From Pseudomonadota bacterium (GTDB lineage Bacteria > Pseudomonadota > Gammaproteobacteria > Pseudomonadales > Pseudohongiellaceae): a stretch of 64,000 bases of DNA. Of this stretch, positions 1-64,000 are shown one piece after another. The notes below the pieces were generated by a model. It saw only the letters and a list, made by a program, of their open reading frames with translations, was not told the origin of the DNA and ran no database searches. The translations under genes and the position numbers were made by a program. Location of the stretch: NCBI GenBank assembly GCA_027623555.1, contig JAQBSZ010000013.1:39892-103891 (forward strand), read 5' to 3'. Each line of letters begins with the position of its first letter. Position 1 is the first letter of the stretch.

Positions 1-355
1 ATGCCGACGCGGCCATGATCATGCCGGATTGACAGTAACCACACTGTGGCACCTGATGATCTATCCAGGCCTGTTGCACTGCCGACAGGTTCGGTGGAGC
101 AGGATTGGTTCCTGCTGCCGCTACGGCCAGCCCTTCGATGGTGGTGATATTGGCACCCTCGATGGCACTCACTGGAGTGACGCAACTGCGCACTGCTCTG
201 CCGTCAACGTGTACTGTGCAAGCACCGCAGGAAGCGATACCGCAACCGAACTTGGTGCCAGTCATGCCGAGCTCATCGCGGATTGCCCACAACAAGGGCA
301 TTTCCGGTTCAATGTCCAACGTATGCTCGACACCGTTTACCTTGAAAGTGGCCAT
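1..355 (-). CDS. (2Fe-2S)-binding subunit of an aldehyde oxidase/isoquinoline 1-oxidoreductase-type hydroxylase (partial)
   Basis: The reading frame starts at ATG 355-353 and runs off the left edge, so only about the first 118 residues are visible. It begins [15 protein letters not shown], the ubiquitin-like plant-type ferredoxin fold. The first cluster motif [11 protein letters not shown] (C-x4-C-x2-C) is followed by the start of the second [2Fe-2S] domain, QCGYCQSG. This is the pattern of small subunits of molybdenum hydroxylases such as IorA, which pass electrons from a Mo-cofactor large subunit. The large subunit would lie further left. The gene is divergent from the Fe-type dehydrogenase at 521. 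The family call is firm; the substrate is unknown. Confidence 0.85.
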
Positions 356-520
356 GTCTCATCCTCTCAATGGGTACTGAATTAGTAACCCAACAGCATA
401 TAGCAGCACTATATGATCGGCAACGGCTTTCTGGTTGACGCAATGAGCTTGACCAAAGGCATTCCGGGGTGTCTGTGGGAAAATGCCCTGCCTCAGATGA
501 GTGTCGAGGGAGAGTAACGC

Positions 521-1723
521 ATGGTGAATACAGCGCCACAATTGGACCCTCGCGAGTTTAACTACAGCGCACTGGAAACCGTAGTCACGGGTGAGCCGGT
601 GCTCTCGGCCTTGCCAAGATTGGCTGACAAACTGCAGGCCAGGCGCCTGTTTCTCATAGCCTCCTCCAGCCTGGCCACACACACCGAACAATTCGCGGCA
701 TTGCGGCAGACGCTCGGACCTCGCTGCGTCGGCCTGTTCGATCGGATAGCGGCGCACACTCCTCGTGACGATGTGCTGGCTGCACTGCAGGCGGCCCGCG
801 ACGTGAATGCTGACTTGTTGGTGTCCCTCGGTGGTGGGTCGATCATCGATGCCTGCAAAGTAGTGCAGTTGGCCATCGACCAGAACATCGAGACAGAAGC
901 AGAATTACTAAACTACGTGCAGCGCGCCGATGGCAGCAGGGGAGAAAAGGCCGGCGACTATTCGCTCTTTGCCGGACAAGCAAAAATCAGGCAGATTGCC
1001 GTGCCAACCACTCTATCCGGTGCTGAGTTCAGCAACAACGCAGGTGTGCTGGACAGAGCGAGATCCGCCAAGGAAGGATACCGGGGTTCCAATCTTTGCC
1101 CGCAGGTCATTATTTATGATCCTGAGTTAGCGACCCACACACCGTTATGGTTATGGTTGTCCACGGCGATTCGCTCGCTCGACCATGCCGTGGAAGGTTT
1201 TTGCTCGGCTGACTCCACGCCTTTTCTCGATGGTCATTTTCTGCATGCCTTGACACTGTTCGCCGAGTCTCTACCTCGCTGCAAGAACGACCCGGGTGAT
1301 TTACCGGCACGTGCAATCAACCAACAAGCCGTGTGGTTGGCCTGTTGCGGTTTGGGAACGGTCGCCCATGGAGCGAGTCATGGTATTGGCTATACCCTTG
1401 GCAGCCTGTGCGGTGTACCTCATGGTCATACTTCCTGTGTTATGCTGCCAGCAGTACTGAAGTGGAATGCAGCGCAGTTTGCCGATCGCCAAACTGCCAT
1501 TAGCAGGGCATTGGGAAGCGCCGGATCAGATGCGGCGGCGGCAGTGAAATCCCTGGTGACTGGTTTGGGTTTACCCACTTCCCTGCAGGAAGTGGGTGTG
1601 CAATCTGCTCAGCTCGATGAAATTGCGGAACGGGCAATATTGCATCCGGTCGTGCGTAACAATCCGCGCAAACTGGAGTCGGCCAGCCAGGTAAGAGAAA
1701 TACTGGATCTGGCCTGGGCATGA
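521..1723 (+). CDS. Iron-containing (type III) alcohol dehydrogenase, maleylacetate-reductase-like
   Basis: This 400-residue protein has the usual length for group III Fe-dependent alcohol dehydrogenases. The N-terminal NAD(P)-binding half holds VSLGGGSIIDACK near residue 105. The C-terminal helical half holds the His-rich segments SLDHAVE, GASHGIGYTLG and VPHGHTSCV that carry the metal-ligand histidines. The usual metal-ligand Asp four residues before the first of these His appears to be Arg (RSLDH), a departure also seen at that site in maleylacetate-reductase-like members, so metal dependence is uncertain. An SD-like GGGAGAG lies 8 nt before the ATG. It is divergent from the molybdo-hydroxylase subunit, which could suggest joint catabolism of an aromatic or aldehyde, but that is inference. 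Confidence 0.85.
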   Translation: MVNTAPQLDPREFNYSALETVVTGEPVLSALPRLADKLQARRLFLIASSSLATHTEQFAALRQTLGPRCVGLFDRIAAHTPRDDVLAALQAARDVNADLLVSLGGGSIIDACKVVQLAIDQNIETEAELLNYVQRADGSRGEKAGDYSLFAGQAKIRQIAVPTTLSGAEFSNNAGVLDRARSAKEGYRGSNLCPQVIIYDPELATHTPLWLWLSTAIRSLDHAVEGFCSADSTPFLDGHFLHALTLFAESLPRCKNDPGDLPARAINQQAVWLACCGLGTVAHGASHGIGYTLGSLCGVPHGHTSCVMLPAVLKWNAAQFADRQTAISRALGSAGSDAAAAVKSLVTGLGLPTSLQEVGVQSAQLDEIAERAILHPVVRNNPRKLESASQVREILDLAWA

Positions 1724-1814
1724 TTGGTAAAGACCTCTTGCATACAGCGTCATCGGTTACCTAACAATTCTTCTATATTATTTTTGATAAATCAACGTGC
1801 TGCATACTCAGTCT

Positions 1815-2501
1815 ATGAAGAAGCATAATCTAGTCGCTGCAGAAGCATTTGGAACCTTTGCTCTGGTCTTCGCCGGTTGCGGGGCCATCATCGTCAATGA
1901 TCTCTATGGAGGAAGTCTTGGTCATCTCGGTGTCAGCCTGGTATTCGGGCTGATCGTCATGACCATGATTTACTCCGTGGGAAATATCTCTGGCGCGCAT
2001 CTTAACCCGGCGGTGACACTCGGGTTTTTCTTTGCGGGCAGATTGGAAGCCAGACGCGTGGTTCCCTACGTTATAGCGCAGATCTTTGGAGCAATTACTG
2101 CAGCGTTAATTTTGCGCTACCTGTTTATAGAGCATGTCACGCTTGGTGCCACGTTTCCTTCCACTGATCTGCCAAGGGCCTTCATTCTGGAAGTAGTTAT
2201 TTCCTTCACCCTGATATTTGTCATTCTTAATGTATCCACAGGTCATCAGGAGAAGGGCATCATGGCAGGTGCTGCGATCGGAGGCGTCGTTGCAATGGCA
2301 GCCTTGATAGCCGGCCCGGTTACGGGAGCCTCCATGAATCCGGCCCGGTCTATAGGACCGGCCATTGTAACGCTGAATTTTCAAAGCCTGTGGCTGTACC
2401 TGCTCGCACCAGTGCTGGGTGCATACCTTGCCAATCCTGCCTGTCGCCTGATCCAGGGAGACGAGTGTTGCCCTGGTGAACAGGCTTTGACCAGAACTTG
2501 A
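1815..2501 (+). CDS. MIP-family aquaporin / glycerol channel
   Basis: About 228 residues with six hydrophobic segments and the two half-helix signatures of the major intrinsic protein family, HLNPAVT and SMNPARS. It forms a membrane channel for water or small neutral solutes. The ATG at 1815 (MKKHNLVAAEAFGTF) gives the canonical MIP N-terminus. A GTG at 1797 in the same frame is possible, and neither has a convincing Shine-Dalgarno sequence. The C-terminus carries an extra acidic CxxxECC-like tail (ACRLIQGDECCPGEQ). The GST gene follows within 16 nt, so the two are probably cotranscribed. Which solute it carries cannot be told from the sequence. Confidence 0.88.
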   Translation: MKKHNLVAAEAFGTFALVFAGCGAIIVNDLYGGSLGHLGVSLVFGLIVMTMIYSVGNISGAHLNPAVTLGFFFAGRLEARRVVPYVIAQIFGAITAALILRYLFIEHVTLGATFPSTDLPRAFILEVVISFTLIFVILNVSTGHQEKGIMAGAAIGGVVAMAALIAGPVTGASMNPARSIGPAIVTLNFQSLWLYLLAPVLGAYLANPACRLIQGDECCPGEQALTRT

Positions 2502-2517
2502 TATAAGGGTGATGCTC

Positions 2518-3198
2518 ATGGCGGAAAAACCAGACATTGAGTCATCCCTCACACCCCATGTGACGTACTTTAATGTAAGGGGCCGTGCCGAAGTCATTCG
2601 AATACTTCTGGAAGAAACCAGCACACCCTATACCGAGCGACGCATAACAATCGATGAATGGCCGCTATTAAAATCGAATTTCACTTTCGGCCAGATACCC
2701 GTTTATGAAGAAGGCGATTTTTTACTCAATCAGCCCAATGCGATTTACCGGTATCTTGGCAGAAAATTTAATTTGTACGGAGATTCAACGCTGGAGCACG
2801 TGCGTTGTGACATGGTGCAGGAAACCTTCGTCGATTCTCAGAATACACTGGGTGGGTTATATTGGAATCCCGATTTTGAAAAAATTCGCGATGAATTCGA
2901 AAAGGATGAACTGCCCGTGCTGTTAACCAGAGTTGAGGATTTGTTAGCCAGCAATCCAATCCGCAGTGGTTTCTGGGTCGGAAGCCGTCTTAGTTTTGTC
3001 GATATTATCGCTTGGCATTTTCTGGATTATGTCAGGCCATTTTCACTGCAGACGCTTCAGCAGTTCGATAAGCTCTGCCAATTCAAGGAAAGGATAGAGG
3101 GTCGACCTCGCATCAAAGCCTACTTGCAGTCCAGTCGCCGCCCGAAAACTCTGACCGTTTCCCTGTCACCATTCGGCGGCACGCCGGAGACCAGTTGA
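2518..3198 (+). CDS. Glutathione S-transferase family protein
   Basis: About 226 residues. The N-terminal thioredoxin-fold domain reads TYFNVRGRAEVIRILLEE and contains FGQIPVYEEGDFLLNQPNAIYRYLG, including the cis-Pro and the SNAIL-like QPNAI segment that contacts the glutathione gamma-glutamyl group. The C-terminal half is helical. The Y-F-x-x-R-G-R-A-E start resembles the Alpha/Mu/Pi/Sigma (eukaryote-like) GST group more than the common bacterial Beta class. ATG 2518 is preferred over 2512 because AAGGG sits 8 nt upstream. Its stop overlaps the TTG start of the next gene. Confidence 0.85.
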   Translation: MAEKPDIESSLTPHVTYFNVRGRAEVIRILLEETSTPYTERRITIDEWPLLKSNFTFGQIPVYEEGDFLLNQPNAIYRYLGRKFNLYGDSTLEHVRCDMVQETFVDSQNTLGGLYWNPDFEKIRDEFEKDELPVLLTRVEDLLASNPIRSGFWVGSRLSFVDIIAWHFLDYVRPFSLQTLQQFDKLCQFKERIEGRPRIKAYLQSSRRPKTLTVSLSPFGGTPETS

Positions 3199-4085
3199 GC
3201 GTCAAGATGGTAACTCGTTCGTTTCTGGTATTACTGAGTATTTTTCTGCTGCAGTTTCCCGTTGGATTGTTCGCGCAAGACAACGCTGCAGCATCTCAGT
3301 TTGTACGCTTCATACCCGGCGATGGTACCTGGGAAGGTGAATTGCAGACGGCTATCACTACCTATGAAAACGCTATTGGGGTACGTGTAGAACTGGTCTC
3401 TGCGATTCATATTGCAGAGAGCTTCTATTACGAAGAACTGAACCGACATTTCCAGACTCGGGATGCTGTTCTGTTTGAACTTGTTGCCGAGACCGGGCAA
3501 ATTTCAGACCTGGCAAATCAGGATACCGGCGCTTCAACAGTAAGTTTTATTCAGCGTGCCCTGGCAAACTTTTTGCAATTAAATTTTCAATTGGAGCTAA
3601 TCGACTACTCAGCGGGAAATTTTATTCATGCCGACTTAAGCCCGCAACGGCTACGGCAGATTATGCTCGCTAAAAATGAGAGTTTTTTTTCAATGTTCAT
3701 GAGTCTGGCTCTGGCTCAGATTGCTACTGAGCAGGCTGCACTGGCCGCAGGGGCGAAACCTTCGTCATTCAATATGATATCCGTGATGAACGCATTGATG
3801 GCTGAGGATAGGAATACCGCTTTCAAGTATTTGTTTGCCGAAGAACTTGGTCGCAGTGAGGGAATGATTGTAGGGCCGGAACTTGAAAACCAACTCACGA
3901 TACTGGGTGATCGCAACGCAGTGGCCCTGCAAGTACTTGAGGACGCTCTCAAGGATGGAACAAACAGACGCGTTAGCTTGTTCTATGGAGCCGCCCATAT
4001 GCCAGGGATGGAACGGGCACTTACTGAGTCGATGGGATTCGATCAAGTGGATCAGCGCTGGTTAGTTGCCTGGCAAATTCCCTGA
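3195..4085 (+). CDS. TraB/GumN-like secreted protein
   Basis: The protein has 296 residues. It opens with a signal peptide (LVLLSIFLLQFPVGLFAQ). After that comes VELVSAIHIAESFYYEELN and DAVLFELVAE, resembling the first conserved block of the TraB/PrgY/GumN (TIKI-like) family. Near the end is FYGAAHMPGMERAL, resembling the last block with the conserved G-x-x-H. TIKI relatives are metal-dependent proteases, but no activity can be claimed here. The TTG start at 3195 overlaps the GST stop and has GGAG 5 nt upstream; ATG 3207 is the alternative. It is the last gene of the aquaporin-GST group. Confidence 0.6.
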   Translation: MSVKMVTRSFLVLLSIFLLQFPVGLFAQDNAAASQFVRFIPGDGTWEGELQTAITTYENAIGVRVELVSAIHIAESFYYEELNRHFQTRDAVLFELVAETGQISDLANQDTGASTVSFIQRALANFLQLNFQLELIDYSAGNFIHADLSPQRLRQIMLAKNESFFSMFMSLALAQIATEQAALAAGAKPSSFNMISVMNALMAEDRNTAFKYLFAEELGRSEGMIVGPELENQLTILGDRNAVALQVLEDALKDGTNRRVSLFYGAAHMPGMERALTESMGFDQVDQRWLVAWQIP

Positions 4086-4312
4086 GTCGGCGAGACGTGC
4101 TCAATATTGGGCAGAATGCTGTCCACGGCACTTATTTCGGTTGACTGGGGCCTTTTTAACCGGACAATAGGCAATCCGTTTCGCAATTGAGGCAACTCCA
4201 GTTTGAAAAGGGGGTTGGGGTCAAAGCAGCAGGAGCTGTACCGCACGGTCACTCCAAGCTTCCGTTGTAAAACAGTCTGGGCTTTAGAAATTAAAATAAG
4301 GTGGAAACAACT

Positions 4313-4672
4313 ATGAAAATCTTAAAAAGCGGATGGTTGGTTTTGTCCCTGACTATTCTTGTTGGCTGTGCTGCTGCCACTCCTCCCGGGGTTGGTGTGT
4401 GGGGCGTTGAGATGAACACGCCATTGGGTGCACTACCTGCGGTATTGACTCTGAATGCCGATGGTTCTGGCTCTATGTCAGCCGACGGTCTTGGCGATGC
4501 TCCAATCTCTGGAGTTATGTACGATGGAAACAGTATCAATTTCGAAGCCGAGATTGATGCCCAGGGTCAAACATTGGTACTCGTGTTTACCGGTACAGTC
4601 GATGGTGATTCACTGGAAGGCGAGTTCGGCAGTGACTTCGGTGCGTTCGGTGTATCTGGCACACGCAACTAG
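4313..4672 (+). CDS. Small hypothetical lipoprotein
   Basis: A 119-residue protein with an N-terminal lipoprotein signal (LTILVGCAAA, lipobox L-V-G-C), so it is probably lipid-anchored. The mature part is Gly/Asp-rich with alternating beta-like segments (TLNADGSGSMSADGLG, FTGTVDGDSLEGEFG), consistent with a small beta-barrel or beta-sandwich. The start at 4313 has AAGGTGGA 8 nt upstream, better than the ATG-like start at 4301. A clear terminator follows. No family was recognised. Confidence 0.65.
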   Translation: MKILKSGWLVLSLTILVGCAAATPPGVGVWGVEMNTPLGALPAVLTLNADGSGSMSADGLGDAPISGVMYDGNSINFEAEIDAQGQTLVLVFTGTVDGDSLEGEFGSDFGAFGVSGTRN

Positions 4673-4685
4673 CGCTACTCTTTAT

Positions 4686-4726
4686 AAAAAAAAGAGGGGT
4701 CTCCTACAGAGACCTCTCTTTTTTTT
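4686..4726 (+). terminator. Rho-independent terminator after the lipoprotein gene
   Basis: GGTCTC-CTACA-GAGACC forms the core of a hairpin that extends through AGAG/CTCT with one bulged G. It is flanked by an A-run on the left and eight T on the right, so it could act in both directions. Confidence 0.85.
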
Positions 4727-4730
4727 GGAG

Positions 4731-5005
4731 AAAAAATGCGTCCTGCATTTTTTCTCAGTCGCCCCTAAATCACTGGCGTAAAAGCGTGGTTTTTCTGGTG
4801 ATTTAGGGGCTCGCATTTGCTGCGCAAATGGGCAGCACGACCCGGCCAACAATCACAGATTGTTGTCGTTCAGCTGCGCATCATGCTCACGCATGAATAA
4901 CGCTTGCTTCACCCCTGTGCTGCTGCAGAGTTCTTTTCTGTTTATTATCGAAAAAGTGCGTCCTGCACTTTTTCTCAGTCGCACCTGAATCACAGGCGTA
5001 AATGC
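4731..5005. repeat. Duplicated 55-bp hairpin unit (4731-4785 and 4951-5005) in a hairpin-rich spacer
   Basis: The two 55-bp units differ at about six positions. Each starts with a hairpin: AAAAAATGC-gtcct-GCATTTTTT in copy 1 and AAAAAGTGC-gtcct-GCACTTTTT in copy 2. The two differences in the stem are compensatory (A-T to G-C). Copy 2 lies just past the stop of the leftward gene at 5012 and could serve as its terminator. Between the copies are more inverted repeats: GCCCCTAAATCAC/GTGATTTAGGGGC (4761-4811), CATTTG/CAAATG near 4815-4830 and CAACAAT/ATTGTTG near 4847-4865. I see no gene in 4673-5011. Confidence 0.7.
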
Positions 5006-5011
5006 AAAAGA

Positions 5012-6157
5012 CTAATTGTCCGTAACGGGCTCAATATCCAACGGTGCGTAGTAGCTTCCGCCGGCACCTTCTATCTGTGTGCGGCGCTCGCGCCATTCCG
5101 GTCCCGCCGATCCACCATCTTCATACTTCAGATCTTGCCGTAAATAGTTCCAGCTGGTCGGATCCAGTTGCTGTGCTTCAGTCCAGTACTGCTCGGCCTT
5201 CTCGTCATTGCCCTGGTTAAAGTAATAAGTGCCGAGCCGAAAGGTCGGTTGCGCCTTTTCGGCTTCCGGAGTGCGCTGGAAAATCTTGTCACTGACTTTT
5301 TCCCGATCCCACACATAGGGGCTGTCGGCTCCATTGGCGACCCAGTCCCGTACGATTGGTGCGTATTCGTCGGTTCCAAAGGCGCCGTGGTTCTTCGCAT
5401 AAGTGCCTTCATTAATGCGCACGATCTTGCCCTGTTCATCTATCCACACAGCCGAGGGGACATTGACCAGGTTGTACAAGGCACTGATATGATGGTTTAC
5501 ATCGATTACCGATGTATAGCTCACGTTGCCGGCATCAAAGATTGGACCGGCGTCAGCTTCACCGCCACTGTCCTGGGCGAAGGAAATAATTTCAAAATTT
5601 GGATTAACAGCTTGTAACTCTTCGTAGATTACCTGCCACACGGGCACGTCTAATCTACAGCCTCACCACGAGGCCCAGGTAACAAGTAAGACCTGTTTAC
5701 CCCGAAAATCTGCCAGCCTTACCAGATTGCCTTCTCGATCAGGCAATGCAAATTCTGGTGCCTCAGCACTTTCGAAAAATCCACGTCTTTCAAAGGGAAT
5801 ACCACCAAAGCTCCAGAGCCCGTCGCGGTAATCGGCGATCCAGGCTTGTTGCAACATATCGGCGAGCTCGGTGACATTGAACCAGTCCTGGCCCTGGCGC
5901 TGCACATACAGTTCACTGTCCCGATCCTGCAGTACCGGGATGCACAGATCTTCAAGGCAGGCACCCTGGGGTTTCAATTCGAAGTCATTGATGCGGGTAA
6001 GATCTTCAGGTTTCACCCAGAGGTCGGAAGCATCCGGCAGTGTCTGGTCAATCTCTACTACGCGATCGTTATAGAGCACGGTCGTAGATTGGGCTAATGC
6101 GACACTGCTACACAGCACGCTCATCAATGCCAAACCAAGTTGGCTTACAGGTTTCAT
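5012..6157 (-). CDS. Secreted thioredoxin/AhpC-TSA-like protein with in-frame TGA (candidate selenoprotein, U-G-C motif)
   Basis: One frame runs from ATG 6157 to a TAA at 5012, interrupted only by TGA at 5665-5663. Read through, it gives 381 residues: a signal peptide (LGLALMSVLCSSVALAQ), an N-terminal region of unknown fold, then a redoxin domain (FALPDREGNLVRLADFRGKQ, VLLVTWASW-U-GCRLDVPVW, FEIISFAQDSGG, VNVPSAVWIDEQGKIVR), and a TPR-like C-terminus (FRLGTYYFNQGNDEKAEQYW). In relatives the site after WASW is C-G-P-C; here it is U-G-C with U at about residue 165. A SECIS-like hairpin follows the TGA. GAGGA upstream favours ATG 6157 over 6163. The N-terminal half alone or a pseudogene are the alternatives, but both halves look intact. 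Confidence 0.8.
5624..5665 (-). promoter_or_regulatory. Bacterial-SECIS-like hairpin after the TGA of the redoxin gene
   Basis: Read leftward from TGA 5665-5663, four bases are followed by a perfect 8-bp stem GTAGATTA/TAATCTAC (5658-5651 with 5631-5624). Inside its 19-nt loop is a second stem TGCC/GGCA closing a five-base loop CGTGT. The apical stem begins 16 nt after the TGA and the small loop has a G at its second position, in line with the loose rules for bacterial SECIS elements. Its function is inferred from structure and position. Confidence 0.65.
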
Positions 6158-6270
6158 TTTCATTTCCTCAGCATGGGGGTAGCGTTACTACCAGGTGGTA
6201 CTACAGGTCGAAAAGGATTACTGGTTCAGGATCATAGACTTTTATCGCCATGACTGAAACCCAAATCACT

Positions 6271-6819
6271 TCAAATTACGTTCAGGCGCAGGCTTTCGAT
6301 CACCGATTGAAGATTCTGCCGGGCATTGGGGCTGTTGGGGTGCACTTCTATCAGGTCTTCGAATGCCTCCCTGGCCTTGCTCAGTTCCTTGCGTTGCAGG
6401 TAGACAAGACCGAGGCCGGACAGCGCGCCAAAATGTCTTGGTTCCAATTCCAGAGTCTTTTCAATATCGGCAATTGATTCATCGAAATTGCCGACCAGGT
6501 AGTGCAGGGTCGCTCGCCTGTTCCAGGCTTCAGCAAAGTCTGGGAAGCTATCAATAATCTGGTTGAAGATTAACAGCGCTTCGGGATAGCGCTGGGAGTT
6601 CATGCGTTGAACTCCCATCTGCATTAGCCGTTCTACATCGGTATTGGCATGCTCAAACCAGATATTCCAAATCTGGTTTTCCGTGGCGCGAATCGTGGTT
6701 AAATCGCCCGTAATCAGTAAGCTGCCAAACAGCGGATCGAGACGAGAATCGGTCTGATCTGCAATCGCGACATTCGATGTGAGCAAGACAGCGGCAATAG
6801 TTAGTGAGAAAAGTCGCAT
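6271..6819 (-). CDS. Periplasmic TPR-repeat protein
   Basis: 182 residues from ATG 6819, which has GAGGAG 6-7 nt upstream and gives a clean signal peptide (MRLFSLTIAAVLLTSNVAIA). The rest is helical with at least three tetratricopeptide repeats: RYPEALLIFNQIIDSFPDFAEAW, FDESIADIEKTLELEPRHFGA and LSKAREAFEDLIEVHPNSPNA. TPRs mediate protein-protein contacts. It reads in the same direction as the candidate selenoprotein next to it, with about 110 nt between, so the two may be functionally linked, but there is no direct evidence. Confidence 0.75.
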   Translation of the reverse strand: MRLFSLTIAAVLLTSNVAIADQTDSRLDPLFGSLLITGDLTTIRATENQIWNIWFEHANTDVERLMQMGVQRMNSQRYPEALLIFNQIIDSFPDFAEAWNRRATLHYLVGNFDESIADIEKTLELEPRHFGALSGLGLVYLQRKELSKAREAFEDLIEVHPNSPNARQNLQSVIESLRLNVI

Positions 6820-6911
6820 GAGCAGCTCCTCAGCCTGATCCTGTGAGTATAGCTCCGCAAAGACCTGAGTGACCAGCTTGGCCATGAACCTATTCAGAAG
6901 CTTGCAGCCCT

Positions 6912-8531
6912 CTAGAAGCTCTCTGCACTCGCTTTCAGCCAGTCTTCACGGTAGGAAGCCGGTATTGTGTCGCTGAGCAGCTGAGCTTCAGAAAGGGGAG
7001 TATAGATCTGATCGAAATTTTTCATACCACCGTCATAGCGACAGAAAAGATCATGCGGTTTGAGATCGCAGGGATTGTCGAATCCCATCGCGCCGCATAA
7101 CTCCAGGAAAGATTCTACTGTCGCATGATGAAAGTTGCGTACGCGCCCGGACTTTTCTTCAACGTCAATAGCGCGGGCGCGGTAAGGATTCTGTGTCGCT
7201 ATACCCGTAGGACAAGTATTTGTGTTGCAACTCTTCGCCTGCACGCAGCCAAGCGCCATCATCATTGCGCGGGCAGCATTCACAACGTCCGTTCCAACGA
7301 TGATTTTCTCGAGCATGTCAAAACCTGATGCCGTCTGGCCCGCGCTGATCAAACTGATATCTCGCCGCAGTCCAGCCCCGATAAGTACCTGGTTTACAAA
7401 ATATGTCGCCTCGAGACAGGGAGTACCCAGGCGATTGGAGAACTCTACAGGTGCCGCTCCGGTGCCCCCTTCTGCGCCATCAATCGTAATGAAATCAGGT
7501 TTAGTGCCAGTTTCCAGCATGGCTTTAACGATCGCCATGAATTCTGCTTTCTTGCCCAGGCACAACTTGAAACCGACAGGCTTTCCGCCGCTCAGCTCTC
7601 GTAAGCGTTGCACAAATGCCAACAAGCCTCGGGGGGAATTAAACTCCGGGTGGGTCGCCGGAGACAGCACAGTCTTGCCAACCTCTACCAGTCGAATCCT
7701 GGCTATTTCTTCTGTGACTTTTGCCCCCGGGAGCACGCCACCATGGGAAGGTTTGGCGCCTTGAGAAATTTTTATCTCGATCATCTTCACCACGTCGAGA
7801 CAGGCCCGCTCGGCGAACGCCTCGCCGTCAAATGAGCCATCTGGGTTGCGACAGCCGAAATAGCCGGTACCGATTTGCCAAATGATGTCGCCGCCATGAG
7901 TCAGGTGATATTTGCTGATACTGCCTTCACCGGTGTTGTGTGCGAAGCCACCCTTTGCCGCACCCAAGTTGAGAGCTTCAATGGCGGTAGAGCTGAGTGC
8001 GCCGAAGCTGAGCGCAGAAATATTCAATCGCGAAGCACTATACGGTTGGCTGCAGTCCGGGCCGCCTATCGTGACTCGCTTATGCCGCTCGGCTACTTCC
8101 ACAGCCTTGATCGAATGGGCAAGGCTTCGGTAACCATCTGCGAGAATTTCCTGCTCGGTTCCAAAGGGAAGTGTATCGTTAGCTCCCTTTGCACGCCGGT
8201 AGATCAGGTTGCGGCGTTCTCTGCTGAAAGGTTTCTCCTCTACATTATTAGCAATGAAGTATTGTTGAATTTCCGGGCGAATGTATTCCAACATATAACG
8301 TATGTTTGCCAATACTGGATAGTTACGACGTAGATTGCTGTCTGAGAACAAGAGTTCATACCCACCCAGCAGCGTCCAGGCGAGGAGTGCAAGAAACACA
8401 AAGGATTGCAGTGGTGCATCAGTAAGCACAGCCAGCGACAGGAATGGTCCCGTGGTCGAAAGCAGCCACAGCAGACTCAGTGGTAGCAGGATCAGGGCGA
8501 TCATCCAGAATAATCGAACAACAGGAGTCAT
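6912..8531 (-). CDS. FMN-binding glutamate synthase family membrane protein
   Basis: 539 residues. Two N-terminal hydrophobic segments (about 7-30 and 42-60) precede a TIM-barrel resembling the FMN domain of the glutamate synthase large subunit: NISALSFGALSSTAIEALN, HNTGEGSISKYH, GGVLPGAKVTEEIA, ITIDGAEGGTGAAP and LISAGQTASGFDML. The 3Fe-4S motif AKSCNTNTCPTGIATQ follows. There is no glutaminase domain, so this is the stand-alone membrane form found in many proteobacteria, whose substrate is not settled. The start sits about 45 nt upstream of the DUF481 gene's stop, so they may form one leftward unit. Confidence 0.85.
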   Translation of the reverse strand: MTPVVRLFWMIALILLPLSLLWLLSTTGPFLSLAVLTDAPLQSFVFLALLAWTLLGGYELLFSDSNLRRNYPVLANIRYMLEYIRPEIQQYFIANNVEEKPFSRERRNLIYRRAKGANDTLPFGTEQEILADGYRSLAHSIKAVEVAERHKRVTIGGPDCSQPYSASRLNISALSFGALSSTAIEALNLGAAKGGFAHNTGEGSISKYHLTHGGDIIWQIGTGYFGCRNPDGSFDGEAFAERACLDVVKMIEIKISQGAKPSHGGVLPGAKVTEEIARIRLVEVGKTVLSPATHPEFNSPRGLLAFVQRLRELSGGKPVGFKLCLGKKAEFMAIVKAMLETGTKPDFITIDGAEGGTGAAPVEFSNRLGTPCLEATYFVNQVLIGAGLRRDISLISAGQTASGFDMLEKIIVGTDVVNAARAMMMALGCVQAKSCNTNTCPTGIATQNPYRARAIDVEEKSGRVRNFHHATVESFLELCGAMGFDNPCDLKPHDLFCRYDGGMKNFDQIYTPLSEAQLLSDTIPASYREDWLKASAESF

Positions 8532-8574
8532 TAGCTTGCCTCTCTACGCTCGGATGAGAGAGTAGACCAGATTC

Positions 8575-9288
8575 TCAGAAAACCATTACAAAAGTAAACG
8601 CAGTCTCCGTATCGGTCTCTTCTCGACCAGGTGGTACGACTGTCTGATGTTTTATCTTCAATGAAAAGCGCAACGACAGGTTTTCGAGAATCTTTGTTTC
8701 GATACTGCTCACGGAACGATAGATTGTGGAATCCGTGCCGTACTCAGTACTCAGTTCCTGGTTAAATTCTGCAGATTGTGAAATCGTCCAATCGTAGTCA
8801 CCAGCAAAGCGAAGAATCGGTTCATCGAAATCCGAATTGTCCAGTCGAGACCATCGAATTCCGAGACCCGCTCGAAGCGTCAACCCCATGTCAGTGCGGT
8901 TGCGCAAGAATCCGCGACCGTAGCTGAAGGTCAGGTCAGATTGACTGTCGAAACCGCTGAAGCGATCATCTTCGTGAGAGAATCGGGATTGAAAGAAACT
9001 GAATTCGGTAAATTCATATTCGGCACTCGCAACTGTGTACCAGCGCTGGCTCTTGACTACATTATCACTTGAGGAATATAGAGCATCGAGGGAAAAGTCA
9101 TAGTCCCAATTGCCGCGATCAATGTTTATGGCGCCTGCGAAATTGAGTGATTGTTCGTCGGTATTGCCTGAAGTGAACAAACCTCCCACTTCGATTTCCC
9201 GGGTAATTCCAGTTTCTTCCTGAGCTATCGCCTGTGTACTCAGTGCGGCAATAAACGCCGACAGCAATAGGTTGCGTATCGTTTCCAT
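8575..9288 (-). CDS. DUF481 (YdiY-like) outer-membrane protein
   Basis: About 237 residues from ATG 9288, with a signal peptide (IRNLLLSAFIAALSTQAIAQ). The mature protein is rich in alternating aromatic/polar beta-strands with typical DUF481 motifs: EVGGLFTSGNTDEQSLN at the N-terminus and FRFSLKIKHQT-like strands ending in VMVF, an aromatic C-terminus typical of outer-membrane beta-barrels. Homologues such as YdiY are called salt-induced outer-membrane proteins. An upstream GTG/ATG extension to 9342 would place extra residues before the signal peptide and is less likely. Confidence 0.8.
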   Translation of the reverse strand: METIRNLLLSAFIAALSTQAIAQEETGITREIEVGGLFTSGNTDEQSLNFAGAINIDRGNWDYDFSLDALYSSSDNVVKSQRWYTVASAEYEFTEFSFFQSRFSHEDDRFSGFDSQSDLTFSYGRGFLRNRTDMGLTLRAGLGIRWSRLDNSDFDEPILRFAGDYDWTISQSAEFNQELSTEYGTDSTIYRSVSSIETKILENLSLRFSLKIKHQTVVPPGREETDTETAFTFVMVF

Positions 9289-9647
9289 TTCCTGATTACC
9301 TTGCTTGCCAATATATAGTCTTACTACTGTTTCTCGGCACATAGTGCTGATCGCTTAGTCCTGAAAGCGCCGAATTTACCCGAAAATAGCGGATTTAGCG
9401 GACACAGCTACGATACAGCCAGCGCAACACAAAACCATTCCCAGTTAAATTGAAAAACTGCTGAAGTCGCCATGTCCGGCAAATACAAGTCTGCACAAAT
9501 ACAGTGATTTCGATGCCGGCATGAATTACCTTGTCTTAAGCTCCCGAGTTTTCTGGAGTTGGCCATTCTTTTGGGGTATAAGGCTGCAATAGCCGGTAGG
9601 GAACTACCGGTTGATCTGTTAGTTCGGAGCCCCACAAGCGCATTAAA
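9289..9647. other. Intergenic region between divergent DUF481 and sixA genes
   Basis: No gene seen. Near the right end a short hairpin CCGGTAG-ggaa-CTACCGG (9593-9610) lies in the presumed leader of sixA, 37 nt before its ATG, and a -10-like TATAAG lies at 9577-9582. The rest shows no structure I can name. Confidence 0.4.
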
Positions 9648-10145
9648 ATGAAGACGCTTTACCTGCTTCGCCATGCCAAATCCAGCTGGGCCAATCCCGA
9701 GCTGAAAGATTTTGAGCGACCACTCTCCAAGCGGGGAACGAAAGACGTACCGATGATGGCTGCCCGATTTCTGGCAAGAGGCGGCGAAGTTGCCTGCATT
9801 ATTTGTAGTCCTGCGAATCGGGCCAAGACCACCGCTCGCTTGTTTGCCAAGAATATCGACTTTGATGTAGATGACATTATCAGCAATCCCGAGTTGTATT
9901 TTGCCGGTACACCGATGTTTCTGAAGGCGGCCAGTCTCGTTGATGAAGCCTGCGACTCAGCAATGTTGGTAGGGCATAATCCGGCCATTACCGAGTTCGT
10001 CAACGAGATGGCGAATTGCGATATCGACAACGTGACCACCTGTGGGCTGGTGGAATTGAGGCTGCCTATCGATCACTGGTCCGACATCGAAACAGGCATG
10101 GCTACTCTGGTTGAATTTGACTATCCAAAAAAATCAGCGCGATGA
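9648..10145 (+). CDS. sixA: SixA-like histidine phosphatase
   Basis: 165 residues with the phosphohistidine-phosphatase signature LLRHAKSSW at the N-terminus, ERPLSKRG, ICSPANRAKTTA and VGHNPAITEF (second catalytic His). Size and the RHAKS form match SixA, which dephosphorylates phospho-His on HPt or PTS proteins. Its stop overlaps the ATG of the cytochrome gene (ATGA), indicating translational coupling, so sixA, the cytochrome c lipoprotein and the ChaN-like gene probably form one operon. Confidence 0.85.
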   Translation: MKTLYLLRHAKSSWANPELKDFERPLSKRGTKDVPMMAARFLARGGEVACIICSPANRAKTTARLFAKNIDFDVDDIISNPELYFAGTPMFLKAASLVDEACDSAMLVGHNPAITEFVNEMANCDIDNVTTCGLVELRLPIDHWSDIETGMATLVEFDYPKKSAR

Positions 10146-10606
10146 CTTCTTTTCAGAGAATTCGAGTAAAGGGATTGCTCTTAACACTGTCAGGTTTATT
10201 GCTGACAGCCTGTACTGAGCCAGAACCCGTTTTGCAGACAGACAATCCAGCCTCTGCAAGATGGTACAGTGATGCACAGGTCACAATTGGCGCAGCCGTA
10301 TTTGCTGAGCACTGTGCAGTATGTCATGGCAGCAGTGCCGAAGGAACCGTGAGTGACTGGCGTCAACGGCTGGATGATGGTGCTTTCCCGCCACCGCCGT
10401 TGAATGGCAGTGCCCATGCCTGGCACCATTCCAACGCCGTGTTACTACAGGTTATCGAAAATGGCGGTGCAGCCTTCGGTGGTAAGATGCCAGCTTTTGC
10501 CGAAGTGCTGGACCACACAGAAAAGCTTGCGGTGATTGCCTATTTCCAAAACTATTGGAGTGATGAGATTTATGCGCAGTGGATGCAGATGGGTGGCCCG
10601 GATTAA
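10142..10606 (+). CDS. Cytochrome c lipoprotein
   Basis: 154 residues. The N-terminus has a lipoprotein signal ending LLLTACTEPEP. The single haem c site is CAVCHGSSAEG near residue 58 and the likely axial Met is in GGKMPAFAEVL. It is a small class I cytochrome anchored to a membrane facing the periplasm. It overlaps sixA by 4 nt and the next gene by 14 nt if that gene starts at GTG 10593. Redox partner unknown. Confidence 0.85.
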   Translation: MTSFQRIRVKGLLLTLSGLLLTACTEPEPVLQTDNPASARWYSDAQVTIGAAVFAEHCAVCHGSSAEGTVSDWRQRLDDGAFPPPPLNGSAHAWHHSNAVLLQVIENGGAAFGGKMPAFAEVLDHTEKLAVIAYFQNYWSDEIYAQWMQMGGPD

Positions 10607-11537
10607 CTTGCTACGGCTAATGATTGCTGCCTTGCTTGCCTGCACCGGCCTGTCCGCTGCCAGCCAGGTACAACAGATCGAACTTTGGGAATCACCGTTG
10701 TACTCAGACCATCCCCTGGTAGGCCGAATCTGGAGTAGCGCAGAAGCTGAATTCGTAGAACTGGCAGAGTTGGGAAATGCGATTGAAGGTGCCAGCTACC
10801 TTTTATTAGGAGAGAAACACGACAACCCGGATCATCATGCTCTACAGCTGGCCACTCTGGAGCGGTTCATCGATCTGAGAAAGATTTCAGCAGTCGCCTT
10901 CGAGATGATGGACAGCGACGTACAAAACAGATTAAACAGCATTCAGCAGCAAGGCTTGACGACGCTGGACGATTTGAAGACCTACCTGGACTGGGATGAA
11001 GAAGGTTGGGACTGGAACTTCTACGGTCCGCTCATCATGATGGTGTATCGTGCCGGAATTCCTCTGGCTGCTGCCAACATCACAGATGCAACAGTCGGTA
11101 GAGTGTATGGCGAGGCGACATCACCCGAGATAGCACGCATTCTTGATGAAGTCACCATGGCGCAACTCAACGTCGATATCGATGAAAGTCATTGTGGCCT
11201 GCTTCCCGAATCACAGTTTCCTGCCATGGTCAGAGTTCAGCAGACGCGGGATTTCACGATGGCCGGTAGCATGCCGAATCCACAAGCGGGCATGCTGACG
11301 GTACTGATTGCTGGCAACTATCATGTACGTCAGGACCTGGGCGTGCCTAACTATCTATTGGCTAAAGATGTACAGCTCGAGAGTGATCGCATTCTTGCAT
11401 TGTCCTTCATGGAAGTTGAGCCAGGAGAAGTGGACCCTCAAGCCTATCTACAAAAGTTCAAATCCCAGCCGGCCTTCGACTATATCTGGTTTACACCAGC
11501 AATCTCTAACGAAGATTACTGTGCTTCGCTGCGATAA
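10593..11537 (+). CDS. ChaN-family haem-binding lipoprotein
   Basis: About 314 residues from GTG 10593; ATG 10620 is a shorter alternative but removes the positive residues before the signal core (RINLLRLMIAALLAC). A lipobox-like L-L-A-C is present. Family blocks include YLLLGEKHDNPDHHALQ, AVAFEMMDSD, LDWDEEGWDWNFYGPLI and LIAGNYHVRQDLGVPNYL. ChaN (DUF399) proteins are iron-regulated surface lipoproteins that bind haem. Being next to a cytochrome c gene fits a haem-related role, which is inferred. Confidence 0.8.
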   Translation: MARINLLRLMIAALLACTGLSAASQVQQIELWESPLYSDHPLVGRIWSSAEAEFVELAELGNAIEGASYLLLGEKHDNPDHHALQLATLERFIDLRKISAVAFEMMDSDVQNRLNSIQQQGLTTLDDLKTYLDWDEEGWDWNFYGPLIMMVYRAGIPLAAANITDATVGRVYGEATSPEIARILDEVTMAQLNVDIDESHCGLLPESQFPAMVRVQQTRDFTMAGSMPNPQAGMLTVLIAGNYHVRQDLGVPNYLLAKDVQLESDRILALSFMEVEPGEVDPQAYLQKFKSQPAFDYIWFTPAISNEDYCASLR

Positions 11538-11601
11538 AGAGTCGCCAAGCCAGTCGGGGTTCCGTGCCAGTGCTTGAATAAAGCCGGCTTTCCGGAGACA
11601 C

Positions 11602-12423
11602 TTGCAGCACTTGAAATTTAAAGCCCTGATGAGACTGAATCTACAAAATCAACTGACTGTGGCGCTGCTGGCTGTACTAACCGCCTTACCGGTGGCTGCA
11701 CAGGTCTACCCGCAGATTTCCGGCAACCAGGATCCCATCTATGACCTCGGATACGATGATGCCGGGGAATTTAATTTCGTGAGAATCCAATTCGATACCT
11801 ATTACGGAAGAGGCTTCGGTTATGGGCCCTGGTCAATTGATTTCCCTGATGCCGATATGAATTTCCTGCGTGGGGTATCGCGACTGACAAACATCCGAGT
11901 GATGAGCGATCCCATAGTCTTGCGTTTCGATGATGATGCGATTTATGACTATCCGTTTCTGTACATGCTGGAGGTTGGCCAGGGTGGAGGCATGATACTC
12001 AACCCCGGCGAGATCGAAAACTTGCGGGAATACTTGTTGCGAGGTGGTTTTCTGCTGATTGACGATTTCTGGGGAGAGCAGCAGTACAATAATTTTCTCG
12101 CCGCCTTCAGTCAGGTGTTTCCAGATCGGGAGATAATCGAGTTAGACTCCGACCATGAGATTTTTCACGTATATTACGATATCGATGGACCCCAGCTTAT
12201 TCCTGCCCTGTATCGCAGCGACGAGTACGGCGAACAGGGTATCGATTATGCCAGCAACCACGCCGTACTTGACGATTCGGGCCGCGTGATGGTGCTGATC
12301 AACTGGAATTCAGACATGGGAGATGGCTGGGAACATACATACCATCCGGCCTATCCCACGCGCTATGCAAACTCTGCTTATCGCCTGGGTATCAATTACC
12401 TTATGTACTCAATGACGCATTAA
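11602..12423 (+). CDS. DUF4159 domain protein, secreted
   Basis: 273 residues. A hydrophobic segment (LTVALLAVLTALPVAAQ) forms a signal peptide. The core contains FNFVRIQFDTYYGRG, FLYMLEVGQGGGMILN and LLRGGFLLIDDFWGEQQ, the pattern of DUF4159, a Rossmann/GATase-like domain without known catalysis. GGAG 5 nt before TTG 11602 supports that start; ATG 11629 lacks an SD. It stands between the ChaN gene and the VOC gene in the same direction. Confidence 0.75.
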   Translation: MQHLKFKALMRLNLQNQLTVALLAVLTALPVAAQVYPQISGNQDPIYDLGYDDAGEFNFVRIQFDTYYGRGFGYGPWSIDFPDADMNFLRGVSRLTNIRVMSDPIVLRFDDDAIYDYPFLYMLEVGQGGGMILNPGEIENLREYLLRGGFLLIDDFWGEQQYNNFLAAFSQVFPDREIIELDSDHEIFHVYYDIDGPQLIPALYRSDEYGEQGIDYASNHAVLDDSGRVMVLINWNSDMGDGWEHTYHPAYPTRYANSAYRLGINYLMYSMTH

Positions 12424-12486
12424 CACTTGAAGATAAGATACGACTACCCAAGGCTTTTACTGTTTACAATAAAAAAGAGATATTCC

Positions 12487-13269
12487 ATGAAAAACATTCT
12501 GATGCTTCTTCTTCTGGCTATGCTGTTTTCTTCCCGGGTGATAGCGGTACCCTATGATCATATCCACCTGGCGGCACCCAATGCCCTGGATGCAGTCAAT
12601 TGGTATGTAAAACATTTTGGTGGCGAAGCCGGACGATTCCTTCGTGCCGGTGATGGATCCGAGTACGCGATCGATCGGGTTTACTACGATGATATTTCGG
12701 TAATCTTTTTCGAGCGGGAACCCACCGGTGGCTCTGTAGGTACCGGGGTAGATCATTTCGGATTCTCAATGAGCAATGTCGAAGAAGTGGTTGCCAGCGT
12801 CGTCGCCGATGGTGGCACACAGCTCGGTGATTTTGTCGAGTTCAGAGGCATGCAGATAGCATTCGTGGAAGATCCCTGGGGAACCAAGATCGAATTGATT
12901 AATGATCCTGAACTACGCGGTATGCACCATCTCCATCTTTCCTCCCCGGATCCTGAAGCTACACTGCAGTGGTATGGCGACAATTTCGGCGGCGAATCAG
13001 CACAATTTGCCGGCGCTCTACCCGGGTTACACTACGGCAATATCTGGCTGCTGGTCGCCAGGGCGGCAGCGACACCAGTGCCGACTGAAGGGCGCAGCTT
13101 CGATCACCTGGGCTGGAATTTCCAGGACCTTGATGCATCGGCCGAAACGCTCAAAGCCAATGGCGTAGTATTTTCGATGGACCCACGACCGTTTCGAGGA
13201 ATTCGCATCTCCTTCGCCGAAGGCCCCGACGGCGTGCGCATCGAACTGGTAGAGAAACCTGATATTTAG
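12487..13269 (+). CDS. Secreted double VOC (glyoxalase/dioxygenase-fold) protein
   Basis: About 260 residues from ATG 12487, which gives a signal peptide (NILMLLLLAMLFSSRVIA). Two VOC modules follow: YDHIHLAAPNALDAVNWYVKHF...GTKIELINDPE and MHHLHLSSPDPEATLQWYGDNF...GVRIELVEKP. Each has a His near its start and a Glu in the I-E-L segment, positions that bind metal in VOC enzymes. Export to the periplasm is less usual for this fold. Substrate unknown. An upstream extension to 12427 lacks support. Confidence 0.8.
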   Translation: MKNILMLLLLAMLFSSRVIAVPYDHIHLAAPNALDAVNWYVKHFGGEAGRFLRAGDGSEYAIDRVYYDDISVIFFEREPTGGSVGTGVDHFGFSMSNVEEVVASVVADGGTQLGDFVEFRGMQIAFVEDPWGTKIELINDPELRGMHHLHLSSPDPEATLQWYGDNFGGESAQFAGALPGLHYGNIWLLVARAAATPVPTEGRSFDHLGWNFQDLDASAETLKANGVVFSMDPRPFRGIRISFAEGPDGVRIELVEKPDI

Positions 13270-13366
13270 ATATAAGAGTCAGGGTCTGAGCTATCCCTTT
13301 AAAAGTAGTGTGAGTTCTACGGATTCAAATTATCTGGGCACTTGGCTGAATAACGCCTGGTAGAAC

Positions 13367-13500
13367 GCACTGGCTTGGGAGGGTTTGTTCGCTCAGCGAC
13401 TTGCCCTGCTCCGGGGTTCCCTCACTCGGTCGGGAGCCCAAAAAATGGGCTCACGCTGCGTCATTATTGCTGTGTGAACAAACCCTCCCAAGCCAGTGCT
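13367..13500. repeat. Palindromic element 1 (24-bp arms)
   Basis: Perfect 24-bp inverted arms at 13367-13390 and 13477-13500 enclose an 86-nt core with its own hairpin GAGCCC-aaaaaat-GGGCTC. The core contains CTCCGGGGTTCCCTCACTC, nearly identical to a segment in element 2. It lies in a 587-bp gap (13270-13856) that has no gene I can see. Confidence 0.75.
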
Positions 13501-13650
13501 TGCAGTTCCGACTAAACCTCGTGCAGTTTCAAAAGTCTATTATCTGGGATTGAAAATTCCCAGGAAGCTCTGAAATCATCTCAATGTCTGAACTGGATTG
13601 GATTCGAAGTTGATTGTTCTCAAACCAGGCAACAATCCAAGGCGATGAGC

Positions 13651-13779
13651 GGCTAGCTGGTGTAGCGGCAGACCGCGCCCCTCCGGGGTGCCCTCGCTCC
13701 GAAAAGCAGCCTCGCATAAAGCGCGAGTCTTTTTTCTGCGCTCGGCGCTGGTCTTTGATCGCCGCTACACCAGCTAACC
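13651..13779. repeat. Palindromic element 2 (19-bp arms)
   Basis: Inverted arms at 13651-13669 and 13761-13779 match at 18 of 19 positions around a 91-nt core. The core holds CTCCGGGGTGCCCTCGCTC, differing from element 1 at two bases, while the arms of the two elements are unrelated. Same layout, different arms. This suggests a family of structured intergenic elements. Confidence 0.7.
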
Positions 13780-13856
13780 GGTCACCGCCGATCGGAGCCA
13801 CGACACGCACTTGAGGCTATGATGCACTGGAATGCAGCAAATCCACTTGATTAATC

Positions 13857-16529
13857 TTACCGGGTAACCGGATCCACTTTATCAGGATCGAATTTCAATT
13901 TGGCAAAGTGTTTCTTTAGCGTATTCGTACTGATCGTTCCATCACGAAACAATCCAACCAGTGCAGCGTGACAGATGTAATCAGTGCTGATCTCGAAGTA
14001 ATCACGCAGGTCAGCCCGCGACTCACTCAATCCATAACCGTCGGTTCCCAACACGGTATAGTTCTCCGGCATCCAGCTGGCGACACTATTCGGCAGGGCC
14101 TTCATGTAGTCCGATGCGGCTACGTAGACGCCATCTGTACCTGCGAACAGTTTCTTGATGTAGGGTTCGCGAGCTTTCTTAAGCGGCTGCAGGCGATTAA
14201 TACGCTTGCACTCCTCGGCTTCGCGATAGAGTTCGTTGTAACTGGTAACGCTCCACACAGAAATCTTGAACCCCATCGATTCCAGCTTGGCTTGCGCGCC
14301 CAGTACCTGCTGCATGATGGAACCGCTTCCGAGCAAGTGAATCTGGGAATCGTTCACCGATCCGCTTGAAGCAAAAAGATAGGCACCGGCGAGAATACCG
14401 TCCTGCACAGACTTGTTCTCGGGAAGCGAGGGCATGACATAATTCTCGTTATAGGCCGTTATGTAATAGAAGATATTTTCCTGCAGTTCATACATGCGTC
14501 GAATACCTTCCCTGACGATTACGACTAACTCATAGGCGAATGCCGGGTCGTAGCTCTTCAGGTTGGGGTAGGTATTCGCAACAACCTGAGAATGACCATC
14601 CTGATGCTGGATACCTTCACCATTGAGTGTGGTGCGGCCAGCGGTGCCACCAATCAGGAACCCTCTGCACAGCATGTCGCCACAGGTCCAGATCATGTCT
14701 CCGACGCGTTGAAATCCGAAGATCGAATAGAAGAAGTAAAATGGAATCATCGGCAGCCCATGGATTGAATAGGCAGTCCCGGCGGCCAGGAAAGAAGCCA
14801 GCGCGCCTGTCTCACAGATGCCTTCCTGCAGGATCTGGCCGTCTTCTGCTTCCCGGTACGCCAGCAGCGTGTCGGCATCGACGGGAATATAGCGTTGACC
14901 CTGGAGCGAGAAAATACCTGCAATCTTGAACAGCGCCTCCAGTCCAAATGTACGTGCTTCGTCGGGCACGATTGGCACGATGTACCTGTTCAACGTTGGC
15001 TCCCGTAACAGGATGGACAAGATTCGCACCAGGGACATGGTGGTGGATTGGGGGCGTGTGGTCGATGCCTGGGTCAGCGATTCGAAACTGCTCATTGGTG
15101 GCGCCGACAGCCGGGCGCAGGAGTTCTTGCGCTCTGGGATCTGGCCACCCAGTGCCTGACGCCTGGCCTTGAGATACTGTATTTCTTCACTGGTTTCTAT
15201 TGGCTTGTAGAATTCAGCCTTGCGGATAGCGTCGTCCGTCAACGGGATGCCCCAGTTCTTGGCGATAGCCAGACGCTGGTCGCCATCCAGATTCTTCTTC
15301 TGGTGAACGGTGTTGCTTCCTTCGGCACCGATGATGCCGTCACCTTTTACGGTTTTCACGAGTATCACCGTAGGTTTGCCGTCGCTGTTTATTGCCCGCT
15401 GATAAGCTGCGAAGATCTTTGCTACATCCTGACCACCGCGTTTGATCTGTTTTACTTCATCATCGCTGAGGGAGTTCATCATGCGTTCCAGCTCAGGATT
15501 GCCGTCGACCCAATGTTCCCGTTGTCTGCTGCCGGGCAATACTGAGTAGCGCTGATAGTCGCCATCGACACATTCTTCCATGCGCTTGCGGAGCGTGCCG
15601 TTGATGTCTTGAGCGAGTAGCTTGTCCCAGCCACCACCCCAGATGACCTTGATCACGTTCCAGCCTGAACCGGTGAAGGCGGCTTCCAATTCCTGGATTA
15701 TTTTGCCATTACCACGCACCGGGCCATCCAGGCGTTGCAAGTTGCAATTAATTACCAGGATGAGATTGTCCAGATTCTCCCGTGCAGCGATATTGATACT
15801 CCCCAGCACCTCGGGCTCATCGGTTTCACCGTCGCCGATAAAGCACCAGACCTTTCCCCCAAGCTTGGGTTTCAAGCCACGGTTTTCCAGGTACTTGGCG
15901 AAGCGCGCCTGGTAGATCGCGGTTGGGGTGGACAGCCCCATCGAAGCATTGGCTACTTGCCAATAGTCAGGCATCGAGCGTGGATGCGGATAGGAGGTTA
16001 GCCCGCCCTCGGGCTGCAGCTCGCGCCGGTAATTCTCCAGCTGTTGCTTCGTTAATACCCCTTCCAGCCAGGAACGCGCATAGACACCGGGTGATGCATG
16101 AGGTTGGGGTATTACCAAATCGCCGCCATAGGTAGCAGAGCGATTGCGAAAGAAATGATTAAACCCAACCTCCATCATGGTTGCCGCCGAGGCATAGGTA
16201 GCAATGTGACCCCCGACTCCGGCACCGGAATCCTGACCGCGCAAAACCATTGCCATGGCATTCCAGCGCAGGATGTTTTCGATGCGTTGTTCTAATTCGG
16301 AATGGCCGGGATAGGGAGGTTGTTCAGACAGTGATATGGTATTGAGGTAGGGCGTGTTTACGGTGACATCACTGCCACCAATGCTGTGTTCATAGCGCCA
16401 GTTAGCGAGGCGGCCAAGAATCTGTTGCACACCTTCAGCACCGTAATTCGCGTAGACATCTTCAATAGCTTCCAGCCATTCCCTGATGTCTTCGCTAATC
16501 CCGGATTCAGTGGGTGGCTTGCTATTCAT
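13857..16529 (-). CDS. aceE: Pyruvate dehydrogenase E1 component (homodimeric)
   Basis: 890 residues, the usual length of gammaproteobacterial AceE. Key segments: RGQDSGAGVGGHIATYASAA, the thiamine diphosphate motif CFIGDGETDEPE followed by ILVINCNLQRLDGPVRGN, and FGFQRVGDMIWTCGDM plus TAGRTTLNGEGIQHQDGHS in the second half. It decarboxylates pyruvate and acetylates the E2 lipoyl groups in the pyruvate dehydrogenase complex. Neither aceF nor lpd is adjacent, so E2/E3 must be encoded elsewhere. Start ATG 16529; the gap behind the stop contains the palindromic elements. Confidence 0.95.
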   Translation of the reverse strand: MNSKPPTESGISEDIREWLEAIEDVYANYGAEGVQQILGRLANWRYEHSIGGSDVTVNTPYLNTISLSEQPPYPGHSELEQRIENILRWNAMAMVLRGQDSGAGVGGHIATYASAATMMEVGFNHFFRNRSATYGGDLVIPQPHASPGVYARSWLEGVLTKQQLENYRRELQPEGGLTSYPHPRSMPDYWQVANASMGLSTPTAIYQARFAKYLENRGLKPKLGGKVWCFIGDGETDEPEVLGSINIAARENLDNLILVINCNLQRLDGPVRGNGKIIQELEAAFTGSGWNVIKVIWGGGWDKLLAQDINGTLRKRMEECVDGDYQRYSVLPGSRQREHWVDGNPELERMMNSLSDDEVKQIKRGGQDVAKIFAAYQRAINSDGKPTVILVKTVKGDGIIGAEGSNTVHQKKNLDGDQRLAIAKNWGIPLTDDAIRKAEFYKPIETSEEIQYLKARRQALGGQIPERKNSCARLSAPPMSSFESLTQASTTRPQSTTMSLVRILSILLREPTLNRYIVPIVPDEARTFGLEALFKIAGIFSLQGQRYIPVDADTLLAYREAEDGQILQEGICETGALASFLAAGTAYSIHGLPMIPFYFFYSIFGFQRVGDMIWTCGDMLCRGFLIGGTAGRTTLNGEGIQHQDGHSQVVANTYPNLKSYDPAFAYELVVIVREGIRRMYELQENIFYYITAYNENYVMPSLPENKSVQDGILAGAYLFASSGSVNDSQIHLLGSGSIMQQVLGAQAKLESMGFKISVWSVTSYNELYREAEECKRINRLQPLKKAREPYIKKLFAGTDGVYVAASDYMKALPNSVASWMPENYTVLGTDGYGLSESRADLRDYFEISTDYICHAALVGLFRDGTISTNTLKKHFAKLKFDPDKVDPVTR

Positions 16530-16622
16530 AGTTCCCGAGTCTAAAGCGGACTCGATCTTGAAGCTAGTGTGATCATCTCACGGCTAGCGTGGCCTACTAA
16601 CTCGTGCAGGTAAGTACCACGG

Positions 16623-17159
16623 TCATTCTACGGCCACTTCGTTATTTACTGATGCCGAAAGGTTGGCAAGATAGCCGAGAATGAGTTCGGCATCGCGAAC
16701 TACGCAGCCCTTGCTATTGAGAAGCATATACTCAGCACTAACGCGGCGTATATGATCAGCCTTGGCGATGGTGTCCTTAAACGTCTGGATTTCCCTGGGC
16801 GCCAGTCCGCGATCGAGATAAAAGTCGATGAGTATCCGCATCTCTTGCTCACTCAAACTATCGGCGAGTATCCGTGCGATGCCCGCTTTGAAATTATCCC
16901 AGGCATAGACTTCAACGTAACAAGCCGCGATGCGATTCTTGAGTTGAGCAGGGAGTGCGACTTCGACCGACGTACTGACGATACTTGAATAGGTTCTGAT
17001 GATGGCGCGGGTTTGTTGTTCTGCCAGTGATTCGAAACGCTTGCCCACTTCGGTCACCTGGATCAGGCGGTTGGCATCGCGAATTCCATCCGCGTACCCG
17101 GTACTGGTAAAGAGCAGCAGACAAGCGAGCAGGTATTTGTGGGCGATTCTACTCTTCAC
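16623..17159 (-). CDS. Hypothetical secreted helical protein (DUF2059-like?)
   Basis: 178 residues with a signal peptide (YLLACLLLFTSTGYA). The mature part is mainly alpha-helical. The segment LSEQEMRILIDFYLDRGLAPREIQTF resembles the DUF2059 pattern (acidic helix, F-Y, short turn, helix), but the match is weak by eye. Two Cys (ACYVEVY and GCVVRD) could form a disulfide. It sits alone leftward between aceE and the divergent MarR gene. Confidence 0.5.
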   Translation of the reverse strand: MKSRIAHKYLLACLLLFTSTGYADGIRDANRLIQVTEVGKRFESLAEQQTRAIIRTYSSIVSTSVEVALPAQLKNRIAACYVEVYAWDNFKAGIARILADSLSEQEMRILIDFYLDRGLAPREIQTFKDTIAKADHIRRVSAEYMLLNSKGCVVRDAELILGYLANLSASVNNEVAVE

Positions 17160-17397
17160 GGGAGATTTCCAATTCCGCAGCGAATTGCTAGGCGTGTTCC
17201 ATGGTGCGTCAATGGTGTGTCCATAATGATAATCCCAAGGAATTGTACTCCATCAATTGAAAAGTCACATCCATCACGATTCGGTCCTCGCAGCGATCCT
17301 GGTGCCCGGATACTGTCCAATGTCTGCATCAGATCAATTGACTGCTGCAGGGTACAATGACAACATGCTGACATAATTGCTATTTAGGAGTGGGGGA

Positions 17398-17838
17398 GTG
17401 CATTCTCCAAAGCGAATTCTTTATCTGGATCTGGTGCTGTCGATTTTTCGCCTCAACGGCCTGCTAATTGCCGAAGGCGACGCGATGACTGACGGATTGG
17501 GTCTGACGCATGCGCGCTGGAAAGTGATAGGTGCCATCGCCTTGTCAAATGCCGGACTGACCGTACCCGGTATTGCCAGAGTGCTGGGACAATCCCGCCA
17601 GGCAGTGCAACGTATCACCGATGTTATGGTGGAAGATGGATTACTGGATTACCAGGTGAATCCCAGGCACAAGCGTTCGGTATTGGTGACGCTCACCGAA
17701 GAAGGCAATCATGTCTATAACGAGTTAAGGGAAGTGCAGGATCCCTGGGCAATTCAGAACACCGAAGACATTCCCATCGAAGAACTGGATCAGGCACTGC
17801 GCTTGATACGCCGCCTGATCAAGAAATTCGATAAGTGA
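17398..17838 (+). CDS. MarR-family transcriptional regulator
   Basis: About 146 residues from GTG 17398, which has TAGGAG 7 nt upstream. The winged-helix core reads LGLTHARWKVIGAIALSNAGLTVPGIARVLGQSRQAVQRITDVMVEDGLLDYQVNPRHKRSVLVTLTEEG, here split as helix-turn-helix (GQSRQAVQRI) and wing (NPRHKRS). MarR proteins are dimeric repressors of stress and efflux genes. Its stop is 4 nt before the nnr start, so it appears to head the nnr operon. The ligand cannot be predicted. Confidence 0.85.
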   Translation: MHSPKRILYLDLVLSIFRLNGLLIAEGDAMTDGLGLTHARWKVIGAIALSNAGLTVPGIARVLGQSRQAVQRITDVMVEDGLLDYQVNPRHKRSVLVTLTEEGNHVYNELREVQDPWAIQNTEDIPIEELDQALRLIRRLIKKFDK

Positions 17839-17842
17839 TGGC

Positions 17843-19408
17843 ATGACCATGCAAGACTTTACTTCCAGACTACCCAGAAATTTGTACAGCGCGGCCCGGG
17901 TACAGCAACTGGACCGGGTTGCCATCGATGAACTAGGTATAGCCGGATTCAAGTTGATGCAAATTGCTGGAAAGGCGGCATTTAATGCGCTATTGGAGCG
18001 GTGGCCGCAGGCGAATCGTCTCATCGTATTTACCGGGGCAGGTAACAACGGCGGTGATGGCTATATCATCGCGGGCCTGGCCAGGGAACAGGGATTTTCA
18101 GTCAACATCGTGCAAGTCGGTAATGAGTCTGCGCTATCCTCAGACGCGAAATTAGCCCACCGCTATGCTGTCGAAAGATCTGCGTCGATGATTGAGTTTA
18201 GTGAATTTGAGAGTGAACTCCAATTCGGTCATCCGAACTCGGTGATCGTGGATGCTCTGCTGGGAACCGGGTTGGACAGAGATGTGGCTGGCAATTACCA
18301 GCTGGCCATAGATTGCATAAATGCCAGTGGCTTGCCGGTACTCGCTATCGACATTCCCTCAGGGCTGAACGCTGACACGGGAATAGCCATGGGCAGCACC
18401 GTAGTGGCAGCCGTAACGGTAACTTTCATCGGCATGAAGCAGGGCTTGCTGACTGGGCAGGGTAGAGACTTCGCCGGCACAGTAATCTTTAATAATCTGG
18501 ATGTACCTGATGAGGTCTATACTCGGGACTCATCACCGCCACCGTCTGCCTGTCGCATCGATATCAATTACGTCACACAGTTCCTGGCACCCCGCACGCG
18601 TTCATCACATAAGGGCAAGCATGGTCATGTGCTGGTCATCGGCGGCGACTATGGCTATGGCGGTGCCGCATTGATGGCGGCCGAGGCAGCGCAACGGGCC
18701 GGTGCCGGGTTGGTCAGTGTCCTGACCCGTTCCGCTCACAGGCCAGCCTATCTGGCCCGCCGCCCGGAACTAATGGTGCTTGGCACCGAAGACGAAGATG
18801 CTGGCATCGAAGCGCTGCTTGCCAGGGCTGATGTGATCGCCATCGGTCCTGGCCTCGGGCGCAGTCAATGGTCGCGCAAACTGTTGCAGCTCGCCCTGGG
18901 TGCACAGGTGTCAGCCAATACTCCGCTGGTCGTCGATGCCGATGCACTCAATCTGCTGTCTGAGCGTGTGGGAAGTGGTGCGCCTAGCAAAAGAGAAAAC
19001 TGGATTTTGACTCCCCACCCTGGAGAGGCGGCTGCCTTGTTAAGCTGTGCTGTTACCGAAATTCAGGCTGACAGATTCTGGGCCGTTGCCGAGCTCAACA
19101 AGCGCTGGGGGGGGTGCTGTCTGTTAAAAGGCAGTGGCAGTCTGATCTGCGCGGCGAATGCAGACCAGCCGATTTACTTATGTACCGAAGGCAATGCTGG
19201 CATGGCCTCCGGTGGCATGGGCGACGTGCTCTCCGGCGTCGCCGCCAGTTTAGTAGCGCAGGGAATGACGCTGACGCAGAGTCTCTGTAGCGCGGTCTGT
19301 ATACATGGTGAGGCAGCCGATCTGGCTATGGCAGCCGGAGGTCAGCGCGGCATGGTCGCCACGGATCTGCTGCCTTTCATTCGCCAGTTAGTCAATCCTT
19401 CACTGTAA
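17843..19408 (+). CDS. nnr: Bifunctional NAD(P)H-hydrate epimerase / ADP-dependent dehydratase
   Basis: 521 residues, a fusion of two repair enzymes. The N-terminal YjeF-type epimerase (about 1-225) has VFTGAGNNGGDGYIIA and VDALLGTGLDRDV. The C-terminal ribokinase-like dehydratase (about 245-515) has GHVLVIGGDYGYGGAALMAA, AIGPGLGRS, VVDADALN, LTPHPGEAA and the catalytic GMGDVLSG. Together they restore damaged NAD(P)HX. The gene is the usual start of the nnr-tsaE-amiB-mutL-miaA-hfq series in this class. Confidence 0.93.
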   Translation: MTMQDFTSRLPRNLYSAARVQQLDRVAIDELGIAGFKLMQIAGKAAFNALLERWPQANRLIVFTGAGNNGGDGYIIAGLAREQGFSVNIVQVGNESALSSDAKLAHRYAVERSASMIEFSEFESELQFGHPNSVIVDALLGTGLDRDVAGNYQLAIDCINASGLPVLAIDIPSGLNADTGIAMGSTVVAAVTVTFIGMKQGLLTGQGRDFAGTVIFNNLDVPDEVYTRDSSPPPSACRIDINYVTQFLAPRTRSSHKGKHGHVLVIGGDYGYGGAALMAAEAAQRAGAGLVSVLTRSAHRPAYLARRPELMVLGTEDEDAGIEALLARADVIAIGPGLGRSQWSRKLLQLALGAQVSANTPLVVDADALNLLSERVGSGAPSKRENWILTPHPGEAAALLSCAVTEIQADRFWAVAELNKRWGGCCLLKGSGSLICAANADQPIYLCTEGNAGMASGGMGDVLSGVAASLVAQGMTLTQSLCSAVCIHGEAADLAMAAGGQRGMVATDLLPFIRQLVNPSL

Positions 19409-19433
19409 TCGTCATTCGATTGTTACCTCGATA

Positions 19434-19964
19434 ATGTCTGAATTCCAAACACTGCTCGCCGACGAGGAAGCTACCATCGAGTTCGGTAAACGCCTGGCCG
19501 TGGCAACATTTATCGAGGCTCAGGATAGTAGAGAAGCTATCGCTGCGGGCCAGGGTGTGCCAACTTGTGGCGGTATCGTGCATCTGATTGGTGACCTCGG
19601 TGCCGGCAAGACTACGCTTACTCGCGGGATCATGCGTGGCTTCGGTTATCAGGGTGCGGTAAAGAGCCCCACCTATACGCTGGTAGAGCCCTATGAGTTT
19701 GAGCGATGCCAGATCTACCATTTCGATCTGTATCGATTGGCCGACCCTGAAGAAGTCCTCTACCTGGGGATTGACGATTATTTCAGTGGCTCTAATCTTT
19801 GCATTATCGAATGGGCAGATAAGGGGGCAAACCTGATTCCTCCCGCTGATCTGCGTATCGAACTCGAGACTGAGGGAACCGGGCGGCGCCTGAATTGTCA
19901 GACAGTTTCTGCAAAGGGTGAGGCTATAGCCAAAAGATTGCTGAAAAAAGGCCGAAATCTATAG
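19434..19964 (+). CDS. tsaE: tRNA t6A37 biosynthesis ATPase TsaE
   Basis: 176 residues. Walker A GDLGAGKTTLTRG near residue 53, then VKSPTYTLVEPYE, IYHFDLYRL and CIIEWADKG, all TsaE signatures. It supports the TsaB-TsaD complex in threonylcarbamoyladenosine formation at tRNA position 37. An insertion before the Walker motif (about residues 25-45) makes it slightly longer than E. coli TsaE (about 153). It lies 25 nt after nnr. Confidence 0.93.
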   Translation: MSEFQTLLADEEATIEFGKRLAVATFIEAQDSREAIAAGQGVPTCGGIVHLIGDLGAGKTTLTRGIMRGFGYQGAVKSPTYTLVEPYEFERCQIYHFDLYRLADPEEVLYLGIDDYFSGSNLCIIEWADKGANLIPPADLRIELETEGTGRRLNCQTVSAKGEAIAKRLLKKGRNL

Positions 19965-20007
19965 ACAACGCAGACTATGGCATTCAAAAGCCCAGAAAGC
20001 AGCAACC

Positions 20008-21525
20008 ATGCATTTTAGAAGTAACCAAGCTCCAAGAAGGCGCATCAGCTGGCTGGTCCTTATCGGCCTGGCGTGCAGTGCCAACGTATTTGCCGCCAGT
20101 ATCGATGAGGTGCGCATGTGGCGAGCGCCCGATCATACCCGGCTGGTTTTTGATCTCAGCGATGCGGTGAACTACCAGCTGTTTACTCTGGACAACCCTT
20201 ATCGCGTGGTCATCGATGTTATCGATGCAGAACTCATCGACGATCTGTCAGGACTGGATTTCACCGGAAGCCCTATCGTCAAAGTACGCAGTGGAGTACG
20301 CGAAGGCAACGATGTGCGCATCGTTCTGGATCTCACCACCAAGGTAAATCCGTCCAGCTTCACACTGGCCCCGAATAGCGAACTCGGTGATCGCCTGGTA
20401 GTGGATCTTTATGACCTGGAAACTTCGACCGCACCGACCTTGAGAACGCTGCCGCCGGCTTCCGATCTGAGTCAGGGCAGGCGCGAGATCGTGGTGGCAA
20501 TCTCGGCAGGTCATGGCGGTGAAGATCCGGGCAGCACGGGTTACGACGGCCGTATAAAAGAGAAGAATGTCACGCTCGCGCTATCACGAGCCCTGTTCAA
20601 TCGGCTCAACAGTATGCCCGGGTATCGACCGATCATGATTCGTGAGGGAGATTACTATGTTGAGTTGCAGCGTCGACCGCAGATTGCCCGCGACAACCGC
20701 GCCGATCTGTTCGTGGCGATTCATGCAGACTGGTATCGCAGCAGTCAGGCCAATGGTGTCACCATCTATGCGCTTTCCGGTGATCGGGCCGACCGGGAAA
20801 ATGCAAGCCGGGTAACCCAGAAAGAGAACAGTTCAGATTTGCTTGGCGGCGTCGGTGGCGATCTCATTCTTGGTGGTCTGGATGATGATGTGGCACTCAC
20901 GCTGGTGTCATTGCAAATGGCATGGAGCATGGAGCAGAGCCTGATTGCAGGCACCAGTATACTCGACTCGCTGGATGGGGTTACCCGGCTGCGCCGGGAC
21001 AAGGTGCAACAGGCCTCACTGCAGGTTCTGAATTCACCGGATATTCCATCAATACTTATCGAGACCGGCTACCTGTCAAATCCCGCTGAAGCAAAACGCC
21101 TTAACTCCTCCAGTTTTCAAAATCAGATGGCTGCCGCGATTGCCCAGGGAGTCATGAATTATTTCTATGATGCTCCACCAGAAGGAACCCTGGTCGCCTG
21201 GCAGAAACAGAATGGCATTTCGCCTGGATCTTATACGGTCAGACGTGGCGACAACCTGTCGGAGATCGCCGAACGTTTCGGTACCACACTGGCTGATTTG
21301 AAAACAATGAATGCTATTCGCTCCAATACAATTCAAATCGGCCAGGTGCTGGCGCTTCCCGGCGGTGAGCCTTTCCGGGCTTCGCAACATATAATCCAAA
21401 GAGGTGAGACCTTGTCGGAGATCGCTGCGCAATACCGGGTCAGTCTCTCCCGCCTGCGCCAGGCCAATAGCCTCTCTTCAGATCGCATCATGGTTGGCCA
21501 GGTTCTGAAGATTCCTGCCAGCTGA
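20008..21525 (+). CDS. amiB: N-acetylmuramoyl-L-alanine amidase with AMIN and two LysM domains
   Basis: 505 residues. Signal peptide (LVLIGLACSANVFA), AMIN domain (about 32-135), Amidase_3 catalytic domain (about 155-385) and two LysM repeats (YTVRRGDNLSEIAERFG and HIIQRGETLSEIAAQYR). Zinc/catalytic residues lie in ISAGHGGEDPGSTG, FVAIHAD and SILIETGYLSN. It cleaves amide bonds of peptidoglycan at division. The AmiB assignment rests on C-terminal LysM domains and gene order next to mutL. Confidence 0.92.
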   Translation: MHFRSNQAPRRRISWLVLIGLACSANVFAASIDEVRMWRAPDHTRLVFDLSDAVNYQLFTLDNPYRVVIDVIDAELIDDLSGLDFTGSPIVKVRSGVREGNDVRIVLDLTTKVNPSSFTLAPNSELGDRLVVDLYDLETSTAPTLRTLPPASDLSQGRREIVVAISAGHGGEDPGSTGYDGRIKEKNVTLALSRALFNRLNSMPGYRPIMIREGDYYVELQRRPQIARDNRADLFVAIHADWYRSSQANGVTIYALSGDRADRENASRVTQKENSSDLLGGVGGDLILGGLDDDVALTLVSLQMAWSMEQSLIAGTSILDSLDGVTRLRRDKVQQASLQVLNSPDIPSILIETGYLSNPAEAKRLNSSSFQNQMAAAIAQGVMNYFYDAPPEGTLVAWQKQNGISPGSYTVRRGDNLSEIAERFGTTLADLKTMNAIRSNTIQIGQVLALPGGEPFRASQHIIQRGETLSEIAAQYRVSLSRLRQANSLSSDRIMVGQVLKIPAS

Positions 21526-21642
21526 GTTATTGCCGGCTGATTCTATTCGGCACTGCATCTTTCTCCAGGGTCACTGAGATATTAATTAAACGCGATGGTG
21601 CTACAATGCCCTGCACCGTTGTTGCTTCTTTTCCCAAATCAA

Positions 21643-23460
21643 ATGAATCGTATCAATCGTCTCAACCAGAGACTCGCCAACCAGATTGCCGCCGGTGAAG
21701 TTGTCGAACGCCCGGCGTCGGTAATCAAGGAACTCTTGGAGAACAGTCTCGATGCTGGCGCCTCCCGCCTGGATATCGACGTGGAACAAGGCGGCGTAAA
21801 GTTGATGCGTGTGAAAGACAATGGTGTCGGTATCCATAAGGATGACCTGGCACTGGCGCTGAGCCGCCACGCCACCAGCAAGATTGCCGATCTCGAAGAC
21901 CTGGAAAATATCGCCAGTCTCGGATTCCGCGGTGAAGCATTGGCCAGTATCTGCTCAGTATCGAGACTGGCAATGCTGTCTCGAGCTGAGACTGCGGAAG
22001 AAAGTGGTGGCTGGAAAGTGGCGACTGAAGGTCAGGATATGGAAGCTAAACTGGCACCGGTGGCACACCTGCAAGGCACCAGCGTCGAAGTGCGCGATCT
22101 GTTTTTTAATACTCCAGCTCGCAAGAAATTTCTCAAGACAGAGAAGACAGAATTCGCTCGCATCGATGAAGTGGTAAAACGCATCGCGCTGAGTCGCTTC
22201 GATGTGCAGTTCACGCTGCAACACAATCAGCGCACAATTCACAAATTGCTGGCAACCACCTCAGAGCAGGAAAGACAACGACGTGTAGCGCTGGTGTGTG
22301 GCCCGGCCTTCATGGAGAACTCGGTCTCTGTTGACATGGAAGGTCCGGGCTTGAGATTGTGGGGATGGGTGAGCCTGCCAACGTTTTCCCGTAGTCAGGC
22401 AGACCTGCAATATTTCTATGTTAATGGCCGCATCATCCGCGACAAGTTGGTAACCCATGCCGTAAAGCAGGCTTACCGGGACGTGTTGTTTCACGGCCGG
22501 CATCCGGCCTATGTGCTTTACCTGGAATTGGCACCATCGGCAGTCGACGTTAATGTGCACCCAGCCAAGCATGAAGTGCGCTTCAGAGACAGCAGGCTCG
22601 TTCATGATTTTTTGTTCAGTGCCTTGCACAAGGCACTGGCTGAAGTAAGCCCGGCTGACCGGTTACCGGCCCAGCAGGCTGCAATGCTCTCAGATGTTGC
22701 AGCCGAGGATGGTCAGTCTGTTTATTCTCAAGGGCAAAACAGCCAATCCAGTCTCACCCTGGCAGAATTCTCTCGAGCGTCCTACTCAAGTAACGGTGCG
22801 AGCCGTAGTTTCGACCGCAATCAGGTGCAGCAACAACTAGCGGCCATCGCGAGTCTGCATGGTGACAATACTGAAGTACCGCCGCTGGGTTATGCCATTG
22901 CACAGTTACACGGCATCTACATTCTCGCGCAAAACAGCGCAGGGTTGATTATCGTCGACATGCATGCCGCGCATGAAAGAATTACCTATGAGCGCATGAA
23001 GTTGGCATGCCAGAACGAAGAGTTAAAAATGCAGCCATTGCTGGTGCCTCTGTCCATAGCCGTCAGTCAAGCCGAAGCCGATTGTGCCGAAGCCCAACAA
23101 CAGGTGCTATTGGGATTTGGCATTGAGTTGGAGCGGGTTGCCGAAGAAGCGATCGTAGTACGCCAGATACCCTCCATCCTTCGAGACTCAAACGTGGAGC
23201 AGATGGTGCGCGATGTGCTGTCCGACGTTCTGGAATATGGAAGTAGTGACCGCATCCAGGCGCATCAGGATGAGCTGCTCTCGACCATGGCCTGTCACGG
23301 CTCGGTTCGCGCCAACCGTCACCTCACCATCCCCGAGATGAATGCCTTACTGCGGGACATGGAAGCCACCGAACGCAGTGGTCAGTGTAATCATGGCCGA
23401 CCTACCTGGGTTTATCAGTCACTGCTTGAGCTGGACAAGCTGTTCTTGCGCGGCCAGTAA
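21643..23460 (+). CDS. mutL: DNA mismatch repair protein MutL (endonuclease-type)
   Basis: 605 residues from ATG 21643 ([19 protein letters not shown]); the frame continues upstream to 21595 but the extension is not MutL-like. The GHKL ATPase motifs are NSLDAGA, DNGVGI, TSKI and GFRGEAL. The C-terminal region has [13 protein letters not shown], fitting the endonuclease motif DQHA-x2-E-x4-E with M for Q, plus ACHGSVRA and CNHGRPTWV, the other metal-site motifs. This matches Pseudomonas-type MutL that nicks DNA itself; E. coli MutL relies on MutH. Confidence 0.94.
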
Positions 23461-23489
23461 CTACAAATCTGATCTGCCCCGATTCGCCA

Positions 23490-24452
23490 ATGAACTCTAC
23501 CAGCGCCAAGCCGGACGTTTATTGCCTGATGGGTCCATCTGCCTCGGGTAAGACCGCATTGGCGGTGGACCTGGTTGCACGCCTGCCCTTTCAGATCATC
23601 AGCGCGGATTCGGCTCAGGTCTACCGGGGTATGGATATAGGAACCGGCAAGCCGGGGGCGGCCATCCTGGAGATTGCGCCCCATCGACTCATCGATATCA
23701 TGGATCCTTCACAGGCATACTCTGCAGCTGATTTCAGGCAAGATGCAATGAAGGAGATCGCTGAAGTCATCACGCAGGGAGATATTCCCCTTCTGGTTGG
23801 TGGCACCATGCTGTATTTCAAAGTGTTGAGAGATGGGCTGGCAGAAATGCCGAATGCCGACTCCGGCATCAGGCGAGAAATAGAAGCCCTGGCCGTTGAG
23901 CAGGGCTGGGAAGCCGTGCATCGGCAATTAGCCCGGGTCGACCCGGAATCTGCGGCGCGCATCCATCCCAATGATCCGCAGCGCCTGCAGAGAGCCCTCG
24001 AAGTGTTTATGGTTTCTGGTAAATCCATGACGGATTATCATAGAGAAGAGCAGCAGATGCTCCAACAATCCGATGATTCTCTGCCTTTTACCTTACATTT
24101 TTTTGCGATTCAGCCTCCTGACCGGAAACAACTCCATCACAGAATCACCCAACGGTTTCTGGCCATGCTCGATAACGGGCTGGTGGATGAAGTGCGGGCG
24201 TTATATAACAGAGACGACTTGCATCCGCAGCTTCCCTCAATTAAATCAGTAGGATACAGGCAAGTATGGCAGCATCTGGCCGGTGATTTGGACTATGATG
24301 CCATGGTGGAAAAGAGTATTATTGCCACCAGGCAACTCGCCAAGCGTCAGCTAACCTGGTTGCGCAGTTGGCAAAACCTGCAAGGTTTAGACGGGCCATC
24401 AGCCAATGCCATCGATAGTGTCTTGAAATACGTGGATTCCACCTCTATATAG
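23490..24452 (+). CDS. miaA: tRNA dimethylallyltransferase
   Basis: 320 residues. P-loop LMGPSASGKTALA, ISADSAQVYRGMDIGTGKP, VGGTMLYFKVL and the C-terminal IKSVGYRQVWQHL with ATRQLAKRQLTWLRSW. It adds dimethylallyl to A37 of tRNAs reading UNN codons. It starts 29 nt after mutL, in the conserved mutL-miaA-hfq order. Confidence 0.95.
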   Translation: MNSTSAKPDVYCLMGPSASGKTALAVDLVARLPFQIISADSAQVYRGMDIGTGKPGAAILEIAPHRLIDIMDPSQAYSAADFRQDAMKEIAEVITQGDIPLLVGGTMLYFKVLRDGLAEMPNADSGIRREIEALAVEQGWEAVHRQLARVDPESAARIHPNDPQRLQRALEVFMVSGKSMTDYHREEQQMLQQSDDSLPFTLHFFAIQPPDRKQLHHRITQRFLAMLDNGLVDEVRALYNRDDLHPQLPSIKSVGYRQVWQHLAGDLDYDAMVEKSIIATRQLAKRQLTWLRSWQNLQGLDGPSANAIDSVLKYVDSTSI

Positions 24453-24560
24453 AACTTTATGGCGAAGTCTGTAGTCTCAAGAGAGTCCGGCGCCGTTTTT
24501 CGTTTTCCCACTGCCGGCGCCGCCGCTAAGACAGCATTGTAGAAAGTAAGGAGAATAACA

Positions 24561-24836
24561 ATGTCCAAAGGACACACCCTACAAGATCCTTTTCTGAATG
24601 TGCTCCGGAAAGAGCGTATTCCAGTGTCCATATACCTGGTTAGTGGAATCAAGCTGCAGGGACAAATCGAATCATTCGATCAGTTCGTCATCTTGTTAAA
24701 GAACGCTGTGAGCCAGATGGTTTACAAGCATGCTATTTCCACGGTAGTACCCGCACGCATGGTTAAGATTCCCATGCAGGGTCAAGGCGATTCGCAGGAA
24801 GAAGAAGCGGATGCCTCAGAACCAGGCAACACGTAA
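24561..24836 (+). CDS. hfq: RNA chaperone Hfq
   Basis: 91 residues. Sm1 motif [20 protein letters not shown] and Sm2 motif [12 protein letters not shown] are intact, after the usual [22 protein letters not shown]-terminus. The C-terminal tail is short and acidic. Hfq forms hexamers that pair small RNAs with mRNAs. A strong AAGGAG lies 7 nt before the ATG. Confidence 0.97.
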
Positions 24837-24848
24837 TTTGGGGTAAAT

Positions 24849-26186
24849 TTGTTTTTTGACAGGCCAGACTCTGGCGAGGTTTCTATCCTCGTTCACATTT
24901 CGATCGATTCGGAATCTGATCGGGAAGACCCATCCGAATTCGAAGAACTCGCTCTTTCCGCAGGAGCTATGCCGGTGGCTTACATCACTGGTGCTCGCAA
25001 GCAGCCATCTCCCAGTCATTTTGTTGGTTCCGGCAAGTTGGAAGAAATCGCGGCGGCCGTGCATTCCCATAAAGCGGAGCTGGTGTTATTCAATCACTCC
25101 CTGTCTCCGAGCCAGGAACGCAACCTCGAAGAAGTGCTGAAATGTCGCGTATTGGATCGTACCGGATTAATCCTCGACATCTTTGCCCAGCGTGCCCGCA
25201 GCCATGAAGGCAAGTTGCAGGTTGAACTGGCGCAGCTGCAACATTTGAGCACTCGGCTGAAGCGTGGCTGGACACACCTGGACAGACAGAAGGGAGGCAT
25301 CGGTCTACGTGGTGCTGGTGAAACCCAGTTAGAACTTGACCAGCGCATGATTCGGCAACGCATCAAATCGATCAACAAGAGTCTGGCAAAGGTAAAAGGT
25401 CAACGCGAACAAGGACGCCGCTCCCGGCGCCGCGCAGAAATTTCCACAATCTCACTGGTCGGGTACACCAATGCAGGAAAGTCATCGCTGTTCAATGTGC
25501 TGACCCGCAGTAAGACGTATGCTGCCGATCAGTTGTTTGCCACGCTGGATTCGACGTTGCGGCGGATTAATCTGCCGAATTACGGGCCGGCAATCATCGC
25601 CGACACCGTAGGTTTTATCAGCCACTTGCCTCACGGGCTTGTCGAAGCATTCAGTGCCACGCTTGAAGAGACTGCGGCGGCGAGTCTATTGCTGCACGTG
25701 GTGGATGCGGCCAACGAGTCGCATACTGTGTTCAGTGAGCATGTCAACGAAGTGCTCACCGAGATTGGTGCCGATGTCGTGCCACAGCTGGAGGTGTTCA
25801 ATAAGATTGATTTGCTGGTCAATTGTGAACCGCACATCCAGAGGAATGAAGATGGCTCCCCAAAAAGAGTCTGGGTTTCTGCCCTGACAGGTGCTGGGCT
25901 GGATTTATTACAGCAGGCAATCAGTGAGTTGCTGGCCGGTACATTGGTCGTTGGAACTCTGATGATCGGGGCAGAACAGGCACGTTTGCGTAGTCAGCTC
26001 CATGCCAAAGGGTTCATCGTAAGCGAAGTTATTAATGAAAACGGCAACTGGCACCTGCAGATTCGACTACCAATAACTGAGTTAGAGCGTATCCTGCAAC
26101 AGGGAGCCAGGTTTGAACCGACTCCTCAACAAGTAGTAAAAACGGCGCCAGAATGGTCTGGTGACGAACACGCAAGAACCGCATAA
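24849..26186 (+). CDS. hflX: Ribosome-rescue GTPase HflX
   Basis: 445 residues from a TTG start at 24849 with GGGG about 7 nt upstream; this start matches the MFDRxDxGE beginning of E. coli HflX. N-terminal domain includes FVGSGKLEEIA and LDRTGLILDIFAQRA; GTPase motifs are GYTNAGKSSLFN (G1), TLDSTLRRI (G2), ADTVGF (G3) and FNKIDLL (G4). It splits stalled ribosomes. It lies 12 nt after hfq. Confidence 0.94.
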   Translation: MFFDRPDSGEVSILVHISIDSESDREDPSEFEELALSAGAMPVAYITGARKQPSPSHFVGSGKLEEIAAAVHSHKAELVLFNHSLSPSQERNLEEVLKCRVLDRTGLILDIFAQRARSHEGKLQVELAQLQHLSTRLKRGWTHLDRQKGGIGLRGAGETQLELDQRMIRQRIKSINKSLAKVKGQREQGRRSRRRAEISTISLVGYTNAGKSSLFNVLTRSKTYAADQLFATLDSTLRRINLPNYGPAIIADTVGFISHLPHGLVEAFSATLEETAAASLLLHVVDAANESHTVFSEHVNEVLTEIGADVVPQLEVFNKIDLLVNCEPHIQRNEDGSPKRVWVSALTGAGLDLLQQAISELLAGTLVVGTLMIGAEQARLRSQLHAKGFIVSEVINENGNWHLQIRLPITELERILQQGARFEPTPQQVVKTAPEWSGDEHARTA

Positions 26187-26289
26187 CGCGGTTATCTGGG
26201 CTGTTCAGCGCTACTCAAAAGGCTGTGTTAATGCCCAATTATTAGCTAAAATCGACCTTCTGCGTCTGACAAAAGCTATGGAGAAACCA

Positions 26290-27498
26290 ATGGCTTGGAA
26301 TGAACCTGGCAAGAACGGTAACGACAACGATCCTTGGGGTGGTGGTCGCAAAGGTGGTGACCAGGGACCGCCTGATATCGACGAAGTCATCAAAAACCTC
26401 ACCAAGAAGTTCAACAACCTGTTTGGAGGTTCTGGTAGAGGGGGCTCCAGTTCGAGCGGGACCCCGGCTGGGTCTGGTGGACTCTCCGGTGGCCTGATCG
26501 CCGGACTGGTAGCGGTTGCAGTGGTTGTCTGGGGTTTCCTGGGATTCTATATTGTCGACGAAGCGGAACGTGGCGTGGTGCTGCGATTCGGACGCGTACT
26601 GGATGACAACCCGCAGCCGGGTCTGCATTGGAATCCTCCCATCGTCGATGAAGTCAACCTGGTCAACATCTCAGAGTTGAATGCCAAAACTTACGAAAGC
26701 CGGGCAATGCTGACTACCGATGAGAATATTATCGATATCGATGTAACGGTACAGTATCTTATTCGAGACCCGGTGAAATATGTGATCGCCGTGCAAGATC
26801 CTGAGCGCAGTCTGGACAATGCCGCCGAGTCTGCGATTCGTCACGAAGTCGGCAGTCAATTCATGGATCAGATTCTTACAACCGGGCGCTCCGTATTGGC
26901 TGCCAATGTGAAGGACCGGTTGCAGAATTATATGAATGTTTACAACACTGGGATTTTCGTCAGCCAGGTCAACGTGGTCAATGCTCAGCCACCCGATGCT
27001 GTCAGGCCGGCGTTCGATGATGTAATCCGAGCACGAGAAGATGCTGAACGTTCACAGAATCAGGCGTCACAATATGCCAACGAAATCATCCCTATCGCTC
27101 GTGGTAATGCCCAGCGCCAGATCGAACAGTCGAATGCTTACAAAGAACAAGTTGTCGCCAAGGCAGAAGGTGATGCTTCCCGATTTAATCAATTGCTCAC
27201 TGAATATAGAAAGGCGCCAGAAGTCACACGGCAACGACTCTATATCGATTCGCTGGAGGCGATCATGACAGCAAGCAGCAAGATCATGATCGACGTAGAA
27301 GGTGGCAATAACATGCTGTATTTGCCGCTGGATAAAATCATGGAACAGAATTCTGGAGTGGGTGCGGGCAACAGACCGAGAACTACCCAGGAGTGGCGAG
27401 ATCTGGCCAATGAATTGGCGCCGTATCTACCTGGGCCATCCAACACAAGCGCTGTAGATCGTGCGCGTCTCAGTGGTGGCAGAGGAGGTCGACCATGA
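26290..27498 (+). CDS. hflK: FtsH modulator HflK
   Basis: 402 residues from ATG 26290 (MAWNEPGKNGNDNDPWGGG), preceded by GGAG with good spacing; the same frame is open from 26161 but that part is not HflK-like. A Gly/Asn/Asp-rich N-terminus precedes one membrane segment (IAGLVAVAVVVWGFLGFY), then a SPFH/prohibitin domain (ERGVVLRFGRVL, NIIDIDVTVQYLIRDP). With HflC it forms a large complex that restrains the FtsH protease. Confidence 0.94.
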   Translation: MAWNEPGKNGNDNDPWGGGRKGGDQGPPDIDEVIKNLTKKFNNLFGGSGRGGSSSSGTPAGSGGLSGGLIAGLVAVAVVVWGFLGFYIVDEAERGVVLRFGRVLDDNPQPGLHWNPPIVDEVNLVNISELNAKTYESRAMLTTDENIIDIDVTVQYLIRDPVKYVIAVQDPERSLDNAAESAIRHEVGSQFMDQILTTGRSVLAANVKDRLQNYMNVYNTGIFVSQVNVVNAQPPDAVRPAFDDVIRAREDAERSQNQASQYANEIIPIARGNAQRQIEQSNAYKEQVVAKAEGDASRFNQLLTEYRKAPEVTRQRLYIDSLEAIMTASSKIMIDVEGGNNMLYLPLDKIMEQNSGVGAGNRPRTTQEWRDLANELAPYLPGPSNTSAVDRARLSGGRGGRP

Positions 27499-28364
27499 AA
27501 AATTTTGTGATAGTTGGCGTATTATTTGTCATCATACTTGTCGCCGGGAATGCGCTGTTTGTCGTGAAAGAAACAGAACGTGCCGTCATGTTGCAGTTTG
27601 GCGAGCTGGTTAATGCTGATATTGCACCTGGCTTGCACGTGAAGATTCCCTGGGTAAATACCGTGCGCATATTCGATGCGCGTATCCAGACCGAAGATAC
27701 CGCGCCGGAACGGTTTCTAACCCTGGAGCAAAAAGCACTCGAAGTGGACTCGTACGCCAAGTGGCGAATTATCGACGTCGGCCAGTTCTACGTGTCTACA
27801 CGCGGCAATACCGCAACAGCCGGTAGCTTGCTGGCGGAACGAATTAATGACGGATTACGTGATCAGATCGGTGCAAGAACGCTCCAGGAAGTAGTTGCTG
27901 GTGAGCGTGATCAGCTGATGCTGGATCTGACTGCCGAATTGAATGAGGCGACGGCGGCAGACATCGGTATCGAAGTGATCGATGTGCGGGTAAAACGTAT
28001 CGACCTGCCCGATGATGTACGTTCATCTGTCTACGAACGCATGATCACCGAACGAAACCGGGAAGCCCAACAACTGCGCTCCAGCGGTGAAGAACTCGCC
28101 ATCGGCATTCGAGCCGATGCGGATCGACAGGCGGTAATCTATGAAGCCGAAGCCTATCGCGATGCTGAGCGAACTCGAGGTGAGGGTGACGCAACCGCTA
28201 CTGCTACTTACGCCGAGGCGTATACCAAAGATCCGGAATTTTTTGCGTTCACTCGCAGCCTGAATTCCTATCGCGAAACGTTTAATTCAAAAGGAGATGT
28301 GTTGCTGCTTGACCCGGGCAGTGACTATTTCAAATACCTGAAGGATGGATTATCTCAGCAGTAA
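27495..28364 (+). CDS. hflC: FtsH modulator HflC
   Basis: 289 residues. One N-terminal membrane segment (FVIVGVLFVIILVAGNALF) then a SPFH domain (ERAVMLQFGELV, LHVKIPWVNTVRIFDAR, EALEVDSYAKWRI-like, RVKRIDLPDDVRSSVYERM). ATG overlaps the hflK stop as ATGA, so the two are translated together. A hairpin terminator follows about 45 nt later. Confidence 0.95.
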   Translation: MKNFVIVGVLFVIILVAGNALFVVKETERAVMLQFGELVNADIAPGLHVKIPWVNTVRIFDARIQTEDTAPERFLTLEQKALEVDSYAKWRIIDVGQFYVSTRGNTATAGSLLAERINDGLRDQIGARTLQEVVAGERDQLMLDLTAELNEATAADIGIEVIDVRVKRIDLPDDVRSSVYERMITERNREAQQLRSSGEELAIGIRADADRQAVIYEAEAYRDAERTRGEGDATATATYAEAYTKDPEFFAFTRSLNSYRETFNSKGDVLLLDPGSDYFKYLKDGLSQQ

Positions 28365-28407
28365 GTAATCGACTGAACCTTTAATCAGAGGCTCCCCATC
28401 TCATAAG

Positions 28408-28441
28408 AACCTGAATTGCTGAGCAGCGCGCAATTCAGGTT
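28408..28441 (+). terminator. Hairpin after hflC, probable terminator
   Basis: An 11-bp perfect stem AACCTGAATTG/CAATTCAGGTT with a 12-nt loop, followed by TACTTTT. The T-run is broken, so it may terminate only partially. Confidence 0.6.
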
Positions 28442-28526
28442 TACTTTTGGAAGCGATTTAATGATTGTCAGGACGGATAGCTAGGTAAGAGGTCATCGAG
28501 GTACGCAATTCAGAAGAATCTGACAC

Positions 28527-28712
28527 ATGTGGCATGATCTGGCGGTGGCATTTTGTCTGATGCTGGTTATCGAAGGCATTCTGCCATTCATCGATCCCAG
28601 ACGCTGGCGCAGAATGTTAATGATGCTCGATGAAATCGACGATACAACCATGCGACTGATTGGCCTGGGCAGCATGTTAACGGGAACAGTTCTGCTCCTG
28701 ATTATTAATTGA
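28527..28712 (+). CDS. DUF2065 (YjeT-like) small membrane protein
   Basis: 61 residues with two hydrophobic helices (DLAVAFCLMLVIEGILPFI and LIGLGSMLTGTVLLLII) around the basic turn DPRRWRRML. This matches the DUF2065 family, which lies between hflC and the hisZ/purA genes in many gammaproteobacteria. Function unknown. Confidence 0.85.
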   Translation: MWHDLAVAFCLMLVIEGILPFIDPRRWRRMLMMLDEIDDTTMRLIGLGSMLTGTVLLLIIN

Positions 28713-28731
28713 ATGGATTGAAGCGAACGAA

Positions 28732-29925
28732 ATGACTTCTGCAAAACGCTGGCTATTACCTGACGGTGTCGAAGAAATACTCCCAGCCGAAGCCCATAAG
28801 CTGGAATCCTTACGTCGCCAATTGCTCGACCTTTATGAGTCCTGGGGCTACCAGTTGGTGATTACGCCACTCATCGAATTTCTCGATTCATTGCTGGTGG
28901 GTTCCTCGCACGATCTGGATCTGCATACCTTCAAGATTACCGATCAGCTGAGTGGCCGCATGATGGGTATTCGCGCTGACATTACGCCGCAGGCGGCACG
29001 CATCGATGCCCATCGCCTGAACCGGAATGGGCCCGTGCGACTCTGTTATGCAGATCACGTACTCCACACCAAGCCGCTCGGCATAATGACTTCCAGAGTG
29101 CCAATCCGCCTTGGCGCCGAACTCTATGGTCACTCGGGTGAGGAATGTGACATCGAACTGGTGTGTCTCATGCATGAGACGCTCAGCGCAGCTGCGATCG
29201 ACAAACTTCACATCGTGCTGGGGCATGTAGGCATTTTCAGATCTTTGCTAAACGAAGCGCAGCTGGATGTCGACACCGAGCGGTCTCTATTCGAGGCGGT
29301 GCAACGCAAAGCCTATGATGAGATCGATGCAGTTCTCAACGATTCGGTGGTAGACAAGCGGCTCAGCGAGATGCTGCAGAAACTCACCCGACTCAGTGGG
29401 GATGAGGCCGTGTTGGCTGAGGCGGCGAGTGTGTTCGCTGAGGCGCCTGCCAGTGTGCAGACTGAATTTCAGGAACTGGTGGCCATTGCTGATGGCGTCA
29501 AACAGCGCATTCCGGATATTGAGCTGGGTTTCGATCTCTGTGAGTTGCGAGGGTATGAATATCACACCGGTATCGTATTCGCCGCCTATACGCCCAGCTA
29601 TGGTCGAGCAGTGGCCAAGGGTGGGCGATATGATCATATCGGTGAAGTGTTTGGCCGCGCCAGACCTGCCTCTGGATTCGATTGTGACCTTAAAGTTCTC
29701 GCCAGGTTAAGCAGCAAGCAGTTTGCTTGCCGTGCGGCAATTATTGCACCGAATGACAATCAGGCCGATCTGCTCGCCCTGGTAAATTCGCTGCGCGCGC
29801 AGGGTGAGATAGTGATTACAAATCTGGATGATGGTCAATTGAACGAACAGGATATTGAAGACCTGAACTGTGACCGGCAGATCGTTATTCGTGATGGCAA
29901 ATGGGTCGTAGAAAAATTCACGTAG
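28732..29925 (+). CDS. hisZ: ATP phosphoribosyltransferase regulatory subunit HisZ
   Basis: 397 residues with a class II tRNA-synthetase-like core: [44 protein letters not shown] and [17 protein letters not shown]. The anticodon-binding domain of HisRS is absent. HisZ pairs with a short catalytic HisG for the first step of histidine synthesis. Position before purA is typical of this class. The hisG partner is not in the window. Confidence 0.92.
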
Positions 29926-29939
29926 CAAAAGTGGTTTAA

Positions 29940-31265
<1,326 letters not shown>

Positions 31266-31327
31266 GCATCGATGCCTTAGAATCTTCTTCGAGTTGAGTG
31301 CCAGCCGTTTTTAAAGGCAGCTGCGTG

Positions 31328-32230
31328 CTACATCGATGGCCACAAGCAGGCTGCCCCTCTGGCGCCGCTGGCATCACCGAAGCTCGGCGGTACTATTTTA
31401 GTGCGAATCACATCGGTAAATACAAACTCCGGTAGATATTTCGGTACCGCGCTGTACAGATCTCTGATATTGGACAGTCCACCCCCCAGGACGATGATAT
31501 CGGGGTCTAGCAGGTTTATAACTGTGGCCAGGCAGCGCGCCAGTAGCTGGTAGTACAGTTGCAGGCAATCCTGTGCATGCGGGTTGCCGCTTGCTGCGAG
31601 TTCCGCGATCCCTGTTGCTTCCAGTTGTTCTCCAGTTTTCTCAAAATAGGTTTGCTTGAGACCGCGACCGGAGAGTACCGTTTCGATGCAGTTGCTGCGG
31701 CCGCAGTAACAGAGGCGGTCTTCTGCAATAAGCGATCGAACTGAAACCGGAATGGCGTTATGACCCCATTCGCCGGTGATGCTGTTCGGACCTTTGAGGA
31801 GTTGCTTGTTTACCACAATGCCCCCGCCGGTGCCGGTGCCGAGAATTACACCGAACACGACATGGGCGTCAGCACCTGCACCGTAGTGCGCTTCGGACAA
31901 GGCGAAGCAGTTTGCGTCGTTCTCCATGCGAATTGTATAACCGAGTGCGGATTCGAGGTCTTTCTTCAAAGCCTGTCCATTGAGACAGATCGAGTTGCAG
32001 TTTTTCATCAGTTCACAAGGTAACGCCAGGGCGCCAGGAGTACCGATGCCCACAGTCAATCTGGGGCTGGCCTGTGACTGCAACCGCTGGACAACAGTGC
32101 ATACCGAGTCCAGCGTGGCCTGATACTTCTGCGTCGGTGTGTCGATGCGAATTTTCTCGGCGATCGAGCCATCGTCATTCAAGAGGATGCCTTCGATCTT
32201 GGTGCCGCCGAGATCTACTCCAATTCTCAT
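31328..32230 (-). CDS. ROK-family sugar kinase
   Basis: 300 residues from ATG 32230 (MRIGVDLGGTKIEGIL), with AGGA 8 nt upstream; the longer frame to 32305 is unlikely. ATP-binding DLGGTK, then GTPGAL, NDANCFALSEA (catalytic Asp), GTGTGGGIVV and the ROK zinc site CYCGRSNCIETVLSG. Similar enzymes are fructokinases or N-acetylglucosamine/N-acetylmannosamine kinases; the sugar cannot be settled here. It is convergent with purA, with only about 60 nt between. Confidence 0.88.
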   Translation of the reverse strand: MRIGVDLGGTKIEGILLNDDGSIAEKIRIDTPTQKYQATLDSVCTVVQRLQSQASPRLTVGIGTPGALALPCELMKNCNSICLNGQALKKDLESALGYTIRMENDANCFALSEAHYGAGADAHVVFGVILGTGTGGGIVVNKQLLKGPNSITGEWGHNAIPVSVRSLIAEDRLCYCGRSNCIETVLSGRGLKQTYFEKTGEQLEATGIAELAASGNPHAQDCLQLYYQLLARCLATVINLLDPDIIVLGGGLSNIRDLYSAVPKYLPEFVFTDVIRTKIVPPSFGDASGARGAACLWPSM

Positions 32231-32351
32231 GAGAAATCCTGTCTGAATACTGCAAGCCTTTGCTTGTGTCAGTGCCACTTTGCAGGCACCAACAATGCCT
32301 TGCATAGTACTACAAACCCTCTAAAATCGACGGTCCGCCTGCAATTAGTAA

Positions 32352-33479
32352 ATGCCGAAACGAACCCAGGAATACAAAAACCCAGTGACCAGAGCTCGCT
32401 ATCAACAGGTTTCTTTGCAAGATACGCCTTACTACCATTGCATCTCACGCTGTGTGCGGCGGGCCTATCTCTGTGGCGACGACGCGGTGACCGGCAAGAA
32501 TTTCGATCACCGCAAGCAATGGCTGGTTACGCGCATCAAGCAATTAGCGGCGCAGTTTTCCGTGGAGATTTGTGCCTACGCGATAATGAGTAACCACTAC
32601 CACCTGGTAGTGCATGTCGATTGTAAGAGGGCGCGCGCCTGGAGTGATGAAGAAGTCATAGCGCATTGGACGGCCCTTTTCCCACGTAATGCGGCAATTA
32701 TCGAGACACTGCAAAAAAACCTGAAAACGAAGGCAATGCAAAAACAGTGGCAGCAAAAAATTGAGCTGTGGCGGGAGCGTCTGATGGATATCAGCTGGTT
32801 CATGCGTTGTCTCAATGAATCCGTTGCCAGGCAGGCAAACCGGGAAGATGATTGCACGGGTCGATTTTGGGAAGGGCGATTCAAGAGCCAGGCCCTGTTG
32901 GATGAGAAAGCACTCGTGACCTGTATGGCTTATGTGGATCTGAACCCGATTCGGGCGGGCATGAGTGAGTCACTGGATAGCAGTGATTTCACTTCTATCC
33001 AGGAACGCTTGATCAATCATGCGAAGCAGGTGAAGCATCGTAGTTATCGTCAGCACCGGTTGCTGACCCGGCGATCTGCCAAGCATCTCGTTGGTCGTCA
33101 GTCGACCCTCAAGCAATCACCACTGAAGTCGTTATCCGAGCTGGAAGGGTTCACCGACACGATGCTGCCTATTTCCCAGCAGAACTATTTCGATCTGCTC
33201 GAGACAACCTGCAAGGCTCTGGGTCTGCCTGGAAGTGAAAGGGCCAAGGCCGTGCATGTCCTTGAGGAGAAGCAGACGGTCTTGCAGAATGTCGGCATCT
33301 CGCCCGCTGCCTGGCTGGATAGTGTCACTTCATTTCACCGGCACTATGCGGTTGCAGCCGGTAGCGAAGTTTCCCTGCTGCATTTTCACAAGAGCCGCAT
33401 TAAGGCCGGTGTAGAATTCAAACACCCTCACAAATGGATCAGGGGAGTTCATTCCTCCAGGCTATTGTACGGAACCTGA
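32352..33479 (+). mobile_element. IS200-like Y1 transposase, REP-associated tyrosine transposase type
   Basis: 375 residues. The N-terminal Y1_Tnp domain has YYHCISRCVRRAYLCGDD, the HUH metal motif AIMSNHYHLVVHVD, WFMRCLNESVARQANR, GRFWEGRFKSQALLD and MAYVDLNPIRAGM. There is an extra C-terminal region of about 150 residues. No TnpB partner is present. Such RAYT proteins stand alone and act on short palindromic REP repeats. Hairpin repeats lie just downstream (33649-33727) and other palindromic families occur in the window. Whether they are its substrates is inference. Confidence 0.82.
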
Positions 33480-33648
33480 TCGACCTCATCACAATTTATC
33501 CGCTTCATCGAACTCTTCCTCGCACTCTTCATTTAACCTCGATGGGATCGCGGCTGCGGTGCTCTTCGAATGCATCGGGTTTTCCTCGTCGCTCAAGTCT
33601 CTGCTGCCCAAAATTGGCATAATCGTAGTCGATTGACTTTACAATTTA

Positions 33649-33727
33649 TTACATGACATCCAATTAACAGTTTATTACAGTATGAGTTTATTACAGGACA
33701 CCCAATTAAAATTTAAATGGATGTCCA
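33649..33727. repeat. Repeat and hairpin downstream of the transposase
   Basis: GACATCCAATTA (33657-33668) recurs as GACACCCAATTA about 40 bp later, each after a TTTATTACA-like segment. The second copy opens a hairpin GGACACCC...GGATGTCC (about 33696-33727). It may be the cognate REP-like site of the transposase. The rest of the gap 33480-34135 is AT-rich, and I see no other gene in it. Confidence 0.5.
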
Positions 33728-34135
33728 GTGTTAAGTTATTCGATGAAATTAACTGGGCTGGCTAAGTATCAGAATTACCAATACTTATTCTGCGGCGGGG
33801 CCAGGTTTGAGAATGGAGGGGGCTGGTAGAACACTTTAAATTGAGCTGCGCGAACTGTGACAAAATCAGCATAAATCACTAGATATTGTTTGACTTTGAC
33901 GGTTTTACACTATATGTTGCGCTCCATGGTGTTCTCTAACTTATTGAATTTTCAGGAGTAGAATCCCGAAAATCACAATAATTCGATGAGTAACCTGTAC
34001 AAAAAGGCGCCAACTTTGGAATAACAAGATCGGTTTAGCTCTGAACCAAAGAAGAAAAAAAGCACACACTGGCTCGCGAAAAACATCACAAAATAGACTT
34101 AGCATTACATTTGGCAGTGGCTGGAGTTATAACGA

Positions 34136-34312
34136 ATGAGTAAACTCGCTCAAGTAGTAGTCGAAGAACCCACCCGCGATTCATTGCAAGAGACCAAACT
34201 CGACAGCGATCAACTCTACCTGAAGAAGAAGATGGAAGATGAGATCAGGATGAAACTTGATCAATTTGCCAAGGAGCTGTCTCAGGTCAAGAAGCAACGA
34301 GACGCGCACTAA
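34136..34312 (+). CDS. Small charged helical protein (58 aa)
   Basis: An open frame MSKLAQVVVEEPTRDSLQ... of 58 codons ends with TAA at 34310-34312. The C-terminal half (LKKKMEDEIRMKLDQFAKEL) is strongly heptad-like and charged, suggesting a coiled coil. GGAG lies 9 nt before the ATG. It has normal codon use and sits in an otherwise gene-free stretch. No family recognised. Confidence 0.5.
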   Translation: MSKLAQVVVEEPTRDSLQETKLDSDQLYLKKKMEDEIRMKLDQFAKELSQVKKQRDAH

Positions 34313-34501
34313 ACCTTCGATTCAACGCTCAACCCTCCTTGAATTGGCCTCTATTCACTGTTACCAGACCCCCTTCAAAAATTTGTAAAGTTACCCTTAA
34401 GCGATTTATTCAGCGCGACAAATTGTCGCTGGTCCCTGCAATTGTTGTGAATCTGGCACCAGTCCGAGTTACCATTGGCGAAGTAACTCAGGAGCTCGTC
34501 G

Positions 34502-34873
34502 ATGAAGAAAATACTCACCACTGCAGGATTGTTACTGGTCTGTTTGCAAATTAACGCCTGCGCCAGTTCTTCAGACTACACTCCTCTGCTGCGAGCAGAG
34601 CCGGAAATCGGTGGTGAGTTCACTCGTGCCCCAAGAACGCTCCGCCTCTATTTTGATGCCTTGCCAGATGTCTCCAGAAGCAGCCTGAAAGTTTTCGGCC
34701 CCGCTGGAGAGCATCAACTCCGCGGGCTGCATACCATGGCAGCCGACGACCTGATGATCGAGATAATGGATCCACTTTCAGTGGGTGAATACACCGTAGA
34801 GTGGGTGACAGTTGTTGGCGCTGACCCATCGGAATATTCAGGTGCTTTCAATTTCTCAGTAATTGCACCATAA
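34502..34873 (+). CDS. CopC-domain-like lipoprotein
   Basis: 123 residues. Lipoprotein signal ending LQINACASS. The mature part reads RAPRTLRLYFDALPDVSRSSLKVFGPAG and LSVGEYTVEWVTVVGADPSEYSGAFNFSV, matching the CopC/YobA beta-sandwich (L-x-F, V-x-x-x-D-G-H-x-x-x-G-x-F-x-F-x-V style). The N-terminal copper-binding His of CopC and the D-x-H of the later motif are missing, so classical Cu(II) binding is doubtful. Confidence 0.65.
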   Translation: MKKILTTAGLLLVCLQINACASSSDYTPLLRAEPEIGGEFTRAPRTLRLYFDALPDVSRSSLKVFGPAGEHQLRGLHTMAADDLMIEIMDPLSVGEYTVEWVTVVGADPSEYSGAFNFSVIAP

Positions 34874-34968
34874 GGCCGGCACTCAAATGGCTATTTTTTT
34901 CGCGGTTGAAAAGGAGATGGTACCGGTTTCCTGATGATTCACGAATGAATCCCTGAATGTGCCACTTC

Positions 34969-35010
34969 TTGAGACAGATCAATTTGCATTCTAAGCGGCT
35001 TCTCTATACT
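34969..35010 (+). promoter_or_regulatory. FNR/ANR-type promoter for the YIP1-ccoNOQP operon
   Basis: TTGAG-ACAG-ATCAA (34969-34982) matches the FNR/ANR box TTGAT-N4-ATCAA at 9 of 10 conserved bases. TATACT at 35005-35010 is a good -10. With a start at about 35017 the box is centred at -41.5, the class II activator position. This fits oxygen-limited expression of a cbb3 oxidase. No experiment is implied. Confidence 0.75.
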
Positions 35011-35133
35011 GCGCGCACGAAAACATTACGTGGTTCGAAATGCCTCGGTATAATTGCGTCCCAATCACCGAACAGACTTAACTAGCATTCACTATTAACT
35101 ATTCATTAAGCCAATTTCTTCCAGGCGAGGATT

Positions 35134-35763
35134 TTGGACAAGCAAGCTATGGGTAACGAGATACATTCCTATTTACTGCTGAAGTCACTCTTTCAGCCAG
35201 TTGCTGCCTTCGAAGAATTGGCGAAGGCAGAACCATCACCGTTGAATGTGTTGCTGCATTATTCCGTCTGGTTGCTGATGTTGCCGCCGGCATTCTCTCT
35301 TATCGGTGCCGCGAATTTCGGCTGGCGAATAGGTGCCGATGAACCCCTGATGTTGTCAGCGCAGTCTCTATGGCTAGTGAGCGCCGGTTACCTGGTGGTC
35401 CTGCTGTTCGGGCTTGTCAGCACTGCCCTTATCAGTAGCTGGATGGCGGCGACATATGGTGCCAGTACGTCGCTGGGTAAACATTTCGCATTAATCACAA
35501 TCGTTGGCGAGCCCCTGGCAATCGCCAGTGTGGCACACCTCTATCCTGATATTTTCGTCAACGTGCTGGTACTCATACCCACCATGATCTGGAGTATGTA
35601 CCTCCTGTACAAAGGCATACCCATCGTACTGGATACGCCACCGGAACGGGGCATGTTGATGGCCTCATCGCTGGTCGGTTGGCTATTAGTGGCGGCTGTC
35701 AGTTTGCTGGGGATAAGTATGGCGCTGTGGACCCTCGGTGTAGGCCCATTGTTGGGTGTGTAG
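35134..35763 (+). CDS. YIP1-family integral membrane protein
   Basis: 209 residues with five hydrophobic segments (LLMLPPAFSLIGAANF, LWLVSAGYLVVLLFGLVS, FALITIVGEPLAIASV, VLVLIPTMIWSMYLLYKGI, GWLLVAAVSLLGISMAL). The KSLFQPVAAFEEL start and MYLLYKGIPIVL segment fit the Yip1 domain. TTG 35134 has GCGAGG upstream; ATG 35149 is possible. It lies first behind the FNR-type promoter, 40 nt before ccoN, so it probably shares regulation with the oxidase. Confidence 0.7.
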   Translation: MDKQAMGNEIHSYLLLKSLFQPVAAFEELAKAEPSPLNVLLHYSVWLLMLPPAFSLIGAANFGWRIGADEPLMLSAQSLWLVSAGYLVVLLFGLVSTALISSWMAATYGASTSLGKHFALITIVGEPLAIASVAHLYPDIFVNVLVLIPTMIWSMYLLYKGIPIVLDTPPERGMLMASSLVGWLLVAAVSLLGISMALWTLGVGPLLGV

Positions 35764-35803
35764 TTTGAAAATAGCCAGAAAGCGGATCAGCAAGAGTTAG
35801 ATA

Positions 35804-37240
35804 ATGGAAGCAACGTCGAACAATACCTACCACGACACAGTCGTCATTCGTCTGATTCAGTTTTCTGTCATCTGGGCCGTTGCCGCGATGGCAGCCGGCG
35901 TTTACCTGTCCGCGGAATTACTCTGGCCTACCATCGACTTTGGACAGTTCTGGTTATCCTTCGGACGACTGCGGCCACTGCATACCAACGGCATCATATT
36001 CGGTTTCGGTGTTTCAGCACTTATGGCTACCGCTTTCTACAGTGTGCAACGTACTTCCCATGTACCGCTGTTTGCGCCAAGGCTCGCCTGGTTCTGTTGT
36101 TACGGTTGGCAACTCCTGGTGTTGACTGGAGGCCTGTCATTGCTGGCAGGATTCAACACCTCGAAGGAATATGCTGAACTCGAATGGCCCTTCGATATAG
36201 TTATCGCCATTATCTGGGTCTGCTTTGGGATCGTATTCTTTGGCACGATAGCCACCCGCAAGATCAGGCCCATCTATATTTCCAACTGGTTTTACGGAGC
36301 CCTGATAATTGTAATCGCCATGTTGCATATTGTGAACAGCCTGGCGATTCCAGTAACCCTGGGCAAATCTTACTCGCTGTATGCCGGAGCCCAGGATGCG
36401 GTGGTGCAGTGGTGGTACGGGCATAATGCCGTCGGATTTCTGCTCACCGGTGGTTTTCTCGGCATGATGTACTATTTTCTGCCCAAGCATGCGGGTCGGC
36501 CGATCTGGAGTTATCGCCTGTCGGTAGTCGCCTTCTGGACATTCACCTACAGTTATATCTGGGCTGGCCCCCATCATCTGCATTTCAATGCTATACCCGA
36601 ATGGGTGCAGTCACTGGGGATGGTGATGAGTGTGGTGTTGCTGGCGCCGTCCTGGGCAACCATGATCAACGGCATAATGACTGTCAGCGGTGCCTGGGAG
36701 AAGCTGCGCACCGACCCGGCCCTCAAGTTCATCGTCCTCTCAATGGCATTCTATGGGTTGGCAACATTTGAGGGACCAATGATGGCGATCCGCAGCGTCA
36801 ATGTAGTCAGTCATTTTACCGACTGGACTATCGGCCACGTGCACTCCGGTGCCCTGGGCTGGAACGCCATGATTACCTATGGCACCTTTTACTTCATGGT
36901 GCCTCGACTCGTGGGTCGCGAGCTGCACAGCACGCAACTGGCAAATATTCATTTCTGGTTAGCATTGGCAGGAACCATGCTTTATATCGTGTCGATGTGG
37001 GCGGCCGGAGTCTCCCAGGGATTGTTATGGTTGAGCATCGATGAGATTGGTGAGTTAAGCTTCAGCTTCAAAGACATCATGGCCAGCATGGCGCCCTATT
37101 ACGGACTGCGCCTGATTGCCGGGATCATATTTCTAGCCGGTACTGTCCTGATGGCCTTCAATCTGTTCATGACCATGAAAGGGCAAGATGCCAGTAGGGT
37201 CACCGCACCAGCCGTCGATCCGGCTTATGGGGTGAGCTAA
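35804..37240 (+). CDS. ccoN: cbb3-type cytochrome c oxidase subunit I
   Basis: 478 residues with about 12 membrane helices. Haem/copper ligand segments: RLRPLHTNGIIFGFG, WYGHNAVGFLLTGG, WAGPHHLHFNAIPEW and TIGHVHSGALGWNA. It is the catalytic haem b/b3-CuB subunit that reduces O2 under low oxygen. Its TAA overlaps the ATG of ccoO (TAATG). No assembly genes (ccoGHIS) are in the window. Confidence 0.95.
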   Translation: MEATSNNTYHDTVVIRLIQFSVIWAVAAMAAGVYLSAELLWPTIDFGQFWLSFGRLRPLHTNGIIFGFGVSALMATAFYSVQRTSHVPLFAPRLAWFCCYGWQLLVLTGGLSLLAGFNTSKEYAELEWPFDIVIAIIWVCFGIVFFGTIATRKIRPIYISNWFYGALIIVIAMLHIVNSLAIPVTLGKSYSLYAGAQDAVVQWWYGHNAVGFLLTGGFLGMMYYFLPKHAGRPIWSYRLSVVAFWTFTYSYIWAGPHHLHFNAIPEWVQSLGMVMSVVLLAPSWATMINGIMTVSGAWEKLRTDPALKFIVLSMAFYGLATFEGPMMAIRSVNVVSHFTDWTIGHVHSGALGWNAMITYGTFYFMVPRLVGRELHSTQLANIHFWLALAGTMLYIVSMWAAGVSQGLLWLSIDEIGELSFSFKDIMASMAPYYGLRLIAGIIFLAGTVLMAFNLFMTMKGQDASRVTAPAVDPAYGVS

Positions 37241-37869
37241 TGAGCGGACTGAAACTCCATAAGAAGATTGAAGAGAACACCGGGCTTTTGATATTCGGCA
37301 TTCTATTCGTGTCGGCCATCGGCGGACTCGTGCAAATTCTGCCCATCCTCAATCAGGACAGCCTGGACACGGCTACTGCCAACACCCGCGTTTATGATGC
37401 TGTCGAACTCACCGGTCGCGACATCTATATTCGAGAGGGCTGCTCGGTCTGTCACTCCCAACAAGTCAGGCCACTGATTGCCGAAGTGGAACGCTACGGA
37501 CCTTATTCTTCAGCGGGTGAATTTGTCTATGACCGGCCCTTTCTGTGGGGATCCAAACGCACAGGGCCTGACTTGCACAGAGTCGGCGGCAAGTTCTCCG
37601 ATGACTGGCATCGCATTCACCTGCTTGACCCCAGGGCAGTGGTCGCCGAAAGCATTATGCCGGCGTATCCGTGGCTGGTCCGTCGCGATGCCAGCCAGAC
37701 TGGCAATATTTCGGCCAAGCTACGCGCACTTCGAACCCTGGGGCATCCCTATACCGACGTGACTATCGCTGGTGCCGAAGCCGAGCTGGAGGGCCTCAAG
37801 GAAATCGATGCTCTGATCGCCTACTTGCAAATGCTTGGCACCGGATACAGCGAGGAAACAACGCCATGA
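37240..37869 (+). CDS. ccoO: cbb3-type oxidase monohaem subunit II
   Basis: 209 residues. One N-terminal membrane helix (GLLIFGILFVSAIGGLVQILPIL), a haem c site REGCSVCHSQQVRPL and the axial Met in ESIMPAYPWL. It passes electrons to CcoN. The stop overlaps the ccoQ start as ATGA. Confidence 0.95.
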   Translation: MSGLKLHKKIEENTGLLIFGILFVSAIGGLVQILPILNQDSLDTATANTRVYDAVELTGRDIYIREGCSVCHSQQVRPLIAEVERYGPYSSAGEFVYDRPFLWGSKRTGPDLHRVGGKFSDDWHRIHLLDPRAVVAESIMPAYPWLVRRDASQTGNISAKLRALRTLGHPYTDVTIAGAEAELEGLKEIDALIAYLQMLGTGYSEETTP

Positions 37870-38009
37870 CTTTCTTTCTCTTTGCAGGTGACATGCTGGT
37901 GATGGCGTTTATGATCGGGCTGGCAATCTGGTTCAGCAACCGTGACAACGACGAAGAAATTGCCCGCATCGCGCGCATTCCTCTCGAGGACGAAGACTAT
38001 TATGGCTGA
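37866..38009 (+). CDS. ccoQ: cbb3-type oxidase small subunit CcoQ
   Basis: 47 residues: one membrane helix (FAGDMLVMAFMIGLAIWF) and an acidic tail (NDEEIARIARIPLEDED). It overlaps ccoO by 4 nt and ccoP by 8 nt. CcoQ stabilises the oxidase complex. Too short for routine ORF calling, but size and position are typical. Confidence 0.88.
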   Translation: MTFFLFAGDMLVMAFMIGLAIWFSNRDNDEEIARIARIPLEDEDYYG

Positions 38010-38880
38010 TCTACCGGGCGGATTTTGGAGCGGCTGGATTGTCGTATTGACCCTGGTGTCACTGGCCGGGCTGTCATGGCTTACCCTCAGCGTCTATTTC
38101 TCCGCTGCTGCGGATAAAGAATCGAAGACTGAACCGGTTTGGGATAACGACCTCAAGGAAGGCAACACCGCACCTCCCATGTGGTGGTTCTGGATGTTAT
38201 TTGCCGCGCTGATTTTTTCCCTGATTTATCTCATGCTGTTTCCGGGCCTTGGTTCGTTCAGCGGGTTATTGAACTGGTCTCAGGGCAGCCGTGTTGCACG
38301 CAGCTATGAGAACTACGACATGAACTTTGCCGAGATTCGAGCAGAGATCGCCGCCAGCAGTTTGGCAGAAATACAGAATGATCTGCGTTTGATGGATACA
38401 GCCGAGCGAATCTTCAGGCGAGAGTGTTCGGCATGTCACGGCCCCGATGGCAGGGGGCAGGCGGCACTCTTTCCGAACCTGATGGATATTGACTGGCAGT
38501 GGGGGTCGACTCCGCAGCAGATTGAGCAGTCAATCCGAGGTGGAAGGCAGGGCAATATGATCGCGTGGACGGCTGTACTGAGTGAGGAAGGCATCGAACA
38601 GGTCGCCAACTATGTCGTGCAGATGGGACAGCCGGTTTCTGAGTCACATGCAGGTAAGGCCGCGTATGACCAGAACTGTACCGCCTGCCATGGCGTGGAC
38701 GGCGAAGGCAATCCAATGTTGGGCGGGCCGCGGCTCGCCGATGATATCTGGCTGTACGGCGGTGACATCGAAACTGTCAGAGAAACATTGACCAGTGGCA
38801 GAGTCGGCGTCATGCCCCGGTTTCGTGACCGGCTGGATGACATGCAGATCAAGTTGCTGGTTGCCTTGCTGGCTCGCTAG
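38002..38880 (+). CDS. ccoP: cbb3-type oxidase dihaem subunit III
   Basis: 292 residues from ATG 38002 (MADLPGGFWSGWIVVLT). Two membrane helices (about 8-33 and 62-85) precede two cytochrome c domains with CSACHGPDGRG and CTACHGVDGEG. It receives electrons from soluble cytochromes and passes them to CcoO. Last gene of the ccoNOQP operon; the downstream esterase converges on it 13 nt after its stop. Confidence 0.95.
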   Translation: MADLPGGFWSGWIVVLTLVSLAGLSWLTLSVYFSAAADKESKTEPVWDNDLKEGNTAPPMWWFWMLFAALIFSLIYLMLFPGLGSFSGLLNWSQGSRVARSYENYDMNFAEIRAEIAASSLAEIQNDLRLMDTAERIFRRECSACHGPDGRGQAALFPNLMDIDWQWGSTPQQIEQSIRGGRQGNMIAWTAVLSEEGIEQVANYVVQMGQPVSESHAGKAAYDQNCTACHGVDGEGNPMLGGPRLADDIWLYGGDIETVRETLTSGRVGVMPRFRDRLDDMQIKLLVALLAR

Positions 38881-38893
38881 ACTACTGACTGTT

Positions 38894-39664
38894 TCAATCA
38901 AGTCTCTGTTGGAATAACCAGTCGATCAGCTCTGCATTGGCATAGGCCGCATCCCAGGCATTGTGTCCAACTCCGGGTAACTCGGTGTAGTGCACTTCCG
39001 CGCTAGCGGCGTGCAAGGCCTCATACATCTTGCGTGACTCTTCTACAGGCACGGCCCGGTCTGCATCACCGTGAACAATCCATACCGGTTTGTTAACAAG
39101 ATCACTCGCAAGCTCCTGGTAGGGATCCGTGCTGGCAGCCGAGAGGAAGCTGGGGAAGCGGTCGCCGAGCCCGACAAATCCACAAACCGCGACCAGGGCT
39201 GCAAAGCGATCCGTATGCTGATACCCCAAATACCAGGTCCCATTGCCTCCCAATGAAAGACCTGTCAGATACTGCCTGTTCTCATCGATGGAAAACTCTT
39301 CGATAGTCGCTTGCAGTGCTTTCATGGCGACTTCCCCTGCAGCACCCTGCCAACTCTCCCCTTGGGGCACTTGTGGAAAGATCACGAGCGCGGGCCAACG
39401 TTCCGGAGCCAGCCGAATGGCTCTGCCTAATCCAACCTGAGTCTGTTTAAGGCCATCGTTGCCGCGTTCGCCGGCGCCATGCAGAAACAGGACAACAGGC
39501 CATTGCCGGGAAGCGGTGTACCCTCGCGGCACATAAACCTGGTAGGCGTGATCTGTGCCATCAACGCGCAGGGAGCGGTCGAGAAATCCACTTTCCTGCG
39601 CAATAAGAACAGTGGGTGCTAACAGTAGGGCGGCGACAAGCAAGGGTCGAATGGAGTTTGACAT
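38894..39664 (-). CDS. Secreted alpha/beta-hydrolase (carboxylesterase/phospholipase-like)
   Basis: 256 residues. Signal peptide (LLVAALLLAPTVLIAQ). Oxyanion-region VVLFLHGAGERGNDG, nucleophile motif GLSLGGNGTW, Asp in IVHGDADRAVPV and catalytic His in LPGVGHNAWD. The set fits secreted esterases related to LpqC/PHB-depolymerase-like proteins. Substrate unknown. Convergent with ccoP. Confidence 0.82.
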   Translation of the reverse strand: MSNSIRPLLVAALLLAPTVLIAQESGFLDRSLRVDGTDHAYQVYVPRGYTASRQWPVVLFLHGAGERGNDGLKQTQVGLGRAIRLAPERWPALVIFPQVPQGESWQGAAGEVAMKALQATIEEFSIDENRQYLTGLSLGGNGTWYLGYQHTDRFAALVAVCGFVGLGDRFPSFLSAASTDPYQELASDLVNKPVWIVHGDADRAVPVEESRKMYEALHAASAEVHYTELPGVGHNAWDAAYANAELIDWLFQQRLD

Positions 39665-39875
39665 GGATAAGTACTCTTATTGGTTTGCTGAGGAGTTTAC
39701 CAAGAAAAGTACCCGCTTCACCCACAAATAACTCGGCGGAATGGAGATAAGCCCCACCCTTATTGATCCATTAGATAACCCTTCGTGGGACCACGACACA
39801 GCGCCAAGTGTGGCGCATCGACTCACGATGAGCACTTAAGATAACGACAGCGCCGGTCTTCAGCTCGAGGAGCAG

Positions 39876-39971
39876 CTAGAGGAGCAGATAGGCACCAAGG
39901 ACAAGGAACAGAATCACTGTCTTGGGCAGGGTGCGAGCAGACTGAGGCTTCGTTTGTTGTTGTTCTGACAT
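39876..39971 (-). CDS. Possible 31-aa single-helix membrane peptide
   Basis: Frame MSEQQQTKPQSARTLPKTV followed by the hydrophobic ILFLVLGAYLLL and a stop. A polar N-terminus plus a short C-terminal helix is common for small membrane proteins. The SD is weak (an upstream in-frame ATG at 39977 also exists). It lies in the 39665-40396 gap; apart from this frame and the repeat at 40160 I see nothing else there. Confidence 0.35.
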   Translation of the reverse strand: MSEQQQTKPQSARTLPKTVILFLVLGAYLLL

Positions 39972-40159
39972 TTCCATGTCTCGCAGACTAGTGGATGGGA
40001 AGTCAAAAAAGTATGGGTTGGGTGCACCATATACATTTATACAGTAGTTTGCTGGGCAGTCCGTAGAGTTGGCGCTTTGTCGGGGTTGAGTGCAACGTTT
40101 TGACGCATTTACAGGGAAAACGAAGCGGAAGAGAGTCAAGTGAAAAGCAGCTAGGAGGA

Positions 40160-40236
40160 GAAATAGGGACAGCTCTATTTCCCGGCCACATCAATTGAGC
40201 CAGTTCTGGATTGGGAAAATAGAGCTGTCCCTATTC
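40160..40236. repeat. Dispersed palindromic element, copy A
   Basis: About 77 bp. Terminal arms AATAGGGACAGCTCTATTT (40162-40180) and its perfect complement (40217-40235) enclose a core with CATCAATTGAG and CCAGTTCTGG. Copies B (45003-45081, opposite orientation) and C (51744-51821) share the layout. Just after it is a short tandem of CTATTTCT units (about 40231-40261). Confidence 0.8.
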
Positions 40237-40396
40237 CTATTTCTCTATTTCTCTATTTCTCCTGCTTCTGCTTCTGCCATACTCGAAAGTAAAGGCTCGA
40301 GATAAGGGTCAACTACCGGAGTTGGATCGTGTCAAACCCACACTTTGAAGCACGGTTTCCATCGATACCTGCACAACCTGTTAGGGGAGAATAACA

Positions 40397-41539
40397 ATGA
40401 ACAAAAAAATCCAGGCACTAATTGCCACCAGCTCTTTATTTACCGCGATGCCGGGGGCTTTCGCTGATTTTCATCTCTGGACTATCAATGAAGTATTCAC
40501 CAATGCCGATGGCACGGTGCAGTTTATCGAGCTCTCAACTACTGAAACCGGACAACAAAACTTGAGCGGCCACGCGCTGGTCAGCTCTGGAACGGGATTG
40601 AGTCCGATAAGCTTTAATTTTGCAAGCAATCTGGCCGGCGAAACAGCCAACCAGACGGTGCTGCTGGCCACCGCCGGGTTTTCGACGCTTACTGGTTTGC
40701 AACCGGACTATAGTCTGCCAGATGGCTTTATTGCCGTTACCGGCGGCACTCTCGACTTCGGTGAAGGGACTGACACGCTCACTTACACCAGGGAACAACT
40801 CCCACTCAATGGCAGCCAGTCAATTGATGGTGGCGGTGCAGCTCAGACGGCGAGCCCCATAAATTTTACCGGCCTGTCGGCGACAGTCTCAGTGGATACC
40901 TATTCAACATTCGATGCAGTCACAGGAGTGATGAACGTGCCGGTTCTGGATGCCCCGGGCATCGGTGTTGCCAATCTTTCCTTCAGCGTCAATCTTGCTT
41001 CTATTGAGTTTACTTTGCTGGATGGTTTTTATTTGTATGCTGCTGGCATCGAAGCCGGAGCCACTGCCGCACAGTTTCAAAATGGGAGCACGCTTTACAT
41101 TCCTGGATTAACAATCGGTAACGAGCGATATGAATTCAATCTTTCCATAGTAAACGGTGACCCCATCGTGTTCGGTAATCCGGCGATAATCAGTGTGACA
41201 AATCTGGCGGCAGCGCCTGAGCCAGAACCAGTACCAGAACCAGAACCTGAGCCCGAACCCGAGCCAGAGCCAGAACCAGAACCGAGCGAGTTGCAGCAGA
41301 GTATCGACCGAGGGCAATCTTCCTACGCATCACAAGGATGTGCGTCCTGCCACGGATCGGATGGTTCTGGAATATCCGCCCCAAACTTACGTAATAGCTC
41401 ATTCAACACCTTCGCTGCCCTGCGTAGCAAGATCGATGCGACGATGCCACAGGGTACACCAACAAGTTGCAGAGACTTTGGCACGTCAACTTGTGCGACT
41501 GACATCGCCAACTACATTATTAATGTGTTTCAACAATAA
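40397..41539 (+). CDS. Secreted protein with beta-domain, Pro-Glu linker and cytochrome c domain
   Basis: 380 residues. Signal peptide (LIATSSLFTAMPGAFA), then a beta-rich region of about 240 residues starting FHLWTINEVFTNADGTVQFIEL, reminiscent of lamin-tail-like domains. A linker of P-E repeats (about residues 274-297) joins it to a C-terminal haem c module with CASCHGSDGSG. An AGGGGAG lies 8 nt before the ATG. Probably exported and surface or periplasmic; the linker suggests spanning the cell-wall space or flexible tethering. Partner unknown. Confidence 0.72.
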   Translation: MNKKIQALIATSSLFTAMPGAFADFHLWTINEVFTNADGTVQFIELSTTETGQQNLSGHALVSSGTGLSPISFNFASNLAGETANQTVLLATAGFSTLTGLQPDYSLPDGFIAVTGGTLDFGEGTDTLTYTREQLPLNGSQSIDGGGAAQTASPINFTGLSATVSVDTYSTFDAVTGVMNVPVLDAPGIGVANLSFSVNLASIEFTLLDGFYLYAAGIEAGATAAQFQNGSTLYIPGLTIGNERYEFNLSIVNGDPIVFGNPAIISVTNLAAAPEPEPVPEPEPEPEPEPEPEPEPSELQQSIDRGQSSYASQGCASCHGSDGSGISAPNLRNSSFNTFAALRSKIDATMPQGTPTSCRDFGTSTCATDIANYIINVFQQ

Positions 41540-41921
41540 TTGGCAGCGGGCAGGGTGAGGCAAGGGAATCAGGCAATGGGATAGGGATAGCTTTGCATTG
41601 AGTCGAAAACCGCCGATCGAAGATCGGCGGCCGGCTCCTCCTTGCTGGCTCACCATCTGAGAATTAACGCACTGAATACTAAGCAATCGGTGTGGGGCTC
41701 CGGAGAGTGCCTGGCACCTATAGCCATGTCTTATTCACTCAATTGCTCAACGTTCCATTAGAATCGTGTTTCTAACTACCGGTTATAGCCTCACAAGACT
41801 AATTTTCGGGAAAAAATTCTCAAACAGATCAGTATCAGGCAAAATTGTCGTTGATTTGAGAACGCAAAGAATCTGGCGCCTGATTCGGCTGATAAATGAT
41901 AAACAGCGGATTACTGCAGCT
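41540..41921. other. Intergenic region with a hairpin
   Basis: A hairpin CCGCCGATC-gaa-GATCGGCGG lies at about 41612-41632. A similar CGCCGTCGATTGAAAATCGGCGG occurs at the left end of the direct repeat at 61416. The frame of the next gene is open from 41766, but the extra residues look unrelated to its fold, so I treat that part as non-coding. Confidence 0.5.
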
Positions 41922-42305
41922 ATGCAAAACCTCACCACCTCCAAAATAAATCCCTTTATTGGCTCTCGAGACTATGAAGAGTCCAAGGCTTCTTATCAGG
42001 CTATCGGATGGACAATGATTTTCGATTCACCGGACATAGCGGAAATGCAGCTTGGAGAAAGTTGTTTCTATTTACAGCGCTACTACGAACGAAAATGGTG
42101 TGAAAACTCCATGCTGCATATAACAGTAGAGGACGCGCATGCCTGGTATGACAAAGTGAATACCGTGCTTCAGGAAAGGCGATATGGCGCAGCGCGCGTT
42201 GAACCGCCTCGAGAGCAGAGTTATGGGGCGCTGGTTACGTTCGTGTGGGACCCGGCCGGTGTGTTATTGCATTTCGCCCAACCACGACAAGATGGGGCGT
42301 CCTAG
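41922..42305 (+). CDS. VOC-fold protein (bleomycin-resistance/glyoxalase superfamily)
   Basis: 127 residues from ATG 41922. One VOC module: SKINPFIGSRDYEESKASYQAIGW at the start, AEMQLGESCFYLQRYY, MLHITVEDAHAWYDKV and VWDPAGVLLHFAQP at the end. There is no clear SD. Single modules of this kind act as homodimers; ligand unknown. Confidence 0.7.
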   Translation: MQNLTTSKINPFIGSRDYEESKASYQAIGWTMIFDSPDIAEMQLGESCFYLQRYYERKWCENSMLHITVEDAHAWYDKVNTVLQERRYGAARVEPPREQSYGALVTFVWDPAGVLLHFAQPRQDGAS

Positions 42306-42384
42306 GTACCCGCGATCCGACAATGACTCATCGGCATCCACAATGCGGCTATCAGTGGGTTCTCGGCGATTACAGCTTTATTAG

Positions 42385-42415
42385 TTGCATCTGTACCTAC
42401 TACGGGTATTACCTT
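42385..42415 (+). promoter_or_regulatory. MerR-type promoter P3 for the membrane protein gene
   Basis: TTGCAT, a 19-bp spacer beginning CTGTACCTACTACGGG, then TACCTT. The spacer start fits CTGTA-N5-TACRGG, shared with the two other promoters of this locus. The -10 is poor, as expected for a promoter that needs MerR-induced twisting. The start codon follows about 38 nt later. Confidence 0.55.
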
Positions 42416-42452
42416 TCTGTTTTAGCCTGAATTCCTAAAGAACGCTGGCGAT

Positions 42453-43394
42453 ATGTCTGAACGAATCCCACTAAGCAGCCCCATTCGCTATGACAATCCT
42501 GGGACCTTGCCGAAACCGGGAGCGATTGGACGAATAGTAAGGTTTTCCATGGGCCTATTGTGCCTCTGGGTTACCTGGGAGCTTGCAACTAACTCTTCGG
42601 AAATGGATTTGATAAATCCATCCTGGTGGTTTTTGCTGGGAATTGCATTACTGCTGGTAACCTACGTAGTCAACATCGGCTTCGGTCTTTCAGTTGGTAC
42701 CTGGCCACGCAACCTGTCCATCGCTCTCATAGCCACTTCCGCTATCGCTGCCCACCTCATCGGCGGCAGTTTTTTAGGGACTCCTCTGTGGTTGGCAGGA
42801 ACGTTCTGGATGGTCTATATCTATGGACATCTGGGAGTGTCGTTTTTGGTGAGTACGATCATCGCGACACCGGGTTGTGAAATGCGCGCTCTTCCTCATC
42901 TACTGGGGTTGGCCAGTGGCCATAAGGTGGCCGAACATTATTGCCCTGCGTTTATCGACAACATAGACAAGTGGGAACACGCACGAAACGCCGGTATCGA
43001 TGTAGATGAACGATACTCTGCAGAGGGTCCGGGTGCTAAAGATCTCTTACGAAACCCGGGGCGAATGCTGGTGATTTACGGAATCCCGTTCGCGGCAATT
43101 CAATTTGCCGGGAACTTTGGTGGATTCACTATCGCAACCATGGTTCCTGCTGTGTCCCTGCTGGCAATATCGCTGGTGTGTTTTATCAATATATTTCGAT
43201 GTCGTAGAGTGCACTGCTATTTTCTTGGGCCATGGCTGCTAGTAGCGGGCGTTGTCCTGGCGCTTTACAGCTTTCGACTCATCAACTTCGGTCCCAGCAC
43301 CTGGTCGTTAGTTGTCAACATCGCACTGGTTGGCGGTGTGTGCATTTCCATGCACGTTGAGATGGCATGGGGAAGGTATTTTCCGAATAAGTGA
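42453..43394 (+). CDS. Polytopic membrane protein of the MerR regulon
   Basis: 313 residues with about eight hydrophobic segments. The first block GRIVRFSMGLLCLWVTWEL resembles DUF2892-type starts. A hydrophilic loop (about residues 160-195, with KVAEHYCPAFIDNIDKWEH) divides two membrane halves. The segment FRCRRVHCYFLGPWLL has paired Cys/His at a membrane edge, which could bind a soft metal. Its stop is 8 nt from that of the convergent GDCCVxC gene. The MerR-type promoter upstream ties it to that locus. Transport of a metal or thiol species is inference. Confidence 0.6.
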   Translation: MSERIPLSSPIRYDNPGTLPKPGAIGRIVRFSMGLLCLWVTWELATNSSEMDLINPSWWFLLGIALLLVTYVVNIGFGLSVGTWPRNLSIALIATSAIAAHLIGGSFLGTPLWLAGTFWMVYIYGHLGVSFLVSTIIATPGCEMRALPHLLGLASGHKVAEHYCPAFIDNIDKWEHARNAGIDVDERYSAEGPGAKDLLRNPGRMLVIYGIPFAAIQFAGNFGGFTIATMVPAVSLLAISLVCFINIFRCRRVHCYFLGPWLLVAGVVLALYSFRLINFGPSTWSLVVNIALVGGVCISMHVEMAWGRYFPNK

Positions 43395-43402
43395 AACCAG
43401 GC

Positions 43403-43633
43403 TCACAGGTCCAGGCTGTTGCTGCAGCGCTTTTCTTGCCTTGACGGACAGGGGACCGTGCCGTAAGAACAAAACACACAACAATCTCCAGCGCGAGATT
43501 TCAGTAAGGCGTCGCAGAATGTGCATTGATAGAAAAATTCGCATGAGTTGGTCGGCATGATCTCTTCCTTTGAGGCACCGCATTCAGGACAAGTTAGCGT
43601 TGATCTTAGAATGGTTTTCGGTTGAGCCGGCAT
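43403..43633 (-). CDS. GDCCVxC-domain small Cys-rich protein
   Basis: 76 residues from ATG 43633. Two Cys-rich modules: LTCPECGASKEEIMP (C-x2-C) with FYQCTFCDALLK, and the signature AGDCCVFCSYGTVPCPSRQ. This small family is known in Cys and selenocysteine versions and often lies near mercury-resistance genes; here all positions are Cys. It probably binds a soft metal in the cytoplasm. It is divergent from merR and has the best of the MerR-type promoters. Confidence 0.8.
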   Translation of the reverse strand: MPAQPKTILRSTLTCPECGASKEEIMPTNSCEFFYQCTFCDALLKSRAGDCCVFCSYGTVPCPSRQEKRCSNSLDL

Positions 43634-43677
43634 GTGCTTCACAATTTAGTTATTACACTCACTGGATTTTGCGCTAC

Positions 43678-43708
43678 AGTATCTATCCTGTAGTCGCTAC
43701 AGAATCAA
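43678..43708 (-). promoter_or_regulatory. MerR-type promoter P1 for the GDCCVxC gene
   Basis: On the minus strand: TTGATT (43708-43703), a 19-bp spacer, then GATACT (43683-43678). The dyad CTGTAG-CGA-CTACAG starts directly after the -35. A 19-bp spacer with a dyad between the hexamers is the hallmark of MerR-activated promoters. The regulator gene starts 13 nt to the right in the other direction. Confidence 0.75.
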
Positions 43709-43720
43709 GTTTCCTGGAAC

Positions 43721-44131
43721 ATGAACACTAATATCAAATCAATTTCGATTGGAATTTTGTCCGCCAAAACTGGAGTTCATATCGAGACGATTCGCTACTA
43801 TGAACGTGAACATATTCTGCCGGAACCAGTGCGCACTGAGAGCGGCAGGCGGATCTATAACAATGAAGACATTCGGCGGCTGAACTTCATACACAAGTGC
43901 AGGAACCTGGGATTTTCGCTGAAAGAAATTTCCAGTCTGCTCAGCCTGGTAGACAACGGCAACTATACCTGCAAACAAGTCCATGAGATTACCTGTCTTC
44001 ACGCAGAAGAAGTCAAAGAGAAAATCGCTGATCTGAAGAGGATGGAGCAGGTGCTTACAGAAATGGCAGATCAGTGCGGGAAGGGAAATGTGCCGGATTG
44101 CCCGATTCTCGACAGCTTATTTGACGACTAA
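43721..44131 (+). CDS. MerR-family soft-metal-responsive regulator
   Basis: 136 residues. N-terminal winged HTH: IGILSAKTGVHIETIRYYEREHILP, GRRIYNNEDIRRLNFIHKCRNLGFSLKEI. The C-terminal part has Cys84, Cys119 and Cys127 (YTCKQVH, QCGKGNVPDCP), close in spacing to the Hg(II)-binding Cys82/117/126 of MerR from Tn501. An extra C-x3-H-like ITCLH follows. It likely activates the three promoters with CTGTA-N5-TACRGG in this locus. Its 3' end overlaps that of the convergent HMA-thioredoxin gene by 15 bp. Hg(II) is the best guess for inducer; other thiophilic ions are possible. Confidence 0.82.
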   Translation: MNTNIKSISIGILSAKTGVHIETIRYYEREHILPEPVRTESGRRIYNNEDIRRLNFIHKCRNLGFSLKEISSLLSLVDNGNYTCKQVHEITCLHAEEVKEKIADLKRMEQVLTEMADQCGKGNVPDCPILDSLFDD

Positions 44132-44821
44132 TCTTTGTAACTTCAGCGCCAGATCGTCCGCTTCGACTAATCCGACAGACCGGTACACTTCTTCTCCAGC
44201 GGCGTTCAGAATCAATAGTGTCGGCATGCCTACCACGTTATAAAAAGCGGCCGCCTCCTCATAAAGGTCAGTGTCTACGTTTAATACAACATAGCGCTCG
44301 AGTGCGGACAGAACTTGTGGACTTTCGAGCGTGCGCGACTTCAGTACCTTGCAGGCTGCACACCATTCGGCATAAAAATCGATGAATACGAAACTGTCAT
44401 TACTTTTAGCAAGAGCTAAAGCCGAGAACACGGGTTCTGGAACAGAGGCACTCTTGTTATCGGGCGAGACTGTTGGTGGCTTCTCTGCGATGCCTGGGCT
44501 ATAGCCAAGGTCAAAGATAGCCGCATACATAGCATCCAGTGTTACCTCGGAGGCATCATAACTGAGCGTAAACGCATCTCTTTCGAGGTTTACTTCGATA
44601 TCTTGCTTGTTGATTCCGGCGAGCTCTGACAGAGCCGCTACGACGCTATCCGGTCAGCTCATTCAAGTGACGCCACCCCGGCTCTTCATCATGCCTTCGA
44701 CGAACAGCGTAACCTTGGACAACTCTGCTTCCAACGAGGCGGCTTGCACAGACATCGACAGCACCAGTGCTATCGCCGTCAGTGAAACAATATTTGCAAA
44801 CTTGGATAATCGCCTGGTCAT
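44117..44821 (-). CDS. Periplasmic HMA domain (U-x-x-U) fused to thioredoxin domain, candidate double-Sec selenoprotein
   Basis: One frame from ATG 44821 to TAA 44117 with two in-frame TGA (44665-44663 and 44656-44654). Read as Sec it gives 234 residues: signal peptide (NIVSLTAIALVLSMSVQA); heavy-metal-associated domain with KVTLFVEGMM, then GGVT-U-MS-U-PDSVVAAL where HMA proteins have TCxxCP, followed by IEVNLERDAFTLSYDASEVT; and a thioredoxin domain with FIDFYAEWCAACK (Cys154/157) and VGMPTLLIL. U53 and U56 take the place of both metal-binding Cys. A hairpin follows. A MerR-type promoter lies upstream. The ORF visible after the TGAs alone would lack the signal and metal site. Role inferred: capture and reductive handling of a soft metal such as Hg(II). 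Confidence 0.78.
44616..44656 (-). promoter_or_regulatory. SECIS-like hairpin after the two TGA codons
   Basis: After the second TGA, CCGG (44653-44650) can pair with CCGG (44619-44616). Inside, GGCTCT-GTC-AGAGCT forms a 6-bp stem with one G-U pair and a G-starting loop, about 23 nt past TGA2 and 32 nt past TGA1, both within the range of bacterial SECIS elements. One hairpin could serve both codons. Alternative pairings exist, so this is weaker than the hairpin at 5624-5665. Confidence 0.5.
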
Positions 44822-44904
44822 CGCTCAAATTTCATTTTGTGTGCCGATTGAGATTTCGCTCTTGAAGGAGAGGCGCAATGCGCCTGTCTTTATTGAACTT
44901 CGCC

Positions 44905-44935
44905 ATTCTAGAACCTGTACCTGCTACAGAAGCAA
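44905..44935 (-). promoter_or_regulatory. MerR-type promoter P2 for the HMA-thioredoxin gene
   Basis: On the minus strand: TTGCTT (44935-44930), a 19-bp spacer starting CTGTAGCAGGTACAGG, then TAGAAT (44910-44905). Layout and operator match P1. The ATG lies about 75-80 nt downstream of the expected start. The rest of 44822-45095 holds only the palindromic element at 45003. Confidence 0.72.
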
Positions 44936-45002
44936 GCTCTGATGTTACAAGATAACGCCGTATGGAAAAAGAGCTAGAGTACGGGAGAAATAGAGTACGA
45001 GA

Positions 45003-45081
45003 GAAATAGCGACTGATCTATTTTCCCGATCCAGAACTGGATCAATTGATGTGACCCGAAAAAAGATCTGTCTCTATTTCC
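45003..45081. repeat. Dispersed palindromic element, copy B
   Basis: About 79 bp, inverted relative to copies A and C. The core has CCAGAACTGG and ATCAATTGAT. Arms GAAATAGCGACTGATCTATT and the opposite AGATCTGTCTCTATTTC pair imperfectly. A short extra GAGAAATAGAG precedes it. Confidence 0.75.
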
Positions 45082-45095
45082 AGATACCCCGTTTG

Positions 45096-48000
45096 TCAGA
45101 TTTGTATTTCCCTTCGAAGCTGCCAGTTTTGCCAAACAAGATACACCGCCGGTACTACCAGCAATGTGAGCACTAAAGTGCTAATCATTCCACCTATCAT
45201 CGGCGCAGCAATTCTCTGCATGACTTCCGAGCCAGTTCCATGACCGTACATGATCGGCAAAAGGCCGGCAGTAATAGCCGCCATCGTCATGACGATGGGC
45301 CGCAAGCGCTGCAGTGCGCCTTGGTTCACCGCCTGCCTCAGTCCTTCCCGGGATACGGAACGGACAAGCCTCGCCTGCTCAAGATACTCGTCTCTGTATT
45401 GATTGAGATACACCAACATGATCACACCAATCTCAACAGCGACTCCGGCAAGCGCAATCAGGCCAACGGCTACTGCCACCGATAGATCGAAATCCAGATA
45501 CCAAAGTAACCAGCTGCTACCTGCAATGGACATTGGCAGGGTGACTAAGACTATGACTACTTCACCCACCCGGTTGAATGCGAAATACAGCAACAGGGTA
45601 ATAATAACCAGAGTCAGTGGTACAACTATCTTCAATCTTTCTATGGCACGCTGCATATACTCATACTGACCTGACCAGGATGTTGTATAGCCTGCTGGCA
45701 AATCCAGATTCTCGCTTATATATTCCTGCGCTGATGCTACATAACTACCAACATCTATATCTCCAAGATCAACATACACCCAACCTGTTGGCCTGGCATT
45801 CTCACTTTTTATCATCGGTGGCCCGTCTTCGATTTCAATCCGGGCGATTTCACCTAGCGGGATGCGGGCGCCCTGAGAGGTAATGACGGGCAGGGTACGA
45901 ATGCTATCCAGTGAGTCACGTACATGCCTTGGGTAGCGCAGGTTAATCGGAAATCTTTCCAATCCTTCGATAGTTTCTGAGACGTTCATGCCGCCAATTG
46001 CCGAACTTACAATAGCCTGGACATCATCAATATTCAGTCCCAGTCTTGCCGATTTTAGTCGATCGATATCGACTACCACGTAGCGACCACCGAATACTCG
46101 CTCGGCATACACACTTGCCGTTCCTGGAAAATCACTTAGCAAGTTTTCGATCTCGCCTCCCAGGGATTGTATCGTTGGCAAATCGGGTCCACCGATCTTT
46201 ATTCCTACCGGTGTCTTTATTCCTGTGGCCAACATGTCAATACGCGTCTTGATGGGCATCACCCATACATTGGTAACCCCAGGCAATTGCACGGTTCGTT
46301 GTATCTCTTCCCTGATCGAGTCAATGGTCATGCCGTCTCGCCACTGGGATTCAGGTTTAAAATGAATCAATGTCTCTATCATTGTTAACGGCGCAGGGTC
46401 CGTAGCCGTTTCAGCACGGCCTATCTTCCCGAATACTCGATCTACTTCCGGAACGGACTTGATAAGCCGATCTGTTTGTTGAAGTAACTGGGTCGCTTCT
46501 CCAATTGGCAGTCCGGGGCGCATGGTTGGCATATACATCCAGTCCCCTTCATCCAGATGCGGCATGAATTCAGTGCCGAGCCTGGACAATGGCCAGAGTG
46601 CCGAAGTCATTACCAGCATACTCAGAACGATGACTAACCAGGGCATTCTGGTCACCAGACGAATCACCGGGCCGTAACAAACAGACAACAATCGATTCAG
46701 CGGGTTTCGCTGCTCTGCAACGATTCGTCCTCTTATCAAATAACCCATTAGAACTGGCACAAGCGTGATTGAAAGCAGGGCTGCAGCTGCCATGGCCCAG
46801 GTTTTGGTAAATGCCAGCGGAGAAAATAACCTGCCTTCCTGTGCTTCAAGACTGAAAACTGGCAAGAAACTCAGGGTTATTATCAATAAGGAAAAAAATA
46901 ATGGAGGGCCTACCTGCGCGGACGACTTCGCTATTATCTGCCAGCGCTCTGCACTATCAACATCGGCTTTCTTCTCCAGGTGCTTGTGAACATTTTCTAT
47001 CATCACGATTGCGCCATCTACCATCGCGCCAATGGCGATGGCGATACCACCCAGGGACATGATGTTCGCGTTGAGCCCCTGGTAGCGGATAATCAACAAG
47101 GCTGCAAAAATGCCCAAAGGCAACATCGTGATAATTACCATCGACGAGCGAAAGTGAAGCAGAAACAACAGACAAATTGCACCCACGACAATAAATTCTT
47201 CCACCAGTTTGCTGTAGAGATTTTCCACGGCACTATTAATCAGTTCTGATCGATCATAAGTGGTGACTACTTCTACGCCTGCTGGAAGTCCGCCTGCCAA
47301 CTCATCGAGCTTGTTCCTGACCGCTTCGATAGTAGCTAGTGCGTTCTCACCGCTGCGCATTACCACGACACCACCGACAACTTCTCCTTCTCCATTGAGG
47401 TCGGCTATGCCTCGGCGAAGCTGTGGTCCCAATTGAATTTCCGCAATGTCACCGAGCAATACTGGCGTGCCCTGTTCATTAATCTTGAGAGGAATCTGGC
47501 CAAGCTCTGCAATGCTCTGAATATATCCGGTTGCCCGCACCATGAACTCGGTCTCGGCCATTTCGATGACTGAGCCACCCACTTCGCGGTTGCCTTTTTG
47601 AATAGCGTCTCTCACCTGTGTCAGAGTCAGGTTCAAGGCGCTCAATCTGTCTGGCTCTACGATGACCTGATACTGTTTTACCATGCCGCCGATGCTCGCT
47701 ACTTCCGAGACACCAGGTACGGTCTGCAATTCAAATTTCAAAAACCAGTCCTGTATTGCACGCAGTTCACTGATGTCGTGCCTGCCTGACCGGTCAACCA
47801 GCGCATATTCGTATATCCACCCCACGCCCGTTGCATCCGGCCCCAGCGCCGGAGTTACAGTGGCCGGCAGTGCTGCACTCACTTGATTGAGATATTCCAG
47901 AACACGACTGCGCGCCCAATACTGATCAGTACCATCCTCAAAGATAATATAGACATAGGAATCGCCGAAGAATGAATACCCGCGCACCGTTGCAGCGCCT

Positions 48001-48230
48001 GGTACCGAGAGCATGGCAGTGGTAAGAGGATATGTAACCTGGTCCTCAACAACTTGTGGCGCCTGCCCGGGAAAAGCAGTGCGGATGATGACTTGAACAT
48101 CTGACAGGTCTGGTATTGCATCCACAGGCATGGAACGAATGTTTCGTATTCCGGCTACAGCGAGCAGTAATGCGGCAAGCAGAATTAATCCACGCTTCTC
48201 GATAGATTTTTGAATTATCAGCGCTATCAT
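45096..48230 (-). CDS. cusA: Cu(I)/Ag(I) efflux RND pump CusA
   Basis: 1044 residues, the heavy-metal RND length. Twelve membrane helices in two halves; VDAIPDLSDVQVIIRT near the N-terminus, GGIAIAIGAMVDGAIVMIENVHKH in helix 4 and MPHLDEGDWMYMPTMRPG in the porter domain. It lacks the D-F-G-x3-D of Zn/Co pumps and has Met-rich segments, fitting monovalent copper/silver. Start overlaps the cusB stop as ATGA. A proton-driven pump in a tripartite CusCBA complex. Confidence 0.9.
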   Translation of the reverse strand: MIALIIQKSIEKRGLILLAALLLAVAGIRNIRSMPVDAIPDLSDVQVIIRTAFPGQAPQVVEDQVTYPLTTAMLSVPGAATVRGYSFFGDSYVYIIFEDGTDQYWARSRVLEYLNQVSAALPATVTPALGPDATGVGWIYEYALVDRSGRHDISELRAIQDWFLKFELQTVPGVSEVASIGGMVKQYQVIVEPDRLSALNLTLTQVRDAIQKGNREVGGSVIEMAETEFMVRATGYIQSIAELGQIPLKINEQGTPVLLGDIAEIQLGPQLRRGIADLNGEGEVVGGVVVMRSGENALATIEAVRNKLDELAGGLPAGVEVVTTYDRSELINSAVENLYSKLVEEFIVVGAICLLFLLHFRSSMVIITMLPLGIFAALLIIRYQGLNANIMSLGGIAIAIGAMVDGAIVMIENVHKHLEKKADVDSAERWQIIAKSSAQVGPPLFFSLLIITLSFLPVFSLEAQEGRLFSPLAFTKTWAMAAAALLSITLVPVLMGYLIRGRIVAEQRNPLNRLLSVCYGPVIRLVTRMPWLVIVLSMLVMTSALWPLSRLGTEFMPHLDEGDWMYMPTMRPGLPIGEATQLLQQTDRLIKSVPEVDRVFGKIGRAETATDPAPLTMIETLIHFKPESQWRDGMTIDSIREEIQRTVQLPGVTNVWVMPIKTRIDMLATGIKTPVGIKIGGPDLPTIQSLGGEIENLLSDFPGTASVYAERVFGGRYVVVDIDRLKSARLGLNIDDVQAIVSSAIGGMNVSETIEGLERFPINLRYPRHVRDSLDSIRTLPVITSQGARIPLGEIARIEIEDGPPMIKSENARPTGWVYVDLGDIDVGSYVASAQEYISENLDLPAGYTTSWSGQYEYMQRAIERLKIVVPLTLVIITLLLYFAFNRVGEVVIVLVTLPMSIAGSSWLLWYLDFDLSVAVAVGLIALAGVAVEIGVIMLVYLNQYRDEYLEQARLVRSVSREGLRQAVNQGALQRLRPIVMTMAAITAGLLPIMYGHGTGSEVMQRIAAPMIGGMISTLVLTLLVVPAVYLVWQNWQLRREIQI

Positions 48231-49768
48231 TGCGGTTCGCCTTGAGCCCGTATGCTGCTTAACCGATACATACCTTCAGGCGTAGTGGAAAATTCAAACA
48301 TCACGCTGTCACCTACCGCAAACGTACTGATATCCAGCTCCGACGGAATCTGGAAGCCCATGACCATCGCCGGCCAGCCCAGCGCAGCGACAGGCTGGTG
48401 TGAGATAGTCATGGTCTCTCCAGTAGCTATCTGCGTAATGACGCCACTGGTTGAATAGACCTCAGCTTCATCAGTGGTCGCACTTGTCAGGGTTGGCATG
48501 TTCATGGGCGCATCACTATTCATAACCATTGCCGGCTGAGTTGGAGAATCCATTTCTGCATTCGCCGTTAATCTCGCGAACGCCTGTTCGCCATAGGCTT
48601 CGGAATCAAGCAGGAACTGACCGGAAGTCACGACTAAGTCTCCCGCGCTTAGCCCGCTAAGGATTTCAATTCGGGAACCACTGCCTACACCGACCTGGAC
48701 AATTTGCGGTCTGAACCGACCATCGCCCAATGACAGAATTACCCGATCACCCAGGCCTGCTCTGATTACGGCTTCACGTGGCACCGTCAGTACGCTCAAC
48801 TTTGGTATCCCATCGATCTCGACGTTGGCAAACATATTGGGCCTTAGTCTCTGCTGCGCATTGTCAATCACAATGCGCAAGCGCAGGCTCCGCGTCGTGG
48901 GATCAAGCTCAGGGTATAAGTAGGAAATTTCACTGGACCATGTTTCACCAGGGAAGGCTGCAAAGGAGATTTGTACAGGCAGCCCTGGCTCAATCCAGCC
49001 CGCCATCACCTCGAATACTTCCGTCTCAATCCAGACCTTCTCAAGCGATGCCAGGGTAGCCAGAGTAGTGGAAGGCTCAACATAGTTGCCCTTTCTCACA
49101 CCAATGTGAGTCACTATTGCGTCTCGATCAGCCTGAAACACCAGGCGATTAGTCACCTCCCGTGACCGGTCGAGTTCATTGATTTGCATCGGCGTAAAAC
49201 CCAGTGCAGCCAGGCGATCTCTGGCTAGGGACGCTAAACTGCTGTTGTTCGATTCGATAGCAGTGAGAAATTCCCGCTGCACACTCACCAGATCGGGAGC
49301 AAAGAGTGCATAAACAGGCTCTCCCGCACGTACCCGATCACCGACACTCGCTAAATAAAACTCTTCCAGCCAACCTTTTACCCTGGTGTGTAATATTTGA
49401 ATGCTCGATTCGTCCCAGTTGGTATACCCCACGGCGCGGATACGAGGCGAGAAATCTTCCAATAGCACCGGCGCGGTTCTTACCCCCAGATTTTGCTGAA
49501 CCGAAGCAGAAACACTAATAGTGTCTCCGCCTGCAAATACGGGAATCAATGGCATGCCCATGGGCGACAATCCTGGCTCGTCTCTTCTGTAGTTCGCATC
49601 CATTGGTGCGACCCAATACAACGGCTGTAGTGGACTCTGATCTTGAGTACTTGCAGCCATGTTCATGGGCATGTCCACAGCCATGTCGGCAGGCCTGGAT
49701 TGCCAATAGTAGATTGCGGTAACAACACCAGTTAGCAATATCAAGCTCAAGGCTATTCTAATTTTCAT
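48227..49768 (-). CDS. cusB: CusB membrane-fusion protein with C-terminal CusF-like domain
   Basis: 513 residues from ATG 49768, with AGGAG 7 nt upstream. N-terminal membrane anchor, Met-rich stretch (MAVDMPMNMA), heavy-metal-binding motif YWVAPMDANYRRDEPGLSPMGMPL, then the adaptor barrel and hairpin (VQREFLTAIESN). The last ~70 residues (SGVITQIATGETMTISHQP, ALGWPAMVMGF) are a CusF domain with its His, Trp and two Met copper ligands. CusF is usually a separate chaperone; here it is fused. The start overlaps the cusC stop. Confidence 0.9.
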   Translation of the reverse strand: MKIRIALSLILLTGVVTAIYYWQSRPADMAVDMPMNMAASTQDQSPLQPLYWVAPMDANYRRDEPGLSPMGMPLIPVFAGGDTISVSASVQQNLGVRTAPVLLEDFSPRIRAVGYTNWDESSIQILHTRVKGWLEEFYLASVGDRVRAGEPVYALFAPDLVSVQREFLTAIESNNSSLASLARDRLAALGFTPMQINELDRSREVTNRLVFQADRDAIVTHIGVRKGNYVEPSTTLATLASLEKVWIETEVFEVMAGWIEPGLPVQISFAAFPGETWSSEISYLYPELDPTTRSLRLRIVIDNAQQRLRPNMFANVEIDGIPKLSVLTVPREAVIRAGLGDRVILSLGDGRFRPQIVQVGVGSGSRIEILSGLSAGDLVVTSGQFLLDSEAYGEQAFARLTANAEMDSPTQPAMVMNSDAPMNMPTLTSATTDEAEVYSTSGVITQIATGETMTISHQPVAALGWPAMVMGFQIPSELDISTFAVGDSVMFEFSTTPEGMYRLSSIRAQGEPQ

Positions 49769-51084
49769 TCGGATACTCCTTGCGGCCACAATTGGCCACC
49801 ACTTAATCTGTTAATTTCAGAGATCGTAATAAATTGTTCTGCATAAGAACTGGATAGCAATAATTCCATATCCAGTAATTGAGCTTGTGCTTCTATCAAT
49901 GAGTAGAAATTTCCACCACCGCTTTGATAGTTAGCCAGAGTTGCATTTACGTTTTGTCGCAAATTGGAGACCAGTTCTGCCTCTATCAGCTGAACTCCAT
50001 GAAGGGTTTGATCAAAACGAGATAGTTGTGACTCGAGTTCGGACATCAGTTGACTGCGCTTATTGACGATATCCAAACGCTTGCTGCTGTACTCATACTC
50101 TGCAGCTGCTTTTCGAGATGTGCGTTTGCCAAAATCCAGAGGTATGTTCAGACTTACACCTACCTGGAGTCGTTGACTGCTCGCGTCCCAAAGTTCGTTG
50201 TAGCCCAGGTTAAATTGCACATCGGGATAGTCCTCTTTCTCAGTCAATCGTAGATTGAGTCGCGCCACATTGGTTTCGGCTTCCAGACTCAACAAACCAG
50301 GATGAGATTCCAGCAGCCATCGTTCCAGCACTTCTCGCCCCGGGAGTTCAGGAATTACTGGCTCACCGAGCGGTGGCCCGAGAACTGTTGTCGGCTCTTG
50401 ATTCAATAAATGATTGATCTGTGCCTGCAATCGCCTGCGTTCCTGGATCAGTACTATCTGCTGATGTTGCAGTTCCACTTCTCGCGCCTGCACCTGAAGC
50501 ACATCTTGCTGAAGCCCGATGCCATTTGCATACTGGGTTTCAGCCACGACCCGCAATTCAGCGGACAATCTCATATGCTCTGCATTAGCGGCCAGTGCTT
50601 CATTGACATACCACCACTGCGCCCACAGCAAGCGGCTCTGATTCACCAGATTCAGGCGCAATTGTTCCACTGAAAATTGGGCTACTTCAGCAGTAGCCTG
50701 CATCTGGTCTGTCCTGAGCGAACGCTTGCCAGGCCAGGGAACGGATTGACTCAATTGAAATGTCTGACGAATCCCCAGGGCGTTGCCAAAATTACTGGGG
50801 ATGTGATCGCCAATCGAAAAAGGGGCGACGGAATAAGTTACACGCGGATCTTCCAGAGCGCCTGCGCTTGAGATCAGCTGCTTCTTCGCCTTCGCGCGTA
50901 ATTGCTCAGCGGTTAATCCAACATTCAGCGAGACTACTTCGTTGACGAGCCAGTCCACACCCAAGGCTACTCCAGGATTTTCTGCAGCTACTGCCGTAGT
51001 TTCATAAACAGAAATCCATAAAAATGAGCCTGTGATGAAGACTAGATGAATCTTGCGAAACCATGCTCGATTAATAGAACACAC
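49765..51084 (-). CDS. cusC: Outer-membrane efflux channel CusC (TolC family)
   Basis: 439 residues from GTG 51084, chosen because TAGGAG lies 7 nt upstream; an open frame continues to 51141. Signal peptide (HLVFITGSFLWISVYETTAVAAE), then coiled-coil TolC repeats (LRLNLVNQSRLLWAQWWYVNEAL, ESQLSRFDQTLHGVQLIEAELV). It forms the exit duct of the CusCBA pump. It is the first of three overlapping genes (cusC-cusB-cusA), so one transcript is expected. Confidence 0.88.
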   Translation of the reverse strand: MCSINRAWFRKIHLVFITGSFLWISVYETTAVAAENPGVALGVDWLVNEVVSLNVGLTAEQLRAKAKKQLISSAGALEDPRVTYSVAPFSIGDHIPSNFGNALGIRQTFQLSQSVPWPGKRSLRTDQMQATAEVAQFSVEQLRLNLVNQSRLLWAQWWYVNEALAANAEHMRLSAELRVVAETQYANGIGLQQDVLQVQAREVELQHQQIVLIQERRRLQAQINHLLNQEPTTVLGPPLGEPVIPELPGREVLERWLLESHPGLLSLEAETNVARLNLRLTEKEDYPDVQFNLGYNELWDASSQRLQVGVSLNIPLDFGKRTSRKAAAEYEYSSKRLDIVNKRSQLMSELESQLSRFDQTLHGVQLIEAELVSNLRQNVNATLANYQSGGGNFYSLIEAQAQLLDMELLLSSSYAEQFITISEINRLSGGQLWPQGVSE

Positions 51085-51164
51085 AGTGACACTCCTAAAA
51101 ACAAACAGAACAATGCCATCTCCAAAACTGGAAATGACCATAGATGTCAGTATTAGAGAGGCGT

Positions 51165-51671
51165 CTAGATTCTGTAGCGTTCGGTGGTTTTATATAATGG
51201 CGGGGGGCGGTACTTTAAGAAAGGATCAGCCAGACTAACTGACAACTCGTCTTCAGGTATCTGGAGAAATACTTCAAACGTATAAACCTCCACAAAAAGC
51301 GCAGAGTTATCCAGTTGTTTGAACAACTTGTGGGGTTGGGTTTTTGCGGTACTTACTGTAGCGGTCTTGTCGCTGTCAGGGGGGTCGTTCATCCCCACTG
51401 AGATTTCGACTATACAACAGCCGACGTGCGGATCATCACACAGCTGCTCCACACTATTCAGGTCGCCATGCTGATGTGCGGGTTTTTCCAGATCCAGAAT
51501 GTCCGAAGGCAATGGCGACCTGTGGCTCGTACCGCAACAACACTCCATCTTCTGCCCGGACATATCGGGCATCATGTCGCAGGCGTAACTCGCCTGGACA
51601 TTAACCTGGAGGCTGACTGCGAATAGCAGAGTTAGCCAAATGCGGGATTTCTTAAATGATTGCAGGTGCAT
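51165..51671 (-). CDS. Secreted Cys/Met-rich protein upstream of the cus operon
   Basis: 168 residues. Signal peptide (IWLTLLFAVSLQVNVQASYA) then ACDMMPDMSGQKMECCCGTSH, a Met/Cys/His-rich patch that could bind copper, PAHQHGDLNS, and LCDDPHVGCCIVEIS. The C-terminal third is ordinary. It reads in the same direction as cusCBA, about 80 nt upstream, so it likely belongs to the same response. No named family recognised. Confidence 0.65.
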   Translation of the reverse strand: MHLQSFKKSRIWLTLLFAVSLQVNVQASYACDMMPDMSGQKMECCCGTSHRSPLPSDILDLEKPAHQHGDLNSVEQLCDDPHVGCCIVEISVGMNDPPDSDKTATVSTAKTQPHKLFKQLDNSALFVEVYTFEVFLQIPEDELSVSLADPFLKYRPPPLYKTTERYRI

Positions 51672-51743
51672 GATGTAGGAGACAGCTAGTTAGCCAATTT
51701 TATTGCAGGAATGGTAGTTTATGCGTCTGTGCCAGGCAAGGAA

Positions 51744-51821
51744 GAAATGGAGGCAGATCTATTTTTGAGCAATATCAAGTGATCCAGTTCCGGATTGGGA
51801 AAATGGATCTGTCCTTATTTC
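51744..51821. repeat. Dispersed palindromic element, copy C
   Basis: About 78 bp, same orientation as copy A. Arms GGCAGATCTATTTTT and AAAATGGATCTGTCC, core ATCAAGTGATCCAGTTCCGG. It has diverged more than copy A. Confidence 0.75.
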
Positions 51822-51832
51822 TATCGATCGCT

Positions 51833-51940
51833 GTCGATTAACGAACGGCGGCTGGGTAGTCCTCTGTGGCTCGAGGCCACTGACAAACCAATCTTAAAAA
51901 GTGCAGGTTATAGCAGGATAAATGTTGTCCAGAAGAAGAC
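51833..51940. repeat. Direct repeat DR1, left of the czc operon
   Basis: A 108-bp segment matching 61416-61523 at roughly 80% by eye, in the same orientation. The best conserved part is CGGCGGCTGGGTAGTCCTCT followed by GTGGCTCGA. Its right end, GTTGTCCAGAAGAAGAC, is a worn copy of the tRNA 3'-end fragment seen at 61506. The remainder of 51672-52037 has no gene I can see. Confidence 0.65.
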
Positions 51941-52037
51941 TCTCTATAAACGTACTAATTAAATAGAGATAGATAGAAGAATGTTATAAACAGTGTTACA
52001 AAAATATCTCGATGTGACGAAATTTAAGTCTGCACAA

Positions 52038-52397
52038 CTACAATAGATCAATCCCGATTTCGCGCAGCAACAGGGCAAATATCCCAAAACACACTACGGT
52101 TATCGTGGCCGCTGCGCTAAGAGCCATCCAGAAGTTCAGCCGGTTCAATAGAAATGGAAATGACAGAAACATGGGCAGTGTAGGAACTACATACCAGAAC
52201 GTATACCAGGCATGATTCGAAATTCGCTCTACTGGCTGGCCTTCAATATGGAGCCAGACCAGTACCAATACAGTAACCACAGGCAGAGCAGCAATCAGGG
52301 CGCCAAATTTACCAGTGTATTTGACGACTTCCGAAATGAGGACCACCAGCGCTGCGGTAATCAGGTATTTAGTGGCGAGAAAGGAAAATGAACCCAT
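52038..52397 (-). CDS. DUF3147-family membrane protein
   Basis: 119 residues from ATG 52397 with AGGGG 7 nt upstream. Four membrane helices: KYLITAALVVLISEVVKY, ALIAALPVVTVLVLVWL, YTFWYVVPTLPMFLSFPFLL and LSAAATITVVCFGIFALLL. It matches DUF3147, small proteins often found near heavy-metal efflux genes. It is the last gene of the czc-type operon. Confidence 0.8.
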   Translation of the reverse strand: MGSFSFLATKYLITAALVVLISEVVKYTGKFGALIAALPVVTVLVLVWLHIEGQPVERISNHAWYTFWYVVPTLPMFLSFPFLLNRLNFWMALSAAATITVVCFGIFALLLREIGIDLL

Positions 52398-52410
52398 GAT
52401 GTTGCCCCTG

Positions 52411-55400
52411 TTATTGAGCCACGCGTGCTTCCTGCCAGGCTTCACGAATATGTACCAGGCGGTATAAGGCCGGTAGCACGAATAAGGTCAGGACAGTCGA
52501 GGAAATAATGCCGCCTATAACCACAGTGGCAAGAGGGCGCTGTACCTCTGAGCCGATGCCTGTGTTAAGAGCCATAGGCACAAAACCCAATGACGCTACC
52601 AGAGCGGTCATCAGCACAGGGCGCAGGCGAGAAGAGGCACCCTCCATGATTGCCGAGTGCAATCCCGCGCCTTGCTCGTGCAAGCGGCGGATAAAAGTCA
52701 GCATCACCAGACCATTCAGCACAGCGATTCCCGAAAGCGCGATAAATCCTATGCCAGCTGAAATTGAAAAAGGAATATCTCGAAGCACCAGCGCGAGAAC
52801 GCCGCCGGTGAGAGCCAGAGGCACGCCGGTGAAGATAATCAGTGAGTCACGCAAAGATCCCAGCGCCATAACTAACAAGCCCAGAATTAGAACGAGTGTT
52901 ACCGGCACTACAATTGTTAATCGCTGCGAAGCAGATTGTAATTGTTCATAGGTACCACCGTACTCCACCCAGTAACCTGCAGGGATCTCTACGCTAGCTT
53001 CCACAGCGCGCTGCACGTCTTCGACAAATGAGCCGAGATCGCGGCCACGCACGTTAGCTGACACCACCACTCGTCGCTTACCGTTCTCTCGATAAATCTG
53101 GTTATAACCGCTTTCTACCTGAATGTTCACCAACTCGCCTAAGGGCACCACTTCGCCCTGTGAAGTCTGGATCGGAAGTTCGGTGAAAGTATCGGGATTC
53201 TCTCGCTGTTTGGCAGCCTGCCGCACTATGATGTCTGAGCGCCGATCGCCTTCATAATAGTTGCCTGCTTTTACGCCGCCCAGGGCGACAGCCACGGTAT
53301 CCTGCACCTCCTGTAGACTGATACCAAATCGAGCAATGACGTCGCGCTTGGGAGACATTGTAAGCACAGGTAAGCCAGTTGCTTGCTCAACCGCAACATC
53401 GGCCGCACCCGGAACGCTGGCTATGGCGCTTTCAAGTTGATCACCGAGATTGATGAGTTGATCGAAGTCATCTCCGAATACCTTCACTGCCAGTTCGGTC
53501 CTTACGCCAGCCAAGAGTTCATTAAATCGCATCTGTATGGGCTGTAGGAATTCGTAACGGTTGCCTGGTACTGGTGTAACAATGGCTTCCAGATCGGCGA
53601 CGACTTGTTGTTTGGGTTTTAGCGGATCTGGCCATTGGTCCCGTGGTTTAAGGATAATAAAAGTATCGGCAATGCTGGGTGGCATAGGATCAGTGGCGAC
53701 TTCGGCAGAGCCGATTTTGGAAAACACCCGCTCCACTTCGGGCAAGCGCCGTACTTCGGTCTCCAATAACAGTTGTAATTGCACTGCCTGCTGCAGTGAA
53801 GTACCGGGAATGCGCAGCGCGTGCATTGCGATATCGCCTTCGTCCAGATTGGGCACGAATTCTGATCCCAGTCGGGTGAACAAGCTGTAACACCAGACTA
53901 CTAAGCCAAAGGCCAGCAGAATAACCAGCCAGTGCAGTCGCAGGGAAATACTCAACATGGGCTGATAGATATAGCGAGCCCCGGCGATAATTGGATTGGC
54001 GCGCTCGCGCACCGGTTTGCGGAAGAGGATTGCTACGCAAGCCGGTACAAAAGTGAGTGATAACAACATGCCGCTAAGGAGCGCGATAATGACGGTTATC
54101 GCCATAGGGTGAAACATTTTGCCTTCGACACCGGTAAGACTGAGGATTGGGATGTAAACCGCCGTAATAATAAACACGCCGAACAGGGCAGGACGCATTA
54201 CTTCTTGAGTTGCACTGGATACAAGCGCAAGACGTTCTTTCAGGTGCAGAGTTCTGGTTTGGGATTCCTGGCCCAAGCGGCGCAGGCAGTTTTCGACAAT
54301 AATTACTGTGCCATCGACAATTAAACCGAAATCCAGCGCGCCCAGACTCATCAAGTTTGCAGAGACTCGAGTCTGGACCATGCCAGTAATCGTCATCAGC
54401 ATGGCGATTGGAATGACGGCGGCAGTGAGCAGTGCAGCTCGAATATTGCCCAACAAAAGGAACAGCACCGCAATAACAAGCAAGGCACCTTCCACAAGAT
54501 TTGTTTGCACTGTTCTTAGAGTTTGGTCAACTAAAGTGGTGCGATTGTAGACAGGCGTCGCAGTTACGCCCGCCGGGAGGCTCGCTTGTATTTCATCAAG
54601 CGCCAAAGCAATATTGCGCGCCACGGCACGACTGTTTTCTCCGATCAACATGAAGACCGTGCTCATTACTACTTCGTGCCCGTCCTGGGTAGCCGCACCA
54701 CTGCGCATTGCTTCACCCAGTGTAAGTTTCGCAACATCATTTACGCGAATGGGAACACTGGCGTATTCTCCGACGACAATATCGCCAAGATCTTGCAGTT
54801 CCTGCGCCTGGCCTTCCATACGAATTAACCACTGAGCGCCACTGTATTCTATAAAACCGGTGCCTCGATTCTCATTATTTGTTTCTAGTGCGCGGATCAA
54901 GTCATTCTGGGTCAGGTTATAGGAAAGCAGCTTTATTGCGTCGAACTCCACCTGAATCTCATGCTTGTATCCACCAACCGGATTCACTTCTACTACACCA
55001 GGTACACGCAGCAGCTGTGGCCGGATTATCCAGTCGTGCACAACGCGAAGGTCCATCGGTGTGATTTCAGAGCCGTGCGTATTGCTGGCACCAGGTTCGG
55101 CATCGACAGTAAACATGAATATTTCACCGAGACCGGTGGCAATAGGTCCGAGTGCGGGATCCATACCCGGTGGCAGTTGTCCACGAACGGAGGCTATCCG
55201 TTCACCTACCTGCTGGCGAGCGAAGTAGATATCAGTGCCTTCTTCAAAAATAATCGTCACTTGAGAAAGTCCATAGCGCGACACCGAACGCGTACTGCTC
55301 ATGCGCGGTATTCCAGCCATAGCAGTTTCCATAGGGAAACTGATTCTTTGCTCAACTTCCAGTGGGGTATAGCCTGGCGCGGCTGTGTTGATGGCAACCT

Positions 55401-55536
55401 GAACATTGGTTACGTCGGGCACTGCATCGATGGGCAGTCGGGTGAAATTCCACGCGCCTAATGCCATCAAGGCGAGCACAAGAACGATTACTAGGCCACG
55501 ACGGGCGAGGGAGGTGTTTACAATAGCTGCAAGCAT
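52411..55536 (-). CDS. czcA: Heavy-metal RND efflux pump CzcA
   Basis: 1041 residues with the heavy-metal RND layout. In helix 4, GALDFGLIVDGTVIIVEN contains the D-F-G-x3-D motif of Zn/Co/Cd (HME1-like) pumps, in contrast to cusA in this window. N-terminus LPIDAVPDVTNVQVAINT and porter segment FVPNLDEGDIAMHALRIPGT are also typical. It likely exports divalent Zn/Co/Cd/Ni from the periplasm or cytoplasm with CzcB and CzcC. Confidence 0.9.
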   Translation of the reverse strand: MLAAIVNTSLARRGLVIVLVLALMALGAWNFTRLPIDAVPDVTNVQVAINTAAPGYTPLEVEQRISFPMETAMAGIPRMSSTRSVSRYGLSQVTIIFEEGTDIYFARQQVGERIASVRGQLPPGMDPALGPIATGLGEIFMFTVDAEPGASNTHGSEITPMDLRVVHDWIIRPQLLRVPGVVEVNPVGGYKHEIQVEFDAIKLLSYNLTQNDLIRALETNNENRGTGFIEYSGAQWLIRMEGQAQELQDLGDIVVGEYASVPIRVNDVAKLTLGEAMRSGAATQDGHEVVMSTVFMLIGENSRAVARNIALALDEIQASLPAGVTATPVYNRTTLVDQTLRTVQTNLVEGALLVIAVLFLLLGNIRAALLTAAVIPIAMLMTITGMVQTRVSANLMSLGALDFGLIVDGTVIIVENCLRRLGQESQTRTLHLKERLALVSSATQEVMRPALFGVFIITAVYIPILSLTGVEGKMFHPMAITVIIALLSGMLLSLTFVPACVAILFRKPVRERANPIIAGARYIYQPMLSISLRLHWLVILLAFGLVVWCYSLFTRLGSEFVPNLDEGDIAMHALRIPGTSLQQAVQLQLLLETEVRRLPEVERVFSKIGSAEVATDPMPPSIADTFIILKPRDQWPDPLKPKQQVVADLEAIVTPVPGNRYEFLQPIQMRFNELLAGVRTELAVKVFGDDFDQLINLGDQLESAIASVPGAADVAVEQATGLPVLTMSPKRDVIARFGISLQEVQDTVAVALGGVKAGNYYEGDRRSDIIVRQAAKQRENPDTFTELPIQTSQGEVVPLGELVNIQVESGYNQIYRENGKRRVVVSANVRGRDLGSFVEDVQRAVEASVEIPAGYWVEYGGTYEQLQSASQRLTIVVPVTLVLILGLLVMALGSLRDSLIIFTGVPLALTGGVLALVLRDIPFSISAGIGFIALSGIAVLNGLVMLTFIRRLHEQGAGLHSAIMEGASSRLRPVLMTALVASLGFVPMALNTGIGSEVQRPLATVVIGGIISSTVLTLFVLPALYRLVHIREAWQEARVAQ

Positions 55537-55570
55537 CTTGAGTCAGGTTTCCCAATGAATCGTGTTTTGT

Positions 55571-56809
55571 TTAGTGATCGTGTGACGCGCCGGATTTCTC
55601 GACGTCGGCTTTGAGGATATAGCTGTTGGTGGTGACATAGGTGGTGCCCGGGTTGAGCCCGCCCAATACCTCGATCCATTCACCATCCTGGCGACCGAGG
55701 TCCAGCATGCGTACCTCATAGGTGTCACCAATTTGGGCAAACACGACGGTGAAATCCCGAAACGGTTGCAAACCGGTACGCTTGACAGCCAATGGAACTT
55801 CGATCTCACCTGTTTCTATAGAGCCTTCAATGAAGGTCCCTGGCGCAAATGCATTGTTCTCATTGTTTATCAGCACTCGAGCAATAACGGACTGGTTGGG
55901 TCGCACAGACAGATTAAAGCTATCGATGCTGCCAGTTACCGTTGCCTCGCTGATCGGTGAACGGATAATTACAGGCATGCCTTCGGTTACCTGATTTCGT
56001 TGGGACAAATGGATAGACAATTCTGCCCAGACTTGCGACGTATCAAGAATTTCAAGCAAGACGCGGTTATTGGTTTGCTCACCTGGGTTCGCTATACGTT
56101 GCGATATATAACCGTTGATTGGTGAGCTAATAGTATAAGGGGCAAGACTGGAATCACTTTCAATAGTAAGCAGGCGCTGCCCTTCTCTTATTCTGTCACC
56201 AACGCTGACATAGACTGCAGTGACAATACCATTGAAGCGGGCACTGATCTGCCGCGAGTATTCCTGATGAGCCGTGGTTTTTCCGACTACACTAAGATCC
56301 TGAGATAGTGAGGCAGGTCCGGCAATTTCTGTTTCAATGCCGAACGCACTGACCATCGCTGGAGAAACTGAAGTGCGCCCTTCAAAGTTCTCGAACTCCC
56401 AGCGATGCTGCCTCCCTTGGTATCGAGCTTCCACCGTTACCAGGAAAGAATGTGGCTCGTAAATCACCTGATCGCCACGCAGGTAATCCCCTTCAGGATA
56501 GAAACCGATGAGATCGCGTACGTTGCCGAGTCGAGTCAAGGTTACTTGCAGATCAGCCGTGCTGGGGATGACAAGTTCACCTTCAGCTCTCACCCAGGCA
56601 CGATATTCTGGTGGCACGCCAGTCTCAAATATGGCCAGCTCCACTTCGAAGTCACCTTCCTGTAGAAGCCTGCCGTTATTTGGACCCCGCTCGTAGTCGC
56701 CATCGACAGATTCCGCCATTCGCTCTTCAGGCATGGCATTGTCAAAATCACAACCCGAAAGCAACAACACGGCGATGCAAAGCCAGGTAAATTGTGTCAG
56801 TCGCTTCAT
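55571..56809 (-). CDS. czcB: Membrane-fusion adaptor CzcB, lipoprotein
   Basis: 412 residues from ATG 56809 with GAGGGA upstream. Lipobox LLLSGC at about residue 18. An N-terminal extra beta domain (about 30-150) precedes the barrel-sandwich adaptor (RISARFNGIVTAVYVSVGDRIREGQRLL, INGYISQRIANPGEQ). The C-terminus ends in KSGASHDH, His-rich. It bridges CzcA and CzcC. Confidence 0.87.
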   Translation of the reverse strand: MKRLTQFTWLCIAVLLLSGCDFDNAMPEERMAESVDGDYERGPNNGRLLQEGDFEVELAIFETGVPPEYRAWVRAEGELVIPSTADLQVTLTRLGNVRDLIGFYPEGDYLRGDQVIYEPHSFLVTVEARYQGRQHRWEFENFEGRTSVSPAMVSAFGIETEIAGPASLSQDLSVVGKTTAHQEYSRQISARFNGIVTAVYVSVGDRIREGQRLLTIESDSSLAPYTISSPINGYISQRIANPGEQTNNRVLLEILDTSQVWAELSIHLSQRNQVTEGMPVIIRSPISEATVTGSIDSFNLSVRPNQSVIARVLINNENNAFAPGTFIEGSIETGEIEVPLAVKRTGLQPFRDFTVVFAQIGDTYEVRMLDLGRQDGEWIEVLGGLNPGTTYVTTNSYILKADVEKSGASHDH

Positions 56810-56816
56810 AATTCCC

Positions 56817-58085
56817 TCACTGAGATAAACGGGGCACTTCAACTGATTCCCCCGTAAGCCGTTCGATTTCAATCAAGTTGTGATAGATACCGTGTGCCGC
56901 TTCGATCAGATCATTACGGGCGCTTAATAGATTCATCTGGGCAGAACTCCATTGCAGATAACTGTAGCGGCCCGCTTCATATGCAGCCTGGGTTTGTTCC
57001 AGGGCGGACTCATACAGAGGCAAGATGTCCTGTGCGATGGCTTCAGTAAGATGGACACTGTGTATTAACTCCTGGTACATCACGAACAATTCCGTACGCA
57101 GAAGCAGTCGCTCAGACTGGCGCTCTAGCTGAGATTGCGTGATCCTGGCGCGTGTCTCGGCAACCCGACCGCGATTGCTGTCTTCAGGACCGAGAGGAAT
57201 CGAGAGTCCGGCAACAAAACCATGGTCGCTGGTTTTATTCTGCCAGCGAAAGCCAGTTGATACACGCCACGGCTGGCGGTTCCGTGCCTGCTCAAATCGT
57301 AATTGCGCCGCATAGACGCGCTCGGCAGTGAGGTAACGCTCCAGATTGGGATTCAGATCTAATCTGGACTCAAAGGTCTCAATACTTTCAATTTCGGGTA
57401 TGTCTAATAAGTTGCCCAATACGCGAGAAAAATCTGGTTCGCTGACTCCCCATTGAGCTGCAAGTCGGTAGTTTGCCGATAACAGCTCATGCTCGATATC
57501 TTCTTCGATTAATTCCCGCCTGCGCAGATCGGCCTGTGCCAGAGCCAGCTCGGCCGCAGGGGCGGAACCCGCGTTAACACGTTGCTCAATTGCAGCTACC
57601 GCCGCTTCGCCAAGAACGATACCCTGGGCAGCGATAATCTGTCGTGTCTGCAGGTCCAGGCTTTCCAAATAGCGACGCGCGGATTCAGCCGCGACATCAA
57701 TTCGCTGAATCGCGATGTCCGATTCAATAAGGCTTGATCTGGCCTGGGCTGCCGTGATGCGTGATTCCCGTACGCCGCGTTCCAGAATCCAGGAAACGCT
57801 TGCTGTTGTCTGTATTCCTCGCAGCAAATTGTTAGGCCCGGAGCCAAACACATCTTCCACTTCTATTTCCAGCTGTGGTCGTGGTTTGATGCCGGCCTGA
57901 TCGATGCGCGCTTCCTGAATCCGTAATTGGTAACCGGCGGCTTTCAGAGCAGGATTGTCTGCCAGCGCCCTGGTGATAGCTGTATTCAGATCCAATGGTA
58001 ATTCTGAATCTGGAGGCTGAGCCATCACAGAGTTCATCATCGCCATTAGCGAGAAAAAACAACCGCAAAATTTCAATGCGCGCAT
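56817..58085 (-). CDS. czcC: Outer-membrane factor CzcC (TolC family)
   Basis: 422 residues. Signal peptide (CGCFFSLMAMMNSVMAQ), then the TolC duplicated helical pattern (LNTAITRALADNPALKAAGYQLRI, EALAEAALAQADLRR-like, TQAAYEAGRYSYLQWSSAQMNLLSARNDLIEA). Order czcC-czcB-czcA with gaps of 7 and 34 nt shows one operon. Confidence 0.87.
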   Translation of the reverse strand: MRALKFCGCFFSLMAMMNSVMAQPPDSELPLDLNTAITRALADNPALKAAGYQLRIQEARIDQAGIKPRPQLEIEVEDVFGSGPNNLLRGIQTTASVSWILERGVRESRITAAQARSSLIESDIAIQRIDVAAESARRYLESLDLQTRQIIAAQGIVLGEAAVAAIEQRVNAGSAPAAELALAQADLRRRELIEEDIEHELLSANYRLAAQWGVSEPDFSRVLGNLLDIPEIESIETFESRLDLNPNLERYLTAERVYAAQLRFEQARNRQPWRVSTGFRWQNKTSDHGFVAGLSIPLGPEDSNRGRVAETRARITQSQLERQSERLLLRTELFVMYQELIHSVHLTEAIAQDILPLYESALEQTQAAYEAGRYSYLQWSSAQMNLLSARNDLIEAAHGIYHNLIEIERLTGESVEVPRLSQ

Positions 58086-58100
58086 AGTTTGATCGAATCA

Positions 58101-58427
58101 CTAAACGCTGGATTGATTCATCGATACATAGTCACCAGTTATGGTGAAAAACAACTGCAGGCGTTCTTTCTGATCTTCGTCCAAGTAGGAGACTACCCAG
58201 TTTTGAAGGCCATCAACGCGTATCAGTTCAGCGCCCGCAGGTGCTTTAGTCGCCCATTTTGAAGTAATCTTGCCTTCATTGATCAGTTCCATCATTTTTA
58301 TCGAAGCCGTTTCTACCGCTGCGGCTTGATCGAGTTGAACGGCGCGTTCATGTCCTTCATGCGCCAGGCCAATGCCTGCCACAGACATAAACATTAATAA
58401 TGCAAATACTCGAGTTAGTTGTTTCAT
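58101..58427 (-). CDS. Small periplasmic protein of czc loci (DUF6488-like)
   Basis: 108 residues. Signal peptide (VFALLMFMSVAGIGLA) then AHEGHERAVQ, a His-rich start that could bind metal. Later ELINEGKITSKWATKAPAGAEL and WVVSYLDEDQKERLQLFFTITGDYVSMN fit a small family that travels with czcCBA. ATG has GGAG upstream. Confidence 0.7.
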   Translation of the reverse strand: MKQLTRVFALLMFMSVAGIGLAHEGHERAVQLDQAAAVETASIKMMELINEGKITSKWATKAPAGAELIRVDGLQNWVVSYLDEDQKERLQLFFTITGDYVSMNQSSV

Positions 58428-58463
58428 GATTTTCTCCTTTGGTTCAAGATTGGTAGTAATTCT

Positions 58464-59000
58464 CTATTTGAGGCCGATGACCTCGTAGTTACCCTGTGTC
58501 TTCAATGTAATACTGGCATCGACATCGGCACTATTACGCCAGTACCATCCGTGAGAGCCGGTAAAAGGCGTGATGATTGAACCCTTCATTTCGTCTCCTG
58601 TTGCTGCAGCAAAACTTTCGAAATAACCTGTTGTGTCACCTTCCGGTTCGCCATGCAGGTCAAAATACAAAGCCGTATCACTGCTCCATTCATAGTTTAG
58701 GCTGGCGTACTGTGCGAGATGGAACTTGTATTCCAAGCCTTTGTTGGCTGGCACAATGATTACAGTTTCATCTTCGCGAAATGGCAGGTCACCCTCTCCT
58801 GAACGGGCCACTATTTGTGGTTCGGGTTCTGTAGAGAGCAAATTATTCATTCCCATACGACTGCCAATCCCCGTTGGATCGATGCCAAACTCGACTGGGA
58901 GTACCATCGTGACAAACAGGATGGCAGCAATCACTAACGCCACAATAAGAGCCTTGATCAGGCTGGCGGTGGATTGAACAGGGTGTTGTACTTCACTCAT
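58464..59000 (-). CDS. Transmembrane anchor protein of czc loci
   Basis: 178 residues with one N-terminal membrane helix (LIKALIVALVIAAILFVTMVLPVEFGI) and a periplasmic domain ending VDASITLKTQGNYEVIGLK. The segments LEYKFHLAQYASLNYEWSS and GSHGWYWRN are characteristic of a conserved partner of HupE-like and CzcC genes. Its biochemical role is unknown. Confidence 0.7.
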   Translation of the reverse strand: MSEVQHPVQSTASLIKALIVALVIAAILFVTMVLPVEFGIDPTGIGSRMGMNNLLSTEPEPQIVARSGEGDLPFREDETVIIVPANKGLEYKFHLAQYASLNYEWSSDTALYFDLHGEPEGDTTGYFESFAAATGDEMKGSIITPFTGSHGWYWRNSADVDASITLKTQGNYEVIGLK

Positions 59001-59027
59001 ATTGTTGCTTCTTCTAGGTTGAAAGAA

Positions 59028-59780
59028 TTAGTAAACCAGATAACCACCCAGCTGATACATGGTCAAAAGGAATCCGGCGCTCATCAAAGCTACGTTCGTG
59101 GTTGCTGCGAAATTCATGTAGCTGGCGTAGCGACGCCAGAATGTCAGACCGATAACAATAAACGTCAATGCCAGAAATTGGCCGATCTCCACTCCCACGT
59201 TGAAGGCCAAGAGATTCTGCAATAGGCCCTCGGGTGCAAATTCAAATCCTTGCAATTTAGTGGCTAAGCCAAAGCCATGAAACAGACCGAAAATTAATAC
59301 AGCTGCTTTAGTATTAGGCTGATATCCGAAGAAACGTTGAAATCCACCGAGGTTATCGAAACCCTTATAGACAACGGACAAGCCGATGATCGCGTCAATC
59401 AAATAGGCATTCACTTGAATATCCTGATACACGCCCAGCAATAAGGTGAGACTATGTCCCAGGGTGAAAAAGCTGACGTACAGCAACACGTCCTTTGGGC
59501 GAAAGAGGAAAAAGATAACTCCTATAAGAAATAAGAGATGATCGTAGCCGGTGACCATGTGCTTCGCGCCAATATAGAGAAACGGCAGGATCGCAACACC
59601 TTCGTTATTAGCAAGGAATTGTTGCGTGCCTTCATCGACACCGTGCGCAAACACAATTCCAGGAAATAAGGCCGCTAATACCCCCAACAAATAAATTGTT
59701 GCCTTGCCATATGTACCGATTCTGCCAGCCATGAGTCGGACTTTAAGGTAGTTTGGTATCTTGAAATTTCCAGCTACCAT
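59028..59780 (-). CDS. HupE/UreJ-family membrane protein
   Basis: 250 residues. After a signal-like segment ending FPGIVFAHG comes the core HMVTGYDHLLFLIGVIFFLF and FFTLGHSLTLLLGV, then GLFHGFGLATKL, with conserved His/Asp in membrane helices that could carry Ni, Co or Zn. HupE/UreJ proteins are secondary metal transporters. A shorter start at ATG 59732 is possible. It lies within the czc-type operon. Confidence 0.8.
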   Translation of the reverse strand: MVAGNFKIPNYLKVRLMAGRIGTYGKATIYLLGVLAALFPGIVFAHGVDEGTQQFLANNEGVAILPFLYIGAKHMVTGYDHLLFLIGVIFFLFRPKDVLLYVSFFTLGHSLTLLLGVYQDIQVNAYLIDAIIGLSVVYKGFDNLGGFQRFFGYQPNTKAAVLIFGLFHGFGLATKLQGFEFAPEGLLQNLLAFNVGVEIGQFLALTFIVIGLTFWRRYASYMNFAATTNVALMSAGFLLTMYQLGGYLVY

Positions 59781-59810
59781 AATCAGGACTGTAGTGTTGT
59801 TTCATTGTGA

Positions 59811-60779
59811 TCAGGAGTGATGTAAAGAGATTTCGACTGCATGATGAATTGTGTCTGCTCCCAGTGCGCAGAAAATCGCGAGCAATCCGATAAACGCCAG
59901 CACCGATAGCATAGGAACTTCATCACCTTTGTTGTCAGACAGTAGATAGCGGATGCGCTGGTCAATATTATCCAGCCCATAGTGGCATATCTGGGGTAGG
60001 CGAAATTGGTCAGTAAATTCTTGTACAGCTAGTCGTCTGACTTTAAGCAATGTTTTCGCGATTGTTGCTTTGTCGTGCTGTTCGCTGACCACGGCCGCAT
60101 CTGCACTTTGTTCCATGGCTGTTGCCATAGTCTGGTTGAACGAAATGGCGAGCGGGGCCGGGAAGAAAGTTGTCAATAAATAAAACAGGGTTTTCTTCAC
60201 AGGATCGTTGCACTTGATGTGCGCCATCTCATGGAGGCGAATAATCGCAAATTCCTCGCCGCTAATCTGATCGAGTAAAGCACTGGTAATATAGCAGTCA
60301 GGGTTTTTGATGCCGGCGGTAAACGCGGCTGCAGTGTTGGTATCTAGTATTCGTACACCGTCTGGTCCAGGTCTCGACATTGCGGATAGCGTGCGAATGG
60401 TATTGCTCGATCTTACCACCCGAATGTATGCCCGTAGTGCCATCAAGAGTGCCAATCCCAACATGATTGATACGAAGTAGCCGTGCCAACTGTCCAGAGC
60501 AAACTCCGTTGGGTGGTGCCAGTGAACGAATTGACTGCCTGCAAAACTAGAAACACTCGGTGAGCTTAAAAGCATAACGATTGCTGACGACAATACTCCG
60601 ATCAGCCAGGGTGAGCACACCAATATCCATAAACCAATTTGCCGCGATTCGGCTGACAGTCTATGAAAGTCAATGGAGCGACAATAAAAAGCGAGGCTCA
60701 CCAGCGCAATAACGGCAACCGCACTCAGAACAATGATAGAGAACGCATTCAACATGAAGCCGAGAAATCCAGTAATCAT
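59811..60779 (-). CDS. M56 (BlaR1-like) membrane metallopeptidase
   Basis: 322 residues. Four or more membrane helices surround a gluzincin-like zinc motif RLHEMAHIKCNDP (HExxH). There is no C-terminal penicillin-binding sensor domain. With the BlaI-like repressor overlapping its start (4 nt) it forms a sensor-protease/repressor pair, as in beta-lactam systems, but here next to metal efflux genes, so it probably senses metal or envelope stress. Confidence 0.85.
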   Translation of the reverse strand: MITGFLGFMLNAFSIIVLSAVAVIALVSLAFYCRSIDFHRLSAESRQIGLWILVCSPWLIGVLSSAIVMLLSSPSVSSFAGSQFVHWHHPTEFALDSWHGYFVSIMLGLALLMALRAYIRVVRSSNTIRTLSAMSRPGPDGVRILDTNTAAAFTAGIKNPDCYITSALLDQISGEEFAIIRLHEMAHIKCNDPVKKTLFYLLTTFFPAPLAISFNQTMATAMEQSADAAVVSEQHDKATIAKTLLKVRRLAVQEFTDQFRLPQICHYGLDNIDQRIRYLLSDNKGDEVPMLSVLAFIGLLAIFCALGADTIHHAVEISLHHS

Positions 60780-61168
60780 GACTTCGATCCTTGAACCAGA
60801 TTTCTGGTTTCGTATTCTCGGATCGTAGATTCCAACTCACTGAGTTGTTGATCATCGAGTTCACTGGATACGGATACGAAAGCAGCCAATAAGTTGTCTT
60901 CATCGGAGCTCACAAAATCCTGAGTTACCGTGAGGATGAGTTGACTTATAAATGCTTTACGGGAGCTTGCGGCTGAATAATGAAAGGCATGGCCAATTTT
61001 TATGCGATTGAGTAGCCCCTTTTTAAAAAGGCGGTCCAGTGTAGTTTGAATTGTATTGAGCGAGCCGCCACGCTGCTTGGAAAAATATTCGTGAACTTGC
61101 TTGGCATCGGCGCTGGATACAGTCCAGAAATAGTTAAGCACCAGTTTCTCAAGTTCGCCCAGAATCAT
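60776..61168 (-). CDS. BlaI/MecI/CopY-family repressor
   Basis: 130 residues from ATG 61168, with GGAA 6 nt upstream. Winged helix: LGELEKLVLNYFWTVSSADAKQVHEYF, SLNTIQTTLDRLFKKGLLNRIKIGHAFHYSAA. BlaI-type repressors are cleaved or released when the M56 partner is triggered. A 9-bp inverted repeat 45 nt upstream is a likely operator. It heads the leftward czc-type operon. Confidence 0.87.
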   Translation of the reverse strand: MILGELEKLVLNYFWTVSSADAKQVHEYFSKQRGGSLNTIQTTLDRLFKKGLLNRIKIGHAFHYSAASSRKAFISQLILTVTQDFVSSDEDNLLAAFVSVSSELDDQQLSELESTIREYETRNLVQGSKS

Positions 61169-61212
61169 GATCACTTCCGCCAGAAATAAAGGGGAAACAA
61201 TGCTTGCACGCT

Positions 61213-61237
61213 AAAAACCGACTGTCAATCGGTTTTT
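61213..61237 (-). promoter_or_regulatory. Probable operator/promoter of the BlaI-czc operon
   Basis: AAAAACCGA and TCGGTTTTT form a perfect 9-bp inverted repeat with a 7-nt centre. On the minus strand the centre contains TTGACA, a perfect -35; a weak -10 (AAGCAT) lies 17 nt further. A repressor on this dyad would block RNA polymerase. No classical TACA-N2-TGTA Cop box is present. Confidence 0.6.
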
Positions 61238-61415
61238 ACAAATGATATTGGAGCCAATTGGGTTAAATCTCTGTGGCTCGAGGTTAGGGAGCGATTCGCA
61301 TCCAACCGAGTGAATACGACGCAGAATGTTATGGCTCGAAACTAGAAAATTGCTCGGCCCAGAAGAGGGTGAGTATGAAGTATTCGAAGCGGTAGCTTCG
61401 ATTCATACGAACGCC

Positions 61416-61523
61416 GTCGATTGAAAATCGGCGGCTGGGTAGTCCTCTGTGGCTCGAAGCCACCGAGAAACCGGTCTTGTAAAAAGAGAGTTACAGCAAG
61501 ATATATGGTGCCCAGAAGAGGAC
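61416..61523. repeat. Direct repeat DR2, right of the czc operon
   Basis: Pairs with DR1 at 51833-51940, about 9.6 kb apart in the same orientation. Its right end holds the 24-nt tRNA 3'-end fragment. A partial third copy lies at about 61269-61368, keeping CTCTGTGGCTCGAG and GGCCCAGAAGAGG. No gene is visible in 61169-61627. Confidence 0.65.
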
Positions 61524-61529
61524 TTGAAC
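61506..61529 (-). other. tRNA 3'-end fragment, probable attachment site
   Basis: Read on the minus strand: GTTCAAGTCCTCTTC then TGGGCACCA, the T-loop, T-stem 3' strand, acceptor 3' strand and CCA of a tRNA. No 5' part follows to the right, so this is not a whole gene. The acceptor would start GCCCAGA, most like tRNA-Leu. It stands 99 nt before an integrase, as expected for an att core where an island entered a tRNA gene. Confidence 0.65.
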
Positions 61530-61627
61530 ATTATTTATAGGCTATTGAAATTGTTGTATATTAATATCTAGTTCCTATGTATATTATCTACATTCTTATC
61601 TACCGAGATAAGCATAGGGTGTAACAA

Positions 61628-63052
61628 ATGAACCTTTCCTTGAAATACCTTAAAAACAATAACGGCAGTTGGTACTACCAAAGGCGTTGGCCGCGAGCAC
61701 TTGAAGATCACCCCCAGATCAGAACAAAACAATACTCTAAACCGCTCGGTGTCTCACCCGATGCTGACGAATCTACCCTTACAGCAGCGTGGACACGCAT
61801 ACATAGCGTGTTTGAAGACTATGTGTCGCTGCTGCTGTTGGTGAATACAGACGCGATTAGCGCAAAAAAGGAGGAGAGGTTAGCAAACGCACTGTTAGAG
61901 GCTAATGGCTTAAAGTCAGGAATTTTTTGTCCTTCACCACTGCTTACAGATCAGCAAAATGACGCGCTCATCAATGACGCTCACCATCATGTAGACAGTC
62001 TAGGCTTGTTTGACGATCGTGAAAGAGCGCGATCATCACCACAGTTAAATGTCCTCGATCGAGCTTGGAAAATGCTCAGCGTTCCACCTGACACTAGTGC
62101 GCAATCAATACTTGTGCTTACTGATTGTTGGGAAGCGTATCTATGTCAAAAAGAGTATGACCCTGCAAGTCGAGCCGCAAAGAAGCCGCTAGCTCGATGG
62201 CGTAAGTATGTCGAGTTAGTTGGTGACCAAGTTGTAACTCAGGAATTTATTAACACCTCTCTTAGAACCTACGCAGAACAGCGCCGTGGTGTTGTGAAGC
62301 CAAGTTCTGTAGAACGAGAATTAAAAACAATCTGTCCAATCTTGCGTGCAGGCATAGAGACGTACGACCTTCCGATAGTTGTCAAGAAGCCGCGCATAGC
62401 GGGAAGCACTGACTTTACTGAGCGCTACGTGCTTACGCCAGACGAACAGCTTAAATTACTAAATGTGATAGCTGATAAGACTGTGCGATCGTACGAACCT
62501 TGGAAAGAAGCAGCCATACTCCTCATGCTGCAGACAGGGTGCAACACGTCTGAGCTACAAAGGTTGGAAAGCAGAAATGTCCATTTAGAAGGCGACATCC
62601 CCTATATTGTGATTACTGGCAAAACAAAGACTAAAGAGCGGGAACGCGTTCTACCTCTTGTAGTCAAGGTTGAACGTCTTATAGAGCTATTGGACAAACT
62701 CGGGGATGGCAGTGGGATAGCCTTAGGTGGTGAAGTTGCTAAGAAAGACGAATCAAACCTATCTCATCAATTTAAGACCGTGTTGAAAAATGTTAACCCA
62801 GAAGCAACAGCTTACAGTTTGCGACATGCAATGAAGAATAATGCACTTGCGGCAGGGGTAGACAGTGCTATGACTGCGCTTATAGGAGGATGGTCAAGTC
62901 AGCTAGGAGTAAATCCAATTCAACAACAGTACGGCTCGGCAGGCCGTCTTTATCCAAAGACTTTAGAAAGATTACAAAAGGCAATGATCAAAATTAATTC
63001 GCACATGATACAGCCTAGTAGAGATAATGTTGTTCAGCTAAGACAGGGCTAA
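61628..63052 (+). CDS. Tyrosine recombinase / site-specific integrase
   Basis: 474 residues. N-terminal SAM-like DNA-binding parts, then a catalytic domain (about 265-460) with TAYSLRHAMKNNALAAG (Arg II and His), IGGWSSQ and the probable nucleophile Tyr in IQQQYGSAG. The place of the first catalytic Arg (TGxRxSEL) is TGCNTSEL, with Asn. So either this subfamily uses another residue or activity is impaired. The gene is AT-richer than its left neighbours, and starts just inside the island from the tRNA fragment. Confidence 0.85.
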   Translation: MNLSLKYLKNNNGSWYYQRRWPRALEDHPQIRTKQYSKPLGVSPDADESTLTAAWTRIHSVFEDYVSLLLLVNTDAISAKKEERLANALLEANGLKSGIFCPSPLLTDQQNDALINDAHHHVDSLGLFDDRERARSSPQLNVLDRAWKMLSVPPDTSAQSILVLTDCWEAYLCQKEYDPASRAAKKPLARWRKYVELVGDQVVTQEFINTSLRTYAEQRRGVVKPSSVERELKTICPILRAGIETYDLPIVVKKPRIAGSTDFTERYVLTPDEQLKLLNVIADKTVRSYEPWKEAAILLMLQTGCNTSELQRLESRNVHLEGDIPYIVITGKTKTKERERVLPLVVKVERLIELLDKLGDGSGIALGGEVAKKDESNLSHQFKTVLKNVNPEATAYSLRHAMKNNALAAGVDSAMTALIGGWSSQLGVNPIQQQYGSAGRLYPKTLERLQKAMIKINSHMIQPSRDNVVQLRQG

Positions 63053-63055
63053 GAT

Positions 63056-63172
63056 ATAGGCGGATGGGCAAGCAGCGTGTCAGACAGATATGGCTCGCCT
63101 GCTGATATTAAAATTAAGCAGCGTTATTTGTTGCAGAGTGTTGATGCGCCTAGTGGTGTTGATTGGGGTTAG
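63056..63172 (+). pseudogene. C-terminal remnant of a second tyrosine recombinase
   Basis: An open stretch reading IGGWASSVSDRYGSPADI and on to a TAG at 63170-63172 matches the last part of a recombinase, with GGW and the nucleophile Tyr context, similar to IGGWSS...QQYGSA in the integrase upstream. There is no start and no N-terminal part. It lies right after the integrase stop. The rest of 63053-63316 holds nothing else I can name. Confidence 0.6.
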
Positions 63173-63316
63173 TCAAAAACCGCGTGTTCTAAGAGTGAAT
63201 CAACACATGAATCATCTCATGATTAGTATCCTGCCTCTTTGACTTTCTAGCCGCACGAGGCATGCATCGAAATGTCATTTATAAGTAGCGCGATAAGTTT
63301 ATAGGAGATAAAAATA

Positions 63317-63781
63317 ATGATTTCAATCGGAGATATGGCGCAGTTGATTGCTGCGATTGGTGTAATCCTTTCAATGTTAAATGTAGCGCGACAGATTAAA
63401 AACAATACTAAGCAGGCCATTTTAACAAATTGGGGCGTTTTGTCAGAGCGGTATATGTCCGTGTATCGCCAAGGTGCTAATCTAGAATTTGCAGATGTAA
63501 TAGTCCGAGGACATGAAAACTATGACGAATTAACTAATAGTGAAAAAATAGCATTTGGCTTTTTTCTAGAAAACGCGTGTATCGCCAATGAAGGCGCACT
63601 GGTTATGAGTAAAGACGTGCATAGAGATGACGACTCCATGGTGGAATTGTTTAACCGTCATATACGATGGCACATTGGCAGCAAAGGAGGACGCAGGTGG
63701 TTTGAAGAGTTTGAAAGACAAAGAGCGTTTCCTAGCGATCTTTCAAAAGCGATACATTTAGCAATAGCTAATAGTGATTAG
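63317..63781 (+). CDS. Hypothetical protein with N-terminal membrane helix
   Basis: 154 residues. The N-terminus (MAQLIAAIGVILSMLNVARQIKNNT) is a membrane helix followed by a basic turn, a layout common in a large family of uncharacterised small proteins in marine bacteria. The remainder is helical with W/R-rich C-terminal half (HIRWHIGSKGGRRWFEEFE). AGGAGAT lies 10 nt upstream. Function unknown; part of the island. Confidence 0.6.
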   Translation: MISIGDMAQLIAAIGVILSMLNVARQIKNNTKQAILTNWGVLSERYMSVYRQGANLEFADVIVRGHENYDELTNSEKIAFGFFLENACIANEGALVMSKDVHRDDDSMVELFNRHIRWHIGSKGGRRWFEEFERQRAFPSDLSKAIHLAIANSD

Positions 63782-63876
63782 AAATACCTGCTAATGGTCA
63801 ATGCATCCAACGCCCACGCTTCGCTTGATGCATCAAAAAATTGAAACTTATACTAGCTGACATACACGGACGGCAC

Positions 63877-64000
63877 ATGAGGAATAGATTGCTACCTTCA
63901 TCGTTTGATCACAACTTTGATGGCCACCCCGCCTCACTGTGGTTATTCGGCTTGATTACTACCGTTACGTTAGGGCGCAGCCTAACCCACATATTTTTGC
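63877..64000 (+). CDS. Hypothetical membrane protein (partial, runs off right edge)
   Basis: From ATG 63877 an open frame MRNRLLPSSFDHNFDGHPASLW continues with a hydrophobic stretch (LWLFGLITTVTLGRSL) to the end of the window. No SD of note (CACGGACGGC). The start of a membrane protein is plausible, but only 41 residues can be seen. Confidence 0.45.
   Translation, partial: MRNRLLPSSFDHNFDGHPASLWLFGLITTVTLGRSLTHIFL

Follow-up and report, generated by a model that had tools for sequence, protein, structure and literature searches.

Organization of the locus

The window, by which we mean the whole 64,000-nt stretch of DNA analyzed (GCA_027623555.1, contig JAQBSZ010000013.1, positions 39,892-103,891), carries a predicted selenoprotein gene between a MerR-family regulator gene and a cluster of CusCBA-type efflux genes. 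The genes and sequence elements identified are listed here by coordinate.

42453-43394, plus strand: membrane-like protein F2, 313 aa; counterparts in relatives have about 180 aa
43403..43633, minus strand: small Cys protein of the GDCCVxC type, 76 aa, motif GDCCVFC (tblastn; family name taken from the copy at locus L016, NF041374)
43721..44131, plus strand: MerR-family regulator with three conserved Cys, convergent with the selenoprotein gene and overlapping its 3' end by 15 bases (Pfam, NCBIfam, structure match, alignment)
44117..44821, minus strand: predicted selenoprotein of 234 residues, with signal peptide, U-x-x-U HMA domain and DsbD-gamma-like thioredoxin domain (translation, Pfam, NCBIfam, AlphaFold2 model, structure search)
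44619..44638, minus strand: SECIS-like hairpin, loop GUC, the loop about 23 bases past the second TGA (pairing in the loci, recoding test, alignment shuffles)
44654..44656, minus strand: second in-frame TGA, codon 56, U56 (translation; TGA in 23/23 intact loci)
44663..44665, minus strand: first in-frame TGA, codon 53, U53 (translation; TGA in 23/23 intact loci)
44905..44935, minus strand: MerR-type promoter, TTGCTT, 19-bp spacer with a CTGTA/TACAG dyad, TAGAAT (pattern search, genome-wide scan)
45096..51141, minus strand: upstream CusCBA-type efflux genes, namely a CusA-type RND protein, CusB with a CusF domain, and OEP (Pfam, NCBIfam)
52411-55536, minus strand: second RND pump gene, upstream of the CusCBA-type cluster (Pfam, ACR_tran 1012.6 bits)

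With TGA translated as selenocysteine (Sec, U), the region 44117-44821 forms a single frame of 234 residues plus a stop, and its internal stops are exactly U53 and U56. This agrees with the sequence-only reading, an earlier note on this DNA, which had described a frame from the ATG at 44821 to 44117 broken only by TGA. The two codons occupy the position of the CxxCP motif of HMA proteins. When Cys was substituted at both sites, Pfam recognized an HMA domain (PF00403, residues 50-107, 28.1 bits against a cut-off of 24.8) followed by a thioredoxin domain (PF00085, residues 140-228, 52.8 bits against 23.5) whose active site is CAAC, residues 154-157; the earlier assignment of the TGAs to the metal-binding Cys pair, with a CxxC thioredoxin domain behind, was thereby borne out. 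Judged by eye, the protein starts with what resembles a Sec-type signal peptide whose last residues are VQA-A; a signal peptide had likewise been proposed there. A PF00403 profile search of the gene's own genome (E up to 0.001) gave no matches; the two TGAs presumably depress the score.

The frame around the site reads VEGM-MKSRGGVT-UxxUP, with 8 residues between GM and the first U. The Cys-type MerP encoded at the related locus L006 (VEKMTCAMC) has one residue (T) in that interval, so that the metal loop of the window protein has about 7 extra residues. An AlphaFold2 model of the window protein (mean pLDDT 75.2, pTM 0.51) shows the strand-helix-strand-strand-helix-strand order of HMA domains, followed by a thioredoxin fold. 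Confidence is low in loop 44-55 (pLDDT below 50), and the model is therefore uninformative on contact between the HMA site and the thioredoxin site.

Two neighboring genes recur among the 24 loci compared below. F2 lies near 9 of them; it has no match in Pfam or NCBIfam, and is possibly an unnamed partner of the U-x-x-U gene. The GDCCVxC-type protein is likewise found near 9/24 loci, its core without an in-frame TGA and its motif partly lost at L024. The L016 copy scores 99.8 bits, against a cut-off of 40, with NF041374, a family labeled '(seleno)protein'.

Conservation of the twin TGA codons

The 24 loci comprise 21 loci in 17 assemblies identified by a scan of genome contigs, two loci in genome G279 identified by an order-wide search, and the window. 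The contig scan used two patterns, FVEGMMK, which lies off the TGA codons, and one with Trp written there; the loci it yielded (L006-L026) were read without conditioning on TGA. Both codons are TGA, in frame, in 23 of the 24 loci, the window included. The exception, L026 (9001-9271), has one extra base ahead of the first TGA, and both the promoter and the regulator gene are missing, so this copy looks decayed. The 24 loci are not fully independent, since one assembly carries near-identical copies of the gene on two of its contigs (L018 and L019) and three further assemblies have two loci each. Beside L019 and L014 a transposase-like gene was recognized by eye.

Differences at the first, second and third codon positions amount to 0.17/0.10/0.51 before the TGAs, 0.33/0.20/0.62 in the remaining HMA part and 0.39/0.27/0.64 in the thioredoxin part. 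Such third-position-biased variation on both sides of the TGAs speaks against a dead gene. The genome uses TGA as a normal stop codon: the neighboring CusA gene ends with it. The comparison confirms that the twin TGAs are not an artefact.

We searched the protein databases with P0001 as query (117 proteins) and with a nine-row profile (94 proteins, the 7999 candidates with the most shared words being scored). All 27 homologues that extend across the site have W/W and none has Cys; these are protein entries, not DNA. W/W is what would be expected of a gene caller using a code with TGA as Trp, and TGA probably lies behind these entries. The downstream part of the protein has a database entry of its own, P0003 (137 aa), and many comparable truncated proteins are recorded as well. 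Among the matches listed in two genome searches, the rows that reach the HMA part all have two TGAs (three in the order-wide search and one in the second, which had a cut-off of 1e-22), and the remaining rows start at query residue 105 or beyond. A distant Cys form could escape, given the 1e-22 cut-off and the assessment of the order-wide search among the matches listed. The sequence-only reading had anticipated homologues with either Cys or TGA at residues 53 and 56; TGA was found at every intact DNA locus, and no Cys form of the U-x-x-U protein was found in the two protein-database searches. Cys homologues serve as a criterion in selenoprotein searches without being a requirement, and the window family had none. 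A published search (PMC1088965) required a candidate to have two or more Cys homologues; a family without them would lie beyond the reach of that search. The gene thereby exposes a blind spot; the databases, for their part, record it either with W/W or as a shortened thioredoxin. None of the 77 plasmid records that gave a match covers at least 80% of the protein.

A SECIS-like hairpin after the second UGA

The bacterial SECIS, as described in PMC1088965, is a stem-loop soon after the UGA with a G in a small apical loop. In the window gene a single hairpin follows the two UGAs, which are nine bases apart. Its five inner pairs can form in all 23 sequences, closing a GUC loop that is GUU in the G279 pair, and the G of the small apical loop is present in 23/23. 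In 22 sequences three outer pairs can form, in either of two registers, one of them with a bulged U; L062 has two of the three. After identical rows were merged to 20, 88.1% of cells were paired at the hairpin register, as against 27.5-45.0% when the register was slid by 1 to 3. Neither this paired percentage nor the covariation score was reached by any of 500 shuffles of the alignment. Two-side pair changes (matched by 85/500 shuffles) and pair types (470/500) were not unusual.

Synonymous codon conservation among 21 genes is 0.69 at residues 50-67 compared with 0.43 elsewhere (p=2.7e-5), and AGC55, CTG64 and TCA65 are invariant. The local hairpin also exceeds random synonymous recodings of its own residues in stability: of 500 recodings, 9 were as stable as that of the window, and the range was 0 to 54/500, with L062 weakest.

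RNA folding alone was rejected as evidence for a SECIS. The window RNA has another minimum-energy fold, one that lacks the hairpin and whose stability is no better than that of shuffles (z -0.59). Five 50-base stretches gave z values of -0.59 (window), -1.86, -0.77, -2.22 and -0.45, and the hairpin is part of the minimum-energy fold in three of the five, the window not among them.

Selenocysteine genes and distribution among hosts

The window genome encodes selA, selB, selD and tRNA-Sec (ARAGORN: tRNA-SeC, anticodon TCA), the machinery for which the sequence-only reading had suggested a search; its presence, like the TGA pairs of the relatives, supports that reading. In 13 of the 18 further carrier assemblies selA is over the cut-off, or in 14 at E up to 0.001, and two of the five without an over-cut-off selA have selB over its cut-off. 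With the window genome included, selA or selB is over the cut-off in 16 of 19 carrier assemblies. The other three have neither over the cut-off; many carriers are incomplete metagenome bins. As background, selA is over the cut-off in 56/390 genomes of the order, and the two U-x-x-U gene carriers in that 390-genome sample both have it. Host co-occurrence with Sec genes is only supportive. Sec very probably occupies both positions of the window protein.

The order sample includes seven more members of the genus; none gave a comparable match among the matches listed, and the gene therefore appears to be sporadic. The selD match of the window genome (G000 C12, 18936-19853) falls within an open frame of 760 aa, which suggests that SelD may be joined to a further domain.

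MerR-type promoter and regulator

A promoter of the form TTG-N19-TANNNT with a CTGTA/TACAG-type dyad lies upstream of the gene in 22/24 loci, L018 and L026 being the two in which it was not found. The match is perfect in 14 loci, with one mismatch in 6 and three in 2. Because this pattern was derived from the loci themselves, a whole-genome scan provides an independent test: in the 4.5 Mb genome, with up to 2 mismatches allowed, the sole match is the window site, located between the U-x-x-U gene and the CusA gene, and the control gave 0.

A MerR-family gene is directly adjacent in 17/24 loci, convergent in 15 and upstream on the same strand in 2 (G279). At L017 such a gene occurs about 2.7 kb further on; none was found at L013, L014, L018, L019 or L026, and the L009 sequence ends too early. 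Three Cys are kept in 18/18 regulators, in register with the Bacillus MerR structure 4ua1, although this three-Cys pattern is common to other divalent-metal sensors too. The window regulator is below the cut-off of every metal-specific NCBIfam model; MerR is highest (TIGR02051, 132.0, cut-off 150.85), with CueR (122.1) and CadR/PbrR (115.5) close. Among solved structures it matches 4ua1 best (113.1 bits), compared with about 60 for CueR. It also keeps a Cys at position 84, where CueR has Ser. The window regulator thus resembles the Hg-type MerR in its fold, its Cys residues and its 19-bp-spacer promoter, and differs in falling under the TIGR02051 cut-off and in the placement of its gene, convergent in 15 loci and same-strand upstream in two.

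Metal-related genes near the loci

Sequences similar to MerC were detected by tblastn near 7/24 loci (one match partial, one at 34% identity) and MerT/MerP/MerA near 3/24, so that at least one mer gene (MerC or MerT/P/A) is present within about 9 kb in 8/24; a CusA-like sequence is found near 5/24. These are raw counts and lower bounds, because flank lengths differ among loci. For each of four types (MerC, MerT, MerP-type HMA and MerA-type reductase) a single example was confirmed with Pfam. The available flanks of 16/24 loci contain no mer transport or reductase gene, and tblastn found no mer transporter near the window gene. At L006 (10188-12630), MerT-, Cys-type MerP- and MerA-like genes lie directly past the U-x-x-U gene and its MerR gene, so Cys and Sec HMA proteins adjoin there. 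Any functional link between the window gene and the CusCBA-type genes upstream of it is conjectural.

Relationship to known proteins

A UxxU metal-binding (seleno)protein with two Sec is catalogued as predicted (NF041115) in PMC13188914 and PMC9312934. The window protein shares with that family an HMA-like metal site in which both ligands are Sec; it differs in its score, 32.3 bits against a cut-off of 95, and in its fused thioredoxin domain. None of 398 genomes of the phylum has a protein over the NF041115 cut-off, which leaves no example for comparing loop spacing, and the extra pre-site residues of the window protein are counted relative to a Cys MerP. No description of a UxxU HMA-thioredoxin fusion was found in the open-licence literature, judged mostly by its listings. 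UxxU metal-binding selenoproteins are therefore already known as a class, and what appears to be new here is an HMA-thioredoxin variant far below the NF041115 cut-off.

MerP (TIGR02052) is a further point of comparison, as a likely periplasmic HMA protein and in view of the mer genes near some loci. Unlike MerP, the window protein has two domains and no Cys form was found in the searches above; it scores 30.2 bits against a cut-off of 92.55. A table of selenoproteins from an ocean metagenome (PMC2398784) has a row 'Mercuric transport protein MerP' with an apparent count of 2.

In the structure search, DsbD C-terminal domains take the first nine places among solved matches, and the best 50 matches listed are all thioredoxin folds, with no match to the HMA part among them. 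The DsbD C-terminal (gamma) domain (1vrs_D, 2fwf, 1uc7_A) has the same fold as the window thioredoxin domain, at 31-33% identity over about 105 residues, and NF001419 aligns to the protein with its C-terminal part. Unlike DsbD, the window protein has neither the membrane domain nor the alpha domain, and an HMA domain is fused instead.

Proposed function and alternatives

We propose that the product is a periplasmic U-x-x-U binder of soft metals under MerR-type control, with its thioredoxin domain as helper; we put the probability of this reading at roughly 0.6. The adjacent MerR-family regulator would sense a soft metal, most likely Hg(II), and in response switch on the 19-bp-spacer promoter. 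The single hairpin past the second UGA would recruit SelB, and both UGAs would be recoded with host SelA, SelB, SelD and tRNA-Sec. The product would be exported by way of its signal peptide. Metal would be captured by its two selenols, and the CAAC site of the thioredoxin domain would reduce the diselenide formed in the oxidizing periplasm. The closeness of this domain to the DsbD C-terminal domain, a periplasmic thioredoxin type, suggests that it would hold the U-x-x-U pair in reduced form. The metal might then be held, or handed to a MerC/MerT-type transporter or an RND pump.

The sequence-only reading had proposed a binder/reductase that would hold Hg(II) or Cu(I) very tightly. To judge by the regulator and the neighbors of the relatives, Cu(I) is a less likely signal than Hg(II) or a different soft divalent metal, despite the CusCBA-type pump upstream in the window. 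Mercury is the better-supported signal on account of the MerR-type promoter, the regulator and the relatives' mer genes, although as the specific metal we hold it at just under even odds. The full form of the proposal is slightly more tentative: a Sec-only, mercury-induced trap in which the periplasmic U-x-x-U binder carries its own thioredoxin as diselenide reductase and answers to a dedicated MerR-type switch, with one promoter in the genome. Copper/silver is the main rival. The protein would then be a selenium version of a copper/silver chaperone, binding Cu(I)/Ag(I) at U-x-x-U and feeding the CusCBA-type pump as a member of the cus cluster, as the CusA-, CusB- (with CusF domain) and OEP-type genes directly upstream, the CusA-like sequences at 5/24 loci and a weak match of CopZ models to the HMA part (42.2 bits, cut-off 91) would suggest. 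However, the gene has its own promoter, sited between it and CusA; the regulator scores higher with MerR than with CueR (both under cut-off), is closer to 4ua1 than to CueR among solved structures and has Cys 84; and mer genes occur near 8/24 loci. We regard the chaperone role as unlikely.

A DsbD-gamma-like thioredoxin domain could also serve a protein that is primarily a redox enzyme, in which U-x-x-U would be a catalytic diselenide/diselenol pair reducing oxidized or metal-damaged periplasmic targets, and not a store of metal. The location of the site within an HMA domain and the metal-sensing type of the promoter and regulator make this unlikely as the primary role; metal binding and redox function could coexist in one protein. 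That the TGAs are real stops or errors, through gene decay, sequencing error, reading of TGA as Trp, or a thioredoxin restarted downstream, seems very improbable. The separate 137-aa database protein, the W/W entries and the decay seen in L026 would fit such an explanation. Against it stand both TGAs in frame in 23/24 loci with third-position-biased change on either side, the use of TGA to terminate CusA, the Sec genes in the genome, and the loss of the signal peptide that a downstream restart would entail.

Mercury toxicity is largely an attack on selenols and thiols. If the proposed soft-metal binder does act on mercury, Hg-Se chemistry would be deliberately employed as a detoxification step: two selenols on a metal-binding fold, likely under MerR-type induction, would make selenium the captor of mercury, not its victim. 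The closely spaced UGA pair ahead of one hairpin would in addition offer a compact test case for double recoding.
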